Positions 1 through 64,000 of a DNA stretch of 64,000 nucleotides are shown here, one piece after another; position 1 is the first letter of the stretch; the number at the start of each line of letters is the position of its first letter. The position numbers and the translations under genes were made by a program. The stretch covers positions 39,988-103,987 of the forward strand of contig JAFXAD010000043.1 of assembly GCA_017522065.1 (NCBI GenBank). The letters run 5' to 3'. The notes beneath the pieces are model-generated. The model had not been told where the DNA came from. It did not search any database and was given only the letters and a program-made list of their open reading frames with translations. The stretch is from Bacteroidales bacterium (GTDB lineage: Bacteria; Bacteroidota; Bacteroidia; Bacteroidales; P3).

Positions 1-1048
1 GCAAGCCGTCCTTTATCTCTACCGTGCGGAAACCTATCGGTTTTTCAATTGTTTGCAGCGTTTCGCCCTTGTCGTCGAGAATTTTTAGGCGCAGGGTGTA
101 GAGGTTGGGTGTCTCCGCTGTCCAGGGTTTGACCTCGCCAATACGGGTGCTGAAAAATGTTACTGGAAGAGAAAAATTCACGACGCTGTCGAACAGCCTT
201 GTCGTCGAATCGGCCAGCGAAACTGCTATCCGTCCTTTGAATGGCGGACGGCTGGGGAAGCGGTAAATGTCGCCGGAGGCAACGCCGATGGCCAGCTGTA
301 GTTGGCCTGTCGAATAGTCGGCGGTGTCGAGAAGGGCGTCGATTCGGTAGTTCTCTATGTGGTCCAGCGGCAGACAGTACATCGTCACGTCCCGTGTGAT
401 GCCGCTCATGCGCCACATGTCCTGACATTCCAGATAGCTGCCGTCGCTCCATCGGTGCAGGATGATGCAGATGCGGTTCTTGCCGCGATGCACCTGGCGG
501 CTGATGTCCCATTCCGCCGGTGTCTTCGAGTCCTCGCTGTAGCCGACGAACTCGCCGTTGACGTAGAGCTCCACGGCCGACGATGCAGCCCCGATGCGGA
601 AAAATATGTTGCGGTCCATCCACGCGTCGGGCACCTCCACGTCGCGGGCATAGACGCCCGTTGGGTTGTAGGCCCGTGGCGCCCGCGGCGGATTGCTCGG
701 AAATTCGTTTTTCATATTGACGTAGACCGCCGTGCCGTAGCCCTGCAGCTCCAGATTGCCGGGAACCGTTATCGAATCCCAGTGGCTCAAGTCCTGGTCG
801 GGGCTGAAGTCTGTCATCTTACTGCCACCGCGCTCCAGGCCGCGATGCACATACTCGGCGCGCTCGTAGAAGAGGAACGGCCATACGCCGTTGAGGTTCA
901 TCACCCAAGCCGAATCGCAGGGTATGATGTCGGCGTGGGGCGCCACTTTGCCCACCTGCATTGTCTTCAGGTCGTCCCAGAAGTCCTGCGCCTGGCTTGC
1001 CATGACGATGCATAGTACTGCCGCTATCAGGGAAATGATTTTCTTCAT
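1..1048 (-). CDS. GH2 beta-galactosidase, LacZ type (5' part, runs off the left edge)
   Basis: The first 349 residues of a secreted glycoside hydrolase family 2 enzyme; its 3' end lies outside the window. It begins with a signal peptide (MKKIISLIAAVLCIVMASQAQ) and continues into the LacZ sugar-binding and immunoglobulin-like domains. Visible family signatures are TVPGNLELQGYG, FFRIGAASSAVELYVNGEFV, GYSEDSKTPAEWDIS, HRWSDGSYLECQDMWRMSGI and, near the edge, GFRTVEIKDG. The catalytic TIM barrel is not in view. The family hydrolyses terminal beta-galactosides, and the signal peptide suggests periplasmic action on diet- or host-derived glycans. The start lies only 9 bases after the stop of the upstream propeller-amidase gene, so the two probably share a transcript. 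Substrate specificity cannot be read from this part. Confidence 0.9.
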   Translation of the reverse strand, partial: MKKIISLIAAVLCIVMASQAQDFWDDLKTMQVGKVAPHADIIPCDSAWVMNLNGVWPFLFYERAEYVHRGLERGGSKMTDFSPDQDLSHWDSITVPGNLELQGYGTAVYVNMKNEFPSNPPRAPRAYNPTGVYARDVEVPDAWMDRNIFFRIGAASSAVELYVNGEFVGYSEDSKTPAEWDISRQVHRGKNRICIILHRWSDGSYLECQDMWRMSGITRDVTMYCLPLDHIENYRIDALLDTADYSTGQLQLAIGVASGDIYRFPSRPPFKGRIAVSLADSTTRLFDSVVNFSLPVTFFSTRIGEVKPWTAETPNLYTLRLKILDDKGETLQTIEKPIGFRTVEIKDGL

Positions 1049-1057
1049 GACGGTGCA

Positions 1058-3436
1058 TTATTTCGTGTTATCCACTTTCCTCAGCAGTTCCGACCGCGAC
1101 AGGTCGGTTGGGTTGGTGCCGGGCACGCCTTCGGGGATGGGCTTGTCGAGCTCCGCGAAGTGGTCTATCCAATATTGGGGCATATTGCCGTCTTTGTCTC
1201 GCCAGTTCATAGGTTTTGCCTCGAACAGGTGTTCCCCTTTTTTGTCCGAAATATACCACAGGTAACATTCGTATACAAGCTCTGAGCAATACAAGGCTTC
1301 GACTCCGGGTTCGAAGGCGCTGTCGTAGGGCCGGCCGATGAACGAGCGTGCCCTTTCGAGCGTCGCCTCAACATTGATGCTGAAATTGTTTGCAAGACGG
1401 TATATGTCCGGAAAATCGCTGTCGCCGGGCTGGCTTTCTATGGCGTGGCGACTCACACCGCGACGTTGCGTGGCATCGACAATCCATATCGAGTCGCCTA
1501 CCGTCTCCACAATTGCCACGTGCGTGTATTCACCGGTGCTCTCCTTCACGGCGCTCCCCATCCCCGCAGTGTCGCGGAAAAAGAGCAGGTCGCCGGGACG
1601 GATATCCAGCAGGCTGTACTTGCTAAGCATACTCCGCAATAACATATCCTTTGGCATCAGAGGCTTCAAGGCGTTCCATAGTTCCGGACGGTAGGTGATC
1701 AGCGCGGTGTTCCCTTGCTTTATCATCATCGGCAGCAGCATGGGGAAGTATTCGCCGCAGTCGGCACTGCTGTTCCATGCGGCTGTCAGCGTATCGCCTT
1801 TTCTGTTCGCAAATTTCACGTTGTATCCGCTGCTGGAGGTGCACCACCCTTGCGGATTAAAGACTTTTTCCAGATCTACAGCCCCGTCTTTCAGTCCGAA
1901 TTCGGCAACGGTGGGCATCTGGCTGTATGTCTCGCTCGCTCGTCTCATCGCTTCCTCTATGGCACTGGCATCAAACTTTTGCTTCCGGTGTCTCCGTTTC
2001 TTCCCATCGACGCTATATTTGCTTTCCACAAGCATCTCGCCTTTGCGGCTGTAGGCTATTGTGTACGGCAGAAAGTGGAAGCAGCCGGCGGTGTACGTTA
2101 CAATCTCTACGCTCTGCAGTTCGCTTTGCAGAAACTCGCCGAATGGGTCGCGATAGGTGTAGGGTTCCATACGTCCCGCCGTGTCGATGGTATAGTTCTT
2201 TTGGTCTCTGTGCAGTATGATGACGCGGTCGTCGTGGTCCGGGTCGGGGGCCATACTGACAATTCCATTGGGTTTGGCTATTCGGTACCATCCTATAAAG
2301 TCGCTAAGATAGATACTTGTGCGGTCGGTGAGCCACTTGCGTCCTCCGTGGCTGAACCGGGTGAGGGTGCTGTATCCTATCTTCTCAGCCTCGGCTTCGG
2401 CCTCGTCTAAATATTCCTGAAGCGATTTCTCTTCGGTGAAGAATCCGCAGGTGTCGGCCTTCCCGTCGGGCGCGATGCGCACCACGCCGGCATTCGTCTC
2501 GATGTAGACGCATCCGCCCTGAGTCCCGAAGATGCTTCCTGCTCTCGGCGATTCTTTCACTACCGTCCAGTGTTCCATATCGTGCATCAGCACCAGCTGC
2601 CCGCTGTCGGTGATGGCCCAAAGGCGGTCGCTTTCAGGGTCGGTTTCATAGTCGCTAAGAGGCAGTATTTTCCATTTTGTTTCGCCGCCCAGCTGGGTAT
2701 AGGCAGTCGTGCCGTTTTGCGTGGATATAAGCCATCCGTGCCACTGGCGCAGGCGGGTCACCCGGCAGTTGCCTCGGCATTCCATCAGCCCCTGGTCCTG
2801 CGGCGTGGCTATGCGGTGCGTGGTGCGCCAGTTGTCCGAGGTGCTGTATATCCTGTTGCCGTAAGTGCCTGCAAAGCCGCTGTCGGCGCTGAACATAAAC
2901 AGCTCTTTTATGCCGTCTTCGTCCTTCACACAGTCTGGAAACGTTGGTTTCAAAGTTTTGAACGTCTTTCCTCGGTCGTCGCTGTATGCCATAGTCCTGA
3001 AGTTCCTTCCGCTCGCCGATGCCATCCACAGTTTTCCGTCGCTATGGAAGCAGAATCCGTGTACCCAGGTGTGCTCTTTGTCCATCTCCACACTGTCCCA
3101 CACCGCTCCGCCTGTGGTGGTGCGCAACACTATGTTGTCGTGCATATATCCTGCTGCGATGGCCGTGTCGCTCCCAAAGCCCGCTATGCGCTCTATCGTA
3201 GGCCCAGTGGCGTATCTGTCGTAATTCTGGCCAAGCATAGCATGCCAGGTGTCGCCTATGCTGTCGGCTTTCCAGATGTGCCCACACCTGTCGTAGAGCC
3301 ACAGCTGCCCTGAGGTCGACACATCGATGTGGTAGCCGCAAGGTATCTCAAGATCAACGCGTCTGTCGCGACGCTGTGCGTCAAGTGTTCCCATAAGGGA
3401 TATGACAGCTATTGAAAATAATAGAAATCTCTTCAT
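1058..3436 (-). CDS. Secreted beta-propeller protein with C-terminal YiiX/NlpC-P60-like amidase domain
   Basis: 792 residues with a signal peptide ending near LDAQ. About 600 residues carry repeated W- and D-rich segments of the BNR/YCF48 propeller kind (for example TTTGGAVWDSVEMD, YSDDRGKTFKTLKP, GTYGNRIYSTSDNWRTT). From about residue 612 there is a permuted papain-like domain of the YiiX/YebB type: RPGDLLFFRD, then THVAIVE with His near 639, then ALYCSELVYECYLW with Cys near 717. This Cys/His pair is the expected catalytic pair. Such domains cleave amide or ester bonds in the cell envelope, while propellers usually bind ligands. The gene is first in an operon with the GH2 enzyme. The domain fusion is unusual, and its substrate is unknown. 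Confidence 0.75.
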   Translation of the reverse strand: MKRFLLFSIAVISLMGTLDAQRRDRRVDLEIPCGYHIDVSTSGQLWLYDRCGHIWKADSIGDTWHAMLGQNYDRYATGPTIERIAGFGSDTAIAAGYMHDNIVLRTTTGGAVWDSVEMDKEHTWVHGFCFHSDGKLWMASASGRNFRTMAYSDDRGKTFKTLKPTFPDCVKDEDGIKELFMFSADSGFAGTYGNRIYSTSDNWRTTHRIATPQDQGLMECRGNCRVTRLRQWHGWLISTQNGTTAYTQLGGETKWKILPLSDYETDPESDRLWAITDSGQLVLMHDMEHWTVVKESPRAGSIFGTQGGCVYIETNAGVVRIAPDGKADTCGFFTEEKSLQEYLDEAEAEAEKIGYSTLTRFSHGGRKWLTDRTSIYLSDFIGWYRIAKPNGIVSMAPDPDHDDRVIILHRDQKNYTIDTAGRMEPYTYRDPFGEFLQSELQSVEIVTYTAGCFHFLPYTIAYSRKGEMLVESKYSVDGKKRRHRKQKFDASAIEEAMRRASETYSQMPTVAEFGLKDGAVDLEKVFNPQGWCTSSSGYNVKFANRKGDTLTAAWNSSADCGEYFPMLLPMMIKQGNTALITYRPELWNALKPLMPKDMLLRSMLSKYSLLDIRPGDLLFFRDTAGMGSAVKESTGEYTHVAIVETVGDSIWIVDATQRRGVSRHAIESQPGDSDFPDIYRLANNFSINVEATLERARSFIGRPYDSAFEPGVEALYCSELVYECYLWYISDKKGEHLFEAKPMNWRDKDGNMPQYWIDHFAELDKPIPEGVPGTNPTDLSRSELLRKVDNTK

Positions 3437-3458
3437 AAATCATACGGATTTGGTAATG

Positions 3459-3526
3459 CAAAGGTACGATTTTTTTTTTAAGTGGCTGCCAAGAGAACGA
3501 ACTTTGTAAAAAAAATGTTATTTTTG
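3459..3526. promoter_or_regulatory. Divergent Bacteroidetes -7 elements between the propeller-amidase gene and rsgA
   Basis: Two TAnnTTTG boxes point outward. On the minus strand TACCTTTG (3459-3466) precedes the propeller-amidase gene. On the plus strand TATTTTTG (3519-3526) precedes rsgA. Neither has a clean TTTG at the usual 19-base distance, so only the -7 parts are well supported. Confidence 0.55.
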
Positions 3527-3551
3527 CAATCAGAAACCATTTGTCCAAAGA

Positions 3552-4565
3552 ATGTCAAACGCGACGGAAAATAGAGGGTTAGTGATTAGAACCACAGGTA
3601 GTTGGTATAATGTCCTGTTGGCCGATGGCACGGTTGTGGAGTGCCGTCTGCGTGGCAATTTCCGCATTCGCGGCAGCAAGCAGACCAACCCCATTGCCGT
3701 GGGCGACAGAGTGTCGTTCCAGATGCTTGACGACGGCACAGGAATGATTACCGACATAGCCGACCGCCGCAACTATATCGTCCGTCGTGCCACCAAGCTG
3801 AGCAAGCAGACTCATGTCATTGCTGCAAATGTCGACTTGTTGTGCCTTGTGGCCACGTTGGGACTGCCGCGCACATCGACGGGTTTCATCGACCGATTGC
3901 TTGTCACCGCCGAGGCCTACCACATCCCGGCCGTCATCATCTTCAACAAGTGTGACCTCTACGACGACGACCTGTGGCAGATACATAACGAAATCAAGTC
4001 GATATATACCTCTGTGGGTTATCCTGTCTATGAAGTGTCGGCCTTGAACGGGACGGGCGTTGATGCCGTTAAAGAGCTCATTGCCGGCAAAACGTGCCTC
4101 TTCAGCGGTCACAGCGGCGTGGGCAAGTCGGCTCTGCTCAACGCCATCGACCCCTCGTTGCAGTTGCGCACCGGCGAGGTCAGCGAATGGTCGCTCAAAG
4201 GAACCCACACCACTACCTTTGCTGAAATTTTCCCGATAAAGCTTGACAACAAGGGAATTCCGTCAGAAGAAAACCAAAACCCATCGTTTTCCGCCTTCCG
4301 CTTTCCGCTTTCTGCTTTCCTTATCGACACCCCAGGCATCAAGGAGTTCGGAATGGTCGACTTCCAGCCGTGGGAACTGTCTCATTTTTTCCCTGAGATG
4401 CGTTCGCGGCTGCAAGGGTGTCGTTTTGCCAACTGCACCCATCGGCATGAGCCCGGCTGTGCCATCAAGGAGGCTGTAGAAAATGGCGAGATAAGCGAGG
4501 AACGCTATCAGAACTATTTGAATATCATCGACTCGATTGAGTCGGATGCTCCGATCAGGAGATAA
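3552..4565 (+). CDS. rsgA: Ribosome small subunit-dependent GTPase A (RsgA)
   Basis: 337 residues. RsgA is a circularly permuted GTPase that helps late maturation of the 30S subunit. Visible are an N-terminal OB fold, the G4 motif NKCD (about 131), the P-loop GHSGVGKS (186-193), TTTFAE as switch I, DTPGIKEFG as G3, and the zinc-binding C-terminal region CRFANCTHRHEPGC. Odd feature: between TTTFAEIFPI and FLIDTPG there is an extra stretch of about 24 residues (nt about 4249-4320) where RsgA normally has only a few. It is encoded by a low-complexity CTTTCCG-type tract resembling the intergenic arrays in this window. The frame is kept and all motifs survive, so the protein is probably functional. 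Confidence 0.95.
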   Translation: MSNATENRGLVIRTTGSWYNVLLADGTVVECRLRGNFRIRGSKQTNPIAVGDRVSFQMLDDGTGMITDIADRRNYIVRRATKLSKQTHVIAANVDLLCLVATLGLPRTSTGFIDRLLVTAEAYHIPAVIIFNKCDLYDDDLWQIHNEIKSIYTSVGYPVYEVSALNGTGVDAVKELIAGKTCLFSGHSGVGKSALLNAIDPSLQLRTGEVSEWSLKGTHTTTFAEIFPIKLDNKGIPSEENQNPSFSAFRFPLSAFLIDTPGIKEFGMVDFQPWELSHFFPEMRSRLQGCRFANCTHRHEPGCAIKEAVENGEISEERYQNYLNIIDSIESDAPIRR

Positions 4566-4605
4566 AAAAAACCGCTCTCAACAGAGTTGGAGCGGTTTTA
4601 ACTGT

Positions 4606-5910
4606 CTATTCAGTGTATTTGCATTGGAATCGTCGTTCGTATTCCTCTATCAGCATCGGGCGGTAGTCGGGGTGGGCGATACGTATCAGGTCCTCGGCGC
4701 GATGCTTCAGCGTGCGGCCCTTGAGCCGTGCTATGCCATATTCGGTCACGAGGTAGTTGATGTCGTTGCGCGTGGTGCTGACTGCCGAGCCAGGGGTGAG
4801 GAAAGGTTTGATGCGCGAAATGGTGCCGCCTGCTGCGGTGCTGGGCATGGCAATGATGCTGCGTCCTTCGCGGGCCATCGAAGCGCCGCGGATGAAGTCG
4901 ATCTGTCCGCCGATGCCGCTGTATTGGCGCATGCCGATACTCTCGCTGGCAACTTGGCCCATGAGGTCGACCTCGAGGCAGGAGTTGATGCTGACCATAC
5001 GGTACTGCTGTGCGATGATGATGGGGTCGTTGGTGTAGTCGACGGGGTAGAGCTCGATGTCCTCATTGCCATCAGCGAAGTCGTACAGTTCGCGAGAGCC
5101 CATGATGAAGGTTGCGACGACTTTGCCCTTGTGCAGAGTCTTGCGGCTTCCGTTGATGTTGCCCCGCTTCATCAGTTCGGCCACTCCGTCGCTGAACATT
5201 TCGCTATGGATTCCGAGGTCGTTCTTGTCGGTCAGTTCGTTGAGGACAGCGTTAGGGATAGCACCAATGCCAAGTTGCAGAGTGCTGCCGTCGACGACAA
5301 GCGAGGCGCAGTTGCGTCCGATAGCCATTTCGACTTCACTCGGGGCGTCGCTGTGCAGTTCGGGAAGTTGGTAGGCGCAAGGTATAATGTGGTCGATTTG
5401 CGACACATGGATCATTACGTTGCCATAGGTGAAGGGCATTAGTTCGTTGGTCTCGATGATGACCGAGCGGGCGCGTCGGATGGCAGCGAGCGCATAATCG
5501 CAGCTGACACCGAGCGAGCAATAGCCTTCTTCGTTGGGCGGTGTGGCTTGGAAGACGGCGACATCGCATGGTATTTCGTCGCCTATCATGCCGGGAACGT
5601 CGTGGAAATAGGCGGGGAAGAAATCGCCCTCAAGGTGGTTGACGGCATCGCGCGAGTTGCCGCTCAGGAAGTTGCTCACATGGCGGAAGTGGCCGTAGCA
5701 GCGCGGATGCAGCAACTCGTTGTCGCCAAGAGTGGTCATGTGGAAGATGAGGACATCGTTATAGTCCTCGCAGTGTTCGGCCATGGCATGGGGAACAACC
5801 TTGGGGACGGCGGCTGCATGACCGAGGACAACGCAATCGCCGTCGTGGATATCTTTTATAGCCTCTTCGGGTTTTGAGACTTTTCTTTTATATTCTTCTT
5901 TCCAATTCAT
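4606..5910 (-). CDS. Acetyl-CoA hydrolase / CoA-transferase family protein (4-hydroxybutyrate or succinate-propionate type)
   Basis: 434 residues from the ATG at 5910 (MNWKEEYKRK). The reading frame stays open upstream to 6207, but that part translates the riboswitch and is not protein. The family moves CoA between acetate, propionate, butyrate, succinate or 4-hydroxybutyrate through a glutamyl-CoA intermediate. The expected catalytic Glu is in GIHSEMFSDG (about residue 237), and GIGAIPNAV and GQIDFIRGA are typical family blocks. It is a cytosolic fermentation enzyme. The gene stands alone behind a B12 riboswitch, which suggests a link to B12-dependent propionate metabolism (methylmalonyl-CoA mutase). 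The actual acyl substrate cannot be decided from sequence alone. Confidence 0.88.
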   Translation of the reverse strand: MNWKEEYKRKVSKPEEAIKDIHDGDCVVLGHAAAVPKVVPHAMAEHCEDYNDVLIFHMTTLGDNELLHPRCYGHFRHVSNFLSGNSRDAVNHLEGDFFPAYFHDVPGMIGDEIPCDVAVFQATPPNEEGYCSLGVSCDYALAAIRRARSVIIETNELMPFTYGNVMIHVSQIDHIIPCAYQLPELHSDAPSEVEMAIGRNCASLVVDGSTLQLGIGAIPNAVLNELTDKNDLGIHSEMFSDGVAELMKRGNINGSRKTLHKGKVVATFIMGSRELYDFADGNEDIELYPVDYTNDPIIIAQQYRMVSINSCLEVDLMGQVASESIGMRQYSGIGGQIDFIRGASMAREGRSIIAMPSTAAGGTISRIKPFLTPGSAVSTTRNDINYLVTEYGIARLKGRTLKHRAEDLIRIAHPDYRPMLIEEYERRFQCKYTE

Positions 5911-6036
5911 TATATTGTTGTATTTTGTTGGTTTGCCGTTTAGGGCAATGGCAGTCGGTCGCAGTAAGCGAAAGAAAGAATAGTTTAAAAACATTTTGAC
6001 AATCGCCTTTGACGCGAAAGCATTGCCATTATAATT

Positions 6037-6225
6037 GTCTGCGGGCAGGTCTCCTGGCTTCCGTCTCCGCATCAGGCACCTTCTCGGATTCGATGTCCAA
6101 TGGTATTCAGCCTGGCGAAATAATGGCGGTTTACAGTTGCGCGACAGCTCACGATTTTCACGCGATTCCCTCTTGGCCTCGCCGTTTTCGGCAAGGAACC
6201 CCGACATGTCATTATTTTAATGTAC
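6037..6225 (-). promoter_or_regulatory. Cobalamin (B12) riboswitch
   Basis: On the minus strand the leader of the CoA-transferase gene carries the conserved cobalamin-riboswitch core: AGAGGGAATCGCGTGAAAAT, then GAGCTGTCGCGCAACTGTAA (complement of about 6125-6172), closed at the 3' side by GCCAGGAGACCTGCCCGCAG (complement of 6039-6058). These match the G-rich junction, the B12-box-like CGCAACTGTAA and the terminal AGGAGACCTGCC. The element sits about 130 bases upstream of the start codon and just after a perfect promoter. B12 binding normally lowers expression; whether that happens here through transcription or translation is not evident. Confidence 0.9.
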
Positions 6226-6271
6226 TGCTGCATTGCCGATTGGTAGGATTTCCCCTCTCGGCAAAGCGATG

Positions 6272-6302
6272 CAAAAATACATAAAAGTTTTGAATTGACA
6301 AA
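6272..6302 (-). promoter_or_regulatory. Bacteroidetes sigma-ABfr promoter of the riboswitch/CoA-transferase transcript
   Basis: The minus strand reads TTTG (6299-6302), 19 bases, TATTTTTG (6272-6279), an exact match to the TTTG-N19-TAnnTTTG consensus. Transcription would begin near 6265 and run straight into the cobalamin riboswitch. Confidence 0.85.
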
Positions 6303-6451
6303 TTACGCATGATATATCATGTTTTCCCATACACAGCCAAAGGCCAATGTATGGGTCAAAAAATAAACAGGAGGTTTTGCTTGCCTTGGCAAAGATGCAA
6401 GAACAATCAATTTATATGGATAAAACGACAAAAAATATGATATGGGCAAAA

Positions 6452-6608
6452 TAAGCAAATATTTTTTTGCTTAATTTGCTAATACTATATAATAAAATGT
6501 AAATCAATTATGTCTATTGGCAAAATAAGGAAAATACCACTCAAAAATAAGGTATTTTTGCACTAATTTTACTGCAAATTCCCAATTAAGCAAATATTTT
6601 TTTGCTTA
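6452..6608 (+). promoter_or_regulatory. Two identical 22-bp dyads (operator-like) upstream of the AAA+ ATPase gene
   Basis: The same 22-base palindrome-like word, TAAGCAAA then a short AT spacer then TTTGCTTA, occurs at 6452-6473 and 6587-6608. The second copy covers the TTTG of the promoter at 6601-6631, so a protein bound there would block transcription. The rest of the 6303-6659 gap is very AT-rich and holds a partial third copy (GGCAAAATAAGG near 6519). This looks like an autoregulatory operator. Confidence 0.6.
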
Positions 6609-6631
6609 TCTGGGAAAAATGCGTATTTTTG
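6601..6631 (+). promoter_or_regulatory. Promoter of the AAA+ ATPase gene
   Basis: TTTG (6601-6604), exactly 19 bases, TATTTTTG (6624-6631). The start codon follows 28 bases after the -7 box. The -33 box lies inside the right arm of the second dyad. Confidence 0.85.
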
Positions 6632-6659
6632 TATTCTGAAAACGAAATATTTTATAGTT

Positions 6660-8123
6660 ATGATACCTAACGAAAATATTGAAAAACATATAATTGCAAG
6701 ATTGCGGATTGATAATCCGTGGTGGCAGACAGGCGAAATATTGCCCGATTATCAGCGAATGACACCGCGCTCCTATCTTGACATCTTCTTTTCGTTAGTG
6801 AAAAACCACAAGGTCAATCGGGCGCAAATACTGATGGGTCCACGCCGTGTGGGGAAAACGGTGATGATTTTCCATACAATCCAACGTCTGATAGACGAAG
6901 GTGTTAGCCCGAAAAACATCGTTTTCGTATCGGTCGAAACGCCCATATACAATGGTGTCGACCTCGAAAGGCTGCTCTATCTTGCGATGCAGGCCAATGG
7001 CAACAGCGACTGGATGGGCAACGAATGTTTCGTCTTCTTCGACGAGGTGCAGTACCTGAAAGACTGGGAGGTGCACCTCAAGTCGCTTTTCGACACCTAT
7101 CACAACGTCCGTTTTGTGGCCTCGGGCAGTGCCGCCGCAGCCCTAAAAAAGAGCAGCAACGAGAGCGGCGCCGGCCGATTCAGCGACTTCAGCCTTCCGC
7201 CGCTGACCTTCTATGAATACATCAGGCTGCGCAGCGAGGAACACCTGTTGCGCGAGTCGTCGATACAATGGAACGGCCACAAGACCCACTGCTTCGAGGC
7301 TACCGACATCAAATTGCTGAACAAGACATTTATAGACTATATCAACTATGGCGGCTATCCCGAAGTGGCGTTCAACATGCACGACCAGGCCGACCCACGC
7401 CAGTATATCCGCCACGACATCATCGACAAGGTGCTTCTGCGCGATCTGCCCAGCCTTTACGGCATATCGGACGTGCAAGAGCTGAACTCGCTTTTCACGC
7501 AGATAGCCTACAATTCGGCGGGCGAGTTCTCGTACGAAAGCCTAGCCACCAATTCGGGCGTGAACAAAGAGACGCTGCGCAAGTACGTGCAGTACCTCGA
7601 AGCGGCATTCCTAATCAAGGTGATCCGCCGCACCGACGATATGGGCAAACGCTACCAGCGCGACCACAGCTTCAAAATCTATCTGACCAACCCGTCGTTG
7701 CGTTGTGCACTTTTCCAGCCCATCGAGCAGAGCGACGCCGAGATCGGTGCAATGGTCGAGACAGCCATCTATGCCCAGTGGATACCGCGCCTGGGGGCCG
7801 ACATTGCCTACGCCAGCTGGCGGCAAGGCAAGAAGGCAATGGGCGAGGTGGACATCGTCGGCGTGAATATGGGCCGTATGAAGCCAGATTGGGCCGTCGA
7901 GGTGAAATGGAGCGACCGCTATTATGAGAATCCAGACGATTTGAGCTCGCTCCGCGCCTTTATGCAGAAAAACGGCCTTTCGCAGGCGCTGGTCACCACG
8001 ATGACACAAAGCGGACTGAAGAGCCTGCCCTGGGGCAACTTGCAGTTTATGCCATCGGCCTGCTACGCCTACATTGTGGGCCGCAACACCCTCAACCGCA
8101 CCCGCGACGTGATGGGATTGTAA
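6660..8123 (+). CDS. AAA+ ATPase with C-terminal DUF4143 domain
   Basis: 487 residues. An N-terminal AAA_14-type ATPase has Walker A GPRRVGKT (about residues 60-67) and Walker B FVFFDEVQYL (about 122-131), with the sensor-like VRFVASGSAAAALK downstream. A winged-helix stretch (SYESLATNSGVNKETLRKYVQYLEAA) and a nuclease-like DUF4143 tail (KKAMGEVDIVGVN, WAVEVKWSD) follow. Bacteroidetes carry many of these as single-gene accessory units. Their role is unproven, though a link to defence or mobile elements is often suspected. It has its own promoter and twin dyads, which suggests tight self-regulation, and no co-transcribed partner. Confidence 0.88.
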   Translation: MIPNENIEKHIIARLRIDNPWWQTGEILPDYQRMTPRSYLDIFFSLVKNHKVNRAQILMGPRRVGKTVMIFHTIQRLIDEGVSPKNIVFVSVETPIYNGVDLERLLYLAMQANGNSDWMGNECFVFFDEVQYLKDWEVHLKSLFDTYHNVRFVASGSAAAALKKSSNESGAGRFSDFSLPPLTFYEYIRLRSEEHLLRESSIQWNGHKTHCFEATDIKLLNKTFIDYINYGGYPEVAFNMHDQADPRQYIRHDIIDKVLLRDLPSLYGISDVQELNSLFTQIAYNSAGEFSYESLATNSGVNKETLRKYVQYLEAAFLIKVIRRTDDMGKRYQRDHSFKIYLTNPSLRCALFQPIEQSDAEIGAMVETAIYAQWIPRLGADIAYASWRQGKKAMGEVDIVGVNMGRMKPDWAVEVKWSDRYYENPDDLSSLRAFMQKNGLSQALVTTMTQSGLKSLPWGNLQFMPSACYAYIVGRNTLNRTRDVMGL

Positions 8124-8188
8124 CCGCCCGAACAACAAACGTACCTGTGTTGCTGTGCGTTCCCGGATGGATTTTTGGGGCAATTGCA

Positions 8189-8220
8189 AAAAAATCTTCG
8201 ACCGGGGTGTAGTTTTTCGA
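8189..8220 (+). promoter_or_regulatory. Possible autoregulated promoter of the ECF sigma factor gene
   Basis: No TTTG-N19-TAnnTTTG promoter precedes the sigma gene. Instead there is a block AATCTTCGACCGGGGTGTAG followed by TTTTTCGA (8193-8220), about 90 bases before the start. I believe similar blocks occur before self-activating ECF genes in Bacteroidales, but that is from memory, so confidence is low. Confidence 0.3.
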
Positions 8221-8309
8221 AAAGAATTGCGTCTAATGGCCAAAAATGGTTGAAATCCCCAAACGCCCATCGAGGCAATTCACTGGGATTAACGTGTAAA
8301 TACAAAACA

Positions 8310-8795
8310 ATGAAAAACAAAGAAGAAAAGGAACGAGCCTTTGAGCAACTTGTCGAACGGCAGCGGCAGACAATCTATTCGGTTTGCTATCTCTTCGCCA
8401 ACGAGCGGCAAGAAGCAGACGACCTGGCACAAGAGGCGCTTATCCGGCTGTGGCAGGGGTTCGACAGCTTTAGAGGGCAAAGCTCAGAGAAGACGTGGGT
8501 GTACCGCGTAGCGCTGAACACCTGCATCAGTGCTGATCGCCATTCGCGTCGCCGACCCGACAGCAACCCACTCGATGTCAATGTGGATCTTTTTGCCGAC
8601 GAGGAGCAATGTCCGGCAGCCTCGCGCCTGCATCGCCGCATCGGCAAGCTCCACCCTTTCGATCGTGCGCTGATACTGCTGTGGCTCGAGGATTTGCCCT
8701 ACGACGAGATTGCAGCCATAATGGGCATCAGCGTCGACAATGTAAGCGTGCGACTGGTCCGCATTCGCGAAAAACTCAAAAAAATAACCGATTAA
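8310..8795 (+). CDS. ECF-type RNA polymerase sigma factor
   Basis: 161 residues from the ATG at 8310 (MKNKEEKERAF); the frame is open from 8175 but the first 45 codons look untranslated. Region 2 is present (YSVCYLFANERQEADDLAQE, then ALIRLWQGFDSFRGQ with TWVYRVALNTC) and region 4 (LWLEDLPYDEIAAIMGISVD, then RLVRIREKLKK) forms the -35-binding helix-turn-helix. Such sigma factors redirect RNA polymerase to a small regulon. The next gene, 12 bases on, encodes a membrane protein that could be its partner, but it has no recognisable anti-sigma domain. Confidence 0.9.
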   Translation: MKNKEEKERAFEQLVERQRQTIYSVCYLFANERQEADDLAQEALIRLWQGFDSFRGQSSEKTWVYRVALNTCISADRHSRRRPDSNPLDVNVDLFADEEQCPAASRLHRRIGKLHPFDRALILLWLEDLPYDEIAAIMGISVDNVSVRLVRIREKLKKITD

Positions 8796-8807
8796 ATCAC
8801 TTGCAAA

Positions 8808-9389
8808 ATGGAAAACAATTTGGACATCAAGCAGGAACTGCAACAGGAACTCTGCGGCCTGCAACAGCATATAGAACATCACAGCACATTCCACAGCGAC
8901 GTGTGGCGGCGTGCCGTCGAACGCCACGCAAAGCATCTCTTTAACCGCAACCTTTTCTACAGCATTGTCTTGGCTGTGGGGGCTGCGTTTGTCACGTTCC
9001 TGCATTTCGCGGAAGGCATACTCGACCTGTGGCTGGTTGTGGCTTTCGATTTTTTAATGGCACTGATTATAGTTTCTGGTATTCTGACCACATTCAACCT
9101 TATACGTCCACTTACGGGCAGCCGCGACGGGCTGCAGACATTGCGCGAGACGGTTAACAACTGCAGCGACAGCAGCCGGCGCGGAAACCGCATAATTCAA
9201 ATCCTGGGCGGAATATTTATCGTTGCAATTATTGTCTATCAATTCAACCGAAGCACCTTCGACGGCCTCATCACGTTGTTTAGCACTGTCCCGACAGGTC
9301 TGTTGGTCGGCTTCCTTGTCAACAAGCGCGAGAAAAAGAAATACCGCGAACTTGCCGACGAGGTGGACGAACTGCTGAAAGAAGAATAA
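8808..9389 (+). CDS. Membrane protein co-transcribed with the ECF sigma factor
   Basis: 193 residues. A soluble, His-rich N-terminus of about 50 residues (QQHIEHHSTFHSDVWRRAVE) is followed by two adjacent membrane helices (about 47-68 and 74-97), a charged loop, and two more helices (about 129-148 and 155-170). The tail is highly charged (NKREKKKYRELADEVDELLK). The soluble head plus membrane anchor and the position after a sigma gene fit a regulator of that sigma factor, but no known family is visible. A strong hairpin ends the operon. Confidence 0.7.
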   Translation: MENNLDIKQELQQELCGLQQHIEHHSTFHSDVWRRAVERHAKHLFNRNLFYSIVLAVGAAFVTFLHFAEGILDLWLVVAFDFLMALIIVSGILTTFNLIRPLTGSRDGLQTLRETVNNCSDSSRRGNRIIQILGGIFIVAIIVYQFNRSTFDGLITLFSTVPTGLLVGFLVNKREKKKYRELADEVDELLKEE

Positions 9390-9391
9390 AC

Positions 9392-9429
9392 AAACGACAC
9401 GGAAGCCCGATTTGGCTTCCGTGTCGTTT
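9392..9429 (+). terminator. Strong hairpin terminator after the sigma factor operon
   Basis: A perfect 16-bp stem (AAACGACACGGAAGCC at 9392-9407 with its complement at 9414-9429) around a 6-base loop, starting 2 bases after the stop codon. There is no long U run. Confidence 0.8.
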
Positions 9430-9512
9430 AAAATGTTAGTAAAACACTGCAACCTACTCCAGCAGGCGATGACCGGACTGGCTCCGAGGCGCGGTAGCCG
9501 TCGAAGTGCAGA

Positions 9513-10058
9513 TTACCAGTCCAGATGCTCCCACTCGGAGGCGGGAACACTGAGGTGGAAACTCACCTTGTCGCCACTTTTCAGGGTGCCGGTGACCTTG
9601 TAGGTGAAGAGGTCGCTGGTTTTGGTGGCGGTCATAGTGCCCGAGGTGAAGATGGAACTCTCATAGTTCTCTTCGCCGATGGAGCCATAGACGTCGGTGT
9701 CGCTATGGTCGTCCTGGCTGAAATAGAAAGAAAGGCCTCTCACACCGAAAGCATATTCGACGGTGCTGCTCGACTGCGTCAGGTCAACAGTGCAGTTGGC
9801 ACTGCCCTCCTCAACGTCGGCACGCACAAGAAATAGCGCAATGCCGTCGTCACCCAGCTCTGTGGTTTCGCCATCGGCATAGGTGCGGCCGCTCAGCGAA
9901 ATCCTGTAGTGGCTGTTCAGATGATAGGTCTTGTCATTTATCACTAAAGTGTTGGCAGCAGCCTCATCCACGGTGGTCTGGGGTTCCTCCTCTTTTTCGC
10001 AAGCTGCAAAGAGCAATGCAGTCATAGCTGCAAAGAACATAATTTTAAGTGTTTTCAT
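9513..10058 (-). CDS. Hypothetical lipoprotein
   Basis: 181 residues with a lipoprotein signal (MKTLKIMFFAAMTALLFAAC); the acidic residues right after the Cys (CEKEEEP) are typical of surface-exposed Bacteroidetes lipoproteins. The body is rich in Ser, Thr and Asp and predicted beta strand (for example FTYKVTGTLKSGDKVSFHLS), ending in EWEHLDW. I do not recognise the family. The gene is monocistronic, with a -7-like TATTTTTG on the minus strand at 10121-10128. Confidence 0.75.
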   Translation of the reverse strand: MKTLKIMFFAAMTALLFAACEKEEEPQTTVDEAAANTLVINDKTYHLNSHYRISLSGRTYADGETTELGDDGIALFLVRADVEEGSANCTVDLTQSSSTVEYAFGVRGLSFYFSQDDHSDTDVYGSIGEENYESSIFTSGTMTATKTSDLFTYKVTGTLKSGDKVSFHLSVPASEWEHLDW

Positions 10059-10171
10059 ATTGATTGTGTATTAAAGGTTTGTACTATTCTTTTGTATGGT
10101 TCAAGGCACGAACTCGACTGCAAAAATACATATTTTTTTTTACATACTGTGTTTTTACAGAAATGAGTACT

Positions 10172-10276
10172 TCAAACTATGCTCATACTTGAAATTAAGA
10201 AGCCATAGCCACGTGCGATGGTCATAATGGTGATGCAGATGCTGTTCACGTGATCAAAGATGCGGTTTCTCTTCAT
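10172..10276 (-). CDS. Candidate 34-residue small protein or leader peptide
   Basis: A short ORF begins at the ATG at 10276 and reads MKRNRIFDHVNSICIT, then IMTIARGYGFLISSMSIV. It lies 36 bases after a -7-like TACTTTTG (minus strand, 10313-10320). The middle is rich in Ile and Thr (SICITIMTIA), as in threonine/isoleucine attenuator leaders, but no biosynthetic operon follows, only the lipoprotein gene at 9513-10058. It could be a small membrane peptide, an orphaned leader or chance. The rest of the 10059-10352 gap shows nothing else. Confidence 0.35.
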   Translation of the reverse strand: MKRNRIFDHVNSICITIMTIARGYGFLISSMSIV

Positions 10277-10352
10277 AGTTTTCGGGCGTTGGTTTGTGTT
10301 CGTTTTCGTTTGCAAAAGTACAACCGCCACGCGCAGCCTATTTGCACAAAAA

Positions 10353-10385
10353 AACTCCCTCACTGGGCTTTCGGGTGAGGGAGTT
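10353..10385 (-). terminator. Rho-independent terminator of the Fic gene
   Basis: On the minus strand AACTCCCTCAC, a 11-base loop and GTGAGGGAGTT form an 11-bp stem followed by a run of T. It lies 40 bases after the stop of the Fic gene. Confidence 0.85.
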
Positions 10386-10425
10386 CTCAATGGCTTGTAT
10401 CTTAATAGGATAACAAGTGTTAGAA

Positions 10426-11460
10426 TTAGAAATATTCCTTTACGGCAAACTCAAACTGTTCGATGAAGATTTGTTTGAAAGCGCAGATGTTGTTTTGTTC
10501 GTAGAAGATGAGCATGGCCTTTTTGTAGTCAATGGAATCTACCGAACGAAAACTCAAAGGACAATAGCCGTTGGCAATCAATATGGCATTACTGGTAATA
10601 CGGGCTGTGCGCTTGTTGCCGTCAGAGAATGCTTGGATATATGAAAGCAGCACCAATGCCAGCAGTGCTTTCTCGAAGATGTTTTCTTTGCCGTTAATCA
10701 ATTCGCAGGTGTCACGCATGGCTTCACGTATCTGGAATTCGTTATCCAGCGGATGGTAATTGGTGCCTGTGATACCCACTCGCCGGTGGCGAATGCCCGT
10801 GTCAACCGAAAGCTCTTTGGTGAGCAACTGATGAATATCCTCGATGTGGCTGACGGTCAACGTCTGCAGATAGTCGGGGTTGTCGAGGATGAATCGCAGG
10901 GCGTCCTTGTGGTTGAGCAACATGACAGCCTCTTCCTTGGTTTTGCCGTCGGCGGTCTTGCTCTCGCGGAGCAACCGTTCTGTTTCCAGTAACGAGTATG
11001 TGTTGCCTTCTATTTGCGACGACTTCCAGCTGAGGTCGATGCCCAAACGCTCCATCTCTTTGCGATATTCATTGTCGGTCATCTCGCTAATATGCCGATG
11101 GAACTCTGTCTGCAGCTCTTGCAGATGCTCCATCTCGTCGTCGGTGAAAAGCCTTACAGCCGGGAGTTGCTCGCGGATCAGATTGAAGTTAAAAGATGTC
11201 TGCACCTGTCGGTCGTCAACGTCAAGCGCAAAATAGGTGTCCAGGTCAAGCGGCATTAGCAGATGAGCCTGAGAAGAAAGGCAGTAGCGTGTGGCTCTGG
11301 CTTTACCCTCAACAATTATGTCGCCTTTTTGAACTCCTGCAGCTAGGATACGTTTTATGGTTGCGTCGCTGCCGCTAAAAGCAGTGCCTTTTGCAATTTC
11401 ATCGCGCGAAGACTGCGGATGATAGTGCAGATATTGTAGTATTTCTCGTGAAATATCCAT
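10426..11460 (-). CDS. Winged-helix Fic domain protein lacking the catalytic His
   Basis: 344 residues. Residues 1-65 form a winged helix (SRDEIAKGTAFSGSDATIKR), suggesting self-regulation through DNA binding. A class II Fic inhibitory motif SSQIEGN lies near residue 152, and the Fic core follows. Fic enzymes transfer AMP or similar groups using HxFx(D/E)GNxR. Here the loop reads QAFSDGNKRTAR, so the His that activates the target hydroxyl is replaced by Gln while the nucleotide-binding part is intact. The protein may therefore be a nucleotide-binding regulator or use another chemistry. It is monocistronic, with a dyad upstream and a terminator downstream. Confidence 0.85.
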   Translation of the reverse strand: MDISREILQYLHYHPQSSRDEIAKGTAFSGSDATIKRILAAGVQKGDIIVEGKARATRYCLSSQAHLLMPLDLDTYFALDVDDRQVQTSFNFNLIREQLPAVRLFTDDEMEHLQELQTEFHRHISEMTDNEYRKEMERLGIDLSWKSSQIEGNTYSLLETERLLRESKTADGKTKEEAVMLLNHKDALRFILDNPDYLQTLTVSHIEDIHQLLTKELSVDTGIRHRRVGITGTNYHPLDNEFQIREAMRDTCELINGKENIFEKALLALVLLSYIQAFSDGNKRTARITSNAILIANGYCPLSFRSVDSIDYKKAMLIFYEQNNICAFKQIFIEQFEFAVKEYF

Positions 11461-11485
11461 TGTCGTTGCATCTTAAAAATCGGTG

Positions 11486-11562
11486 CAAAATTAGTGAAAA
11501 TATTCCAATTATCGGCTCATATTAAGAAAAAAATAGCCCCCAAAACTATTTTTTTGAGCCGA
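11486..11562 (-). promoter_or_regulatory. Promoter with nested inverted repeats upstream of the Fic gene
   Basis: A -7 box TAATTTTG (minus strand, 11486-11493) sits 25 bases before the start codon. Where the -33 box should be lies the left arm of an inverted repeat, TCGGCTCA (11512-11519) with TGAGCCGA (11555-11562), enclosing a second one, AAAAAAATAG (11527-11536) with CTATTTTTTT (11546-11555). This is a plausible operator for the protein's own winged helix. Confidence 0.55.
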
Positions 11563-11807
11563 TTCGCTTCAATTCATTTAGGTCACCAGCTCGCTTTTCA
11601 GCTTTTCCGACATATGGACAAATTGTAGGCTAAAATCTTTGTAACGTATGTAATTATTAGTAAGATATAGCGTTCGAAGATTAAAAAATGCATACATTGT
11701 GGTAGTCCGATAACAAAGAAAAAAGGCATTGCAAACGGACACCAATTATACTGTATTGTTGTATTGAAGATGCAATATTGCGTATATCTTTTATAAAACA
11801 GACTGCT

Positions 11808-11986
11808 TCAAACTGCGATATTTTACATAAAAACTCTTAATCAAACTGCATTATTTTACATCTTGGGATGGGAGTTCCAAACATAGAGCGCCTGCCACCA
11901 CATCGTCTTATTTTGCACCACAAAAATCAAAAGTTGCGGAATAAAATCGTCAAAAGTTGCGGAGTGAAATTGTCAAAAGTTGCGGA
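11808..11986. repeat. Two sets of iteron-like direct repeats in a 530-base non-coding gap
   Basis: The gap 11563-12091 has no credible gene. It holds two nearly identical 21-mers (TCAAACTGC.. ending TTTTACAT) at 11808-11828 and 11841-11861, then three exact copies of TCAAAAGTTGCGGA at 11927, 11950 and 11973, spaced exactly 23 bases (about two helical turns). The even spacing suggests protein binding on one DNA face. They could be the remains of an operator for a lost accessory gene, or a replication or integration site. Confidence 0.55.
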
Positions 11987-12091
11987 GTGTTTTTGTATTT
12001 TATTAATTTGCAAAATGTTGCAATTTAAGCCAACAGCACGCAGAGTTAACTATTTTTTGTATTCCACATTCGATTTTTTATGAATGTCCAC

Positions 12092-12481
12092 TCAGGCAAA
12101 AATGTTAACTATCTTTTTCTTTTTACCTCTCAGTTCTGGACACATCTTCAGCAAGTGCTTGCAGGTCTTGAAATTCGGTCGACCAAGAGCCTTGTTCAAC
12201 TGCGCCTCAAACAGATACTCTTTCTTGTCGATGGCGATGCCTTCGCCTTTCTTCGACTTTGTCACTATCAACTCGTGCATCGCCATTGCCTCCTCGTATC
12301 GTTCAAGACGGTATAGCGCGCGACCTTTGGCAAACATCGCCTCCAGACACGGCCTGACATTCAGCACCAAATCGGCATACCCGACGGCCTCGCTGGTTTG
12401 GACAGTGGTCTCTTTGTTGCCTGTGCAGCCCGACAGCATCATGAGCGTCACTGCGGCTGCAAAAATAAGATTTGTTTTCAT
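12092..12481 (-). CDS. Small lipoprotein with a TPR-like stretch
   Basis: 129 residues. Lipoprotein signal MKTNLIFAAAVTLMMLSGC. A short helical-repeat segment (AMFAKGRALYRLERYEEAMA) resembles one TPR unit. The tail is rich in Lys (LRGKKKKIVNIFA). It follows the barrel protein gene on the same strand after 39 bases, so they may be co-transcribed. Function unknown. Confidence 0.7.
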   Translation of the reverse strand: MKTNLIFAAAVTLMMLSGCTGNKETTVQTSEAVGYADLVLNVRPCLEAMFAKGRALYRLERYEEAMAMHELIVTKSKKGEGIAIDKKEYLFEAQLNKALGRPNFKTCKHLLKMCPELRGKKKKIVNIFA

Positions 12482-12520
12482 GATGAGATGATTTATAGAT
12501 GTTTGTTGTTGGTTCGGGGG

Positions 12521-13891
12521 CTAAAAATTGTATTTCATCAACAGGCATATTCGACTGTTGGCCACCTGGTGCAGGTTGGCGTTGTCGGCCACGGTGCCAT
12601 CGGGCTGCAGGTCGCCGTAGGTGACTGCGGTCCATTCGTATTCCAGTCCGATGTTGAATGCTTGGGTGTTGTAGCTGATGCTGGGTGCTATGCGGTAGAT
12701 GCTGTTGATGTTGTTGATGCCTTTCTTCATGTAGATGGCTGGCCCGCCCGATGTCGATACGCCGATGCTGTGTCCGTCGGTCAGACCGAGGTTTTTGTGA
12801 TAACCCAACAGCAGGTTGGTGCGCCAGCGTTTTCCATAGGCCAGGTCGAGATAGCTCACCGAGGCCCGCAGGGGGCGATAGTCAATGCTTGTCGGGTCGT
12901 CGGGGCTGACAGCCATCGCGTATCCGCTCAGCATATTCAGATGGCCGAGGTTCTCGGCCAGGGTGGTGCGCATCTTGAGCGAAAAAAGTCCCGGCGTGTA
13001 TTGGAAATAGAGGGTGGGAGAGAGCGAGTTGCAGCGCGTTTTCAGCTGCATAGGGACGGTAGGTGACAGGCCGACCTCGTCATAGAGCATCAGGCTTGTC
13101 CAGTCGGCTCCAAGCTGGGCGTAGAATTTTTCGTTGCGCAGGCCGATGCCTAAAAAGAGCTCAGGAATTAGTCCCTGCTTGGCGTACTTGGCGCTTTCGC
13201 CGTCGGGTCCGGGCGAGGTGTACTGGAACTGATAGAGTGCTGCTGCCATAAAGCGCAACAGGCCGTGGCTCAGTTCGTAGCGCAGTTGTGGTGTGCGGCT
13301 GTGGGGACGGAAAGGCGCTCCGGCAGCCATGCCGAGTACTTCGGGCATAATGTTGCCGCTCAGCGGGTGCCAGTCTTGTCCTGCCAGCAGCGAATGCGAG
13401 GTCTGCTCGCCGTGCCAGTCCAGTTGCATGTAGGCCAGCCTCAGTCGCAAAACAGTGTTGGTGGTGCCGAAACCGGCAAAGTCGGCTTCTATTTTGCCGC
13501 TGCTGTTGGCACCCATCAGCTGCGGTCCCCACAGCTGAAGTCCGAAGCGGCTCGAGAGGGCCTGGAAGTGGGTCTGTGGCGTCGCGTTGCGGTCGAAACG
13601 CAGCGTGTATTTGTCGTCGGGAGTGGCTCCGGAAGCCAGGATGGCAGCTTCCTCGGCCTCGGTGATGTTCCAGTCCTCGTCGTAGGGTATCATGACGTAG
13701 TCGCCGCCGCACACCGCCACGGTTTTGCGGCTGTCGAGCACCAAATAGTTGCGGACGAATCCGTAGGGCTTTATCTGCACTTTCTGTGGCTTGTCGGCAG
13801 CGGCCTTGTCTTTGGGTTTGGCGGGCTGCTGTGCCGACAACGACCAGCAAACCGACATCACCATTGCTGCAAAGAATAAATATTTTTTCAT
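12521..13891 (-). CDS. Porin-like outer-membrane beta-barrel protein
   Basis: 456 residues with a signal peptide (MKKYLFFAAMVMSVCWSLSAQ). After a Lys/Ala/Pro-rich linker the protein consists of alternating beta strands typical of 16- to 18-strand porins (VQIKPYGFVRNYLVLDSRK, then SSRFGLQLWGPQLMG, AYMQLDWHGEQTSHSLLAGQ) and ends in Phe (CLLMKYNF), as outer-membrane barrels do. GQDWHPLSGNIMPEV resembles the region of anion-porin-like proteins that follows strand 5. It probably allows passive uptake of small solutes. The ligand is unknown. Confidence 0.8.
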   Translation of the reverse strand: MKKYLFFAAMVMSVCWSLSAQQPAKPKDKAAADKPQKVQIKPYGFVRNYLVLDSRKTVAVCGGDYVMIPYDEDWNITEAEEAAILASGATPDDKYTLRFDRNATPQTHFQALSSRFGLQLWGPQLMGANSSGKIEADFAGFGTTNTVLRLRLAYMQLDWHGEQTSHSLLAGQDWHPLSGNIMPEVLGMAAGAPFRPHSRTPQLRYELSHGLLRFMAAALYQFQYTSPGPDGESAKYAKQGLIPELFLGIGLRNEKFYAQLGADWTSLMLYDEVGLSPTVPMQLKTRCNSLSPTLYFQYTPGLFSLKMRTTLAENLGHLNMLSGYAMAVSPDDPTSIDYRPLRASVSYLDLAYGKRWRTNLLLGYHKNLGLTDGHSIGVSTSGGPAIYMKKGINNINSIYRIAPSISYNTQAFNIGLEYEWTAVTYGDLQPDGTVADNANLHQVANSRICLLMKYNF

Positions 13892-13913
13892 AGTTATGTA
13901 TCTTTTAATTTTT

Positions 13914-14009
13914 CAACCCTTTAACCTTAAAACCCTCAAACCCTCAAACCCTCAAACTCTCAAACCCTCAAACCCTCAAACTCTCAAACTCTCAAGCCCT
14001 CAAACCCTT
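13914..14009. repeat. CCCTCAAA low-complexity tandem array
   Basis: About a dozen copies of a 7- to 8-base word (CCCTCAAA, CTCTCAAA) run between the porin-like gene and the transporter gene. The array supplies the stop codon and last codons of the transporter gene (TGA complement at 14000-14002). The G-rich strand is the minus strand (GGGTTTGA). Confidence 0.9.
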
Positions 14010-14908
14010 TCTTCTTCGTTTTTGTTCCTGACTTGCCACATCTGCCAGCTGTTCCAGACGTTCTGGAAGACGCTGTAGAAGGCCAGAAATACCGATGCCA
14101 GTGGCGTTAGGTAATAGCCGGCCATCCAGATGCCCATGGCGGTGTTTTTCTGTCCGAGCAGCTGACCGCCACTGATTTTGTCGCCATATCGTCCTCCCAG
14201 CCAGCGGCCGAAACCAAACTGCAAGATGCAGAACACCAGCGACGCCACGCCCAGCCATGCTATGCTGCCCCAGTTGCCCTCGCCGTGCAGGAAGATGAAG
14301 TCGATGGTCTTGCCCAGCGTGAGCAACAGCGCAAGAGCCCACAGGTAGAACGACAGTCCCTTGTAGCGGCGAAGCAATTCGCCCGTGCGCGGCAGCCATG
14401 TCTCGATGGCCCACGCTGCAAAGAACGGCAGTCCAAGAACGATGCTTATGCGCTTCAGAATCATCAAGAACGACTCCAGAAACGGCATGTCCTGGTGTGT
14501 GCCGATGAACGAGAAATAGACAGGCGCCACCACCGCCACCATCAGGTTGCCGATGATGGTGTAGGCTGTCACCGTCTCGCGGTTGGCGCCAAGCATACAG
14601 CTGATTACCGCCACGCTCGACGCCACCGGGCACAGCACGCCTATCAGCACCCCCTGCGCCACAATATCGCTCGTGCCGAACCACTTCAGTATCAGGTACG
14701 AACCCAGACTGACGACAATCTGGAACAACATCAGCCACACATCGAGCCGGCTCATACGCAACTTCTTGATGTCCACGGCGCAAAACGTAAGCAACAGTAT
14801 GCTGAAAATCAAAAAAGGCACTAAAAAATTAAGCATTGCACACCATTTGTGCAACAATAATCCAAGCACAATTGCTGCCGGAAGCACGTAACTCCTGTAT
14901 TTTTGCAT
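14000..14908 (-). CDS. Bile acid:sodium symporter family (BASS) transporter
   Basis: 302 residues with about nine to ten membrane helices. The paired substrate-site motifs of the family are visible: GVLCPVASSVAVISCMLGAN around residues 90-110, and GQKNTAMGIWMAG near 255. The family moves organic anions (bile acids, pantoate, pyruvate and other oxo acids) with sodium. Substrate unknown. Its C-terminus (NKNEEERV) runs into the downstream repeat. A -7 box TATCTTTG (minus strand, 14978-14985) lies upstream. Confidence 0.85.
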   Translation of the reverse strand: MQKYRSYVLPAAIVLGLLLHKWCAMLNFLVPFLIFSILLLTFCAVDIKKLRMSRLDVWLMLFQIVVSLGSYLILKWFGTSDIVAQGVLIGVLCPVASSVAVISCMLGANRETVTAYTIIGNLMVAVVAPVYFSFIGTHQDMPFLESFLMILKRISIVLGLPFFAAWAIETWLPRTGELLRRYKGLSFYLWALALLLTLGKTIDFIFLHGEGNWGSIAWLGVASLVFCILQFGFGRWLGGRYGDKISGGQLLGQKNTAMGIWMAGYYLTPLASVFLAFYSVFQNVWNSWQMWQVRNKNEEERV

Positions 14909-15017
14909 CAGATTCCGATTGTCTAACTGTCAGTATTGTAATAAGCAAGCAGAACTCTGCCTGCTGTAAGGTTTCTGCAAAGATACGGCAAATAAATCGC
15001 TTGTCGAAAAAAAAGTG

Positions 15018-15025
15018 TATTTTTG
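15018..15025 (+). promoter_or_regulatory. -7 box for the radical SAM gene
   Basis: TATTTTTG at 15018-15025, followed by a 5' untranslated region of about 130 bases. No convincing -33 TTTG at 19 bases. Confidence 0.45.
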
Positions 15026-15161
15026 CAAATCTTTACAGACTGCATGAAATGATGCGGCAGCCAGTAAACGTTTTCGACAAGCCGAATCCGGACGGGCCTG
15101 CCCGTATCGGGGCGGCGAGAAAACGGCCAAATGTAATTGAACGATAAAGTTAAAAACAACA

Positions 15162-15917
15162 ATGCTAAGAGAAGAAACAGTCTTTGGACCCATATTTAGC
15201 CGTCGTCTTGGGACGTCGCTCGGTATCAACCTTTTGCCCGAAAAAGGGAAATTCTGCAATTTCGACTGCATATACTGCGAATGCGGATGGAACCGCGACG
15301 GCCGCAACGACAACAAACTCCCGTCGGCCGAAAAAGTGCGCCACGACCTCAGTAACAAACTCCAAGACCTCTATGCCGACGGCGTCAAGGTCGACTCCAT
15401 CACCTTCAGCGGCGACGGCGAGCCGACGCTGAATCCTGAATTTCCGCAGATTATCGACGATACCTTGGCCCTGCGCGACCGCTATGCCGCCTCTGCAAAG
15501 GTCTCTGTCCTCAGCAACGCCACGCGTGTACACATCCCCGAGGTCTTTGCTGCAGTGAGCAAGGTCGACAATCCTATCATGAAAATCGATGCGCCCACAA
15601 ATGAACTGGTTGCCAAAATCAACAATCCCGCGCCAGGCTACGACGTGCAGCGTGTCGTCGAGGCCTTGAAGCAGTTCGAGGGCAACTTTATCCTTCAGTG
15701 GTGTCTGCTCCGTAGCCCCGAGTTTGATTCCTCAAAACCGGAGGTCGTGCTTCCGATGCTCGACATCATCCGCACGCTGCATCCGCGCGAGGTGATGGCC
15801 TACACTATCGACCGTCCCACGCCGGCACAAAATTTGTCGAAGGTCACCCCAGAGGAGATGGATGTGCTGCTAAAACCGCTTATGGATGAAGGATTTAAGG
15901 TGCAGATAAAAGGTTGA
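15162..15917 (+). CDS. Radical SAM protein, small COG0731-like type
   Basis: 251 residues. Near the N-terminus is FGPIFSRRLGTSLGINLLP, a signature of this small family, followed by the iron-sulfur cluster motif CNFDCIYCEC (Cys at about 32, 36, 39) and a SAM-binding SGDGEPTLNP. The fold is a minimal radical SAM barrel with no extra C-terminal domain. Related proteins are distant relatives of tRNA wybutosine-synthesis enzymes, but the substrate of this family is unknown to me. It stands alone between a transporter and iorA. Confidence 0.85.
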   Translation: MLREETVFGPIFSRRLGTSLGINLLPEKGKFCNFDCIYCECGWNRDGRNDNKLPSAEKVRHDLSNKLQDLYADGVKVDSITFSGDGEPTLNPEFPQIIDDTLALRDRYAASAKVSVLSNATRVHIPEVFAAVSKVDNPIMKIDAPTNELVAKINNPAPGYDVQRVVEALKQFEGNFILQWCLLRSPEFDSSKPEVVLPMLDIIRTLHPREVMAYTIDRPTPAQNLSKVTPEEMDVLLKPLMDEGFKVQIKG

Positions 15918-15964
15918 GAAACAGTGGATAAAAAATAAAATTTCACTATCTCAGAATTATTATG

Positions 15965-15972
15965 TATTTTTG
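15965..15972 (+). promoter_or_regulatory. -7 box for iorAB
   Basis: TATTTTTG at 15965-15972, about 40 bases before iorA. TTTC (15941-15944) is a weak -33 candidate. Confidence 0.55.
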
Positions 15973-16013
15973 CAAAATTGAATTCATTAATTAATAACTA
16001 AATATATCACAAA

Positions 16014-17600
16014 ATGTCAAAAATGCTTCTGCTGGGCGATGAGGCTATCGCTCAAGCTTTTATAGATGCTGGCGGTAGCGCCATCAACAGCTACCCCGGA
16101 ACCCCCTCGACTCAGATTACTGAGTATGTGATGAAATCAAAACAGGCTAAGGAACAAGGTGTTGTCGCCAACTGGTGCGCCAACGAAAAGACGGCTCTCG
16201 AAGCCTCGATTGGTGTTGCCTACGCCGGCAAACGCGCCATGACCTGCATGAAACACGTGGGTCTCAACGTCTGTGGCGACCCCTTCATGAATGCTGCTAT
16301 CATCGGAACCAAGGGTGTTATCATCGTTGTCGCTGACGACCCGTCGATGTTCTCGAGCCAGGACGAGCAGGACAGCCGCTACTATGGCCACTGGGCTATG
16401 ATACCCATGCTCGAGCCTTCCAACCAGCAGGAGGCCTACGATATGGTCTTCTTCGGCTATGAGCTCTCTGAAAAACTCGGAACACCCGTTCTCTATCGCA
16501 TCCCCACCCGTCTGGCCCACAGCCGCGCCGGCGTCGAGCGCAAGCCCGTACTGCCGCAGAACCCTCTGACCAGCCCCAGCGATCCGAAGAGCTTCGTCCT
16601 GCTGCCGGTGAACGCCAAGCGCCTGTACCGTGACTTGATCGACAAACAGCCCGCTTTCACCAAATCGAGCGAAGAGAGCGGTTACAACAAATATTTCGAA
16701 GGCACCGACAAGAGCCGCGGTATCATCACCACCGGCATCGCCTTCAACTACCTGCAAGAAAACTTCCCCGGCGGCAAGTGCCCCTACCCGGTGGTCAAAA
16801 TCACCCAGTATCCGCTGCCGTTCAATATGCTTAACAAACTGTATGACGAGGTCGACGAGATTCTCGTTCTCGAGGATGGCCAGCCCTTCGTCGAGGAGCA
16901 CATCAAGGGATTCCTTGGCAAAGGCAAGCCCGTTCACGGACGTCTGGACGAGACCATTCGTCGCGATGGCGAGCTGAACGCCGAGAAGGTTGCCAAAGCC
17001 CTGGGCATGAAGGTTGCCAACGGTCCTGCTGTTCCTGAGGTCGTCACCAACCGTCCTCCGGCTCTCTGCGTCGGCTGCCCCCACATCGACAGCTATGAGG
17101 CCGTCATCGAGGTGATGAAGAAGTATCCTAACGGTCGCGTATTCGGCGACATCGGATGCTACACCCTCGGTTTCAATATGGGTGCTATCAACACGACTGT
17201 CTGTATGGGTGCTTCGGTCACTATGGCCAAAGGTGCTTCGGAAATGGGTATTTTCCCCGCCATCGGCGTCATCGGCGACGGTACGTTTGGCCACAGCGGT
17301 ATGACCGGTCTGCTCGACTGCGTCAACGAGAAGGCTAACGTCATCATCATGATTCTTGACAACGACATCACGGCAATGACCGGCGGACAGCCCTCGAGCG
17401 CAAACCAGAAGCTCTTCAACATCTGCAAGGGCCTTGGCGTCGACCCCGACCATATCCGCACCATCGTTCCTTTGAAGAAGAACCACGACGAGTTTGTGAA
17501 GATCCTCGAAGAGGAAATCGCATACAACGGCGTCAGCGTCATCATCCCGCAGCGCGTCTGCATCGTCGAAAACAAGAAACGCATTGCAGCTAAGAAATAA
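16014..17600 (+). CDS. iorA: Indolepyruvate:ferredoxin oxidoreductase, alpha subunit
   Basis: 528 residues. With IorB it oxidatively decarboxylates aryl pyruvates (from Trp, Phe, Tyr) to aryl-acetyl-CoA and reduces ferredoxin. Visible are the pyrimidine-binding half (NSYPGTPSTQITEY, ANEKTALEASIGVAYAGKRA), CVGCPH, and the thiamine-diphosphate site GDGTFGHSG with DNDITAMTGGQPSS. It ends shortly after the ThDP domain (KKRIAAKK), so the C-terminal 2[4Fe-4S] ferredoxin domain of longer IorA proteins (about 600 or more residues) is missing. Electrons must leave by another route. The codon choice suggests good expression. Confidence 0.93.
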   Translation: MSKMLLLGDEAIAQAFIDAGGSAINSYPGTPSTQITEYVMKSKQAKEQGVVANWCANEKTALEASIGVAYAGKRAMTCMKHVGLNVCGDPFMNAAIIGTKGVIIVVADDPSMFSSQDEQDSRYYGHWAMIPMLEPSNQQEAYDMVFFGYELSEKLGTPVLYRIPTRLAHSRAGVERKPVLPQNPLTSPSDPKSFVLLPVNAKRLYRDLIDKQPAFTKSSEESGYNKYFEGTDKSRGIITTGIAFNYLQENFPGGKCPYPVVKITQYPLPFNMLNKLYDEVDEILVLEDGQPFVEEHIKGFLGKGKPVHGRLDETIRRDGELNAEKVAKALGMKVANGPAVPEVVTNRPPALCVGCPHIDSYEAVIEVMKKYPNGRVFGDIGCYTLGFNMGAINTTVCMGASVTMAKGASEMGIFPAIGVIGDGTFGHSGMTGLLDCVNEKANVIIMILDNDITAMTGGQPSSANQKLFNICKGLGVDPDHIRTIVPLKKNHDEFVKILEEEIAYNGVSVIIPQRVCIVENKKRIAAKK

Positions 17601-17633
17601 TAAACGAAAACGATAACGAAAACGATAACAACA

Positions 17634-18197
17634 ATGAAAAAAGATATAATTCTCTGTGGTGTAGGCGGCGACGGTATCGTCTCCGTAGCCAAGATTATAA
17701 GCGATGCAGCCCTCAACCTGGGCCTCAACGTCAAGCAAAGTGAAATCCACGGTATGTCGCAGCGCGGTGGCTCGGTGTTCAGCCACCTCCGCGTCAGCAG
17801 CGAGCCTATCTTCGCTGATGTCATCCCCGAAGGCAAAGCCGACATCATCCTCAGCTCGGAGCCTATGGAGGCCCTGCGCTATCTGCCGTTCCTGGCTCCC
17901 GACGGCGTTGTCATCACCAACAGCGATCCCTTTGTCAACATCACCAACTATCCCGATATCGAGAAGGTTTATGCCGAACTGAAGAAACTTCCCAAACTGG
18001 TATGCTTCAACGCCAATGCCATCGCCAAAGAGCTCAACGCCCGTGGCAACATGGTGCTGCTCGGCGCCGCAGCCCCGTACCTTGAAATCGCTTTCGAGGA
18101 ACTCGAAAAGGCAATCAAGGCCATCTTCGGTCGCAAGGGCGATGAGGTCGTCGAGACCAATATCAAGGCCATCCGTGCCGGTCGCGACGCCAAGTAA
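17634..18197 (+). CDS. iorB: Indolepyruvate oxidoreductase, beta subunit
   Basis: 187 residues of the gamma-type domain of 2-oxoacid:ferredoxin oxidoreductases (GVGGDGIVSVAKII, then SEIHGMSQRGGSVFSHLRV). It pairs with IorA directly upstream. The 33-base spacer is a small repeat (two copies of GAAAACGATAAC), so slippage could change the distance between the genes. A terminator follows. Confidence 0.93.
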   Translation: MKKDIILCGVGGDGIVSVAKIISDAALNLGLNVKQSEIHGMSQRGGSVFSHLRVSSEPIFADVIPEGKADIILSSEPMEALRYLPFLAPDGVVITNSDPFVNITNYPDIEKVYAELKKLPKLVCFNANAIAKELNARGNMVLLGAAAPYLEIAFEELEKAIKAIFGRKGDEVVETNIKAIRAGRDAK

Positions 18198-18223
18198 GAT
18201 TGTACGCTCTACTTTAAAAAAAG

Positions 18224-18263
18224 AAGCGAGACTGCACCAAGGGTGTGGTCTCGCTTGCTTTTT
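18224..18263 (+). terminator. Terminator of iorAB
   Basis: AAGCGAGACTGCACC (18224-18238) pairs with GGTGTGGTCTCGCTT (18242-18256), followed by GCTTTTT. It starts 27 bases after the iorB stop. Confidence 0.85.
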
Positions 18264-18331
18264 AGGCTTTTCTTCGCATCCGAAAAAGTTTTTTTTCGTA
18301 CTTTTGCAAACTTTTTTACTCTATATTGACT

Positions 18332-19813
18332 ATGTTGACTACTATACATATTGTTGGTATTGTGCTTACTGTGAGTCTCTTGGTGGCGGTGAGCGTCCTC
18401 TCGGGACGCAAAGTGAAAGATGCCAAAGGGTTCACCACCGGTGGCAAGGCTGGCAGCTGGATGGTCTGTGGTGCCATTCTCGGCACCCTCGTCGGTGGCC
18501 AAAGCACCATCGGCACAGCGCAGTTGGCTTTCTCCTATGGCCTTTCGGCTTGGTGGTTCACCATTGGTGCGGCGCTGGGTGCTCTCTTGTTGGGATTGGT
18601 CTATGCCAAGCCGCTTCGTGGCAGCGGATGCACGACGGTTATGGAAGTTGTGCGTAAACAGTATGGCCGTCGTGCCGAGACGGTCGGCTCCATTTTGTTT
18701 CTGATAGGTATCTTCATCAGTATCATGTCGCAGCTCCTCTCTTCGTCGGCCATGATTACGAGTCTGTTCGGCATCCCGACGGGGATGGCCCTGGTTATCG
18801 GTGCTGTGCTTATCGCTGCATTGGTATTCTTTGGCGGCATCAGGAGTGCTGGGGCAGGGGGTATTGTGAAACTCGTCCTCCTCTACATCAGCTCGTTGGC
18901 GGCTGGCATTGCTGTCTGGAAGCTCGCTGGCGGGATGAGTGGTATCGGCAGTGGTCTTGATGCTGTATATTCCAATCCGCAAATTGCCGCTATCAACGAT
19001 ATCGGCAGTGCTGAGGATGTCCATCGCCGCTACGGGTCACTGCTGGCCCGCGGACCGCTGAAAGACCTCGGAGGATGCCTGTCGCTGACACTCGGCGTGG
19101 TGTGTACGCAGACTTATGCGCAAGCCATCTGGTCTGCCGCTTCGACAGCCAAAGCCCGTCGCGGAGCTGTGCTCTGTGCCGCCCTAATCCCGCTGATAGG
19201 TGCGGCCTGTACGCTGGTGGGAATATATATGCGTGGACACTATGTGACCATGGCGGAATACGAAGCCGTGACTGCGGCAGGAGCATCACTGCCCGAAGGC
19301 ATAGGCATAATTGAGAATTCTCTGCAGGCTTTCCCGGCATTCATCATTGCCCATCTTCCTTCGTGGCTTGGAGGTATAGCTCTCGGTACGTTGCTTATCA
19401 ATATCCTTGGCAGTGGCAGCGGATTAGTCCTTGGTGCTGCTACTATCATGACGCGTGATGTCTACGGCAACCTCATGTCTCTACTTGGACGAAATCCTCG
19501 GCTCGGTCAACTTGCGCAGACACGTCTCAGCATCCTTCTTTTGCTTGCTATGGGTGTGGCCTTGGCTCATTTTGTTCGTGGCGCTTTCATCAACGACCTC
19601 GGATTCCTTTCGCTCGGTTTGCGTGCTGCGGTATTGCTGTTGCCGCTCAGTATTGCCTTGTGGAAGCCGGGACGCTGCAACGCCCGTGCGGTCACTGCGA
19701 GCATGATTGTCGGTTCTGTCGTGATGCTTGCCGCTGGACTGCTGCACCTTCCTCCAGACCCTATGTACTATGGTTTGGCAGGCTCGGCATTGGTTCTGCT
19801 TGTCTTTCGTTAA
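18332..19813 (+). CDS. Sodium:solute symporter family protein
   Basis: 493 residues from the ATG at 18332 (MLTTIHIVG); a TTG two codons earlier is in frame but less likely. About 13 membrane helices fit the SSS (SLC5) family. Recognisable are the helix-1 region GRKVKDAKGFTTGGKAGSW with GTLVGGQSTIGTAQLAFSYG, the sodium-site segment, and SGSGLVLGAATIMTRDVYG in helix 8/9. It probably imports an organic solute with sodium; the solute is unknown. A -7 box TACTTTTG lies at 18299-18306. Confidence 0.85.
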   Translation: MLTTIHIVGIVLTVSLLVAVSVLSGRKVKDAKGFTTGGKAGSWMVCGAILGTLVGGQSTIGTAQLAFSYGLSAWWFTIGAALGALLLGLVYAKPLRGSGCTTVMEVVRKQYGRRAETVGSILFLIGIFISIMSQLLSSSAMITSLFGIPTGMALVIGAVLIAALVFFGGIRSAGAGGIVKLVLLYISSLAAGIAVWKLAGGMSGIGSGLDAVYSNPQIAAINDIGSAEDVHRRYGSLLARGPLKDLGGCLSLTLGVVCTQTYAQAIWSAASTAKARRGAVLCAALIPLIGAACTLVGIYMRGHYVTMAEYEAVTAAGASLPEGIGIIENSLQAFPAFIIAHLPSWLGGIALGTLLINILGSGSGLVLGAATIMTRDVYGNLMSLLGRNPRLGQLAQTRLSILLLLAMGVALAHFVRGAFINDLGFLSLGLRAAVLLLPLSIALWKPGRCNARAVTASMIVGSVVMLAAGLLHLPPDPMYYGLAGSALVLLVFR

Positions 19814-19855
19814 TTGGTTTCAATAAGGAAGACAGCCTGAATTGTGGAGTTAAAG

Positions 19856-20083
19856 CTATTGTTTGTTGTGCGAGACAACCAATTTGCGTGTAATCATACC
19901 TCCATCGGAATGTATGGCGACAATATATGTGCCTGATGCCAGTGATGATACTGATAATTCGGACGAATGTCCGTCCGTTTCGATGCTGTATAGGCGATGT
20001 CCTTTGAGATTGTAAATATCAATATGTTTCAACGAGTAGGGCGAAACGATGGTCACGATGTCCGAGGCGGGATTAGGAATGAT
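19856..20083 (-). pseudogene. Orphan T9SS C-terminal sorting domain (gene remnant)
   Basis: The minus-strand frame from 20083 reads IIPNPASDIVTIVSPYSLKH, then IDIYNLKGHRLYSIETD, and near the end LASGTYIVAIHSDGG and KLVVSHNKQ. This is a complete type A T9SS sorting domain (PNPAS, then the lxGxYiv and K-hvV pattern). Two stop codons (TAG, TGA) lie immediately before it in frame and no passenger domain is attached, so it is the 3' remnant of a deleted secreted-protein gene. The neighbouring gene ends at 20110. Confidence 0.7.
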
Positions 20084-20109
20084 CTATCACTTAGAAGTCT
20101 TCACGGAAC

Positions 20110-20613
20110 TCAAAACAAGGGCGTTTTACTGTTGAGAGGGATAATGTAATAAATCGATTGTTGATCGCGGAAGAATTCGATGGCTCCTCGACGTTTCCAG
20201 TATTGGTGCGTCTTGAGGCGATGCATTACCGGTACGAAGACGAAGTCGTAATTGGCTTTCAACTCCTCCCATATTTCCATGATCATCTGCTGGTTGAGTG
20301 GTGTGTGGCGGTATGGCTCGGCGACGATGAACGAGAAAACGGCAGTGTAGCGTTGGGCATTTAGTTTTTGTAGCAACTCGGGTTGTTCGCTGATTATGGC
20401 CTCTGTCTCCTCCTCGATACGGTAGTCACTCATATTCAATAGCCCTATGGTTGTACCGTTGCCGTCGGTTGCTTTGACGCTCAGTGGCCAGTTGAAGTGC
20501 AGGTTCTCAACCCACCAGGCAACTTCGTTGCGGTCAAACCCATACTGACGTGTAATCCATTCTATGGTCTCTCTGCTGTCGGCAGATGTCATGCGGTGCA
20601 GTGTAATGCTCAT
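20110..20613 (-). CDS. GNAT-like acetyltransferase (probable)
   Basis: 167 residues. The alternating pattern (TAVFSFIVAEPYRHTPLNQQ, EELKANYDFVFVPVMHRLKT, then HQYWKRRGAIEFFRD) resembles a GNAT fold with its pantetheine-binding loop and the final YWKRRGA helix, but the usual R/QxxGxG/A loop is weak. It overlaps the upstream DUF2156 gene by 4 bases (ATGA), so the two are translationally coupled. The target is unknown. Confidence 0.55.
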   Translation of the reverse strand: MSITLHRMTSADSRETIEWITRQYGFDRNEVAWWVENLHFNWPLSVKATDGNGTTIGLLNMSDYRIEEETEAIISEQPELLQKLNAQRYTAVFSFIVAEPYRHTPLNQQMIMEIWEELKANYDFVFVPVMHRLKTHQYWKRRGAIEFFRDQQSIYYIIPLNSKTPLF

Positions 20614-21527
20614 ATCTTATCGAAAGTAATGATATTATAGCTCAGCAACATTTCGGGATGGTATGATAGCTTTGATTTGCGTAGTCCCTCGAGTCCCATG
20701 TCTTCTTCGCGGTTGATGTATTTGAACTGCGGCGGCATGTGGATTGCCATTTGTTGGTTGATTATGTTGAAAGCACCGTCAATGCTACGGTCCGCTTTCT
20801 CGACACAGGTGTCGAATGTGTCCTCAGTCACTGCGGTGCCGAAGCTGAATGCTATCATCTTGCCGTCAACAAAAATGGAGCCTCCGTACATGTCCAAATC
20901 GTTCCACTGCCTGAAAATGGTTTCGATCATTTTGTGCTCGCTCTCAATGGTGTTGCCGTACCAAGGGTTGTCGTGGTGCACTTCGTCACGCCAGAGTTGC
21001 TCCAGCAGCCGGCATTGGTCGAAGAGGTCGGGCGTAAGCTCGCGAAATACGAAACCCGGATGCTCGCTGAGAAACTTGTTGACGTGATTTCGCTTGGCCT
21101 TCAGGTTTTTGCCTTTCAGTTGCTCCAACTCTTCGCGCAGGTAGATGTAATCGTAGCTGTTGCGCAACGGTTCAACTGTGACGGCATCCCCATATCGCTC
21201 TTTCAGGTCGTTGGCCCATCGGTCTTCGACTGCTATGAGCATAAGTCCTTCTTGTTCTGTTTCCCGAAGAGCTTCAATAAGCCCGTTTTGTGGTATTGTC
21301 GCCGAGTTGATGAAATAGGCTGGTTGGCGATGGTCGAAGAGATAGCGGAAAATGACAGTGCCATCCAGCAGGCACACTGTGGTGTCAAAAAGAAAACTCC
21401 ATCCTATCAGGTTGGCAAAGTTGAAGTTGCAGTTACGAAGGCCAGAGCGGAGTGTGATGGTTTGAACGTCCTGTTTGTCGTTGAGCGTAAGGGGATGAAA
21501 CTGTAGGGTAGGGTGTGTTGTTGTCAT
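20610..21527 (-). CDS. DUF2156 / phosphatidylglycerol lysyltransferase C-terminal-like protein
   Basis: 305 residues of the soluble two-GNAT fold that forms the C-terminal half of lysyl-phosphatidylglycerol synthases, here without membrane helices. Typical blocks are DYIYLREELEQLKGKNLKAK, RNHVNKFLSEHPGF, DGKMIAFSFG and INREEDMGLEGLRKSKLSYH. Stand-alone members in Bacteroidetes have no proven function; aminoacyl or acyl transfer is plausible. It lies 8 bases after prmC and overlaps the next gene, forming a three-gene operon. Confidence 0.82.
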   Translation of the reverse strand: MTTTHPTLQFHPLTLNDKQDVQTITLRSGLRNCNFNFANLIGWSFLFDTTVCLLDGTVIFRYLFDHRQPAYFINSATIPQNGLIEALRETEQEGLMLIAVEDRWANDLKERYGDAVTVEPLRNSYDYIYLREELEQLKGKNLKAKRNHVNKFLSEHPGFVFRELTPDLFDQCRLLEQLWRDEVHHDNPWYGNTIESEHKMIETIFRQWNDLDMYGGSIFVDGKMIAFSFGTAVTEDTFDTCVEKADRSIDGAFNIINQQMAIHMPPQFKYINREEDMGLEGLRKSKLSYHPEMLLSYNIITFDKI

Positions 21528-21535
21528 TTTTTTTG

Positions 21536-22435
21536 CTATTCTATGTGTTTTGTCGCAGTCAGCATTCTGTCGTGTTCGCGGAAATCCCTATGAACCTTTG
21601 TGTAGAACCCATATTCCTCAAATAGTTCTGCTGTCTTGAGCCCTAACTGTTCGTTGATTTCGACTATGACAATTCCACTGTCTTTAAGTTTTTTTTCTGC
21701 TGTCCGTGCAATTGTTCGGTAGAAGCGTAGCGGGTCGTCGTCGGGTACGAAGAGGGCGCTGTGCGGTTCCCAGTCGAGGACGTTGCGGTTCATTGTCTCT
21801 TTCTCGCTCAGCATCACGTATGGGGGATTGCTGATTATAAGATCGAAACGGCTGTCTTCTAACGTGAATTGAGGCGATAGTATGTCGTCCTGTCTGAAGT
21901 CGATTTCGACGTTGTTGATTGCTGCGTTGTGGCGAGCCTTGGATAATGCTTCGGCCGATATGTCGATGGCAGTCACCTGCAATTGCGGCAGATGTTTTGC
22001 AAGTGCGATGGCAATGCATCCGCTGCCGGTGCATAGGTCAAGAGCCTTGAAAGGTGTTGTCGCAGAGGTGAGATTTGAAATCTTTTTTATTGTCCAGTCG
22101 ACTATCTCTTCTGTCTCGGGACGTGGAATCAGCGTGCTTTGGTCAACATCGATGCGGCAGCCGCAGAACTCGCTCCAGCCTACAATATGTTGTATTGGTC
22201 GCCATTGCTTCAGGTCTTCCACAGCCCAGTGGAAACGCAGCAGGTCGCTTTGGTTGACGGTGTCGTCGCGGTGTAGCAGCAATGCTGTCGTGTTCCATCC
22301 AAGAAAGGCCTCGAACACTATGCCTACCATGGCCTTCACCTCATCCGGACCGTATTGTCGGTCAAGTTGCTGATGAAAGTAGCGTTCGATGTCGCGAACC
22401 TTGTTGGATGGTATGTGCATGTCTGTCGTGTTCAT
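21536..22435 (-). CDS. prmC: Peptide chain release factor N5-glutamine methyltransferase
   Basis: 299 residues from the ATG at 22435 (MNTTDMHIPSNK). An ATG 12 codons upstream is in frame but lies in a tandem repeat. PrmC methylates the GGQ glutamine of RF1 and RF2. Visible are the N-terminal helical domain, LIPRPETEEIVDW, the SAM-binding LDLCTGSGCIAIALAK and the catalytic NPPYVM. Neighbours downstream are the DUF2156 and GNAT-like genes. Confidence 0.92.
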   Translation of the reverse strand: MNTTDMHIPSNKVRDIERYFHQQLDRQYGPDEVKAMVGIVFEAFLGWNTTALLLHRDDTVNQSDLLRFHWAVEDLKQWRPIQHIVGWSEFCGCRIDVDQSTLIPRPETEEIVDWTIKKISNLTSATTPFKALDLCTGSGCIAIALAKHLPQLQVTAIDISAEALSKARHNAAINNVEIDFRQDDILSPQFTLEDSRFDLIISNPPYVMLSEKETMNRNVLDWEPHSALFVPDDDPLRFYRTIARTAEKKLKDSGIVIVEINEQLGLKTAELFEEYGFYTKVHRDFREHDRMLTATKHIE

Positions 22436-22459
22436 AGGACCCTCATTTTTGTCGTTGTT

Positions 22460-22571
22460 CTCCGTTCTCACATCTCCGTTCTCACATCTCCGTTTTCACA
22501 TCTCCGTTCTCACATCTCCGTTCTCACATCTCCGTTCTCACATCTCCGTTCTCACATCTCCGTTCTCCGTT
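22460..22571. repeat. 14-bp tandem repeat (CTCCGTTCTCACAT, seven full copies)
   Basis: Seven copies of CTCCGTTCTCACAT, one with a C-to-T change, plus a partial copy fill the gap between rnhA and prmC. The array touches the rnhA stop codon at 22571 and begins 25 bases from the prmC start codon. The near-perfect copies suggest a recent, slippage-prone array. Confidence 0.95.
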
Positions 22572-23239
22572 TACTTCCTTCCGAAATCTGCCGGAATCTC
22601 GCCCCAGCGGTCGGTGTCCCATTTCAGAATTTGAGTGCTGTAGTGATTGTTGTGCAGCCAAGCTTCGGCACGGTGTATTATTTCATATAGTTTCTGTGTA
22701 TCTGGTGTCAGCGGCAGTTTTGTCCGGCACTGCTTTGCCCGCACCCAGTTGATGGCGTTGACCGAGTCGGAATACAGTATCTGGTTCATATTGTTCTTCT
22801 TCAGGTAGGCCAAGCCGTGGACGATAGCAAGGAACTCGCCTATGTTGTTTGTTCCAACAGGCGCTTTGAAGTGGAACAGCTGTGTGCGGCTTGCCACGTA
22901 CACACCTTGATATTCCATAACGCCGGGGTTGCCGCTGCATGCGGCGTCGACGGCTATGGCATCGAGTATTGGCTTTGGCCCTTGGGCATCGGGACGTACC
23001 ACCGTCATGCCTTCGGCATCGGTAATCAGTATGGATTCCCCTTTGGTTTGTTTTTCTATTACCGATGCGGCCATTTCCGGGCCGATGCGGAAGGCTTGCT
23101 CTGCCATCGTCCGGCTTTCGTACGATTTGTATTTCGCTCCGGCGACACCTTTTATCTGCTTTTCACAGTCGTTCCAGTTGTCGTAAATGCCAGGCTGGTT
23201 GCCTTGCCAGACTACATAGTATTTCTGTTTTTTTGCCAT
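22571..23239 (-). CDS. rnhA: Ribonuclease HI with N-terminal caulimovirus-type domain
   Basis: 222 residues from the ATG at 23239 (MAKKQKYYVV). Residues 1-45 form the RNA-DNA hybrid-binding domain (KYYVVWQGNQPGIYDNWNDC, KSYESRTMAEQAF). The RNase H core has the catalytic acids in AVDAACSGNPG, NNIGEFLAIVHGL, LYSDSVNAINW and WDTDRWGEIPADFG. It removes RNA from RNA-DNA hybrids. The stop codon abuts the 14-bp repeat array, so the 3' untranslated region is that array. Confidence 0.92.
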   Translation of the reverse strand: MAKKQKYYVVWQGNQPGIYDNWNDCEKQIKGVAGAKYKSYESRTMAEQAFRIGPEMAASVIEKQTKGESILITDAEGMTVVRPDAQGPKPILDAIAVDAACSGNPGVMEYQGVYVASRTQLFHFKAPVGTNNIGEFLAIVHGLAYLKKNNMNQILYSDSVNAINWVRAKQCRTKLPLTPDTQKLYEIIHRAEAWLHNNHYSTQILKWDTDRWGEIPADFGRK

Positions 23240-23254
23240 CGTTTCTCTCAGAAA

Positions 23255-23290
23255 AAAGAGCGGTTGCGCATTACAACACAACCGCTCTTT
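23255..23290 (-). terminator. Terminator of the ribosomal protein/tsf operon
   Basis: On the minus strand AAAGAGCGGTTG (complement of 23279-23290) pairs with CAACCGCTCTTT (complement of 23255-23266), followed by TTTT. It lies 46 bases after the tsf stop, immediately before rnhA. Confidence 0.85.
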
Positions 23291-23335
23291 CTGTTATCAG
23301 AATCCGAAATTCAACTTTCGTAATTCAACTTTTGT

Positions 23336-24325
23336 TTATGCTCCAAGTTCAAGGCGTTTGAATCCGGTGCATTTCAGTTCTTTGTCGGTACGGGCGATGA
23401 AGTCTTTCACGCTGACTTTGCTTTCCATAATGTATTCCTGGTTCATCAGGGTGTTCTCCTGGAAATACTTGTTCAAGCGGCCTTTTGCGATGCCTTCGAT
23501 TTTGCCTTCGGGCAGCGATGCAGCGGTCTCAGCGGCGACTTTTTCTTTGATCTCGCGAGCCTGCTTAGCCTGCTCTTCGGTGATCCAGCCCTTTGCCATG
23601 TTGGAATTGATGTGGTCTTCGCTGTCGACGTGTGCGGGGTTGATGCCGGCTTTCTTCAGAGCGGCTTCAACAGCCTTGAGGGTGAGTTCCTCTTTGGTCT
23701 TTTCGCGGTAGACGTTCAGCTCGCTGTCGATAACGCTCTGGGGCACGCTCTGTTCGTCGAGGGCCACGGGGCGCATAGCGACAACTTGCATAGCTACGTT
23801 GTGTCCAACTTCGTCGAAACCGCTCTTGTTCATACCCACGATGCTGGCCATACGGTTGCCGGGGTGTACATAGGCATACACTTTTTCGGCCTCGAGGGTC
23901 TCGAAGTGTGCGAGTTCGATTTTCTCACCGATTTTTGCAATCTGGTCGGTGATGGCGTCAGCAACGCTTGCGCCGTTCAGATCCATCTTCAGAACCTCGT
24001 CCTTGGTGGTGAGGTGCTGAGCCATAGCGGTGTCGATAATGGAGTTCGTGAAGTCGACAAATCCGGCGTTGGTGGCTACGAAGTCGGTTTCGCAGCTAAC
24101 CATGATGATGGCGCCATAGTTGCCCATGCTTTTTGCAAGCACGCAACCTTCGTTGGCGTCACGGTCGGCGCGTTTTGCGGCCATTTTCTGACCTTTCTGG
24201 CGGAGAAGTTCGATGGCTTTCTGCACATCGCCGTCGCATTCCACAAGGGCTTTCTTGCAGTCCATCATTCCTACGCCGGTCAGTTGGCGCAGCTCGTTAA
24301 CCTGTTTTGCAGTGATTGTTGCCAT
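23336..24325 (-). CDS. tsf: Translation elongation factor Ts
   Basis: 329 residues. EF-Ts reloads EF-Tu with GTP. The N-terminal UBA-like domain ([37 protein letters not shown]) and the core ([31 protein letters not shown]) are clear, and it ends [15 protein letters not shown]. It follows rpsB after 20 bases in the usual rpsB-tsf pair. Confidence 0.97.
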
Positions 24326-24345
24326 AGTTGTGTTAACTCCTATTA

Positions 24346-25179
24346 TTATTGGTTGTTGGTGGGATTGCTTTTTCTTCTCGGACGGCGAGGACGACCCTCT
24401 TCGCGGGTGTCATCCTTGGGCTCGTCAATAGCATTCTCGTTCTCTTCGTCGATGTTCTCGTCCTCGACGGCTACGTTGTTCTCCTTGTCAAGCATGCGCT
24501 CGTTCAGACCTTCCTGGATGGCTTCGACCATGTATTTCAGGATGGCAGCAATCGACTTCGATGCATCATCGTTGGCAGGAATCGGGAAGTCGATAAGGTC
24601 GGGGTTGCAGTTGGTGTCGACCAGAGCGAAAGTGGGGATATTGAGACGACGGGCTTCTGCGACGGCAATGTGCTCCTTGTTGATGTCGATGACAAAGAGG
24701 GCGCTGGGCAGACGGGTCAGGTCGGCGATGCTGCCAAGGTTCTTGTCGAGTTTGGCACGTTCGCGCTGCACCTGGAGGCGCTCGCGTTTCGAGATGTTAT
24801 TGAAATCCTTGTCGTGCATCATCTGGTCAAGGGCGTTCATTTTCTTGACGGCCTTGCGGATGGTGGTGAAGTTGGTCAGCATTCCGCCAGGCCAACGCTC
24901 GGTGACGAAAGGCATGTCAACAGCCTTCACCAGTTCGGCTACGACATCCTTGGCCTGTTTCTTAGTGGCGACGAAAAGCACTTTCTTGCCGGAACGGGCG
25001 ATCTGTTTCAGAGCGGCAGCAGCCTCTTCGGCTTTTGCGATGGTCTTCTGAAGGTCAATAACGTGGATGCCGTTGTGCTCCTTGAAGATGTAGGGAGCCA
25101 TTTTAGGATTCCATTTTCTTTTGAGGTGGCCAAAGTGGCAACCTGCTTCAAGCAATTCTTCGAATTTTAATTCTGTCAT
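24346..25179 (-). CDS. rpsB: 30S ribosomal protein S2
   Basis: 277 residues. Signatures are [34 protein letters not shown] and [20 protein letters not shown]. The tail after about residue 235 is an acidic then basic extension ([15 protein letters not shown], then [14 protein letters not shown]), a lineage-specific feature of Bacteroidetes S2. It sits between rpsI and tsf. Confidence 0.97.
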
Positions 25180-25373
25180 TGTTGTTGTTGTTTACTTTCC
25201 TTTTATACCAATTGCCGAGTAGTCCTTCAGGCCCGGTTTTCCGGCGATCTTATGCCACCGGACTGGCAACGGGGCAGAGTCTCAGCAATTTGGATGCTAA
25301 ACTGTTTATAATCGTATATGATGGTTGTTTCAGCCTTTCTGAAGGGTAGGCATCCACAACCGCACTTCCACTG
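25180..25373 (-). promoter_or_regulatory. Structured leader or intergenic region upstream of rpsB (candidate)
   Basis: 194 non-coding bases between rpsI and rpsB. On the minus strand the GC-rich block around 25232-25275 (CCAGTCCGGTGG, GCCGGAAAACCGGGCC) can fold into hairpins, unlike the AT-rich flanks. A ribosomal-protein autoregulatory leader is plausible. No clear promoter or terminator is seen, so this is only a candidate. Confidence 0.3.
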
Positions 25374-25763
25374 TTAACGTTTGCTGAACTGGAAGCGTTT
25401 GCGTGCTTTGGGCTGACCGGGTTTCTTACGTTCAACCATACGGGGGTCACGCATAAGCAGGCTCTTTGACTTCAGAGCGGGGCGGTCTTCGGCGTTGTTC
25501 TCGCAAAGTGCGCGAGCAATGGCCATTCTCAGTGCCTCGGCCTGTCCGGTGATTCCACCGCCATCGAGATTAGCCTTCACATCCCATTTGCCTTCTGCAT
25601 CAACAATCTGGAATGCCTGGTTTACGATGAACTGAAGCGGACCTGTGGGGAAATATTCCTTATAGTCTCTGTTGTTTACGGTGATTTTTCCGCTGCCGGG
25701 TTTCATGTAAATACGTGCAACAGCGGTCTTTCTTCTACCTATAGTGTTGATTACTTGCTCCAT
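25374..25763 (-). CDS. rpsI: 30S ribosomal protein S9
   Basis: 129 residues. NTIGRRKTAVARIYMKPGSG at the start and KARKRFQFSKR at the end are diagnostic. It follows rplM after 5 bases in the conserved rplM-rpsI pair. The C-terminal arm contacts P-site tRNA. Confidence 0.97.
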   Translation of the reverse strand: MEQVINTIGRRKTAVARIYMKPGSGKITVNNRDYKEYFPTGPLQFIVNQAFQIVDAEGKWDVKANLDGGGITGQAEALRMAIARALCENNAEDRPALKSKSLLMRDPRMVERKKPGQPKARKRFQFSKR

Positions 25764-25768
25764 TGCTA

Positions 25769-26224
25769 TTATCTTATATCGTTAATGTTGATGACTTTTG
25801 GGTTCTGCGCCTGATGAGGATGCTCGCTGCCTACATAGATGTACAGGTTGCGGTAGAGGGCTGCTCCCAGTCTGTTCTTCGGAAGCATGCCGCGGATGGC
25901 GTGTTCCAGAATGCGTTCGGGATGGCTGTTCAGCAACTTGGCAGGGGTGGTCTCACGCTGGCCACCGGGATATCCGGTATAGCGCTGATAAATCTTGTCG
26001 GTCATTTTCTTACCCGTGAAAACGACTTTCTCTGCATTAATGATGATAACATTGTCGCCGCAATCAACGTGCGGAGTGAAGCAAGGTTTGGTCTTGCCTC
26101 TCAGGATGTTGGCAACGCGGGTTGCCAGACGTCCAACGGTCTGGTTTTCTGCATCGACAAGAACCCATTCTTTCTTTACGGTGTTCTTGTTGGCCGATAC
26201 GGTTTTGTAGCTTAATGTACTCAT
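25769..26224 (-). CDS. rplM: 50S ribosomal protein L13
   Basis: 151 residues from the ATG at 26224 (MSTLSYKTVSANK); the frame is open to 26320 but that is leader sequence. Signatures are WVLVDAENQTVGRLAT, FTGKKMTDKIYQRYTGYPGG and GMLPKNRLGAALYRNLYIY. First gene of the rplM-rpsI-rpsB-tsf transcript. Confidence 0.97.
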   Translation of the reverse strand: MSTLSYKTVSANKNTVKKEWVLVDAENQTVGRLATRVANILRGKTKPCFTPHVDCGDNVIIINAEKVVFTGKKMTDKIYQRYTGYPGGQRETTPAKLLNSHPERILEHAIRGMLPKNRLGAALYRNLYIYVGSEHPHQAQNPKVININDIR

Positions 26225-26447
26225 TTTTATTTTTACGATGATGTTCTTAAATTTTTTTTCGACACTGCATCTCTGCAGTGCCCGATTCCTTGTTTTTTTC
26301 TCTGATTTCCTGGTTTGCAATACGGCTGACGGATAACCTTACTGCACACCTATCCATCTGAAGCAGAAGATATTGAACGGGTAATCATCTCTTCTGACAA
26401 CATTTTTAGAGGGTGCAAAATTACGTACTATTTTGAAACTGACCAAA
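26225..26447 (-). promoter_or_regulatory. Promoter and long leader of the rplM operon
   Basis: On the minus strand TTTG (26444-26447), 20 bases and TAATTTTG (26416-26423) give a good promoter. The leader of about 185 bases contains a hairpin CACTGCA-GAGA-TGCAGTG (26263-26280) 40 bases before the start codon. A leader this long with a hairpin fits ribosomal-protein feedback control, but no known leader family is recognised. The -33 box overlaps the end of the upstream methyltransferase gene's gap by one base. Confidence 0.6.
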
Positions 26448-26448
26448 T

Positions 26449-27741
26449 TTATTTGTTGATTTCTTCCAAAAAATGTTGATAATTTTTCGGAAGACAGCAG
26501 ACGAAACTGCATTTTCGGGTGCCAACGGTGGTGGCTATGACGAAGAGGTCACCGCCCTCTTTCAGACCTAGCTGGCGTTGCAGCTCGGCGGCTGCCATGG
26601 GGTAGTTGCGCGTAACCACATGGGCCTTGCCGTCGGGAATCCATCTCTGCACCTCTTTGCGGGTTGGCTTGATTTCCGTCAGGACGCAGAAGGTGCGGCC
26701 GGGAAAGTGCTGTATGAGACTGTCGCTCGTGTAGAGATGGGTGTTGCGCGACAGTTTGTCCACTTTCTCCGTCTGGCTCAGCATCTTGAAAGGTCCGGCT
26801 TTCATCAGTGCGGCATTGGGTTCGTAGAGATATTTCTTCATCTCGCTGCTGTATGTGGCTTGGGCCTGGGCTTCGCTCTCTCGCGTGAAGGCGAAGCTGT
26901 CCACCATGCCGTGGTGCAGGTGATGGCAGCGAATAGTAGGCTCACCTTCAGACTTTCCGCAACGGAACAGCACCTCCTTGCATTCGCCTTGTACGGCTAC
27001 GATATAGATGTCGCTGACGTTATGCAATTGCGAGGCGCCAAGTGTGATGTCGATCATCGGCGAGGCTTTTACCAGAATCTCTTTACTCTTGGCGAACAGC
27101 AGCTCCTGATGCGCCAGTATGTCAGGTGTGCAATCCTCGAAGGCTGCAACTTTGTGTCCGTGTGTGTCGCGCCGCGCGGGGTCGACAAATATCAGGTCGA
27201 AGCAGTTGTCCTGTTGCTGGAGCCATTCCAGGCTGTCGCCACAGTGGACGTGGACATTCTTCAGCCCCAACGCCTGCGCATTGCTCTGAGCCAGTCTGCA
27301 TAGTTCCGCATTTTGCTCTACATAGTCCACTTCGACCTCCCGTGGCTCTTCCGCCCTCCATCCGGCCATGGCGAAGGTGTCTATGCCCATGCCGCCCGTC
27401 AGGTCGGCGATGTGCAGTGGCATGGAAGGTGCTTCGTCTTGTTGTCGAAGGTTGCCGAGCCGCTGAAAGCAGATGTCGGCTTTGTGCAAGGCTGTGGCCT
27501 CCGACGATGCCTGTTCCCTGTTCAGTCGGGGCGGATAGGAGAACCCTTCACACTCCAGCAGCGACGGCCATTTCTCACGCGCCGTCCGCCGCCCCTCTAT
27601 CTGCTGCACTGCCGCCGCCATATCAATATCAGGATACCGCGCCGCACTCAGCAGCAACCGCGCGGTATCGTCATTCTCATGTTCTTTCGCGAATATAATT
27701 TCCCGCTTCGCGAGATCTTGGAAATCTTTATTTTCTGTCAT
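26449..27741 (-). CDS. Class I SAM methyltransferase with THUMP-like domain (PG1098 family)
   Basis: 430 residues from the ATG at 27741 (MTENKDFQDLAKREIIF); an ATG 13 codons upstream lies in repeat DNA. The SAM-binding site is ADLTGGMGIDTFAMA, and FDLIFVDPARRDTHGHKVA is the family's catalytic-site signature. The C-terminal THUMP-like, ferredoxin-like domain (RTFCVLTEIKPTRKEVQRW) suggests an RNA substrate. The family is common in Bacteroidetes and its target is unproven. Its 5' end, including the start codon, has been copied twice upstream. Confidence 0.85.
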   Translation of the reverse strand: MTENKDFQDLAKREIIFAKEHENDDTARLLLSAARYPDIDMAAAVQQIEGRRTAREKWPSLLECEGFSYPPRLNREQASSEATALHKADICFQRLGNLRQQDEAPSMPLHIADLTGGMGIDTFAMAGWRAEEPREVEVDYVEQNAELCRLAQSNAQALGLKNVHVHCGDSLEWLQQQDNCFDLIFVDPARRDTHGHKVAAFEDCTPDILAHQELLFAKSKEILVKASPMIDITLGASQLHNVSDIYIVAVQGECKEVLFRCGKSEGEPTIRCHHLHHGMVDSFAFTRESEAQAQATYSSEMKKYLYEPNAALMKAGPFKMLSQTEKVDKLSRNTHLYTSDSLIQHFPGRTFCVLTEIKPTRKEVQRWIPDGKAHVVTRNYPMAAAELQRQLGLKEGGDLFVIATTVGTRKCSFVCCLPKNYQHFLEEINK

Positions 27742-28072
27742 CGGATGGGTTCGGGCGAATCTTGGAAATTTTTTTTTCAATCTTGGAAATCGTATTCCCG
27801 CAACGCGGGAATATTTTAGTTCTCCCGCTTCGCGAGATCTTGGAAATCTTGGAAATCTTTGTTTTCTGTCATTGGATGGGCACGGGCAAATCTTGGAAAT
27901 TTTTTTTCAATCTTGGAAATCGTATTCCCGCAACGCGAGAATATTTTAGTTCTCCCGCTTCGCGAGATCTTGGAAATCCTGGAAATCTTTATTTTCTGTC
28001 ATCGGATGGGTTCGGGCAAATCTTGGAAATCTTTTTTCAATCTTGGAAATATCTATTCCCGCAACGCGGGAA
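27702..28072. repeat. Triplicated 5' end of the methyltransferase gene (122-131 bp unit)
   Basis: Three tandem copies begin at 27702, 27824 and 27954. Each carries CCCGCTTCGCGAGATCTTGG, a GACAGAAAA start region and a CCCGCAACGCGGG-type hairpin. The first copy is the real start of the methyltransferase gene. On the minus strand the other two (27816-27872 and 27946-28002) each encode the same 18-residue ORF, MTENKDFQDFQDLAKREN, followed by TAA. Internal 9-base words CTTGGAAAT are themselves repeated. Confidence 0.9.
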
Positions 28073-28122
28073 TTGTGTGCGGCTCGAGTCTTTGAGGTTC
28101 GACTTTGTCTTTTCTTTGAAGC

Positions 28123-28527
28123 TTAAGGATTGAAATAACGATTGGGGACTTTTATCATTCCTTTCGCAAAGTCGTCCTCGTTGAAGTTTATCAGCCAGCC
28201 CAATGGTTTGTTGGTCAGCTTAAGATAGGTGCGCAGCTGTTTGTAGTTTATAGATGAGAGCTCTGTGACGGATTTCAGTTCTAAGATGATTGTGTCCTCA
28301 ACCAACAGGTCTATCCTCAGGTCGCTACCGACAACAATCCCTTTGTATACTACTTGGATTGGGATTTGCGATTGCACTTTGATGTTGCGCAATCTCAATT
28401 CGGCAACCAGTGCTTTCTCATAGATGGATTCCAGCAATCCGGGCCCGAAATAGTTATATACCTCCATCGCAGCACCTCGGATTTGGTACGACAATCCATT
28501 AAGATGTTCCTCAAAAGATATGCTCAT
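28123..28527 (-). CDS. GxxExxY family protein (PDDEXK-like)
   Basis: 134 residues. The name-giving motif is GPGLLESIYEKAL (GxxExxY), and DLRIDLLVEDTIILELKSVT carries the D..ExK pattern of a PDDEXK nuclease fold. Members of this family occur inside 23S rRNA intervening sequences and as stand-alone accessory genes in Bacteroidetes; their role is unknown. It is flanked on both sides by TTGGAAAT-type hairpin repeats, which suggests a small mobile or recombining unit. Confidence 0.88.
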   Translation of the reverse strand: MSISFEEHLNGLSYQIRGAAMEVYNYFGPGLLESIYEKALVAELRLRNIKVQSQIPIQVVYKGIVVGSDLRIDLLVEDTIILELKSVTELSSINYKQLRTYLKLTNKPLGWLINFNEDDFAKGMIKVPNRYFNP

Positions 28528-28852
28528 ATTAGCCTTCCTCTTGTGTTAAGCATTAATTAAGAATAGTATATCGACACCTCTAATTATTATTTTTATAAAC
28601 GGCGTGGTATGCCTGCGAATACATAATGAATAAAGAAAATGCAATGAGCAATTGTGCGAATTTAACAAATACCGAGTCAGCCTTTCCGACTTTGTCGGAA
28701 AGATTATTTCCAAGATTTTATTCGATTTCCAGGATTTGCCGTGGTGTACAACATCTTAGAATTTCTAAGATTTCCAAGATTTCCGCCTCAGGCGGGGAGA
28801 TAAAATCAACCGCCAGCGGGGAAAAACGTTCCCCCGCTGGCGGCGGAAAGAA
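28528..28852. repeat. Hairpin-rich non-coding gap with TTTCCAAGATT words
   Basis: The gap holds three hairpins: TCCGAC-TTT-GTCGGA (28685-28699), CCGCC-TCA-GGCGG (about 28787-28799) and CCGCCAGCGGGG with CCCCGCTGGCGG (28810-28843). Between them are several TTTCCAAGATT words, the reverse complement of the CTTGGAAAT words at 27702-28072. The last hairpin lies 10 bases beyond the nucleotidyltransferase stop and may terminate it on the minus strand. No gene is supported here. Confidence 0.6.
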
Positions 28853-29743
28853 TCAATAAACTCCCTGTTCATGCAGTTTCTTCAGACGGTCGACCACCAT
28901 CGGGCGGTCTTCCTTGTAGGTTACGCCGAACCATTGTGCCGTGGTCTTCAGCACGCGCATAGTGGCGTATCCGCTGGCGAGGAAAGTGTTGACGGCGAAG
29001 GGGATGTAGTATTCCGACTTCATCTCTGTACCGCGGGTTTTCAGAAACTCGACAAAGAGTTTCTCGCTCTCCACAAAGTAGTCGGGCGTGAATCCGAAAA
29101 GGTTCATCGACACCGTTGCGTCGGCAGGAAGCGGGTGCATCGACCCGTCGTCGTCCTTGTATTCGATGCCGTTGGCGGTGCGGCCTATGCTGGTGCGTTC
29201 GGTCATGCCGACAAGGTAGCCTTCCGGGTTGACTTCGCACACGCCGCGGCTGACGGTTCCGTTCTCGGAGAGGGTGTTTTCGAGGCGGTAGCCGACCATG
29301 CAGTATTTGCCTTTCTGTCCGTCGAGGTTGCGGAGATATTCTCCCATTACCTTGAAGGCGTCGGCGCCATAGAAGTCGTCGGCGTTGATTACTGCGAAGG
29401 GCTCATGTATGGCGTCTTTTGCCATGAGGATGGCATGGTTGGTGCCCCAAGGTTTTTCGCGGCCTTCGGGGACGCTGAATCCGGCCGGCAGCATGTCGAG
29501 TTCCTGGAATACATATTCCACTTCGATTTTGTTGCCGAAATGCTCGGCGTTGATTTTTGCCTTGAATTCCTGCTCGAAGCTGTGGCGGATGACAAAGACC
29601 ACTTTGCCGAATCCGGCACGTATGGCGTCGGTTATCGAGTAGTCCATGATGATTTCTCCGTTGGGGCCTACGCCGTCCATCTGTTTCAGTCCGCCGTAGC
29701 GGCTGCCCATTCCGGCAGCAAGTACTAATAGTGTTGGTTTCAT
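28853..29743 (-). CDS. Sugar-phosphate nucleotidyltransferase
   Basis: 296 residues. The N-terminal nucleotide-binding loop LVLAAGMGSRYGGLKQMDGV, the metal-site VINADDFYGADAF and the later VSMNLFGFTPDYF place it in the NTP_transferase family that activates sugar phosphates (for example glucose- or mannose-1-phosphate) to NDP-sugars. The product is unknown. It ends the run TPR lipoprotein, DUF4292, LolA-like, tadA, this gene, after a 33-base spacer. Confidence 0.88.
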   Translation of the reverse strand: MKPTLLVLAAGMGSRYGGLKQMDGVGPNGEIIMDYSITDAIRAGFGKVVFVIRHSFEQEFKAKINAEHFGNKIEVEYVFQELDMLPAGFSVPEGREKPWGTNHAILMAKDAIHEPFAVINADDFYGADAFKVMGEYLRNLDGQKGKYCMVGYRLENTLSENGTVSRGVCEVNPEGYLVGMTERTSIGRTANGIEYKDDDGSMHPLPADATVSMNLFGFTPDYFVESEKLFVEFLKTRGTEMKSEYYIPFAVNTFLASGYATMRVLKTTAQWFGVTYKEDRPMVVDRLKKLHEQGVY

Positions 29744-29776
29744 TATGATTGTTTTTTTTGTGTTTTCTGTCTTGTC

Positions 29777-30223
29777 TTATCTGAGTTCTTTGAAGAATTT
29801 TTTCATCAGTTCGCTGCATTCTTCTTCAAGCACACCTTTTTCCACCTGGGTTTTGGGGTGCAGCATCGCGCGGCCTATCCGCTCGAAACCCCGTTTGCTG
29901 TCGCTTGCTCCGTAGACGATTCTTCCTATCTGAGTCCATCCGGCAGCACCGGCACACATGGGGCATGGCTCGACGGTGACGTACAGCGTGCATTCGGGCA
30001 GGTACTTGCTCCCGAGAGCTTCGGAAGCCGACGTGAACGCCACCATTTCGGCATGGGCCGTGACGTCGTTCAGCCGCTCGGTGTTGTTATGGCCCCTGGC
30101 TATTATCTGGCCGTTGCATACTATGACGGCACCGATGGGTATCTCGCCTTCGTCGTATGCGGCTTTGGCCTCGCGCAGGGCCTGCTGCATGTAGTATTCG
30201 TCTTCGTTGTCAAAAATGCTCAT
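29777..30223 (-). CDS. tadA: tRNA-specific adenosine deaminase
   Basis: 148 residues. The zinc site is complete: HAEM (catalytic Glu) and PCPMCAGA. It makes inosine at the tRNA wobble base (A34 of tRNA-Arg). EIPIGAVIV and GFERIGRAMLHPK are typical of TadA rather than guanine deaminase. It follows the LolA-like gene after 9 bases. Confidence 0.9.
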   Translation of the reverse strand: MSIFDNEDEYYMQQALREAKAAYDEGEIPIGAVIVCNGQIIARGHNNTERLNDVTAHAEMVAFTSASEALGSKYLPECTLYVTVEPCPMCAGAAGWTQIGRIVYGASDSKRGFERIGRAMLHPKTQVEKGVLEEECSELMKKFFKELR

Positions 30224-30232
30224 GAGTAGGTG

Positions 30233-30979
30233 TCAGTCTTTGGTGAAAAAATCCATATTGACGGGAATGTAGTCGAAATGCGTGAAGTAGAACAGGACGT
30301 CGTTGCCCATCTGGTAACTTTCCACACTTGGCAGCAGCACGGTGCCGACGGGCTGGTATTCGTGGAAGGCGTGCCAGTCGGCGTGTTCGTATGCAGCGTG
30401 GTTGGTATATTCAGAGTGTTTGCTGGTTTCCTCAATAAGGAAAAGCAGGCCGCTCTCTGGTTCAAAAAGCAGGTATCGGTTGTAGACGTTAGGAGTTTCC
30501 ATCAGAACACGATAGACGTCGTTTTGTTGGAATTTCACTCGCCCTTCGTACTTCATCGTTGAGCCGTTTGCTTTCCAGTTGTAGAGTGGGCTGCGGAATT
30601 CGTAGGCACGAAGCATGGTGTAGAAGCGGTCGTCAGTTACATTCACCCATTTGTCGCTGACTTTCCGCGAAAACTCTTTGAAAACCGTTCTGTTGTCGGA
30701 ATAAAGGCCTTCAATTAGGGTGTCGCCATGCCATAGTTCGCAGCGGAACTTGTTGGGATTGAGGTACCAACGCTTCAGGATTGCCGTGTCGTGCGGCGTG
30801 GAGCGGTAATATATATATGTTTCCATATATAATATACTGTCGGGTCGTATCGACTGTACGTTCAGCAGGTCCATATATCTGTTTACGATGGCTTCGGCCG
30901 AGTCGGTTGCGGGGATGCTTTTTTGTGCGGTCGAGTGGAAGGCTAAAGCCACGAATAGCAGGAAAATCAGTTTTTTCAT
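30233..30979 (-). CDS. Secreted LolA-like hypothetical protein
   Basis: 248 residues with a signal peptide (MKKLIFLLFVALAFHSTAQ). The pattern SAEAIVNRYMDLLNV near the start and the long beta-rich body (PNKFRCELWHGDTLIEGLYS, YNRYLLFEPESGLLFLIEET) resemble LolA-type half-barrels that carry lipids or lipoproteins. That is a fold guess, with no diagnostic motif. It is co-transcribed with DUF4292 and TPR lipoproteins, so it probably acts in the cell envelope. Confidence 0.6.
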   Translation of the reverse strand: MKKLIFLLFVALAFHSTAQKSIPATDSAEAIVNRYMDLLNVQSIRPDSILYMETYIYYRSTPHDTAILKRWYLNPNKFRCELWHGDTLIEGLYSDNRTVFKEFSRKVSDKWVNVTDDRFYTMLRAYEFRSPLYNWKANGSTMKYEGRVKFQQNDVYRVLMETPNVYNRYLLFEPESGLLFLIEETSKHSEYTNHAAYEHADWHAFHEYQPVGTVLLPSVESYQMGNDVLFYFTHFDYIPVNMDFFTKD

Positions 30980-30987
30980 TGTACGTT

Positions 30988-31773
30988 CTATATTTTTTTA
31001 GATTTCTTTGGGATGTTGAATGGGTAGCTCTGAGGTCTGTTGAGTGTGATTCTGTCCAGTTCTATCTCGGTCGATGTGTTGAACTGTCTGCTTTTAAGGC
31101 TGAATCCTATTGTCGATGGCAGCATTTGTCCGCCTGTGTCGGTCTGACGTCTGTATTCAACCTTCAGTTTCTGGCCAACGGATGCCGATTCCGATTTGAC
31201 GGCGGTCAGTCTTTTGGTCTGGAAGTCTTTTTTGAGAGTCATTTGCCTTTGCGGAGCCGAGGTGCCGCTCTTTTGGCTGTACCATAGCGTCACCGTATCC
31301 CCGTTGCGCTGTGGCTCCTTGGCCTTAGAGCAGCGCGGCGGGCAGTTTCCGGTAAGCAGGGCTTCCAAAGTGGTGAAATCGATGTCGACGCCCCAGCGCT
31401 GGCGCAGGTCGTCGTAGCTGCCGTCAAAGTGCTTGTTCATCATCTTGCTGTATGCCTGCACGCGCGTAGGGGTCAGCATCAGCCGGCCCAGCTCGACAAT
31501 CTTGTTCAGGCTTATCCAGACAACGCTGTCGTGCGTGATGCGCAGCTGTCCGTTCACGGTGATGCCTTCGACGGTACAGCTGAAGTTGGCGCTGTAGTGT
31601 GTGTAGGAGACGTTCTGTATGGTGTCAAGCCTTATCGGATGGGGTTTCGGTTCCTGTGTGGCAGATACGGATGTGCTGTCGTTGAAGGGACCCTTCGAGA
31701 GGTGCCTGTGTGAGCGGCATCCGACGGTAGCCAGCAGTAGTGCGGTCAGCAGTAGTGCGGTGATTTTCCTCAT
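30988..31773 (-). CDS. DUF4292 lipoprotein
   Basis: 261 residues from the ATG at 31773 (MRKITALLLTALLLATVGC); the upstream open frame is a shadow of the TPR gene. It carries a lipoprotein signal and a LolA/LppX-like body (FSCTVEGITVNGQLRITHDS, VVWISLNKIVELGRLMLTPT). The family regularly follows a TPR lipoprotein in Bacteroidetes and probably belongs to outer-membrane biogenesis. It overlaps the TPR gene by 4 bases. Confidence 0.85.
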   Translation of the reverse strand: MRKITALLLTALLLATVGCRSHRHLSKGPFNDSTSVSATQEPKPHPIRLDTIQNVSYTHYSANFSCTVEGITVNGQLRITHDSVVWISLNKIVELGRLMLTPTRVQAYSKMMNKHFDGSYDDLRQRWGVDIDFTTLEALLTGNCPPRCSKAKEPQRNGDTVTLWYSQKSGTSAPQRQMTLKKDFQTKRLTAVKSESASVGQKLKVEYRRQTDTGGQMLPSTIGFSLKSRQFNTSTEIELDRITLNRPQSYPFNIPKKSKKI

Positions 31774-33431
31774 GGCTTGACAGTTTTTTCGAGGCTTGAT
31801 TTGATAGACTTCCAATGTTCGTTGACTTCGTCCGACGGCTCGCCTCGTTTCATGGCTTTTTCGATGTAGGTGATGGCTTCGCGGTCTCTGCCCATACGGT
31901 GCAGAATCCAGGCGTAGGTGTCGAGGAAGTAATGGTTGTCGGGCTCCGCTTTGAGAGTCTGCTTCGACATCTGTTCGGCTTTGTCGAGGTGGTTGCCGTC
32001 CAGAGCCAAGCGGTAGGCGTAGCTGTTCAGGGCTTGCAAGTCGTTGGGATAGATGCGCAGGAGGCGCTCGTAGTAGGCGTAGCAAGCTGTGTCGTTGAGG
32101 CGGTTGTAGCAGTCTGCCAGCATCATATATGTATCCGGCTCGAGGTACCCTTTGTCGAATCCTAACTGCTCGCAGCGTTTGGCCAGTTCAATGGCATGCT
32201 CGTAACGCCCGTTGTCGTGTTCCACGACAGCCTGCATATAATAGGGCAGGGGGTGCAGAGGGAAGAGGGCGGCTGCTCGTCGGGCGTCGCTGGCAAGGCG
32301 TGCGGTGTCTTTGTAAGTGGACAGTTCGGCGACCAGAAGGGCCTCCCAGATGTAGTATTTGCTGCTGTCGCGGGTCAGGTAGAGAGTGAATTGCTTTGTG
32401 GCCTCTTCGTATTTTTTCTGCCGCATCAGTATGTCGCCATACAGGGCTGCATAGCTAATGCTGTCGTCGCTCCCGCGCAGGGCGGTCTCGACAAGGTCGA
32501 AAGCGTATTGCGAATAGATGCCATAGAATTCCTCGGTCGTGTAGAAGTTTGTCACGATGTGAATCTTGTTGGCTGTCGACAGGTTGTGCTGACCCATCGC
32601 TATTCGCAGCTCTTCGTATGCTTCGCGGGGCTTTTTGGCGGCTTTGTAGTATTCGGCGAGCGAAATGTGGATGTATTCGTCGTCGGGGTTCGAGGCGAGA
32701 ATGCGGTCGTAATGTTCTTTGGCCTTGTCGTATTTTCCGGCAGCCATGTATGTTTCGGCCAGTATGCTCCTGTAGCGGCTCTCTTGCGGCATGGTCTTGA
32801 CCAGAGCCTCTATTTCCTGGACGGCTTTGGCCTCGTTGCCGGCGTGGGTCCACAGCTTGGCTTTCTGCAGCGACACGGTTTCGGTCACGCCGACCTTCTT
32901 CTCCACGCGGTTCAGGGCATCGATGGCGCCCTTGGTGTTGTTGGTTTTAAGGTAAGCGTTGCTGAGTTCGTAGTAGTATTCGAGCACGTCGGGATTGCGC
33001 TGCACGATGGTTTCCCATACTCGTACACACTGCTCGGGCTGGTTGCTGACGTGATAGAGGTTGGCCTGGTTGAGCAGATACCACACGTTGCCGTTGTCGC
33101 CTTCGGCGGCAGCCTTGGCATAAACGATGGCGCTGTCGATCATGCCTTTGTCGAGCATGATGCGGCTCAGTTCGTACTGTGCGGCATGGCATGAGGGGTC
33201 AGTCTGCAGCAGCTTGCGGTATTGTTGCTCGGCTTCGCTGTCGCGACCCGTCTCCTGCATCATCTTGGCGTCGATAAGCATGGCTTCCCTTGCCAGTCGT
33301 TCATCGGTGGTCTCCACAATGGGTTTGCGCCTGTAGCGGCTGTCGCTTTCTGACGGCAGGCTTTTGCTGCCGCCGCAAGAGGCTAAGGCAATGACAATTG
33401 GCAGCAGGGGGAGGATTCTCGTTAGTTTCAT
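31770..33431 (-). CDS. TPR-repeat lipoprotein
   Basis: 553 residues with a lipoprotein signal (MKLTRILPLLPIVIALASC). About ten TPR units follow, for example AEQQYRKLLQTDPSCHAAQ, AKEHYDRILASNPDDEYIH and AITYIEKAMKRGEPSDEVNE. TPRs scaffold protein complexes. The order TPR lipoprotein then DUF4292 is conserved in Bacteroidetes. It heads a five-gene run down to the nucleotidyltransferase. Confidence 0.88.
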   Translation of the reverse strand: MKLTRILPLLPIVIALASCGGSKSLPSESDSRYRRKPIVETTDERLAREAMLIDAKMMQETGRDSEAEQQYRKLLQTDPSCHAAQYELSRIMLDKGMIDSAIVYAKAAAEGDNGNVWYLLNQANLYHVSNQPEQCVRVWETIVQRNPDVLEYYYELSNAYLKTNNTKGAIDALNRVEKKVGVTETVSLQKAKLWTHAGNEAKAVQEIEALVKTMPQESRYRSILAETYMAAGKYDKAKEHYDRILASNPDDEYIHISLAEYYKAAKKPREAYEELRIAMGQHNLSTANKIHIVTNFYTTEEFYGIYSQYAFDLVETALRGSDDSISYAALYGDILMRQKKYEEATKQFTLYLTRDSSKYYIWEALLVAELSTYKDTARLASDARRAAALFPLHPLPYYMQAVVEHDNGRYEHAIELAKRCEQLGFDKGYLEPDTYMMLADCYNRLNDTACYAYYERLLRIYPNDLQALNSYAYRLALDGNHLDKAEQMSKQTLKAEPDNHYFLDTYAWILHRMGRDREAITYIEKAMKRGEPSDEVNEHWKSIKSSLEKTVKP

Positions 33432-33530
33432 TGGTGCAAGTCGTAGTCTACAAATTTTATTGTACTTAACTTATAAAAGCCCTCTTTAGTATGTTGCGCT
33501 CAGAAAAAAAACAAAAAAATGCTTAAATAT

Positions 33531-33561
33531 TTTGTCAGTATTTTTTTTTGTTCTAAATTTG
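33531..33561 (+). promoter_or_regulatory. Strong promoter of the large T9SS protein gene
   Basis: TTTG (33531-33534), exactly 19 bases, TAAATTTG (33554-33561). The leader is about 108 bases long and AT-rich, as for highly expressed Bacteroidetes genes. Confidence 0.88.
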
Positions 33562-33675
33562 CACCCAAATAGTAGAACTGTAGAATTCTTGTATGGTGGT
33601 ATATAATATACTGGATATAAGAAGACTATGTAAATGATTGAAACGAAAATTTTTATTAATCAAAATTCAATTACA

Positions 33676-36330
33676 ATGAAAAAAACATTAATGGTTCTTA
33701 GTTTTGCTCTCTGCGCAAGCTTTGCTTTCGCTCAGACAAACAATCCGGTGGCTGGGAAGACCACCGACAAGGCTGTTCGTGTAGCTCCGACGGCTGAGGA
33801 GATTTCTGCCTCTGCTGGCTACACCGGCTCGATCTTCACAAAGGACGACGATCCTATCTTCTCCTGCACCTTCGCAAACGGTGATCCTTACACCACCGGT
33901 ACCATTACAGCTGCTACAACCTCGCAGCAGATGCTCTCCAACGGCCAGACCGTGACCCTGACGCTCCCTGCTCACACCAACAACTATGCCTACGCACAGT
34001 GGGCTCGCATTGCCGATACGTCAAGCGCAACCATTGCAAGCATAGCTAACAACTATCCTGTTATGACTGGTAACCTGTCGTGGGCTTTCCGTAACTTCAT
34101 TGAGAATACCACTCCTAACGATGGTTTCATGCTCATGTCGATGATTGACAACTACACCGGCTGGGGCGGTTTTGCTGACGCAGGTGGTGGACAGGATGCT
34201 TACATCCAGTTCAACATCAACACCACGGGTCACCCCCTTGTTGTTGCCCGTTTCTACCAGCTCTATCGTAAATTCAACTGGGATAAGTGCTATGTCGACT
34301 ATCAGGTCAATGGTGCTTGGTATTCGATGGAGTTCAACGTAAGAGGCGTTGATATGGCAGGCAACTCTAACTATAACGGCTGGAAGAGAGTTACCCTTCC
34401 TGTCGAGGTTGGTAATCAGGCCAACGCTACCATCCGTATCCGTTATGTCGACGAGTCTGATGATCAGAACGGTGGATACTTCTGGGTACTCGATGACTTT
34501 ACAATTATCGATGCTCCCGACAATCAGCTGACCCTCAAGAACCAGAACTATTTCGAAGGTTTCTATCAGATGATGCCTCAGGGCCTTCAGGTTCCTGTCG
34601 TTTGGGCTACCGAATTTGTCAACGATGGTAAGAATACACAGACCAACGTTACCGGTCAGGTTTGGGCATATTCTGCCGACAATACCACTGCAAGCATGGT
34701 TGCAAGCCACACCATCCCCACTGTTGAGACCAATCCTATCATCGTCCGTGCTTCTGTTATCGACCCCCTCGGCTGGTATGATAGCGCTGCTGTTGGAAGA
34801 TCATCCGACCTCTGGGTTTCCAGCCACGGTACCTCCTATTGGTTCCTCGGCAATCCTTCGCATACTCCCGCTTCGACCTATGGTGCCCTGCCTACAGCTA
34901 ACACTGGCGCACACTATTTCTATAGCGATATGACCTCCAGCTATCGTCCTACCCACGTCTATGGCGATACCGCTACTTTCGACACCATCCGCTACAATGT
35001 CAACTGGAATGTTGCAGGCAACGGCGTTGAGCACACTCACGGTGTTTGGGCTCGTGACCACGGTATCATCCGCGACAGCTCGTCCTACACTTATGGTCTC
35101 GTTGCATACGTTCCCGGCGAGGGTGGTACATTCTCTGACGAAGGTCTCAACTGGAACAAGGAAGGCTATGCTGTAATGGTTGGTTACGTTACCGGTAGCC
35201 AAGTTCCCGAAGGTTGGAAGATCCTCGGTGTCGAAATCGTTCCTGCTACTTCTCCCGACAAGTGCGGTATCTATCAGGGTCAGGCCGCTCGTATCCGCCC
35301 GGTTCTCCGCTACACCTACCTCAATGAGGATGGTTCTGGAATGTACTCTCCTCAGTTCGACCTCGGCACCAGTGCCCACACTATCACTGCTGACGAAACC
35401 TATTCTGCTTCTGAACTGGCACAGCTCACCTTCAAACAGTATGGCGAATACAACACCATCAAGATTTGGTTCAACAACCAGCCCGATCTCGAAGACAGCA
35501 CCGCTTACTATATCGGCTACGAACTCGCTGAGGAAGGCCCCTTCGCAGCTGCTGCTACCACCAACTGGTTCTCCCGTGGCTCTGGCGCACAGTGGGAGCA
35601 GGTCTGGTTCGGTGACCAGGAAGGTATGGAAGACTATGGTAGCATCATAACTACCGTCAACCCCTACAGCGTTAAGATCTATGATCCTCTTTCGTCCAGA
35701 ATCCACAGCTTCAGCACCAGCGCTCTCCCGATGATCCACATGCTCGTCGGTCCTGGTTTCGACGTTCCCAGAACTACTATCACCCTCGAGTGCGACAACG
35801 AGGCTGAAGGCTTCTTCACCCTCGATGGCGAGACTTCAATCTGCGGTGAAGTTGACTCTGTACCTGTCGGAGGTTCGAAAGCTTACTATGCATTCCCGGT
35901 CTTCGGCTACGAACTTGACACAATCTTTGTTGACGGTGTAGCCCTGACTACCGATCAGTATGAAATGAACCACGACGACGACAATGGTGTTGACTATGCT
36001 TACTTCATGCTTGAGGACATTCCCGCTGCTGGTCATGTTGTCCGTTGCTCCTTCAAGGAGAAGACCATTGGATTTGACCCCGTCGCTTCCAAGGTTGCTT
36101 TGAAGCTCCAGCCCAACCCGGCAAGCTCGAACGTCCAGGTCAGCCTGAAGGGTGTTAGCGGCAATGTCAACATGTCGGTCATCGACATGAGCGGCCGCGT
36201 TGTTTCCACCACTCAGTTCAACGCTGAGAACGGTACCAACATCAACGTTTCCAACTTGGCTAAGGGTGCTTACTTCGTACGCATCACCAACGACAAGTTC
36301 AGCAAGGTTGAAAAACTCATCGTTCGCTAA
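33676..36330 (+). CDS. Large secreted protein with type A T9SS sorting domain
   Basis: 884 residues from the ATG at 33676 (MKKTLMVLSFALCASFAFAQ); an ATG 14 codons earlier precedes a poor signal peptide and is rejected. After the signal comes a jelly-roll/MAM-like region (VDYQVNGAWYSMEFNVRGVD, RYVDESDDQNGGYFWVLDDF) and several beta-sandwich segments. The last 75 residues are a type A sorting domain (LQPNPASSNVQVSLKG, VIDMSGRVV, LAKGAYFVRITNDK, KLIVR), so it is exported and attached by the type IX system. Codons are strongly biased toward C-ending ones, implying high expression. The passenger function is unknown. Confidence 0.85.
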   Translation: MKKTLMVLSFALCASFAFAQTNNPVAGKTTDKAVRVAPTAEEISASAGYTGSIFTKDDDPIFSCTFANGDPYTTGTITAATTSQQMLSNGQTVTLTLPAHTNNYAYAQWARIADTSSATIASIANNYPVMTGNLSWAFRNFIENTTPNDGFMLMSMIDNYTGWGGFADAGGGQDAYIQFNINTTGHPLVVARFYQLYRKFNWDKCYVDYQVNGAWYSMEFNVRGVDMAGNSNYNGWKRVTLPVEVGNQANATIRIRYVDESDDQNGGYFWVLDDFTIIDAPDNQLTLKNQNYFEGFYQMMPQGLQVPVVWATEFVNDGKNTQTNVTGQVWAYSADNTTASMVASHTIPTVETNPIIVRASVIDPLGWYDSAAVGRSSDLWVSSHGTSYWFLGNPSHTPASTYGALPTANTGAHYFYSDMTSSYRPTHVYGDTATFDTIRYNVNWNVAGNGVEHTHGVWARDHGIIRDSSSYTYGLVAYVPGEGGTFSDEGLNWNKEGYAVMVGYVTGSQVPEGWKILGVEIVPATSPDKCGIYQGQAARIRPVLRYTYLNEDGSGMYSPQFDLGTSAHTITADETYSASELAQLTFKQYGEYNTIKIWFNNQPDLEDSTAYYIGYELAEEGPFAAAATTNWFSRGSGAQWEQVWFGDQEGMEDYGSIITTVNPYSVKIYDPLSSRIHSFSTSALPMIHMLVGPGFDVPRTTITLECDNEAEGFFTLDGETSICGEVDSVPVGGSKAYYAFPVFGYELDTIFVDGVALTTDQYEMNHDDDNGVDYAYFMLEDIPAAGHVVRCSFKEKTIGFDPVASKVALKLQPNPASSNVQVSLKGVSGNVNMSVIDMSGRVVSTTQFNAENGTNINVSNLAKGAYFVRITNDKFSKVEKLIVR

Positions 36331-36363
36331 TCGGACACTCCAGTCCTATAAGGACTCATAATA

Positions 36364-36395
36364 AAAAGCTCGCGGATTTCCGCGAGCTTTTTTTG
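36364..36395 (+). terminator. Terminator of the large T9SS protein gene
   Basis: AAAGCTCGCGG-ATTT-CCGCGAGCTTT followed by a T run (36365-36395), about 35 bases after the stop. A textbook intrinsic terminator. Confidence 0.92.
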
Positions 36396-36721
36396 TGTGT
36401 ATTGGAAGGGTTATAGGGTTATAGGGTTTTAGGGTTAGTGATTAGTGATTAGTGATTGGTGATTCGACGAATGTAATGTCTATTCACTTTTCACTATTCA
36501 CTTTTCACGTTTGAGGGTTAAAGGTTAAAGAGGACAGCTACATTCGTGTAATTCGATGGTCGTGTGCGACCATTCGCGAAGATAGAGACCAAGTAAAAAT
36601 TCGTTTAATTCGAGATATTCGTGTTCAAATAAGGGGTTGGAGGGTTATAGGGTTGAAGGGTTATAGGGTTGTAGGGTTTTAGGGTTGTAGGGTTTTAGGG
36701 TTATAGGGGTGAAAGGGTTTA
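36396..36721. repeat. Mosaic of low-complexity arrays between convergent genes
   Basis: Four simple-repeat types follow each other: GGGTTATA/GGGTTTTA (36404-36436), GTGATTA (36436-36465), TTCACTATTCACTTTTCAC (36481-36508), then GGTTAAAG (about 36516-36529), and again GGGTTRTA (36638-36718). Between them lies a unique part with ATTCG words (36545-36635). The second GGGTT block supplies the yicC stop codon (36719-36721). No gene is present. Confidence 0.9.
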
Positions 36722-37588
36722 AAGGATATTGCCAAGTTGTTCTTTTATCTTTTCGAGTTCGTCTTTCATGGCTACGACGAGGCGCTGGATTTCTACGTGG
36801 TTAGCCTTTGAGCCGGTGGTGTTGATCTCGCGTCCCATCTCTTGCGCAATGAAGCCGAGTTTTTTACCGGAACCTTCCTCATTTTCCATCACTTCGCGGA
36901 AGTAGTTGATGTGTTTTGCAAGGCGCACTTTCTCTTCGGTGATGTCGAGTTTTTCGAGATAGTAAATCAGTTCCTGTTCAAAACGGTTCTCGTCGACGTC
37001 CTTGACGGCGGCATCGCTGAGGTAGGTGCGCATGCGCTCTTTGGCTGTTTCGATGCGTTCCTGTTCGTATTGCGGTATGTCGTTAAGGTAGTGCTCTATG
37101 AGGTCGACATGTTTGACAAAGTCTGATTTCAGAATAAGGCCTTCGTGGGCGCGGGTGCCGTCGAGGTCTGTGATTGCGTCGTCGATGGTTTTGGCAAGCA
37201 GTGTCCACGACTCGTCCGTGATCTCGTCATCGCTGTTGCTCTCCCAGATGTCGGACTGTTGCAGGACAATGCCGAGCAAAGCTTCTTCGGTGATGTTGCT
37301 TCCGACGGAGGCAGCCCATTCTTTGAGTTCGTTGTAGCGTTGCGAGGCTGCTTGTCTGTTAAGGCTTGACGTGGTGCCGTCGGTCAGTTCTTCGGTCACA
37401 ATAAGGTCTATTTTGCCGCGCTCCAAGCGGTTGAGCATGGCACGGATGTCCAACTCATGGTTTTTGATGCGTTGCGGAAGCTTTAAGAGAGCATCCATCT
37501 GTTTGCTGTTGAGGCTTTTTATTTCAACGATGTAGTTTCGTCCGTCGATAGTGCTTTGCCGTTTTGCAAAGCCTGTCATTGATTTCAT
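36719..37588 (-). CDS. yicC: YicC family endoribonuclease-like protein
   Basis: 289 residues. MKSMTGFAKRQSTIDGRNYI at the start and the C-terminal EGSGKKLGFIAQEMGREINT with GSKANHVEIQRLVVAMKDEL are diagnostic of YicC/YloC. In other bacteria this family cuts RNA and affects small-RNA turnover. The stop codon lies in the adjacent GGGTTTAAAGG repeat. It stands alone, 59 bases downstream of apbE on the same strand. Confidence 0.9.
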   Translation of the reverse strand: MKSMTGFAKRQSTIDGRNYIVEIKSLNSKQMDALLKLPQRIKNHELDIRAMLNRLERGKIDLIVTEELTDGTTSSLNRQAASQRYNELKEWAASVGSNITEEALLGIVLQQSDIWESNSDDEITDESWTLLAKTIDDAITDLDGTRAHEGLILKSDFVKHVDLIEHYLNDIPQYEQERIETAKERMRTYLSDAAVKDVDENRFEQELIYYLEKLDITEEKVRLAKHINYFREVMENEEGSGKKLGFIAQEMGREINTTGSKANHVEIQRLVVAMKDELEKIKEQLGNIL

Positions 37589-37647
37589 TATATATGTTTT
37601 ATATTGTTAGAGTATTGTGTTTGTCGAGTCTGTTTTTGTCTGTAATG

Positions 37648-38673
37648 TTATTTGCCGGCTTCCATTTGCTTGAAGCCGTCGGTGGCATAGGTGCGGTATT
37701 GTCCGTTGTCGTCGTAGATGAAAAAGACGGCTTGGGCTCCGCTGTCGTCGGGGTGCGCGGAGATGAATTGTTTTGCACGTTCAAGACCCATGACCATGAA
37801 GGCTGTGGCAAGAGCGTCTGCGCGCCAGGCAGCGGTGTCTATCACCGACACGCTGAGCAGAGTGTGCTCCACAGGCCGACCGGTTGTGGGGTTGATGGTG
37901 TGCGAATAGCGTACACCGTCTTTCTCGTAATATTTCCGGTAGTTGCCGGAAGTCACGACCGCAAGGTTTTCTAATCCTATCGTTGTCTCCACTTCGGGGC
38001 TGCTGTATTTGTTTTCGGCAGGGCGTTCTATGCCCACTTTCCATTTGCTGCCATCAGGTTTTGTGCCCTTGGCGTAGACTTCGCCTCCGATGTCGACGAT
38101 AAAGCTGGCGATTCCTTTCTCTTCGAGAAACCGGCTGACGAGGTCAGTGGCGTAGCCTTGTGCTATGGCGTTGAAGTCGATGGTAGTCCGTGGGTCTGGT
38201 TTGTGTACGATGAAATTCCCGTTTCCGTCGGTTGTCATCGTCGGTTGTTTGCCTACGAAAGCAAGAAGACTGTCGATGGTCTCGTCAGAGAGATCTTCGC
38301 GTTTTTCGAAACCGAAGCCCCATGCGTTTACAAGTCGCCCTACGGTGCAGTCGAAACATCCTTCGGTGAATTGGTTCATCTCGGAGGAAAGTGTGAGTAG
38401 TGTTGCAAAGCAGTCGTTAACGACGCTGTCCTTGTTTTCGTTCACGCGTCGAATCAGCGAGCTGTCGACCCACAGCGAGGCTGTCAGGTCGAAGTTGTCG
38501 AGCAGCGAGTCGATGGCGGTCTGAAAGTCGCGTTGTTGCGCGTCGTAATAGGTTATTGAATAGTATGTACCTTGCGCTTTTCCTTCCAGACGAACGGGCT
38601 GTTCGGAGCCACCTTTGCAGCAGCACAACAGCAAGGAGGTGGCAAGTGCGATGACGGTTGCGGATAATCTCAT
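37648..38673 (-). CDS. apbE: FAD:protein FMN transferase (lipoprotein)
   Basis: 341 residues with a lipoprotein-like signal (MRLSATVIALATSLLLCCC). ApbE attaches FMN to Thr/Ser of exported flavoproteins such as Nqr and Rnf subunits. Core motifs are TIDFNAIAQGYATD, FIVDIGGEVYAKG, YSHTINPTTGRPVEH and the late AWRADALATAFMVMG with the metal-binding Asp. Upstream is a GTTAAAG array. Confidence 0.92.
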   Translation of the reverse strand: MRLSATVIALATSLLLCCCKGGSEQPVRLEGKAQGTYYSITYYDAQQRDFQTAIDSLLDNFDLTASLWVDSSLIRRVNENKDSVVNDCFATLLTLSSEMNQFTEGCFDCTVGRLVNAWGFGFEKREDLSDETIDSLLAFVGKQPTMTTDGNGNFIVHKPDPRTTIDFNAIAQGYATDLVSRFLEEKGIASFIVDIGGEVYAKGTKPDGSKWKVGIERPAENKYSSPEVETTIGLENLAVVTSGNYRKYYEKDGVRYSHTINPTTGRPVEHTLLSVSVIDTAAWRADALATAFMVMGLERAKQFISAHPDDSGAQAVFFIYDDNGQYRTYATDGFKQMEAGK

Positions 38674-38770
38674 GGAGAGGTTAAAGGTTAAAGGTTAAAG
38701 ATTAAAGGTTAGAGGTTAAAGGTTAGAGGTTAAAGGTTAGAGGTTAAAGGTTAAAGTTTAAAGATAATGT
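38674..38770. repeat. GGTTAAA/GGTTAGA tandem array
   Basis: About twelve copies of a 7-base word (GGTTAAA, GGTTAGA, ATTAAAG) immediately upstream of the apbE start codon (38673). It occupies the apbE 5' untranslated region, so copy-number change could affect its expression. Confidence 0.9.
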
Positions 38771-38833
38771 AGAGGTTAATGAGTGTTTGTAGATAGTAGT
38801 AGATTTTTTTAATTAATTCTTTTAAGTGTGCTA

Positions 38834-38869
38834 TAAAAAAAGCGTCCGGCAGGCCGAACGCTTTTTTTG
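38834..38869 (-). terminator. Terminator of the repeat-rich T9SS protein gene
   Basis: On the minus strand AAAAAAAGCGTTCGGCCTGC is the left side of a hairpin (AAGCGTTCGG with CCGGACGCTT) ending in TTTTTTT, 16 bases after the stop of the gene at 38885-40282. Confidence 0.9.
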
Positions 38870-38884
38870 TTATGAATATGAAAC

Positions 38885-40282
38885 TTATTTCTTCAGTACG
38901 ATGGTACGAGTGTGTACGGCGCCGTTCTGCAGTTCGATGCGGAAGATGTAGGTGCCGGCAACGAAATTGCCAAGGTCGATGGTGCTCTTTCCATTGATGT
39001 CCATCACTTGCTGTCCGACGGTGTTGAATACTTTAACGTTCTTCACAGCCTCGGCCGAGGAGATGTTGACGAGAGCGCTGGTCGGGTTGGGGTAGACGCT
39101 CATGACTGCTTCGTCGGCATTGTCGATGGCGGCGTTGGCCAAGACGGTGATGAATGAAGTGTCGCTGCAGCCGGAAGTGTTGTTTTTGCCGATCAGGTAT
39201 ACATCAGTGTTGCCTTGTACGTTGGGGAGAGTAATGCTTTCTTCGGTGCTGCCGGTGCTCCAGAGGAAGTTGACGTTCTGGTCGCAGTGTCCGTTGAGTG
39301 TTGCGGAGGCACCAGGTGCGACGCGGAGGTCACCATCGATAGTGACTACCGGGCTAACATTGACGGTGAGGTTGAGAGCCACGATGCTGTCGCATCCGTT
39401 GGCAGCGCGACCGACCTTGAAGGTGTTGTTCACCGAATAGGGGAATGTATAGGTGGTGTCGGTAGCGACGAGAGAGTAGCTGTCGCAAGCTTTGGTGGTG
39501 ACATTGGTTGTCACATCGTTATGTACGGTGAAGTGCATGACGAAAACGCTGTCGTAGCATTTTTCGACAGTTCTCGGATGGTATTTGTTGCGCAGGTTGG
39601 CAGTGGTCCAGGAGTAGGGCATGCGCTGGCCTCCGTAGGTCACTGTGTCGTCGGTCGATATCTGTGTGCCGTCTTCTTCGATGACGATGTTCTGGTTGTT
39701 GAAGTAGTAAACGTAGAAGTTGCAGGCCACAACAGTGTCTTCGCTTGATTTCTGAGTGGGCTCGATGATGGTGAGGTTGAGGGTCAGCGTCGAGTCGCAG
39801 TTGTTGACAGCGTCGTGTTCGTTTTTCGTCAGCGAGGTGTTGGCGGTATAGGTGGAGTCTTTCCAGGTGTAGCTCTCGCAAGCGGTTACGGTGTAGGTCT
39901 TTGTTGCCGTACCGGAGAGTACGAGGTTGATGGTGACCGTACTGTCGCAGCCGTTGATGCTATGGAAAGTCTGTGTGTGCAGGCCGGAAGTGTTGAAAAT
40001 GGAATCGCCCCAGGTGTAGGTGCATCCGCCGTCCTGCTCTTCGGTAACATTAATATTGTATGAAGGGTAGATGGTGAGGTCCAGGATGTAGAGGGTGTCA
40101 CCAACGATTTTGGTATAGCCACCGGATTCCACGTAGGTGTAGGAGATGCCGTCAACAACCCAGGTGAAGCTGTTACATGCACTGACAGTGGTGTCGATAT
40201 GCACTGAAAGTTTAGGCTGGGCTTTCATAGCCAAGGGCATCATAAGAGCGGCCAGTAACAGAAAGAATAATCTTTTTTTCAT
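38885..40282 (-). CDS. T9SS-exported protein with CDST/ESYTW repeats
   Basis: 465 residues with a signal peptide (MKKRLFFLLLAALMMPLAMKAQ). The body holds imperfect repeats of the form AC.SYTW.DSTYT ... NGCDSTVTINL (ACNSFTWVVDG, ACESYTWKDS, ACDSYSLVATD; NGCDSTVTINL, NNCDSTLTLNL, NGCDSIVALNL), a module common in secreted Bacteroidetes adhesin-like proteins. The end is a type A sorting domain (VYPNPTSALVNIS, VKVFNTVGQQVM, FVAGTYIFRIEL). It is secreted through the type IX system, and its ligand is unknown. A -7 box TATCTTTG (minus strand, 40396-40403) lies upstream. Confidence 0.85.
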   Translation of the reverse strand: MKKRLFFLLLAALMMPLAMKAQPKLSVHIDTTVSACNSFTWVVDGISYTYVESGGYTKIVGDTLYILDLTIYPSYNINVTEEQDGGCTYTWGDSIFNTSGLHTQTFHSINGCDSTVTINLVLSGTATKTYTVTACESYTWKDSTYTANTSLTKNEHDAVNNCDSTLTLNLTIIEPTQKSSEDTVVACNFYVYYFNNQNIVIEEDGTQISTDDTVTYGGQRMPYSWTTANLRNKYHPRTVEKCYDSVFVMHFTVHNDVTTNVTTKACDSYSLVATDTTYTFPYSVNNTFKVGRAANGCDSIVALNLTVNVSPVVTIDGDLRVAPGASATLNGHCDQNVNFLWSTGSTEESITLPNVQGNTDVYLIGKNNTSGCSDTSFITVLANAAIDNADEAVMSVYPNPTSALVNISSAEAVKNVKVFNTVGQQVMDINGKSTIDLGNFVAGTYIFRIELQNGAVHTRTIVLKK

Positions 40283-40462
40283 CTTGTAGAGAGAATTAAT
40301 ATTGTTATACTAATTTATTATTTATTTCTATATTTTTATGAATATTAAACAGATAGAGGGTTGATAAGCCTTTTTGTCTGCATAATATCAGTATGCAAAG
40401 ATAGTATTTTTTTTTATAATAAGTAACTTTTTGTTTTTTTTTGGATTTTGAGGGGTGGGAAT

Positions 40463-41881
40463 TCAGATACGAATTGTCAGTTCGGCCACGTTTTCCACGT
40501 GCTGAGTGTGGGGGAACATGTCGACGGGTTGGATGCGTCGGACGTCGTATCGCTCGCTGAGCATGGCGAGGTCGCGCGCCTGTGTTGCCGGGTTGCAGCT
40601 TACGTAAACGATACGCCTTGCACCGATGGAGAGTAGCTGTTCGACTACTTTTTCGTGCATGCCGGCGCGTGGCGGGTCAGTTATGATGACATCGGGTTTG
40701 CCGTTCTGGCGGACGAAGTCGTCGTTCAGGACCTTGGCCATGTCGCCTGCGTAGAAGGTGCAGTTGTCGAGGCCGTTAATCTGTGCATTCTCGCGTGCGT
40801 CGACGATGGCCTCTTCGACATATTCTATTCCGACCACGCGTCGGCACATGCCAGCGACAAATTGTGCAATGGTGCCGGTTCCGGTGTAGAGGTCGTAGAC
40901 GGTGTCGTCGGGCTTGAGTTCGGCAAATTCGGCGACGAAACTGTACAGCTTGAAGGCTTGGGCGGAGTTGGTCTGGTAGAAAGATTTTGGATTTATCTTG
41001 AACTGTAGCGGCTTGCCCTCGCCGTAGCGGGGCATCTGCTCGGTGATGAATCCTTTGCCGTGGTATGTGTGCACGTCGAGGTCGGTGTAGCTGTCGTTGA
41101 GTTTTGTGTTGATGATGTAGAGCTGCGAAGTGACCATGGGGAACTGGACTTTCAGGAACTCCATCATAGGGTTCAGCAGCTCTGGGCGGTCTTCGGCAAC
41201 GATGACGATGACCATCCATTCGCCCGACGAGGTGTTGCGGATCACCACATTGCGCATATAGCCTGTATGGTTGCGTATGTCGTAGAAGGGGAGCTGGTGC
41301 TCGATTGCGTAGTCGCGAAGAGCAATGCGGATGCTGTTCGACGGGTCGGGCTGGAGTGCGCAATGCTCGATGGGCAGCACCTTGTCGAATACGGAGGGGA
41401 CGTGGAATCCCACTGCACCGGGGTCGTCGTCGTTGCGTGTCTCGCCAGCCTTCAGCCATCGCTTGCTGGAGAAGGTGAACTCCAGCTTGTTGCGATAATA
41501 GAATATGTTGTCGGACCCGCAAATCGGTCGCATTCCGGAGGTGTCGATATGTCCGAGCCGTTCCAGGTTGTCGCGAACCTGCTGTTGCTTGTACTTCAAC
41601 TGGGCGTCGTATGCCATGGTCTGCCATTTGCAGCCGCCGCAGGTGCCGAAGTGGGTGCATTTCTCATCGACACGCAGAGGCGATGGCTGTTTCAGAGCCA
41701 ACATAATGCCTTCGGCATAGTTTTTCTTTTTTTTGTAGATTTTGAGGTCGATGATGTCGCCCGGCACGGCATAGGGTACAAAGACGACCATGCCGTCGAT
41801 GCGGACTATTGCGTTGCCCTCGGCGCCGGCGTCGCATACCTCGACGTCGGGGATGATGATTTCTTTTTTCAGTCGGCTCAT
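40463..41881 (-). CDS. rlmD: 23S rRNA (uracil-C5)-methyltransferase, RlmD/RumA type
   Basis: 472 residues from the ATG at 41881 (MSRLKKEIIIPDVEV); an ATG 21 codons upstream gives an atypical N-terminus. A TRAM domain binds RNA. The iron-sulfur cluster Cys are visible as CTHFGTCGGCKW (75, 81, 84). The methyltransferase part has FYQTNSAQA, DLYTGTGTIAQF, DPPRAGMH and the catalytic Cys in YVSCNPATQARDL. It methylates U1939 or U747 (or both) of 23S rRNA; which one cannot be told. Confidence 0.9.
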   Translation of the reverse strand: MSRLKKEIIIPDVEVCDAGAEGNAIVRIDGMVVFVPYAVPGDIIDLKIYKKKKNYAEGIMLALKQPSPLRVDEKCTHFGTCGGCKWQTMAYDAQLKYKQQQVRDNLERLGHIDTSGMRPICGSDNIFYYRNKLEFTFSSKRWLKAGETRNDDDPGAVGFHVPSVFDKVLPIEHCALQPDPSNSIRIALRDYAIEHQLPFYDIRNHTGYMRNVVIRNTSSGEWMVIVIVAEDRPELLNPMMEFLKVQFPMVTSQLYIINTKLNDSYTDLDVHTYHGKGFITEQMPRYGEGKPLQFKINPKSFYQTNSAQAFKLYSFVAEFAELKPDDTVYDLYTGTGTIAQFVAGMCRRVVGIEYVEEAIVDARENAQINGLDNCTFYAGDMAKVLNDDFVRQNGKPDVIITDPPRAGMHEKVVEQLLSIGARRIVYVSCNPATQARDLAMLSERYDVRRIQPVDMFPHTQHVENVAELTIRI

Positions 41882-42034
41882 ATAAGTCGCGGCGTTGTGG
41901 ACAGCCGTTTTGCCGTGCTGTCCTGTTGTCAGCATGAAAGTCAACTACCGTTTAAAGTCTGATGCTCGAGGCTGTTTTTGCCGTTTTTTCGTAACGGGAT
42001 AGATAGCACAGACAATGGGTGGTTTGACTTTTGT

Positions 42035-42067
42035 TAAAAAAAAAGAAGTATTGGCATCAATACTTCT
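42035..42067 (-). terminator. Terminator of rpmH
   Basis: On the minus strand AGAAGTATTG-ATGC-CAATACTTCT followed by nine T (complement of 42035-42067). It lies 53 bases after the rpmH stop. Confidence 0.85.
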
Positions 42068-42119
42068 CATTCTCAATGTGGCAAATTGCTCTTTCTTCTT
42101 GGAAGAAGAGTCGCACTGC

Positions 42120-42266
42120 TTATCGTTCGTCGGAGACGGTCAGTTTTTTTCTGCCTTTTCTGCGGCGTGCGGCCAAAACTTTTCTGCCATTTGCCGTGGA
42201 CATTCTCTGACGGAAACCGTGCTTATTTGCTCTTTTTCTGCGTGATGGTTGGAATGTTCTCTTCAT
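42120..42266 (-). CDS. rpmH: 50S ribosomal protein L34
   Basis: 48 residues from the ATG at 42266: [20 protein letters not shown], then [20 protein letters not shown] and KLTVSDER. This matches L34 over its whole length. The upstream in-frame codons are AT-rich leader. No rnpA follows, unlike the arrangement in many bacteria. Confidence 0.95.
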
Positions 42267-42419
42267 TTTTTCTCGATTTTGGAGTTGCAAAAGTACATAA
42301 AAAAAATGATATGGCAACAAAAAAATGTTTAAAACTTTTATCTGATTTTAGAAATTGTTGATAATAAGATATGTATAAAATAAGTTTTATGTTTTTTTCA
42401 ACAATCAAAAAAATATATG

Positions 42420-42427
42420 TACATTTG
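42420..42427 (+). promoter_or_regulatory. -7 box of the TPR-secG operon
   Basis: TACATTTG at 42420-42427, 33 bases before the start codon. The -33 box is weak (TTTC). Confidence 0.5.
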
Positions 42428-42459
42428 CAATTTGAAATTTTGTTTCCAAATAATTCAAA

Positions 42460-43131
42460 ATGATGGATAAATCAGCATTTAATATCAAATTGTCCAATTT
42501 GTGCAGCTATTCGATGATCGACAAGTCGGAGATACAGTCGGAGAAGAACCGTTATCCTTATTGCGCGCTGCTCCAGGTTATGGACATTTTGAGCGACAAG
42601 GCAACCGGGACATCGCAGTGGTTTGACCGTTTTCTGCCGAAAACGGCGCTGTACTTGTTGGACAAGGACAAATTCGAACATTATCTGAGCCATGTGAAAC
42701 TGACCGAAATACAGACTCCTGCCGACCTGAAAGCGAAGGAGCAGGTGGAGCAGGCGAAGAAGCAGGAATACAGCGCGAGCGAGCCCGAGGCGTATGACAT
42801 CATGAAGGAGATCAATTCCTATCAGGAAGTCTCGTTCAAGACTGCACCAAAGAGCGTTATACTGTCCAAATTTTTGGAAACGGGCAACTATAAACCAGAG
42901 GATTTGGGCGAAGCAGAGGCTGTGTCGGTCGAGGATTTGGGTAAAAAGAGTGTAAAGGTTGATGAGTCATTAGATACTGAAACACTTGCAGTTGTGTTTG
43001 AAAAGCAAGGCAAATTCGACCATGCAATATCTGTATATGAAAAATTAATTGCTAAATATCCCGAAAAAAGTAGTACTTTTGCAATCCGAATTTCGGAACT
43101 CAAAATGAAATTAGAAAATAACAAAAAGTAA
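42460..43131 (+). CDS. Hypothetical protein upstream of secG, with C-terminal TPR-like unit
   Basis: 223 residues. The start could be either Met of MMDKSAFN. The N-terminal part (RYPYCALLQVMDILSDKATG) is helical and unassigned. Residues about 175-215 form a TPR-like pair (ETLAVVFEKQGKFDHAISVY, EKLIAKYPEKSSTFAIRISE). It lies 10 bases before secG, an arrangement I recall from other Bacteroidales, so it may assist protein export. Confidence 0.75.
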   Translation: MMDKSAFNIKLSNLCSYSMIDKSEIQSEKNRYPYCALLQVMDILSDKATGTSQWFDRFLPKTALYLLDKDKFEHYLSHVKLTEIQTPADLKAKEQVEQAKKQEYSASEPEAYDIMKEINSYQEVSFKTAPKSVILSKFLETGNYKPEDLGEAEAVSVEDLGKKSVKVDESLDTETLAVVFEKQGKFDHAISVYEKLIAKYPEKSSTFAIRISELKMKLENNKK

Positions 43132-43140
43132 TAATTTATT

Positions 43141-43485
43141 ATGTACACTTTTATCGTAATTCTTATTCTTATAGTCAGTGTTGTGTTGGCACTTGTGGTT
43201 TTGGTACAAAACTCAAAGGGTGGCGGATTGGCAGCCAATTTTTCGGCACCGAACCAGATTATGGGTGTCCGCAAAACCACCGATTTCCTTGAAAAACTGA
43301 CCTGGGGTCTTGCCATTGCACTTGTGGTATTGAGTCTGATTGCCACAATCAGCATAAATTCGGGCCGTAGTGCATCGACTCAGAAGAACGCCGTCAATGC
43401 CGACCAGGTTGAACTGCCTTCGGCAGCCCAAGCCGTGACCGGACAGCCTGCACCTGCAGATGATGCTCCCGAGGCTGCAGAATAA
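43141..43485 (+). CDS. secG: Preprotein translocase subunit SecG
   Basis: 114 residues with two membrane helices (about 2-20 and 55-75) and the conserved loop LVQNSKGGGLAANFSAPNQI, then GVRKTTDFLEKLTW. SecG assists SecYE-mediated export. The Pro/Ala-rich tail (AQAVTGQPAPADDAPEAAE) is typical of Bacteroidetes SecG. Confidence 0.92.
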   Translation: MYTFIVILILIVSVVLALVVLVQNSKGGGLAANFSAPNQIMGVRKTTDFLEKLTWGLAIALVVLSLIATISINSGRSASTQKNAVNADQVELPSAAQAVTGQPAPADDAPEAAE

Positions 43486-43508
43486 ATGTCGATAAGACGA
43501 AGAAACAG

Positions 43509-43540
43509 GGGGATTTGTCGCTGGCAAGTCTCCTTTTTTT
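43509..43540 (+). terminator. Terminator of secG
   Basis: GGGGATTTG (43509-43517) pairs with CAAGTCTCC (43525-43533), followed by seven T. It starts 23 bases after the secG stop. Confidence 0.85.
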
Positions 43541-43556
43541 ATACATTTACAGATAG

Positions 43557-44984
43557 ATGAATCGCGTAGAAAAGCTTATATTCTCCTTTTTTCCTCACGA
43601 GCCGACCGAAGGGCAACGCCGCACATGCAGCTCGATGGTGGATTTCCTGTTCGACCCGGACCCGCGGTCGTCCTTCATTCTGCGCGGTTATGCCGGTACG
43701 GGCAAGACCTCGCTGGTCTCGGCCCTGATCAAGGCGGCCCCCTATCTGAAGATAAGGACGGTGCTGCTGGCGCCTACGGGCCGGGCGGCAAAGGTCTTGT
43801 CGGGCTACTCGGGCAAGACGGCGTACACGATACATAAAAAGATATATATGTCGGTCACCGACGCGACGGGAGCGGTCAGGAGTGTACGCGCGAAGAACAA
43901 GTACAGCTATACGCTTTTCATCGTCGACGAGGCATCGATGATAAGTGCCGTTCCGGAAGAGGGCTCCTACGCTGGGCGGCAGTCGCTGCTCGAGGACCTG
44001 GTCGATTTTGTTGCCGACGGGTCGCATTGCAGGCTGATGCTGATTGGCGACGGTGCCCAGCTGCCGCCGGTGGGCTCGTCGGAAAGTCCGGCACTGTCGG
44101 CAACGTATCTTCGGACGCTTTCCGACCTGAAAGTGTATGAGTCTGAGCTGACGGAGGTCGTCAGACAGGAGAGCCAGTCGGGGATACTGCGCAACGCCAC
44201 GGAGGTGCGTACCCATATAGCTGAGATGGGGGATGGCGACGAGGTTCGGTTGCCGCTGTTCAACACCGAAGGGTGCGCCGACGTGATACGGCTGGGCGGA
44301 GCCGATTTGGAGGAGACACTGAACAACGAGTATTCGCAAGGAGCGCTGGAAGATGTGGTCTTCGTCTGCCGCAGCAACAAGCGAGCCAATATGTACAACC
44401 AGGCTGTACGGAACAGGGTGCTGTACCGTGACGATGAGATTGGCACTGGCGACTACCTAATGGTCGTGAAGAACAACTATCACTGGTTGGATGAGGATTC
44501 GGAGATGGGCTTCATCGCCAATGGCGATATTGTCGAGGTTATGTCGGCGCGCAATTATCAGGAACTGTACGGGTTCCATTTTGTGGATGTGTCGTTGCGT
44601 TTCGTCGACTACGATGATGCGCCCACGGTGGAATGCAAGTTGCTGCTCGAGACGTTGCATTCGGAATCGCCCTCGTTGACCAGGGAAGAGTCGCAGCGTT
44701 TGTACATGGCGGTACTGGCCGACTATGCCGATTTGCCTACCAAGGCCGAGCAGCTGAACGCCGTCCGCAGCAACCCGTACTACAATGCCCTTCAGGTGAA
44801 GTTCGCGTATGCCCTTACGTGCCATAAGACGCAGGGCGGGCAGTGGCCTGTGGTCTTTGTCGAGCAGGGATACCTGACAGAGGAGATGATGGACCGCGAC
44901 CTGCTGAGATGGATTTATACGGCGTTGACGCGTGCCACGCAAAGGGTCTATCTGCTGAATTTCGAAGACAAGTTTTTCGCGTAG
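43557..44984 (+). CDS. RecD-like superfamily 1 DNA helicase
   Basis: 475 residues. Motif I is LRGYAGTGKTSLVSAL (P-loop about residues 44-51), Ia LLAPTGRAAKVLSGYSGKTA, II TLFIVDEASMIS, III LIGDGAQLPPVGSS, and near the end the UvrD_C_2 part TCHKTQGGQWPVVFVEQGYL with IYTALTRATQRVYLL. The helicase has a short N-terminus, so it is the stand-alone RecD2-like type rather than RecBCD RecD. It probably acts in DNA repair or resection. Confidence 0.88.
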   Translation: MNRVEKLIFSFFPHEPTEGQRRTCSSMVDFLFDPDPRSSFILRGYAGTGKTSLVSALIKAAPYLKIRTVLLAPTGRAAKVLSGYSGKTAYTIHKKIYMSVTDATGAVRSVRAKNKYSYTLFIVDEASMISAVPEEGSYAGRQSLLEDLVDFVADGSHCRLMLIGDGAQLPPVGSSESPALSATYLRTLSDLKVYESELTEVVRQESQSGILRNATEVRTHIAEMGDGDEVRLPLFNTEGCADVIRLGGADLEETLNNEYSQGALEDVVFVCRSNKRANMYNQAVRNRVLYRDDEIGTGDYLMVVKNNYHWLDEDSEMGFIANGDIVEVMSARNYQELYGFHFVDVSLRFVDYDDAPTVECKLLLETLHSESPSLTREESQRLYMAVLADYADLPTKAEQLNAVRSNPYYNALQVKFAYALTCHKTQGGQWPVVFVEQGYLTEEMMDRDLLRWIYTALTRATQRVYLLNFEDKFFA

Positions 44985-45002
44985 CCTCCGTTATAGAGCG
45001 CA

Positions 45003-45036
45003 AAAAAAAACACCATGTGTGTCACATGGTGTTTTT
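45003..45036. terminator. Bidirectional terminator between the helicase and HU genes
   Basis: ACACCATGTG-TGT-CACATGGTGT (45010-45032) with A9 on one side and T5 on the other serves both convergent genes. Confidence 0.9.
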
Positions 45037-45054
45037 CAGGATAGTTGCGCAAAC

Positions 45055-45315
45055 TTAGAATTTCTTGCTGGCTTTGAATTTGAAGACCTTCTTTGCGGGG
45101 ATGGTGATCTTCTTGCCGGTCTGCGGGTTCTTGCCAGTGCGTTTTGCACGCTGCTGCATGTAGAAAGTACCGAAGCCGATGATGGCGATTTTGCCGTCTT
45201 TCTTCTTCATTTCTTCTTTAGTGACCTGGAGCAGAGCGTTGAATGCTTTTGCTGCGTCAACTTTTGTCATTTCAGCTTTTTTAGCTACAGCTGCGATTAA
45301 TTCTGTTTTGTTCAT
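45055..45315 (-). CDS. HU family DNA-binding protein
   Basis: 86 residues. MNKTELIAAVAKKAEMTKVD, IIGFGTFYMQQRAKRTGKNP and PAKKVFKFKASKKF are diagnostic of HU, a small architectural protein that bends DNA. It has its own -7 box TATATTTG (minus strand, 45356-45363) and a terminator. Confidence 0.95.
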   Translation of the reverse strand: MNKTELIAAVAKKAEMTKVDAAKAFNALLQVTKEEMKKKDGKIAIIGFGTFYMQQRAKRTGKNPQTGKKITIPAKKVFKFKASKKF

Positions 45316-45428
45316 GTTGATGAATTTGAGGGTTAAACAATCTTTATTGACGCTGCAAATATATATAGTTTTTTTCTAAATGCAACTTTTTTTCAAAAAA
45401 AAATTATGTTAAAAATTTATGTTGTATT

Positions 45429-46379
45429 TTAAAGAATTAATTTCCAATCGGATACATTGTATCCTCTTAAAAATTCGTCTGCCGTAATTTTCTTTTTTCC
45501 GCTGATTTGTAGCGATAAAATTCTTACAAATCCGTCTTTTACGGCGATTTTTAGTCCGTTTTTTTTGTCTGCAATAATGCTTCCGACAGCGTCAGTGCTG
45601 ACGTTACGCTCATATTCCGTAGCGAATATTTTCATCGAGACGGGGTTGCCGTTCGAGTCGTTCATTGTAGCTGTTGCAGCCGGATAGGGCGAGAGTCCGC
45701 GGACAAAATTGAAAATCTCTTCGGCGTTACGGTTCCAGTCGATGGCGCAGTCCTGTTTGAAAATCTTTGGTGCAGGCGTAGGCGTGACCGTGGTGGGCTG
45801 GGGGTGAGGCTGGATGGCGTTGTTGAAGAGTCCGTCGATGGTTTCGGTCACCAGTTTTGAACCCATTTCGGCGAGACGGTCGTGCAGAGTTTCGGCGGTA
45901 TCGTCCTGTGATATCGGAGTGCTTTGCTGCAGCAGAATGTTGCCTTCGTCGATGCGCTCGTTGAGCAAGAATGTGGTCACGCCGGTTTCTTTTTCGCCGT
46001 TGATGATGGCCCAGTTGATAGGGGCGGCGCCGCGGTAGCGAGGCAACAGCGAAGCGTGGAGGTTGAAAGTGCCGAGAGGCGGCATGGCCCAAACCATTTG
46101 AGGCAGCATGCGGAAAGCCACGACGACGAAGAGGTCGGCACCGATGGCGCTGAGTTGTGCGATAAACTCGGGGTCGCGCAGTTTCTCGGGTTGTAGGATG
46201 GGGATATTGTGTTGTATGGCATATTCCTTGACAGGCGAGAAGGTGACCTTCAGGCCGCGTCCGGTTTGCCGGTCGGGGACGGTGACGACAGCTGCGACGT
46301 CGTAGCCCGCTTGGACAATGGCATCGAGCGACGACACGGCGAAGTCGGGGGTCCCCATGAAAACTATTTTCCTTGACAT
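45429..46379 (-). CDS. fmt: Methionyl-tRNA formyltransferase
   Basis: 316 residues. Formylates initiator Met-tRNA. MGTPDFAVSSLDAIVQAGYD, the formyl-folate site HASLLPRYRGAAPINWAI and GVTTFLLNERIDEGNIL are diagnostic, and the C-terminal OB-like domain (DCAIDWNRNAEEIFNFVRGL, DEFLRGYNVSDWKLIL) is complete. It lies 35 bases after ribH on the same strand. Confidence 0.95.
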   Translation of the reverse strand: MSRKIVFMGTPDFAVSSLDAIVQAGYDVAAVVTVPDRQTGRGLKVTFSPVKEYAIQHNIPILQPEKLRDPEFIAQLSAIGADLFVVVAFRMLPQMVWAMPPLGTFNLHASLLPRYRGAAPINWAIINGEKETGVTTFLLNERIDEGNILLQQSTPISQDDTAETLHDRLAEMGSKLVTETIDGLFNNAIQPHPQPTTVTPTPAPKIFKQDCAIDWNRNAEEIFNFVRGLSPYPAATATMNDSNGNPVSMKIFATEYERNVSTDAVGSIIADKKNGLKIAVKDGFVRILSLQISGKKKITADEFLRGYNVSDWKLIL

Positions 46380-46414
46380 GCTGCTAATGTGTTTTGAGGT
46401 GACGGTGGATTGTT

Positions 46415-46906
46415 CTATTTCTTGAGGTCTTTCTGCAGTTTGACCATTTTCAGTGCGGTCACAGCCCCTTCGACGCCCTTGTTGCCGTGTTTGCCGCCGG
46501 CGCGGTCGAGCGCCTGTTGCATATCGTTGGTGGTCAGAAGGCTGAATATTACCGGTTTCTCATGTTTCAGGGCGACATTGGTCAGGCCTTGCGACACGGC
46601 TTCGCAGATGAAATCGAAGTGGCGGGTTTCGCCTTGTATTACGCAGCCGATGCATATCACGGCATCGAGGCTGTCGATGTTGCGGAGCATCATGTCGGCG
46701 CCCGAGGTCAGTTCGTAGCTGCCGGGGACATGGATCAGATGAATGTTTTTTTCGGCAACGTCGTATTGCCGCAGAGTGTCGAGGGCGCCGTTGGCCAGAG
46801 CGTCGGTGATTTCCTTGTTCCATTCGGCAACAACGATGCCGATAGAAAAGTCTTTGCCATTGGGAACCAATGACGGGTCGTAGTCGGAAAGGTTCGTTTT
46901 TTTCAT
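46415..46906 (-). CDS. ribH: 6,7-dimethyl-8-ribityllumazine synthase
   Basis: 163 residues. Penultimate step of riboflavin synthesis. The substrate-site motifs VAEWNKEITDALANGALD, VPGSYELTSGADMML, CIGCVIQGETRHFDFI and PVIFSLLTTNDMQQALDRAG are complete, with the catalytic His in ETRHFD. The start codon abuts a long repeat array. Confidence 0.95.
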   Translation of the reverse strand: MKKTNLSDYDPSLVPNGKDFSIGIVVAEWNKEITDALANGALDTLRQYDVAEKNIHLIHVPGSYELTSGADMMLRNIDSLDAVICIGCVIQGETRHFDFICEAVSQGLTNVALKHEKPVIFSLLTTNDMQQALDRAGGKHGNKGVEGAVTALKMVKLQKDLKK

Positions 46907-46915
46907 GGGGGGAAG

Positions 46916-47060
46916 GGGGGTAAAGGTTAAAGGGTTAAAGGGTTGAAGGGTTTGAAGGTTTTAGGGTTGAAGGGATTTAAGGTTTTAGGGTTAAAGGGTT
47001 AAAGGGTTAAAGGGTTAAAGGTTAAAGGTTTTTAGGGTTAAAGGGTTTTAGGGTTTTAAG
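46916..47060. repeat. GGGTTAAA / GGGTTTTA tandem array
   Basis: About 18 copies of a 7- to 8-base word (GGGTTAAA, GGGTTGAA, GGTTTTA) fill the gap between ribH and the M23 peptidase gene. It sits in the ribH 5' region and ends 8 bases from the M23 stop codon. The G-rich strand is the plus strand. Confidence 0.92.
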
Positions 47061-47068
47061 GGGTGGGG

Positions 47069-47974
47069 TTATCGGATGCGGATTCGCATGCCGGCTTTGA
47101 TTTTTTTCAATTTGGGGTTGAGTTCCTTGATGTTGTCGACGGTGGTGCTGTTGAGCATGGCTATGCGTTCGAGGGTGTCGCCGCGTTTGACTTCGTAGTA
47201 CACTTCTCTTTTTTCGCGCCGCATAGGACGTTCTTTGATGATGCTTTTGTCGGCTTTGAAAACGGGATGTTTTTTGCCTTTAGGCCGGCTGATGCCGAAA
47301 TAGGTTTTGTCGAGATGCAGACGGCGAGTGCGGAGGGTGTAGTTCGAGAAATCCAGTATCCATTCGGGGTCGAAAGGCTCGTACTGGAAACGCACTTCGA
47401 AGTGCAGGTGCGGACCCGTGGAGCGGCCTGTGCTGCCGCCGAGACCTATGATTTCGCCGGCTTTGACGTTCTGTCGCGGTTTGACGAGGATTTTGGACAT
47501 GTGTCCGTAGACGGTCTCGAGTCCGTTGCGGTGCCGTATCACGACGAGGTTGCCGTAGCCGCCCATGTGCCGAGCGATGCGTACAACGCCAGGGAAGCAG
47601 GCCCTGACGGGGTCGCCCGTACGCAGAAGGATGTCCACGCCGCGATGCGGCCGCTGCCACCGGTCGCGCCATCCGTAGGGCGAGGTGATGATGTTCTTCA
47701 TCGGGAAGCAGAATTCGCCGGTGTCGCCAACGAGGTGGATGTTGATTTCGTCGGGCAGCGAGTCGAGAGGCAAGCTGCGCAGTCGCACCAAGTTGCCAGA
47801 AAAGTTGTCGGGGTAGAAGAAGCGCCACATGGGTATTTCGCTGCCGTCGCCGGTGTAGAACCTGGAGGTGCTGTCCTTCGCTTGCGGGAATAGGGGTTTC
47901 GCAGCCAGTGCCATTATGAGTAAAGCAATGGTTGCGAATAGATTGGTGAAATATGTGTTTTTTCGGCTATTCAA
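47069..47974 (-). CDS. M23 peptidase with C-terminal LysM domain
   Basis: 301 residues with an N-terminal signal or anchor helix (NLFATIALLIMALAAKPLFP). The LytM/M23 zinc site is complete: HRGVDI, then VYGHMSKI and GPHLHFEVRF. The last 45 residues are a LysM domain (YYEVKRGDTLERIAMLNSTT, ELNPKLKKIKAGMRIRI) for peptidoglycan binding. It cuts peptide cross-links in cell-wall peptidoglycan or activates amidases. It lies 12 bases after rpoN. Confidence 0.92.
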   Translation of the reverse strand: MNSRKNTYFTNLFATIALLIMALAAKPLFPQAKDSTSRFYTGDGSEIPMWRFFYPDNFSGNLVRLRSLPLDSLPDEINIHLVGDTGEFCFPMKNIITSPYGWRDRWQRPHRGVDILLRTGDPVRACFPGVVRIARHMGGYGNLVVIRHRNGLETVYGHMSKILVKPRQNVKAGEIIGLGGSTGRSTGPHLHFEVRFQYEPFDPEWILDFSNYTLRTRRLHLDKTYFGISRPKGKKHPVFKADKSIIKERPMRREKREVYYEVKRGDTLERIAMLNSTTVDNIKELNPKLKKIKAGMRIRIR

Positions 47975-47986
47975 AAGAAAGAGTTA

Positions 47987-49426
47987 TTATAGTTCCTTTC
48001 GCAGTCGTCCCACTGGGATGTTGAGACTCTCGCGGTATTTTGTTACAGTGCGCCGCGACAGCTTGAAACCTTGTTTGTTGAGTATTTCTGTCAGTGCTTC
48101 GTCGGTCAGCGGAGTGCGTTTGTCTTCGTTCGTTATAGCCTGCTGTAGGGCGCTTTTGATGCGGTCGGCGACAACCACTTCGCCATCTGTGGTGATAGCG
48201 GCTTTGGAGAACAGTTCCTTGAGGAGGAAGGTCCCGAAATCGGCCTGGACGTATTTCTGGTTTGCGACGCGCGAGATGGTAGATTCGTCGAACCCTGTCG
48301 CCTCGGCGATGTCTTTGAGCCGCATCGGGCGCAGGTCGTGTGTGTCGCCGCTGAGGAAGAAAGCCGACTGGTGTTGCAAGATGGCGTTCATGGTGACGGC
48401 AAGGGTTTGCTGTCGTTGCTGCAGGGTGCCGATGAGTTCTTCGGCATCTTCGGTCTTGGCCTTGATGAATTTAAGGGTTTCGCGTTCCGGCCCGCTGAGT
48501 TGTTTGCGACTGCTCAGTTGCTGCATCATTTCGGAGTATTCGCTATTCATCTTGAGATGCGGCTTGTTGCGCTCGCTAAGGGTGAAGTTGAGCTGTCCGC
48601 CTTCGCGTGACACTATGAAGTCGGGGATGATATAGTGTGCGCCTTTGTTCTCCTCTTCACGTCCCCAGCCGGGTTTGGGGTTGAGGTGCCGAATGACTGC
48701 CAGTGCTTGATTCAGCTGCTCTTCGTCGACTTTCAGCACAGTCATCAGCGACGAATAGTGCTTGTTGGAAAGTTGGGCGAAGTGTTTGTTGACGATGGTT
48801 TCGGCGAGACGAGTCGCGTCGTCGGGGTGTTCGATGCGTGCCAGCTGGAGGGCGAGGCATTCCTGGAGGTTGCGGGCGCCGACACCGGCAGGGTCGAAAG
48901 ACTGGATTGTGGCGAGCACACTGTTGACCTCATCGTCCGACACGTCCATGCCGGAGCGGAAAGCGAGGTCGTTGGCGATGAGTTGCGTGTCGCGTCCGAG
49001 GTATCCGCTGCCGTCGATGCTGCCGATAATCTCTTCGGCGATGGAGCGTTGCCGATCGCTGAGGTTGCGCAGCGACAGTTGGCGTATGAGTGCTTCGGTG
49101 AACGAAGTGCCCTCAGAGGGGTCGATACGATGTTCGTCCACGTTGCGGTCTTTTTCTAATTGTTCGCGGTAGTTATAGTCGTCGTCTTCGTAGTATTCGT
49201 CGATGTCGATACCTTTGAAGTCGCCCGCCTCGTCGTCGGCGACCTCAGCGCTATCGTTGTGAGTGTCGTCCGGTTCCGACTCGATTTCAAGCATCGGGTT
49301 CTTCTCGACTTCTTCTTTTATGCGCTGTTCGAGCGAAGTTACCGGCAGTTGCAGCAGGCGCATCAACAGTAGCTGTTGAGGTGTCAGTTTCTGCTGCATT
49401 TTCATTTTCTGTTTTTGTGATATCAT
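47987..49426 (-). CDS. rpoN: RNA polymerase sigma-54 factor
   Basis: 479 residues. The Gln/Leu-rich region I (QQKLTPQQLLLMRLLQLPVT), an acidic region II, the core-binding domain and the DNA-binding domain with DIAEATGFDESTISRVANQK and the RpoN-box variant SRRTVTKYRE are all present. Sigma-54 needs AAA+ activators; none is encoded nearby. It is followed by the M23 peptidase, ribH, fmt and HU genes on the same strand. Confidence 0.95.
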   Translation of the reverse strand: MISQKQKMKMQQKLTPQQLLLMRLLQLPVTSLEQRIKEEVEKNPMLEIESEPDDTHNDSAEVADDEAGDFKGIDIDEYYEDDDYNYREQLEKDRNVDEHRIDPSEGTSFTEALIRQLSLRNLSDRQRSIAEEIIGSIDGSGYLGRDTQLIANDLAFRSGMDVSDDEVNSVLATIQSFDPAGVGARNLQECLALQLARIEHPDDATRLAETIVNKHFAQLSNKHYSSLMTVLKVDEEQLNQALAVIRHLNPKPGWGREEENKGAHYIIPDFIVSREGGQLNFTLSERNKPHLKMNSEYSEMMQQLSSRKQLSGPERETLKFIKAKTEDAEELIGTLQQRQQTLAVTMNAILQHQSAFFLSGDTHDLRPMRLKDIAEATGFDESTISRVANQKYVQADFGTFLLKELFSKAAITTDGEVVVADRIKSALQQAITNEDKRTPLTDEALTEILNKQGFKLSRRTVTKYRESLNIPVGRLRKEL

Positions 49427-49821
49427 AGTCAGTCGGATTAGAGGTTGATAATAGAGGACGGTCCCGAAGCGGAGGAGTATGTTATATACCTTTTAACTGA
49501 TAAAACCGGAAAAAATTATGTGCCGTCTTTAATTTTTGTGAGTTCGCAGTTTCGGCAACGGGGTTTGCATGAGGAGGAGGACAAGAGTAGTGATAGTATA
49601 ATATGGATACAATATAATATATGTGGGATTTCAAAAATGCATATGAAAGCATACTTTAATGTGATAATTGATAGACCAAATCCATAAAGCAATGATGTGT
49701 GAAAAATGCATAAAATGCGATAACCGCATTCTGGATGTGAGTGATTTGTAAAGCTCATTAATGTTGGTTGTTTTTTTTATTGTTTTGATTTTCTGTTATA
49801 TTATATGGGGTCTTATCCTTT
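49427..49821. other. AT-rich gap at the left border of the island
   Basis: About 400 bases between rpoN and the island promoter. Base composition drops sharply here from the GC-rich housekeeping side. Two ORFs of 80 codons exist on opposite strands but have no protein-like character. I see no repeat, tRNA or integrase that would mark an integration site. Confidence 0.5.
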
Positions 49822-49855
49822 TTTGGCATTGGTATTAAAAAAATGCGTATATTTG
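49822..49855 (+). promoter_or_regulatory. Promoter of the rod-shaped ncRNA
   Basis: TTTG (49822-49825) and TATATTTG (49848-49855) with a 22-base spacer, slightly longer than the usual 19-21. Transcription would start near 49862, just before the folded RNA. Confidence 0.65.
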
Positions 49856-49861
49856 CACCCT

Positions 49862-50103
49862 AAATCGACGCGAGATGTCGAATGATGCGAAGAAAGCATT
49901 TGTATTGGTCCGAAAACTGAAATTTCGCCAAAATATCACCCAAGGACTGTTATACTGATGCCTTTTGCTTTTGCCTATGTATGGCCTTAGAGTCACTGCA
50001 TATAGGAGCATAGGATAAGGTTCACAACAGTTTTATTTGGGTAAGGCGTTTGGCGATGCCTCAGTTTCATAGGACTGGTCAACACGAGTTCTATGCTTTT
50101 TTT
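49862..50103 (+). ncRNA. Candidate 6S-like non-coding RNA
   Basis: A region of about 240 bases bounded by a promoter and a terminator. It folds into one long rod: AAACTG/CAGTTT (49914-49919 with 50062-50067), TCGCCA/TGGCGA (49925-49930 with 50051-50056), CCCAA/TTGGG (49939-49943 with 50037-50041), ACTGTT/AACAGT (49946-49951 with 50026-50031), GCCTT/AAGGT (49960-49964 with 50017-50021) and CCTATG/CATAGG (49974-49979 with 50009-50014). Internal loops lie between helices, as in 6S RNA, which mimics an open promoter and traps RNA polymerase. The identity is an inference from shape. It might instead be the leader of the gene at 50183, or a Bacteroidales-specific RNA family. Confidence 0.6.
50068..50103 (+). 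terminator. Terminator of the rod-shaped ncRNA
   Basis: CATAGGACT (50068-50076) pairs with AGTTCTATG (50087-50095), followed by C and seven T. The stem begins at the very next base after the last helix of the rod. Confidence 0.85.
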
Positions 50104-50182
50104 GTATGTATTAAATCGCCAACCATAGGGAACTCGGGAAGGCGAAAAATATGTCCGGTAGAATAAATCGGCCTGTTTAAAT

Positions 50183-50725
50183 ATGACCAAAAGAGAAGCA
50201 ATAGATTATTTTAATAAGATTTGGAACGATAGTGCTTGTCATTACCCTAGAGAAATGTCAAACATTGTAAAATGGTTAAATAATGTGAGACTTGAGACTG
50301 AACTATGGAACTATACAGAAGTTTCGGATATAATAGCTAAAGGAATAAAAGTTTGTCACGATAGTGGAAACACTTTTGAATTTGTTGATTGTCGCGTTTG
50401 GGATAATTATAAAGCTGATTATGTTGAGAAAGGGTTATTTATTACCGTTTCAGCCCAAAGTTTAGGTGTGATAAGACGCTACTCCGATGGTAGTTGTGAA
50501 AGATTGAACATTGTATACAAGAATAATTATGAAGCAATGTATATGTGTAGTTTCTGTACTGAGAATCCGGAAGGGAAAGATGTGGGACGAGCATATTATT
50601 GGACAATTTATCCTAATGACAAGCAGCAAAAGTTCCATTCTTGGGACATCCGCGATTCTGCAACGAATGAGACTATTTCTGGTGGCTTTTGGGATTATGA
50701 CAGAGAGGAATATATGCTTGATTAA
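50183..50725 (+). CDS. Hypothetical protein
   Basis: 180 residues, soluble, with no signal peptide or membrane helix. Rich in aromatic residues (WNDSACHYPREM, RRYSDGSCERLNIVYKNNYE, GRAYYWTIYPNDKQQKFHSW) and acidic at the end (DYDREEYMLD). I do not recognise the family; small proteins of this kind near accessory genes are often immunity proteins. It is the first gene after the ncRNA terminator, in clearly AT-rich codons. Confidence 0.65.
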   Translation: MTKREAIDYFNKIWNDSACHYPREMSNIVKWLNNVRLETELWNYTEVSDIIAKGIKVCHDSGNTFEFVDCRVWDNYKADYVEKGLFITVSAQSLGVIRRYSDGSCERLNIVYKNNYEAMYMCSFCTENPEGKDVGRAYYWTIYPNDKQQKFHSWDIRDSATNETISGGFWDYDREEYMLD

Positions 50726-50755
50726 TCAACTTATTAATAATTAAATTAAAACAAA

Positions 50756-51115
50756 ATGGGGACAGCGATTTATATAATTCTATGTCTTGTTGTTGTAGGA
50801 ATATTATGGGCAACTGGTTTCTTGCCTCAATTCCTATTCTTGGGTGGCGGAGTGATAGGGATAGGATTGATTTGTGGTACGGCGTGGTGGATATTCGGCA
50901 GTGATTTTTCTACTGGATGGAATGTGGGCAAATGGCTTGCCGTAGTAGCTTGGGGAATTATAAATCTTATGATGATTATTAATGATGATGGGTTCGAAAT
51001 AGAGGTGTTTAGTGATGGTAGAACGGAGACTCATTCAGACCGTGCCAAAGGTGTTGTAGGATTGTTGGCAAGTATAGCAATGGCATTGTTGTTTGTATTT
51101 TGGGGTAAGTTTTAA
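50756..51115 (+). CDS. Small membrane protein
   Basis: 119 residues with three to four membrane helices (about 4-22, 25-45, 57-74 and 98-116) and a short charged loop (NDDGFEIEVFSDGRTETHSD). No known family. Thirty bases after the previous gene on the same strand. Confidence 0.65.
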   Translation: MGTAIYIILCLVVVGILWATGFLPQFLFLGGGVIGIGLICGTAWWIFGSDFSTGWNVGKWLAVVAWGIINLMMIINDDGFEIEVFSDGRTETHSDRAKGVVGLLASIAMALLFVFWGKF

Positions 51116-51154
51116 GTGTTCAATGTAATAGATGTTAATTTCAGATGGTAATAT

Positions 51155-51688
51155 ATGACAAGAAAAGAGTTATTGGATTTGGTCTGTGATATGGCCAACT
51201 TAAGTTTAGATTGCAAGTATCCAGATGGTCGACCATTTAATGCAATGAAAGTTTGCATCAATCATCTAAAGGATTCTTGTTGGTATAATGCCTCATTTGG
51301 AGACACATCCGACGGAAGTGCTATGTTGAGAAACGGGGATGCTGAACAATTGAAAATATGGCTTAATGGTGTAGATTGGAGTGAACGGAATGACTATCAA
51401 ATAGAGACTCTATCAGTTCGTGTGAATAAACCGAACATTTCTATTTTTTATGCAGAATATTCTCAAGACAAAACTGAACCGCAATTACTTGTTGATTGTA
51501 CGATTAACACTCATAAATCTTATAATTTGAGGTTCCGTGGTGGAAGATCGAAAAATTATGAAAGGCTAACAGAATGGGGATGGACAAGATGGGGCACGTT
51601 GAATGGACACAAACCGGGAGAGACTGATCCTTATTATTTAAATATGGATTATTGGGATGACATAGTTGATCCTGATGTTATGTGTTGA
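51155..51688 (+). CDS. Hypothetical protein
   Basis: 177 residues, soluble. It starts like the protein at 50183 (MTRKELLDLV against MTKREAIDYF) but the rest does not clearly align. Notable are DSCWYNASFGDTSDGSAM and the Trp-rich tail (RLTEWGWTRWGTL, NMDYWDDIVDPDVMC). Unknown function. It ends 64 bases before the peptide gene, so it may or may not be part of the peptide pathway. Confidence 0.65.
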   Translation: MTRKELLDLVCDMANLSLDCKYPDGRPFNAMKVCINHLKDSCWYNASFGDTSDGSAMLRNGDAEQLKIWLNGVDWSERNDYQIETLSVRVNKPNISIFYAEYSQDKTEPQLLVDCTINTHKSYNLRFRGGRSKNYERLTEWGWTRWGTLNGHKPGETDPYYLNMDYWDDIVDPDVMC

Positions 51689-51752
51689 AATAAAAGGCGG
51701 AATCCGAAAAGCCTGCAATAGAGTAGGATCAAACCCTATAAAATGCTGCATT

Positions 51753-51869
51753 ATGGAAGTCAAATTTCATGTTGTAAAAGCAAGTGTTGAAGAAAATGGA
51801 ATCTTCACCTATGCTAATTTCAGCCAAAACGGTCCGTGTGACATGTGTTGGGGCGACTTAAGCCTTTAA
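51753..51869 (+). CDS. Candidate RiPP precursor peptide (38 residues)
   Basis: A 38-residue ORF begins MEVKFHVVKASVEENG, goes on with IFTYANFSQNG and ends PCDMCWGDLSL. It is immediately upstream of a radical SAM/SPASM gene, with a hairpin between them, the standard layout for a ribosomally made, modified peptide. The charged first half fits a leader. The last dozen residues hold two Cys (CxxC), two Asp, one Trp and one Met, good targets for radical SAM chemistry. The upstream frame adds 29 unlikely codons, so the ATG at 51753 is chosen. No homologue is known to me. The call rests on context and size. Confidence 0.65.
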   Translation: MEVKFHVVKASVEENGIFTYANFSQNGPCDMCWGDLSL

Positions 51870-51878
51870 CATGCAGAT

Positions 51879-51904
51879 GGGATGCGCGTCAAGTTGCGCA
51901 TCCC
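51879..51904 (+). promoter_or_regulatory. Hairpin between peptide gene and maturase operon (attenuator)
   Basis: GGGATGCGC (51879-51887), an 8-base loop and GCGCATCCC (51896-51904), a perfect 9-bp stem 9 bases after the peptide stop, followed by only a weak T stretch (TTAATTTG). A leaky terminator or RNA-stability element here would make far more peptide than enzyme. Confidence 0.7.
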
Positions 51905-51936
51905 TTAATTTGATTTAAATAATATAAATATCATAT

Positions 51937-53256
51937 ATGTATTGGTCTAAATATAATATATTGACCCATTCTGAGAAGTTCGGTTATCTACTGTTTAATA
52001 CTATGTCTATGGTATTCATTCAGATTGACGAAAAAGACATAGATGTATGGAATGCCCTGAAGAAAGCTCCAGAAACCTATCAGGAATTCAAAAACTGGGA
52101 ATACTTAGTAAAGGTACGAGTATTGGTGGAGCAGGCAGAAGATGACTTGAACATATATCTCGCCGATGTTTTGAAAAACCGATATAATTGTGCTGATGTA
52201 GCTTTGACGATACTGCCTACTCGTGGATGCAACTTTGGATGTATTTACTGCTACGAACAAGACCGTCCGATGAAACACATGGATGAACAGACAGAGCGAA
52301 GCATTATAGCTTTTCTACGGGCAAACAGTAATATTAAACGCCTCAGTGTTGTATGGTATGGTGGCGAGCCGCTCATAAATTTCCAAAGTGTAGAACGTCT
52401 GTCGAAGGCATTTCTCCAGATGGGAATAGCGTATTCTGCCAAGATGGTAACCAACGGCTATCTGTTAACACCAGAGATAGCAGAAAAGATAGAGTCGCTG
52501 GCTATTCGAAATATTCAGATTACCCTTGATGGTCCGGAGCCAATTCACAATCAAAGACGGATGCTGTTAGGAGGACGGCCTACCTATAGAACCATTATAG
52601 ATAACCTGAAGTACTTGTTAAATGTTAACAAAACCGTAACCATTGACATCCGAACAAATGTTGATCGCCGCAACATGGAGGAATATGATACCTTTTACCA
52701 AAACTTCATGGCGGAAGTCGCTGATCCTCGCGTTAATTTGTATCCTGGTTTCGTTTCAGATTTACTGTCTTCTGAATGCGTTTCGGCAGAGCATAATATC
52801 AGCGCAGGAGGTTATAAAGCCCAGTTTGCACTCGATATCTACAACAAATACGGTATCGAAATCAAATCTTTCCTTCCAAAATATCGCCGCCACAGTTGCG
52901 TTGCCAGTAAGTATTGGGCTTTTGTGATTGGACCTGAAGGGGAATTATATAAATGTTGGAGAATGGTAGGCAACAAACAGCAAGAAATTGGAAATGTCAA
53001 CAATCTAAAGATTAATATGGCCAAATTCTCGCGCTATATAATAGGAGCCGATTATACACTTGACCCCAATTGTCTTGCCTGTGAGTATATTACGCTTTGT
53101 GGTGGAGGTTGCCCTTTGGTTAGAATGAGAAACAAATATGAGGGGTTGGAAATTAGCCACTGTTGTCCAGAAAAATCTCATATGGATAAACTGATGGAGA
53201 TGCGCTACGATATGTATCTGAAACAGAAAAAAAGTGTAAATGAAAGTCTATGTTGA
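51937..53256 (+). CDS. Radical SAM/SPASM peptide maturase 1
   Basis: 439 residues. The first 85 residues look like an N-terminal peptide-recognition region. The radical SAM motif is CNFGCIYC (C98, C102, C105), followed by VVWYGGEPLINF (SAM-binding GGE) and TNGYLLTPEIAEKIESL. The C-terminal SPASM domain carries the extra Cys set: HSCVASKYWAFVIGPEGELY with KCW, then NCLACEYITLCGGGC and SHCC. SPASM enzymes modify peptides, making thioethers, C-C links or decarboxylations. It is the first enzyme of the operon and overlaps the next gene by 17 bases. Confidence 0.9.
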   Translation: MYWSKYNILTHSEKFGYLLFNTMSMVFIQIDEKDIDVWNALKKAPETYQEFKNWEYLVKVRVLVEQAEDDLNIYLADVLKNRYNCADVALTILPTRGCNFGCIYCYEQDRPMKHMDEQTERSIIAFLRANSNIKRLSVVWYGGEPLINFQSVERLSKAFLQMGIAYSAKMVTNGYLLTPEIAEKIESLAIRNIQITLDGPEPIHNQRRMLLGGRPTYRTIIDNLKYLLNVNKTVTIDIRTNVDRRNMEEYDTFYQNFMAEVADPRVNLYPGFVSDLLSSECVSAEHNISAGGYKAQFALDIYNKYGIEIKSFLPKYRRHSCVASKYWAFVIGPEGELYKCWRMVGNKQQEIGNVNNLKINMAKFSRYIIGADYTLDPNCLACEYITLCGGGCPLVRMRNKYEGLEISHCCPEKSHMDKLMEMRYDMYLKQKKSVNESLC

Positions 53257-54550
53257 GACATATGGATGCAGAATGAATATCTGTGACAGTGAGGTTATTG
53301 TCAGTATTCTTGAATCCCATGCATACCAATACACATCGATATTGGCAGAAGCCGATGTGGTAGTATTGAACTGTTGCTCTGTTCGTGAAATTGGACACGC
53401 TAAGACTTACCAACGCATTTGTGAACTTGCAAATATCCTAACAGCTAATGTGATACTATGCTTAGCAGGTTGTATGTCTACCCAACTTCAAGAAGATGTT
53501 TTTACAGCATTTCCGCGCTTACAGATAGTTATCAGTCCTACAGCCTACAAAAAATTACCAGAAGCGCTTGCCGACATCAGAAATGGGAAGTTCAAACACC
53601 TGTATGTTAACGGAGAAAAGTCAGATGAGGTCTATAACAATATATTGCCAACACGTGTGTTGGAAGATTCAGTAACAGCGGCAGTCACTATCATGAAGGG
53701 GTGTGACCTATATTGTAGTTATTGTATAGAGCCCTATACCAGAGGCGAGCGTACAAACTGTAGTTACGATGGCATTATGAGAGAAATCGCAGCAATCCGA
53801 CAGGCAGGATATCAGGAAATTACCCTTTTGGGACATATTGTTGATATGTGGGAGGGTAAGCGACATGGAGTTCCTATTGGCTTTGCCCAACTGCTTGACG
53901 ATATTGCAAAGTCCAGCCCACAACAACGCATAAAATACATTTCCTCACATCCTTTAACCTTTTCTGATGAGATCGTGCGAGTTGTTAAGCAGAACGACAA
54001 TATCATGCGCGTAGTACACCTACCTGTTCAATCTGGCTCCGACAAAATTCTAGACAAGATGAACAGATGTTATACCTGTGAGCAGTTCTTAAAGAGAGTC
54101 GAAGCCATAAGACGTGAGGTTCCTAACCTCCATATTATCACAGACATTATGGTGGGATTCCCAGGAGAGGATGAAGAAGATTTCCTCCTTTCTCTCGAAT
54201 TACTAAGGCATCTGCGATGTGCCAATGCTAATGTATTCGCCTTTTCTATGCGTAAAGGGACTATGGCATACAAGACATTTGAAGACAACGTTCCTGACGA
54301 AGTTAAACGGGAACGAGTGAAAATAACGAAAGACCTCGTGAACCAGATCCAAGCAGAACAAATGAGTGCGCTGATTGGCACTATTCAAACTGTCATAGCT
54401 GAAAGAGAAGAAAAGGACTACTGGCTTGGTCGTGATATGTGTCACCGCACTATTGCTTTCCCTTTTGTAAAAGGAATGAAGATAGGGCAGAGAATAAATG
54501 TCAAGATAAATCATGTTATTAATAATCAATTGATAGGCATCGCTCAATGA
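53240..54550 (+). CDS. MiaB-like radical SAM methylthiotransferase (pathway paralogue 1)
   Basis: 436 residues in the three-part layout of the family. The UPF0004 domain has the auxiliary-cluster Cys C10 (YGCRMN), C45/C46 (LNCCSV) and C78 (AGCMST). The radical SAM motif is CDLYCSYC (C155, C159, C162) followed by PYTRGER. A TRAM domain forms the last 60 residues. MiaB adds SCH3 to tRNA adenosine. Here the usual QMN and VVPYTRGxExSR stretches are altered (CRMNICDSE, IEPYTRGERTNC), and the gene sits in a peptide operon, so a peptide substrate is likely. Overlaps both neighbours. Confidence 0.87.
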   Translation: MKVYVETYGCRMNICDSEVIVSILESHAYQYTSILAEADVVVLNCCSVREIGHAKTYQRICELANILTANVILCLAGCMSTQLQEDVFTAFPRLQIVISPTAYKKLPEALADIRNGKFKHLYVNGEKSDEVYNNILPTRVLEDSVTAAVTIMKGCDLYCSYCIEPYTRGERTNCSYDGIMREIAAIRQAGYQEITLLGHIVDMWEGKRHGVPIGFAQLLDDIAKSSPQQRIKYISSHPLTFSDEIVRVVKQNDNIMRVVHLPVQSGSDKILDKMNRCYTCEQFLKRVEAIRREVPNLHIITDIMVGFPGEDEEDFLLSLELLRHLRCANANVFAFSMRKGTMAYKTFEDNVPDEVKRERVKITKDLVNQIQAEQMSALIGTIQTVIAEREEKDYWLGRDMCHRTIAFPFVKGMKIGQRINVKINHVINNQLIGIAQ

Positions 54551-55827
54551 GAATACATATTGAAAATATAGGCTGTTTTAAGAATTTGGTCGACTCCGAG
54601 CGACTATACCATGCTCTTGAGGTGGCAGGATTCAGTGTCACATTCGGTTCGTTTGTTCAGGATGCCGATATTGCCATCATCAATACCTGCGGTTTCATTG
54701 GTGATGCCGAAGAAGACTCCGAGGCACTCATCAAGCAATATGAAAAGAGAAAAAAAAAGGGGCAAATCAGCCAACTGTGGGTTATGGGGTGTTATGGGCA
54801 GAAATATGGCGAATCATTAAAACACAGGAATCCGACAATTGATCGTATCTTTGGCAACTTTGACTGGAAGAACATACTACACATTCTTGGTTGTGACTTT
54901 TATGCAGGTATTCAGCGACATGTCACGACACCGCCACACTATGCCTACTTGAAAATCTCAGAAGGCTGCAATCGTCCCTGCGCCTACTGCATCAAACCCA
55001 TACTGAACGGAAAACTGGCATCGGTTTCGATGGAAACCATTTTGGAAGAGGTTAGATGGATGGTCAGTCAGGGTGTAAGAGAATTACAAATTGTAGCGCA
55101 AAATCTCACTGATTACGGACTGGATATTTATGGAGAGAATAAAATTGCGGAATTAGTGGACAGAATAGCCAACGTACCAGGAGTGGACTGGATACGTCTT
55201 CACTATGCATATCCTTTAGGATTTCCAAAAGATTTATTGAAAGTCATTCGAGAACATGACAATGTTTGCAATTATCTGGACATGGCATTGCAACATTGCA
55301 ATACAGAGATGTTGAAGAGAATGAGGCGTGGAGGCTCCAAAGAATATATTACCGATTTGCTGGCCGAAATTCGTGAAAGTGTACCTGGTATATATCTTCG
55401 CACAACTATGTTGACGGGTTTCCCAGGCGAAACAGTAGATATGTTTGATGAACTGTGCGAATTTGTGAAGGAACAGAAGTTTGAACGCATGGGAGTCTTC
55501 CGCTATTCCGCCCAAAAAGGATCTTACAGCGCCAAGCATTATACAGACGATATTCCCGATGACGAAAAAACACGAAGAGCTTTATACTTAATGGACATAC
55601 AGAATCAATACTATCGAAGACTGCATCTATCGTTGTTAGAAACCGTTCATAGAGTGATAGTAGACGAATGTGTGGATGGCAAATATTATTGTCGCACTGA
55701 GCACAGCACTCCAATGGCTGACCCCAAAGTCATCGTAGAAAGTGACAAATCCTTATCTATAGGCTCCTTTTATCAGGTACAATTTACAGAAGTCTTAGGG
55801 AAAGATATTGTTGGTAAAGTAATATAA
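54547..55827 (+). CDS. RimO-like radical SAM methylthiotransferase (pathway paralogue 2)
   Basis: 426 residues. The auxiliary-cluster Cys are C10 (IGCFKNLVDSE), C48 (NTCGFI) and C82 (MGCYGQ), and the radical SAM Cys are C141, C145, C148 (EGCNRPCAYCIKP). LHYAYPLGFP, DMALQHCNTEMLKRMRRGG and the C-terminal TRAM region follow RimO, which puts SCH3 on the beta carbon of an Asp of ribosomal protein S12. The usual CAIPxxRG segment is changed to CIKPILNGK, unlike housekeeping RimO. Since RimO acts on a protein Asp, an Asp of the 38-residue peptide is a natural target. Confidence 0.87.
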   Translation: MRIHIENIGCFKNLVDSERLYHALEVAGFSVTFGSFVQDADIAIINTCGFIGDAEEDSEALIKQYEKRKKKGQISQLWVMGCYGQKYGESLKHRNPTIDRIFGNFDWKNILHILGCDFYAGIQRHVTTPPHYAYLKISEGCNRPCAYCIKPILNGKLASVSMETILEEVRWMVSQGVRELQIVAQNLTDYGLDIYGENKIAELVDRIANVPGVDWIRLHYAYPLGFPKDLLKVIREHDNVCNYLDMALQHCNTEMLKRMRRGGSKEYITDLLAEIRESVPGIYLRTTMLTGFPGETVDMFDELCEFVKEQKFERMGVFRYSAQKGSYSAKHYTDDIPDDEKTRRALYLMDIQNQYYRRLHLSLLETVHRVIVDECVDGKYYCRTEHSTPMADPKVIVESDKSLSIGSFYQVQFTEVLGKDIVGKVI

Positions 55828-55848
55828 CACATAATCAACGCCAGACAG

Positions 55849-57129
55849 ATGAGCGTCTATACAGAAAACCATATAGCCATAGTTGACGACCCTCGGTCGG
55901 AAAAGAGAATCGTTTATCTCCCTTTGGCTGGTTATGCACAGAAAATGACCAAGGCAGAAACTGAAGAATTGACGCTGCGGCTTTGTGGCGAGCAAACTAC
56001 GGCAGCATCTGCGAAAGTGGAAACTATTCTTTCAAAATTGTCCGAACGGAAAAAAGAAATATTTCAGACATCGCATACTGCCGAAGGACTGAGAAGCCTA
56101 ATGCTGCTTCCAAATAACAAATGCAATTTTAGCTGCTCATACTGCTATTCCGCTAGTGGAAGGACAAACGAAGAAATATCACCTCGTCTCATAGAGGCAG
56201 GCTTGAATTATTTTCTTAACCGAGAAAGGGCAAAAGGCCAGCGTCTGTCTATTTCCGTTCTTGGCGGGGGTGAACCTCTTTTATCATGGAATATCTTAAA
56301 ACCGTCACTTGAGAAAGCGTTGATGCTAATCGAAGAACGGGATGTTTCATGTCCAATCTCGCTAGTAACGAATGGCTCTATTTGTACGGACGAAATCATC
56401 CAGTTCTGCCTCTTGCACCATATTAGTTTGAGTGTGTCGTTTGATATTTTAGAAGACGTACAGAATGCTCAACGAGGCCAATGGAAGAAAGTGTCTAAAA
56501 ACATTAATCGTTTTGCCGATGCAGGTCTTGATGTAGCTCTAAATACAGTTATCAGTAACAAAAACGTTGTGAAAATGACGGAGATGATAGAACATTTAAG
56601 GTCGTATCATCCTCACGTCAAGAAAGTGTCTTTTAAGACACTAATCACCAATCACTATTTTCATAATACTGATGAGCGAAGAGCCTACTATAATGCATTT
56701 ATTGTAGAATTTTTCAAAGCCAAGACTTTGGCAGATAAGTATGGAATCTGGCTGACTTGTTCATATATGAACACCTGTCTTTGTCTGGTGGACAGATATT
56801 GCCCAGGTAAATTTGTCATCACCTCAGAGGGAGATATCTCCATCTGTCATACCGTGGGTTCCAAGCGTGATGAGTTGTATAAGGATTTTGTATTTGGTAA
56901 AATAGATGAAGCTACGGGAAAGGTGTATATCAATGAAGAGAAACTATGTCGTATACTCTCATTTGATGTCACTAAAAGTGAAAAATGCCAAGATTGTCCT
57001 GCACGATGGCACTGCGCAGGAGGATGTTATGCAGATCGTTTTCAGTTGAGCGAAACAGAACATGAGGCTTATTGTGAATCCATGAGGGCATTCCTTGCGT
57101 TGTATTTAATATATAAGTATAAGTTATGA
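55849..57129 (+). CDS. Radical SAM/SPASM peptide maturase 2
   Basis: 426 residues. The radical SAM motif CNFSCSYC (C92, C96, C99) follows LRSLMLLPNNK. SISVLGGGEPLLSW holds the SAM-binding GGE. The SPASM end is CPGKFVITSEGDISICHT, then CQDCPARWHCAGGC and EAYC. Residues 1-80 could bind the peptide. It is clearly different from maturase 1, so it probably makes a second kind of modification or works on a different residue. It is 21 bases after the RimO-like gene and overlaps the next by 4. Confidence 0.9.
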   Translation: MSVYTENHIAIVDDPRSEKRIVYLPLAGYAQKMTKAETEELTLRLCGEQTTAASAKVETILSKLSERKKEIFQTSHTAEGLRSLMLLPNNKCNFSCSYCYSASGRTNEEISPRLIEAGLNYFLNRERAKGQRLSISVLGGGEPLLSWNILKPSLEKALMLIEERDVSCPISLVTNGSICTDEIIQFCLLHHISLSVSFDILEDVQNAQRGQWKKVSKNINRFADAGLDVALNTVISNKNVVKMTEMIEHLRSYHPHVKKVSFKTLITNHYFHNTDERRAYYNAFIVEFFKAKTLADKYGIWLTCSYMNTCLCLVDRYCPGKFVITSEGDISICHTVGSKRDELYKDFVFGKIDEATGKVYINEEKLCRILSFDVTKSEKCQDCPARWHCAGGCYADRFQLSETEHEAYCESMRAFLALYLIYKYKL

Positions 57130-58364
57130 AAACAGTATTCATAAAAAGTAACGGTTGTGCTGTATTAATGCATGAAACAGAGCGGATTGCTAAATATTTC
57201 ACAGAGAACGACTGGAAATTAGTAGACTCACCAGAAAAGGCAAGAGTTCTTGTAATGACTTGTTGTGGTGTTACAAATAATGAAGAGGACCAAGCCATAG
57301 AAATTATCAGAGAAATAGAACAGCAGCGCATGCCTGACAGCAGATTCTTCATTTCTGGCTGTATGCCAGCATTTGCAGCAGATCGTGTAATGGAAGTCTC
57401 TCCCTCCGCATTTATTTTAAAAATTTCTGAATTAGATGCGTTGGACAGCGTTATCAGTGCAAACAAACCGTTTCACACGGTTCATTATAATGTGAATCCA
57501 CGGTTAGGAAAATGCGAAGATTATACATTCCAGGAAGATGATGACTTGCAACTGATGCGCAAAATAGATGAAAAATATCATTCATATGAATGTGAACGCG
57601 CTTGGGAGTTCTCAACGTTACGCAAATATATGTGGCAAGACGAAAGAACGTACCAAATAAAAGTTTCTTATGGATGCCCTGGTCATTGCAGTTACTGCGC
57701 AACAAAGTTGGGAATAGGCGACTTTAGAAGTATTGACATGAATCTGGTCATAGAGCAATTCCGTGAGGGTTGGGAGAAAGGATATACCAAATTTCTTCTG
57801 ATTGGCGATGAGATTGGTAACTATGGACGCGATATAGGCACGTCACTTATTGACCTACTCCAAAAATTGTATAGTTTGTCTGAAGGACGTGCCGTTGTAT
57901 CCATACGTTATATCCATCCAGATATTTTCGTGAAGATGTATGAAAAACTCTCATTCTTTTTTGCCAAGGGTTTTGTCAATTACTTCTGTTGTGCAATTCA
58001 GTCGGGAAGTCCTGATGTTCTGAAGCGAATGAATCGCAATCCGAAATTGGAATCCTTTATTAACTGCATGGAAGATATGAATACCAAAAACTACCCTGTA
58101 AATAAGCATACACAAATTATAGTGGGTTTCCCTGGGGAAACAGCAGAGAATTTCTTACAAACTATGGATGCACTTCGACGTTGCCAGTTCGATCATATCA
58201 ATATTAATCTGTACAGTCCTAGAAGGCATACCGCTGCATGGAGTATGACAGACAATGTCTCTCAAGAAGATAAAGCTTTTAGGGCAGCACTCATCAAACA
58301 TAATATGATGCTGCGTAAGAAGGCCATTTTGTATGATGCAATTAAGAAAACCGTTAGAATATGA
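57126..58364 (+). CDS. Divergent methylthiotransferase-like radical SAM enzyme (pathway paralogue 3, no TRAM)
   Basis: 412 residues. The UPF0004-like domain keeps Cys at C11 (NGCAV), C46/C47 (MTCCGV) and C79 (SGCMPAF). The radical SAM motif is CPGHCSYC (C184, C188, C191). GDEIGNYGRDIGTSLIDLL and IVGFPGETAENFLQ are family-like. An unusual insert of about 60 residues lies between the two domains (HTVHYNVNPRLGKCEDY through EFSTLRKYMW), and the protein ends at IKKTVRI without the RNA-binding TRAM domain. Lack of TRAM argues against an RNA substrate. Confidence 0.82.
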   Translation: MKTVFIKSNGCAVLMHETERIAKYFTENDWKLVDSPEKARVLVMTCCGVTNNEEDQAIEIIREIEQQRMPDSRFFISGCMPAFAADRVMEVSPSAFILKISELDALDSVISANKPFHTVHYNVNPRLGKCEDYTFQEDDDLQLMRKIDEKYHSYECERAWEFSTLRKYMWQDERTYQIKVSYGCPGHCSYCATKLGIGDFRSIDMNLVIEQFREGWEKGYTKFLLIGDEIGNYGRDIGTSLIDLLQKLYSLSEGRAVVSIRYIHPDIFVKMYEKLSFFFAKGFVNYFCCAIQSGSPDVLKRMNRNPKLESFINCMEDMNTKNYPVNKHTQIIVGFPGETAENFLQTMDALRRCQFDHININLYSPRRHTAAWSMTDNVSQEDKAFRAALIKHNMMLRKKAILYDAIKKTVRI

Positions 58365-59224
58365 TAGATTCCACATGGGTCAATATGACGGAATTGTCTG
58401 ATTCGTTGCGTAAGGTCATTCCAATCATTAGGTCGATAGAGGAGCATAGTGCCCCTGCACCATTCACGTATATCAATATCTTCATATCGCTTATTGCGAC
58501 CTTATTTGGACTTGGATCATTTTATTATGCTAAGAAAACTGCCGACAATGTTAGTCGCCTTTCAAAGAAAACACAGATAACATTGTTTGAAGACCTGTTA
58601 CGAGACTATCTTCAAATAGTAGTCCGACAACTTGTTGCCCTCAAAAGATTAAGAGACAAGAATTGGTACATTACAGAAGATGCTATGAATGAAATAAAAT
58701 ACTGGCCATCAGAAATTTACTTTAAACAGGATGTATACAATAGCCAAAGCAAGATATACAAGATGATATACAACCTTAAGCAAAGAATGCAAGAGTATAA
58801 TAACAACATAACAGTCTATCAACAGAATATTTCGAAAGGGAAAAGAATTGGTGAAGATAAGGTCATACAACTTTTTGAAAGCAATTGGATGAATCTGTAT
58901 AAAGCATACGCCATATACGCAAAACTTAACTGTAAAGTAAGAGCAGATGCGGTAGTAGAAACCGTCGAAGCCATTTATATTGATTTGCATAATAAATACA
59001 TTAAGGATATGAAGTCAAAGAATTCTCTCTTATCGCTGGATGAGAATTTACAACAGACATATCTTAACATAATAGAAAAACAATACAAAGAACTCTCACT
59101 CAATGTTAAGTCTTGGAACACTATATGTGCTATAGAAAGTAGAATGAAAAATTACCTTTGTCAAGATGCTTCTCTTTATGAGGTATCCATGCGAATCAAA
59201 GAAAACCGATTATCAGCAAAATAA
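58361..59224 (+). CDS. Single-pass membrane protein of the peptide operon
   Basis: 287 residues. A short N-terminus is followed by one membrane helix (about 35-57, FTYINIFISLIATLFGLGSF) and a long Lys-, Asn- and Tyr-rich helical cytosolic part (YNSQSKIYKMIYNLKQRMQE, YAIYAKLNCKVRADAVVETV). No known domain. It overlaps the previous gene by 4 bases. It could anchor the maturation complex, or provide immunity or export, as no transporter gene is present. Confidence 0.7.
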   Translation: MIDSTWVNMTELSDSLRKVIPIIRSIEEHSAPAPFTYINIFISLIATLFGLGSFYYAKKTADNVSRLSKKTQITLFEDLLRDYLQIVVRQLVALKRLRDKNWYITEDAMNEIKYWPSEIYFKQDVYNSQSKIYKMIYNLKQRMQEYNNNITVYQQNISKGKRIGEDKVIQLFESNWMNLYKAYAIYAKLNCKVRADAVVETVEAIYIDLHNKYIKDMKSKNSLLSLDENLQQTYLNIIEKQYKELSLNVKSWNTICAIESRMKNYLCQDASLYEVSMRIKENRLSAK

Positions 59225-59228
59225 ACGA

Positions 59229-60224
59229 ATGCGAAAACGTATTTATATAGAATGCAACGAAGTAGAAGACTTGTGTCATGAAGTTTTCTTTAATGATTAT
59301 ACGCCCTCTCTAAACAAAAGCATGGAAATAGACGAATATGGATTCTGGCATTCTGTAGGAAAGAAGATTTCTCTAGATGATAGTATACCCAACAAGACAT
59401 TTTACAAAAAAGATTGGAAAGATGTTACACAGGACAAAGAAAAAGATGGCAAGAGGGGTGTACTTGTGAGAAAAAGAGTTAACCAACATGGATTATCTGT
59501 CATCATAGCATCGCCATTTCAGAATCATCCTTTTCCTGCAGTGGTTATATGTCTTGGTGGACCTCTAATACAAATTCCAAATATCTACGAAGAAAACTCT
59601 ATATATGAGACACTCATGAACAATGGTTTTGCTTTAATTATTCCATTGCGACGTGGAGTCATGGGGATTTCCCCTGAGTGGGAAGCAGCGCTGGAACACC
59701 ATTATGGAGAATATGATATCCAAGACACTATCGAGGCAACAATTTTTGCCATCACGCATCATCCTGAAATAATCGACAAGAATCGAATCTATTTGTACGG
59801 TGGTAGTTATGGTGGATATGTGGCAGAACTCATCGCAGGGAAATGTAATTCTGGCAGACTTTTCAAAGCCATTATTGCACATTGCGGCGTTTATGACTTA
59901 GCGTTATACCCTTGGCACAATCAAGGAATTCCAGAGGAGACTATGCAAACTTATGGTCACACTACAGAACGAAAAGAGTATATGGAAAATGTGGTAGAAT
60001 TATCCCCCAAATCTTATGTTGATAATTGGAATGTTCCTGTTCTCCTAATACACCATCTTAACGATATGAGTTCATGGTTTGGGCAGTCTGTTGCTGCTTA
60101 TAACGATGCACTGAAAAAAAGGAAAAAAGTGGATTTAATAATTGTACCAGGACCTCATACCTATGAAATAAAACACCGCGATGCATTATTCCGACAAATT
60201 GTGGCTTTTTTCAAATCCAATTAG
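59229..60224 (+). CDS. S9-type alpha/beta hydrolase (prolyl oligopeptidase-like)
   Basis: 331 residues from the ATG at 59229 (MRKRIYIECNEVED). The catalytic triad is visible: Ser193 in YGGSYGGYVAELIAG, Asp in HHLNDMSSW and His in PGPHTYEIKHRDAL. There is no signal peptide, so it acts in the cytosol. It has a short N-terminal part instead of a full propeller. A role in cutting the leader from the modified peptide is plausible but not shown. It starts 4 bases after the membrane protein gene. Confidence 0.85.
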   Translation: MRKRIYIECNEVEDLCHEVFFNDYTPSLNKSMEIDEYGFWHSVGKKISLDDSIPNKTFYKKDWKDVTQDKEKDGKRGVLVRKRVNQHGLSVIIASPFQNHPFPAVVICLGGPLIQIPNIYEENSIYETLMNNGFALIIPLRRGVMGISPEWEAALEHHYGEYDIQDTIEATIFAITHHPEIIDKNRIYLYGGSYGGYVAELIAGKCNSGRLFKAIIAHCGVYDLALYPWHNQGIPEETMQTYGHTTERKEYMENVVELSPKSYVDNWNVPVLLIHHLNDMSSWFGQSVAAYNDALKKRKKVDLIIVPGPHTYEIKHRDALFRQIVAFFKSN

Positions 60225-60233
60225 ATTATACTT

Positions 60234-61322
60234 ATGATGAATGAATTTTTATTGTCCCTTTTGTCCTCCTCAACAGTGTCTGGCTTTGAGGAAAATGGAT
60301 GTGAATTGTTTGAAAATTACCTTAAGCAATATGTAGACGAACACCATCGTGATATTGTTGGCAATAGTATTGTAACGTTGAACAATCAAGAGAATTGCGA
60401 TTCAATACTTATTGAGGCGCACATTGATGAAATAGGTTTTCAAGTATTATATATAGGAGAAGATGGAGGAATATACCTTCGAGCCAATGGTGGCGTAGAC
60501 ATGCATTGTATTCCTGGAAGTCAAGTTGAAATACATGGAAAAGAAGGAACTGTAAGTGGCATCATAGGGAAAACACCTATTCACCTTTTAACTAATAATG
60601 AACGTGATAAAATTATTGAACTGTCTAATCTTTGGGTTGATACAGGTCTTGATGTTGAGGATGTAAAAAAGAAGGTAAGAGTCGGCGACGTTGTTTCTTT
60701 CAAGTCGAATATTGAGTTTTTGGGTGAACACCGAATTACATCAAAGGCATTGGATGATAAAGTAGGCGTATTTATTGTTGCGGAGGTCATTCGTTACCTT
60801 TCAAATTATCGAGAGCATTTAAACTGCAAGGTTGCTGGTGCTGCCACTGTACAAGAGGAAACAGGATGCAGAGGAGTTCAAACTAGTTGCTTTTCTATAA
60901 TGCCAGACATTGCAATAAGTATAGATGTTGATTTTGCAACCGACGTTCCGGGATGCCCTAAAAACAAGTACGGAGATGTGAGTTTAGGGAAAGGAGTAGT
61001 TGTTTCATATTGTCTGGATAGCGACATTTCTATGGCAGATGAAATGATTAGTATAGCTGAAGAAAAAGGTATTCCTTTTCAGTTATCTGCTCGTCCACAA
61101 GCTACAGGAGGAACTAATGCTTCAAGAACTCGATTTATGGGATCAGGCATCAGAACTATATTGTTGGGTATACCATGTCGCTATATGCATACACCTGTAG
61201 AAATGTGTGATTTAAGGGATGTCGAGGCCGCCATTAGATTGATTGTTGAATATATCAAGAAACTTTCTGATACTCAAAATATAGCAGGTGTTTACCACAG
61301 AAACTATCAACAGTTAACGTAA
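60234..61322 (+). CDS. M42 family metallo-aminopeptidase
   Basis: 362 residues. Metal ligands of the family are recognisable: H63 and D65 in EAHIDEIGF, the bridging Asp in SKALDDKVG (174-175), catalytic Glu and ligand in VQEETGCRG (208-209), Asp in SIDVDFATD, and H319 in RYMHTPVE. M42 enzymes form large tetrahedral assemblies that trim short peptides from the N-terminus. As the last gene of the operon it may trim leader remnants or recycle the peptide. Confidence 0.88.
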   Translation: MMNEFLLSLLSSSTVSGFEENGCELFENYLKQYVDEHHRDIVGNSIVTLNNQENCDSILIEAHIDEIGFQVLYIGEDGGIYLRANGGVDMHCIPGSQVEIHGKEGTVSGIIGKTPIHLLTNNERDKIIELSNLWVDTGLDVEDVKKKVRVGDVVSFKSNIEFLGEHRITSKALDDKVGVFIVAEVIRYLSNYREHLNCKVAGAATVQEETGCRGVQTSCFSIMPDIAISIDVDFATDVPGCPKNKYGDVSLGKGVVVSYCLDSDISMADEMISIAEEKGIPFQLSARPQATGGTNASRTRFMGSGIRTILLGIPCRYMHTPVEMCDLRDVEAAIRLIVEYIKKLSDTQNIAGVYHRNYQQLT

Positions 61323-61763
61323 TTAATATTCGCTCTATTGATATTAATGACTGGTTTCCGGTTTAATGTACAAAAATAAGTATAATTTTTTGGGGGCGGA
61401 TTTGCCTCGTATGTCAAAAAAATTTTTTATTAGCATTAATTTTTGTGCTGAGCTTGATACGATATTGACATTCAATATAAATAAACTCTGTATATGACTA
61501 ATTGGCAAATGTGTTATAAGAAATACGGTTTTTTTATCCCTTCCGTCACAAGTATTCAATGTTTAATAAATAATGGTAGCTGATTTTAATTATCAGATAT
61601 ACAATTGTATGTTTTGAGGACGAATTATACAGACTTGTATATTATCATCTTTTCTGTAAAATTTGTCATTTTGTATGGATTAATGGAATTAAATTATGGC
61701 GGTATGTCCGTTGTTGACTCTGAATAGTCTTGGTGTGTAGAAGTTTGTGCGATTGGCATTTTG
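61323..61763. other. AT-rich non-coding gap at the right border of the island
   Basis: About 440 bases between convergent genes. I find no gene, no clear terminator and no repeat matching the left border. TTTTTTGGGGGCGGATTTGC at about 61387 is the only GC-rich patch. Confidence 0.5.
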
Positions 61764-62894
61764 TCAATATTTTTCCGCCAGCCATCGGGAGAAGAACACA
61801 TCGTTGATGCTGTACTGGGTTTTGCCATCGGATATGTTTTCATCAACGAGGTTTTTCTCTATAAGGGAGGTTAGCGTACGGTTCACTGATGACGGGTTGC
61901 CGAGATGATGCTTGCGGAGGAATTGACGTGCGGATATTTGTTCGACTTCGCCTTCTTTGGCAATGGCTATCAGTAGGTTCCACTGGCCTGAGGTCAATAG
62001 CTGCTGATACTGTCCGAAAACGACAGCGTCCGATTGAAGTATTTGGGCGGCGGCTTCCTTTACAAGGCTCGTGTCCACTTTTTGTCCGGCCAAATTGAAC
62101 GCCGTATGGCATAGCCTTTGAGTGAAGTAGGTGTGTGCCTTTGTCCAGTCGAGGATGTATCTGACAGCATCATCGTCAATGTTTTTCCCTGCAGCTGTAA
62201 AGTTGTGCTTGATGAAATCAGAATATACTGTATGGTCAATTTTTTGTAGGTTCAAGAATTCTGTGCTGCGATAGAACGGGTTGCGCTCCCCGCTGAATAT
62301 ATCCAGCATCATGTGACGTTTGCTGCCACAATATAGAAAAGTGACGTCGTTCAGTTTCTGAATGATTGTGCGCAGTAGAGCCTCTACATTTTTTTCCGGG
62401 TATTCCCGAATCTGTTGAAACTCGTCTATAGCCAACAGGATTTTCTCGTTCTGATTGTCAAGGAAAGTGAGTAATCCTTTCAGGGTCTGTTGCCGTTCTT
62501 CTTCGTTTTGCAACGTCAGCTGTATTTGTGGTGCCGATGTCAATGGGTCGTAAGTTATTACGGGACGCAAAGACTTGATGAATATGAGGAATTTTTTTCC
62601 GATGTTGCTTTTGGGGGGCAGAGACTCCATTATTGCTTCGGAAATAACTTTGACAAGATCTTCCAAAGTGCGTGTTGCAAATATGTCTACATATATTGGT
62701 ACAATCGGGAGCTTTTGAGTCTTTATTTCGTCGAAAAGCCTATATATTAGGCCAGTTTTCCCAATGCGCCTCTGTGCTATCAAGGTTGTGTCGGCACCGG
62801 ATATGCAATTGGAAATAAGCTGTTCAAGCTCCTTTTGACGGTCACAAAACAGTTCTTTTGTCTTATATGCTCTGAATATAAAAGGGTTATCCAT
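61764..62894 (-). CDS. AAA+ ATPase (archaeal-type ATPase_2 family)
   Basis: 376 residues from the ATG at 62894 (MDNPFIFRAYKTKELFCDRQ); an ATG 12 codons upstream overlaps the promoter. Walker A is atypical, LIAQRRIGKTGLI. Walker B is ILLAIDEFQQI and the sensor CGSKRHMMLDIFSG. The C-terminal half is a winged helix (ISARQFLRKHHLGNPSSVNR, TLTSLIEKNLVDENISDGKT) that probably binds DNA. Function unproven; many copies occur in Bacteroidetes as solitary accessory genes. Its promoter carries its own repeat. Confidence 0.87.
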   Translation of the reverse strand: MDNPFIFRAYKTKELFCDRQKELEQLISNCISGADTTLIAQRRIGKTGLIYRLFDEIKTQKLPIVPIYVDIFATRTLEDLVKVISEAIMESLPPKSNIGKKFLIFIKSLRPVITYDPLTSAPQIQLTLQNEEERQQTLKGLLTFLDNQNEKILLAIDEFQQIREYPEKNVEALLRTIIQKLNDVTFLYCGSKRHMMLDIFSGERNPFYRSTEFLNLQKIDHTVYSDFIKHNFTAAGKNIDDDAVRYILDWTKAHTYFTQRLCHTAFNLAGQKVDTSLVKEAAAQILQSDAVVFGQYQQLLTSGQWNLLIAIAKEGEVEQISARQFLRKHHLGNPSSVNRTLTSLIEKNLVDENISDGKTQYSINDVFFSRWLAEKY

Positions 62895-62919
62895 GATGAT
62901 TGTTGGCTGGTTTACAATG

Positions 62920-62973
62920 CAAATATACACTTTTTTTTACATTTCACAAAATGTGGAACACAAAATGTGAAAT
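62920..62973 (-). promoter_or_regulatory. Promoter with CACAAAATGTG double operator
   Basis: On the minus strand TTTG (62947-62950), exactly 19 bases, TATATTTG (62920-62927). Overlapping and just beyond the -33 box are two copies of CACAAAATGTG (62945-62955 and 62959-62969), 14 bases apart, framed by TTTCACA and TGTGAAA arms. The ATPase's winged helix may bind them. Confidence 0.7.
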
Positions 62974-63030
62974 ATTGTAATATGTGGTGTGCTTTGATTT
63001 CTAAAGCTGTGGGTGTTTGTGTGCCCGAAA

Positions 63031-63068
63031 CAAGAAGAGCCCCGCACAATTGTGCGGGGCTCTTCTTG
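63031..63068. terminator. Bidirectional terminator (perfect 38-bp palindrome)
   Basis: CAAGAAGAGCCCCGCACAA followed directly by its complement (63031-63068). It lies 53 bases after the stop of the barrel protein gene on the minus strand. Confidence 0.85.
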
Positions 63069-63121
63069 TGCAGTTGGGCGCTCTGTAGGGGCTGGCTGCA
63101 TATACACTCGTAGGCGTGGCG

Positions 63122-63832
63122 TCAGAACTTGAAGGTCACGCCGATGGTGATGTTTCTCCAGTATTCGTCGAGGCTGGTTTCGAGCAGGTCGAGCTGCAGG
63201 CCGTTGCTGCTGTTGGAGTAGACTACGTCGTTGTCGAGGCGTGTCTCTTTGCGGTTGCTGTATATCCAGCCCAGAAGGTTGAGGTTGAGGTCGATGTTCA
63301 CGTGCTTGTCGAGCTCGTAGGTGATGCCGGGCTTGATGGTGAAGTCGAAGGTCTGCAACTTGGCGTCGTAGGCTCCTGGGCCGGGCATTGCCGGTGCGCC
63401 GCCAACACCGGGAGTGGCTCCAGGACCTGGGTTCATATACCTGGGCGAGTAGCCGAACATGGCTTCTGCCTCGGCAAAGAGGATCCAGTGTTTGTACTTC
63501 ACAATGTTGAAGTGGACGTAGGGGCCAATGCGGTAGGTGCGCTTTGTTCCGATGTCGGACAGCTGGCCGGCGGCGTTGAGTTCGTAGCGGTGGTCGAGCG
63601 AGAATCCGTAGGTGATACCGATGCGCCAGCGGTCGTTGATGTTGTAGCCGACGAAGGGCTCGATGCGGTATTCGCGCAGCTTGTTGGTCACATTGTCGCC
63701 GGTTTTGTCGGTGCTTTGGCTGAAATGTCCTGTTCCGCCAACGACCCATTTGTAGTTGGTGTAGTCTTGAGCTTGAGCTCCTGCGGCTAAGGCCATAAAA
63801 GTCATAGCCAGTGTCAATAATGTTTTTTTCAT
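63122..63832 (-). CDS. Outer-membrane beta-barrel protein
   Basis: 236 residues with a signal peptide (MKKTLLTLAMTFMALAAGAQ). About eight amphipathic strands (YRIEPFVGYNINDRWRIGIT, YRIGPYVHFNIVKYKHWILF, FDFTIKPGITYELDKHVNID) and a C-terminal Phe (IGVTFKF) fit a small OmpA/OmpW-type barrel. One loop (about 130-152) is Pro/Gly-rich (NPGPGATPGVGGAPAMPGPG), probably exposed at the surface. Ligand unknown. Confidence 0.85.
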   Translation of the reverse strand: MKKTLLTLAMTFMALAAGAQAQDYTNYKWVVGGTGHFSQSTDKTGDNVTNKLREYRIEPFVGYNINDRWRIGITYGFSLDHRYELNAAGQLSDIGTKRTYRIGPYVHFNIVKYKHWILFAEAEAMFGYSPRYMNPGPGATPGVGGAPAMPGPGAYDAKLQTFDFTIKPGITYELDKHVNIDLNLNLLGWIYSNRKETRLDNDVVYSNSSNGLQLDLLETSLDEYWRNITIGVTFKF

Positions 63833-63851
63833 GTTTGTATGTTATTATGAA

Positions 63852-63888
63852 GGGGTTTTAGGGTTTTAGGGTTTGAGGGTTTGAGTAA
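63852..63888. repeat. GGGTTTTA / GGGTTTGA array
   Basis: About five copies of GGGTTTTA or GGGTTTGA immediately upstream of the barrel protein gene, the same family as the arrays at 36404 and 46916. Confidence 0.85.
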
Positions 63889-64000
63889 CCCTTTCCTCGA
63901 CAATTCTGTAAAAGCAGCAGAAAACAAAGATGTTGTTTATTTTGCTGAGATGCCAAGTGACCAGGAAATAAATGCTTCTTCTGAGGAAAGTATTCCGAAT
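63889..64000. other. Edge fragment, open on both strands
   Basis: The last 112 bases look coding but the strand is unclear. The plus frame reads SNPFLDNSVKAAENKDVVYF, then AEMPSDQEINASSEESIPN, but has no ATG start. The minus frame reads IRNTFLRRSIYFLVTWHLSK, then INNIFVFCCFYRIVEERV, and stops inside the repeat array, as several real genes here do. More flanking sequence is needed. Confidence 0.3.

Follow-up and report, generated by a model that had tools for sequence, protein, structure and literature searches.

Introduction

Methylthiotransferases are known for their action on A37 of tRNA and on Asp88 of ribosomal protein S12, as described in two reports (PMC10702137; PMC13063428). PapB, a SPASM-type maturase, joins Cys to Asp in a RiPP (PMC10470005). 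In Bacteroidales, clusters of the CefA/CefB and TIGR04149 type combine radical SAM RiPP maturation with a C39-type exporter. In the literature searched, which leaves most subscription journals outside it, no methylthiotransferase was found described in a RiPP pathway.

Here, we describe a locus from an uncultured Bacteroidales bacterium (GTDB P3; GCA_017522065.1) that brings these enzyme types together. The stretch analyzed, hereafter the window, comprises 64,000 nt (contig JAFXAD010000043.1, positions 39,988-103,987 of the forward strand), and the cluster within it consists of a 38-codon ORF, a hairpin, and genes A, B, C, D, E, F, G, and H, in this order. We consider it probable that these genes form a new kind of mobile RiPP cluster, in which SPASM enzymes would cross-link the peptide, B, C, and E, all of methylthiotransferase type, would add SCH3 groups to its core, and G would cleave.

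Like MiaB, RimO, and MtaB, the proteins B, C, and E have six cluster cysteines and pair a UPF0004 with a radical SAM domain; B passes the MiaB and C the RimO cut-off. Unlike those enzymes, they are additional to three host genes and lie inside a peptide operon; B and C form clades of their own, B and E have no TRAM match, and E falls under the family cut-off. Compared with SPASM RiPP maturases (TIGR04463, Clo7bot, CefB, and the PapB/CteB ranthipeptide maturases), similarity is near full-length for A and partial for D, but both remain under each curated cut-off among the matches listed, and here two SPASM enzymes share an operon with three methylthiotransferase-type enzymes. Relatives of A do occur in the C39-exporter clusters, where a short Cys-containing peptide gene likewise lies directly upstream; in contrast, the present cluster has one precursor with no GG motif, no C39 exporter, and methylthiotransferase-type enzymes. 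An initial annotation, made from the sequence alone, knew of no pathway with this gene set, and no described match for two SPASM-type and three methylthiotransferase-type enzymes with a short peptide emerged from the literature searched, with the same restriction on subscription journals.

Organization of the Gene Cluster

The initial annotation had read the region as a 38-codon ORF, a hairpin, and tightly packed genes for two SPASM enzymes, three methylthiotransferase-type enzymes, an S9-type hydrolase, and an M42 peptidase, and analysis of ORFs and Pfam domains confirmed this layout (Table 1). Radical_SAM was detected in A through E, UPF0004 in B, C, and E, and TRAM_2 in C only (45.4 bits). 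F and the peptide had no Pfam match, and Pfam revealed neither a leader-binding RRE domain in the operon proteins nor any exporter of the C39 or ABC type; more broadly, the cluster shows no recognizable gene for export or immunity and no leader protease of known type. In the window, A and B overlap by 17 nt and B/C, D/E, and E/F by 4 nt each, a gap of 21 nt separates C from D, and H begins 9 bases past G. The listed ATG of G lies 59 nt inside F; a further ATG directly past the F stop, at 59229, appears to be the likelier start.

Table 1. Features of the cluster, with positions in the window
Feature	Position	Strand	Basis or remark
DUF805b RNA (RF02914), leader element	51694..51729	+	47.6 bits vs gathering 35.6
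Precursor peptide (putative), 38 aa, MEVKFHVVKASVEENGIFTYANFSQNGPCDMCWGDLSL	51753..51869	+	In 3/3 loci, last 13 residues identical
Hairpin between peptide gene and enzyme genes	51879..51904	+	10-bp stem, weak T-tail
A, SPASM-type radical SAM enzyme, probably a peptide maturase	51937..53256	+	Pfam, NCBIfam, PDB sequences, relatives' neighborhoods
B, MiaB-lineage methylthiotransferase paralogue, no TRAM match	53240..54550	+	Pfam, NCBIfam, tree
C, RimO-lineage methylthiotransferase paralogue with TRAM_2	54547..55827	+	Pfam, NCBIfam, tree
D, second radical SAM/SPASM enzyme, other subtype than A	55849..57129	+	Pfam, NCBIfam, low-confidence model
E, divergent methylthiotransferase-type enzyme, no TRAM match	57126..58364	+	Pfam, NCBIfam, tree
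F, one likely membrane segment, accessory (2/3 loci)	58361..59224	+	ORF, segment read by eye
G, S9-type serine hydrolase, 3/3 loci	59166..60224	+	Peptidase_S9 (Pfam)
H, M42 aminopeptidase, accessory (intact in 1/3 loci)	60234..61322	+	Peptidase_M42 (Pfam)

F, called a membrane protein in the initial annotation, shows one likely membrane segment by eye and was not found in the third locus. The same annotation had the modified peptide trimmed. Of the two hydrolases, only G is conserved; H is intact in the window only, the second locus retaining a match of 61 residues and the third showing none, so that trimming by an M42 enzyme falls outside the conserved pathway.

The Candidate Precursor Peptide and Its Hairpin

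Both of the further loci found (L003 and L007) keep the short ORF, so the ORF is more than a chance reading frame, and the refuting case named in the initial annotation, homologous loci with the enzymes but no conserved short ORF, did not arise. Its C-terminal 13 residues (26-38; NGPCDMCWGDLSL) are invariant across all three copies. Relative to the more distant copy, in L007, the last 17 codons carry seven nucleotide changes and not one amino acid change, an outcome matched in silence by only 1 of 200,000 random placements of seven changes; relative to the nearer copy, the full-length gene differs by four silent and three replaced codons. In the N-terminal half, F5, V7, and V8 are conserved. 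The peptide has no match in Pfam, NCBIfam, or solved structures. The locus presents a short candidate precursor gene beside maturase genes, conserved at each of the three sites.

The hairpin region of the window folds with -21.1 kcal/mol (z -4.3), none of 200 shuffles being as stable. The same spot in L003 holds a near-copy (z -5.4), and that in L007 an unrelated sequence with a similarly stable fold (z -5.4). The element is likely a partial terminator or a stabilizer of the mRNA 3' end.

Two SPASM Enzymes

A and D resemble SPASM peptide maturases, with scores below every cut-off among the matches listed (25 of 66 families for A, 25 of 58 for D). In NCBIfam, A reaches 215.9 bits against TIGR04463, and D reaches 88.2 bits against PapB; on the PapB-type ranthipeptide maturase model NF047865, both (134.5 and 88.2 bits, respectively) lie under the cut-off of 340. 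PapB is one of the families that the two proteins resemble. By sequence, the best-scoring solved chain for each was 5wgg, which we take to be CteB. Both retain the CxxxCxxC motif and a C-terminal series of cysteines that presumably represents the SPASM pattern. The predicted model of A (mean pLDDT 43.8) was too uncertain for use; that of D (61.0), itself of low confidence, gave structural matches to CteB, TigE, anSME, SuiB, SkfB, and ChlB that begin near residue 75 and leave the N-terminus uncovered. A viperin-type defense function was considered and rejected: pVip models match A (51.2 bits) and D (63.2 bits) over the radical SAM core, and SPASM models score higher. For A, the decision follows from the far higher score of the SPASM maturase models (215.9 vs 51.2 bits); for D, where the margin is smaller (88.2 vs 63.2 bits), it follows from the full C-terminal cysteine series.

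Searching 393 genomes of the order with a profile of A matched 10 besides its own, yielding 11 loci whose A-like proteins share approximately 29-34% identity with A. A C39-type ABC exporter lies near the A relative in 10 of the 11 loci (all 10 proteins scanned carry Peptidase_C39), and a short Cys-containing ORF lies just upstream in seven, none being seen there in the other four. Four of these short ORFs were scanned: one matched CefA above and one TIGR04149 below the cut-off, and two had no match. No homologue of B, C, or E (E<=1e-4) was present in the available stretches of the 11 loci, several of which end at contig ends. NCBIfam models (below cut-offs), PDB sequences, and, for A, the neighborhoods of its relatives place A and D in kinship with enzymes whose substrates, established or predicted, are ribosomal peptides.

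Three Methylthiotransferase-Type Enzymes

B lies just over the cut-off of the MiaB model TIGR01574 (359.5 vs 355.3 bits), as does C for the RimO model TIGR01125 (357.3 vs 356.95 bits). Against TIGR00089 (cut-off 251 bits), B and C score 375.7 and 340.5 bits, and their L007 copies 346.5 and 333.2 bits. E, at 221.4 bits, is under this cut-off in the window and likewise in the other two loci; its next-best NCBIfam model, and its best-scoring functional subfamily, is MtaB (190.4 bits). E is accordingly termed methylthiotransferase-like, not a proven member. The three N-terminal cysteines and the CxxxCxxC motif, which together make up the six iron-sulfur cluster cysteines, are retained in B, C, and E at all three loci. 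B aligns to TIGR00089 through its last position, so a diverged TRAM domain may remain in it; in L007, B is shortened to 357 aa, its C-terminal part being gone so that it stops before the TRAM region, and its gene still overlaps C by 4 nt.

In a phylogenetic tree, B falls in with the MiaB proteins and C in with those of RimO type, and a single origin of B, C, and E is rejected; two of the three host RimO rows are ATG-start fragments (336 and 335 aa), and one host MiaB is 5'-shortened. The lineage of E is best left unplaced: topology tests gave p-AU 0.479 with MtaB and 0.147 with MiaB plus B, the best tree put it with RimO plus C without support, and long branches meeting were flagged for E as well as for E. 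coli RimO. Outside the cluster, all three genomes encode another three methylthiotransferases apiece, resembling MiaB, RimO, and MtaB; hence, B, C, and E are extra.

Spread of the Cluster

The cluster also occurs in two other species of the genus, at other sites: the order peptide-A-B-C-D-E-G is shared by three loci with unrelated flanks. This retention of the gene set, together with the three other methylthiotransferase genes per genome, supports the RiPP interpretation put forward in the initial annotation. E (E<=1e-55) and the peptide match the same 3 of 120 genus genomes; A (E<=1e-75) matches these three among 190 family genomes. Only 62 of the 120 genus genomes are >=90% complete and <=5% contaminated, making the absences soft, and the three known loci stem from one genus and from draft genomes. 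A profile of E found no match beyond the window's own genome in 393 order and 395 phylum genomes (as a rule, the best four candidates per genome were scored), and a scan of genome contigs with one sequence returned only a close relative, L004.

A virus or plasmid origin was tried and rejected after E, A, and the peptide core were sought in viral, plasmid, and phage sequences. E matched three plasmid records (24-26% identity), 32 phage records (22-30% identity among the best 20 of 32), and one viral contig (L034, 28% identity); viral contigs yielded no match to A and none to a degenerate pattern of the core. A non-exhaustive look at the ends of the L003 insertion found no evident direct or inverted repeats. 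For an empty-site comparison, the window's genome offers only distant matches to etfA (53% and 45%).

Proposed Pathway and Alternatives

Read from the sequences, the pathway would start with the 38-residue peptide, made in excess over the enzymes because of the hairpin 3' of its gene. Its N-terminal half, with the conserved F5, V7, and V8, would serve as leader and the invariant C-terminal segment as core. A and D would install radical cross-links in the core. The most plausible are thioethers that start at Cys29 or Cys32 and end at Asp, the linkage made by PapB, or at another carbon, or else a C-C link at Trp33. B, C, and E would place SCH3 groups on unactivated carbons of core residues, C, as a RimO relative, most plausibly targeting the beta-carbon of Asp30 or Asp35, in the manner of RimO on S12 Asp88. 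G would afterwards cleave the leader or a bond within the product. As no exporter or immunity gene was recognized and the 13-residue core is invariant, the pathway may yield a cofactor or a metal-binding compound that stays inside the cell and not an antibiotic. It is, in our estimate, an even bet that this is also the first RiPP pathway in which methylthiotransferases from two or more separately recruited lineages, a tRNA-modifying one included, were retargeted to a ribosomal peptide to give a cross-linked, multiply methylthiolated product. If so, SCH3 transfer would join the known RiPP modifications, and a 38-residue substrate with three enzymes of different ancestry would offer a small and directly testable system for studying methylthiotransferase substrate choice.

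The most serious competing account keeps the RiPP but limits methylthiolation of the peptide to one or two of B, C, and E, the rest using the same fold for something else, such as sulfur insertion, a thioether bridge, or a structural role. The strong divergence of E, below the family cut-off, and the shortened B of L007 lend it some weight; the six cluster cysteines retained in all three enzymes at each locus count against it, and we regard it as possible though the less likely course. A SPASM-made RiPP could instead attack the translation apparatus, with B, C, and E conferring immunity by modifying tRNA A37 and S12. The natural targets of the MiaB, RimO, and MtaB classes lie close to the decoding center, no other immunity gene is recognized in the cluster, and the groupings of B with MiaB and C with RimO, both over their cut-offs, and MtaB as the best-scoring functional subfamily of E fit such a role; since C retains its TRAM domain and, like B for MiaB, narrowly exceeds the cut-off for RimO, their sequences are compatible with action on S12 or tRNA. 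However, the host already has three other genes resembling MiaB, RimO, and MtaB, B and E have no TRAM match and B of L007 ends before that region, and at each of the three loci gene B overlaps both of its neighbors, A and C, with B and C enclosed by the two SPASM genes; we therefore hold an immunity role to be rather improbable. That the short ORF is unrelated and merely adjoins a tRNA/ribosome modification island, with no peptide product, appears very unlikely: it is short and without database match, but its conservation pattern, its co-occurrence with the enzymes, and the leader RNA and hairpin at all three loci speak against this, and we know of no SPASM enzyme for tRNA. The mobile RiPP cluster is the reading that we prefer.

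The DUF805b Leader Element

The DUF805b element ends 23 nt 5' of the peptide ATG in the window and also precedes the peptide in L003 (53.9 bits) and L007 (48.0 bits); the name was not found in the literature searched. With 150 candidates scored per genome, the three cluster genomes hold at least seven copies, a lower bound, of which four are above the cut-off and three of those four lie in the cluster. Sub-cut-off matches occurred in 2 of 14 control genomes, and a copy above the cut-off was present in 2 of the 11 A-like loci. A RiPP-specific switch was dropped as a general statement, as copies also precede other genes, among them a lipoprotein-like ORF. This small ORF, recognized by eye, follows the fourth above-cut-off copy. 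One genome (G004) holds three sub-cut-off copies, two before other genes and one before a CXXX-repeat radical SAM target.

Organization of the gene cluster

The gene layout described in the initial annotation, a short ORF followed by a hairpin and genes A to H, proved correct and was reproduced by ORF calls and by domain and family scans. Genes A and D encode radical SAM proteins with SPASM-type cysteines; both retain the CxxxCxxC motif together with a C-terminal cysteine series, which we take to be the SPASM domain pattern. The products of B, C and E combine UPF0004 and radical SAM domains, the architecture of methylthiotransferases (MTTases), and a TRAM domain was detected solely in C among the window's proteins. 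F has a single likely membrane segment, as read by eye, and no family match, while G and H are an S9-type hydrolase and an M42 peptidase, respectively. Three further genes lie immediately 5' of the leader element; they have no significant counterpart at either of the other two cluster loci.

Location of features in the window and in compared loci
Feature	Location	Strand	Remarks
DUF805b RNA, element upstream of the peptide	window 51694-51729	+	
Peptide ORF	window 51753-51869	+	38 codons
Hairpin between peptide and A	window 51879-51904	+	strong
Genes A to H	after the hairpin	+	overlapping or short gaps
Three genes 5' of the leader element	window 50183-51688	+	no Pfam match for 50183-50725 and 51155-51688; third gene 50756-51115
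Cobalamin riboswitch	window 6027-6218	-	90.4 bits
Further DUF805b RNA copies	L040, L041, L042, L043		L041, L042 and L043 score under the cut-off
DUF805b RNA copy	L070:6668-6703		
DUF805b RNA copy	L073:4440-4474		
CXXX-repeat peptide, then partial radical SAM gene	L043:1-1480	-	genome G004
CefA-type precursor beside A relative	L066:9265-9507		12 Cys; another Bacteroidales genome
Insertion	L003:3259-13992		~10.7 kb, relative to three congeners

Conservation of the peptide and its leader RNA

Independent searches with the peptide and with the E profile found the identical three of 120 genus genomes, and A matched those same three among 190 family genomes covering 12 genera. Identities to the window in the nearer copy (genome G004, locus L003) and the more distant one (G465, locus L007) are 92 and 61-63% for the peptide, 90 and 68% for A, 66 and 47% for B, 79 and 57% for C, 75 and 42% for D, 80 and 53% for E, and 64 and 38% for G. 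F is 62% identical in G004, where H gives a 61-residue match only, and neither F nor H has a match in G465 at E<=0.01. The peptide, A, B, C, D, E and G are thus common to all three loci, a sample drawn from draft genomes of one genus.

Residues 26-38 of the peptide are invariant at all three loci. Between the window and G465, the last 17 codons contain seven nucleotide differences, every one silent; when seven changes were placed at random, the 16 residues encoded there stayed unchanged in one of 200,000 placements. Compared with G004, the whole peptide gene shows four silent and three replaced codons, Q25K being the one replacement inside the last 17 codons, and alignment is soon lost 5' of the leader element. 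Judged by its sequence, the peptide ORF is a real gene.

DUF805b RNA was found above the gathering score 5' of the peptide, and a hairpin 3' of it, in all three loci (hairpin z -4.3, -5.4 and -5.4). The G465 hairpin differs in sequence yet occupies the same place, which suggests that its function has been kept; this is probably partial termination or mRNA protection, yielding more peptide than enzyme. In these genomes DUF805b RNA (RF02914) precedes varied genes, several copies belonging to radical SAM peptide loci or lying close to them, and its name is absent from the literature searched. One such locus, L043, encodes a CXXX-repeat peptide rich in Cys, which scores below the 50-bit cut-off of TIGR04117 (48.3 bits), and after it comes an incomplete radical SAM gene resembling TIGR04115.

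Relatives of A in other Bacteroidales

Across 393 genomes of the order, a broad search in which few candidates were scored per genome, the A profile matched 10 genomes besides its own, giving 11 loci. A C39-type protein is encoded downstream in 10 of these (Pfam agreed for each of the 10 proteins scanned), and a short Cys-containing ORF lies just 5' in seven (L064, L066, L068, L069, L071, L072 and L074); none was seen upstream in L065, L067, L070, which is near a contig end, or L073. Four of the short ORFs were scanned: one matched CefA over the cut-off, one TIGR04149 below threshold, and two gave no match. These RiPP-type surroundings place A in a RiPP-serving family. Homologues of B, C or E occur at none of the 11 loci within the available stretches, and the MTTase-type enzymes are thus what sets the present cluster apart.

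Ancestry of the MTTase-type enzymes

In each of the three genomes (G465 being only 81% complete), three strong MTTase-family genes at other sites add to the three of the cluster, making six in all. Those outside the cluster read as MiaB-, RimO- and MtaB-type by tree position and by N-terminal motifs, inspected by eye, that we assume to be diagnostic. In a 20-row tree, B, C and E each form a separate clade (100/99 or better); C groups with RimO (100/99), and B is joined to MiaB with 94/94 support, which does not earn the tool's star, while E sits on a long branch. A single origin of the three was rejected (p-AU 8e-10). The cluster thus drew on at least two, and perhaps three, MTTase lineages. 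At all three loci, position lists show B, C and E with three N-terminal cysteines plus CxxxCxxC, at positions comparable with those in MiaB and RimO of E. coli. B of G465 ends at 357 aa, where its stop codon overlaps C's start, and a sequencing slip is therefore an unlikely cause of the shortening.

Proposed pathway

Most likely, A and D would build cross-links in the core NGPCDMCWGDLSL, and B, C and E would methylthiolate carbons within it; assignments to particular core residues are guesses. RimO targets the Asp β-carbon, at Asp88 of S12, according to excerpts of PMC13063428 and PMC10002905, and the core contains two Asp. PapB links Cys to Asp within CX3D motifs (excerpt of PMC10470005), whereas the two Cys and two Asp of the core are spaced otherwise. 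Alternatively, B, C and E could modify tRNA and S12 as immunity instead of acting on the peptide, a weaker explanation. In the excerpted texts of PMC8326336, PMC13063428, PMC10702137, PMC5682303, PMC4979651, PMC6231123, PMC10470005, PMC10352776, PMC9177418 and PMC12383660, taken together, MTTases figure solely as tRNA or S12 enzymes, as reference-list items or as a name for YcaO proteins. None of the matches listed, whose scope leaves out most subscription journals, places an MTTase in a RiPP pathway. The excerpt of PMC12383660 uses "methylthiotransferase" as a name for YcaO proteins, that of PMC9177418 dismisses such a cluster as a false positive, and neither MiaB nor RimO appears in a Bacteroidales RiPP survey (PMC10352776). 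Modification of the peptide by a RiPP cluster of a new type is the reading we consider fairly likely; it is weakened by the score of E, which is under the MTTase cut-off, and by the four of 11 A relatives for which no upstream short ORF was seen.

Genomic context

The G004 cluster is flanked by acyl-CoA dehydrogenase and etfA genes. A close etfA is present in three of five genomes searched (the comparison congeners G001, G465 and G002). The matches to L003 1547-3258 and 13993-15008 directly adjoin in G001 and lie ~200 nt apart in G465 and ~510 nt apart in G002. Since acyl-CoA dehydrogenase and etfA are thus neighbours in three congeners, ~10.7 kb was inserted in G004. Terminal repeats were not evident at this insertion, and no recombinase was recognised among its scanned ORFs. 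Elsewhere, the cluster neighbours sigma-54 and lumazine synthase genes in the window and a C10 peptidase gene in G465.
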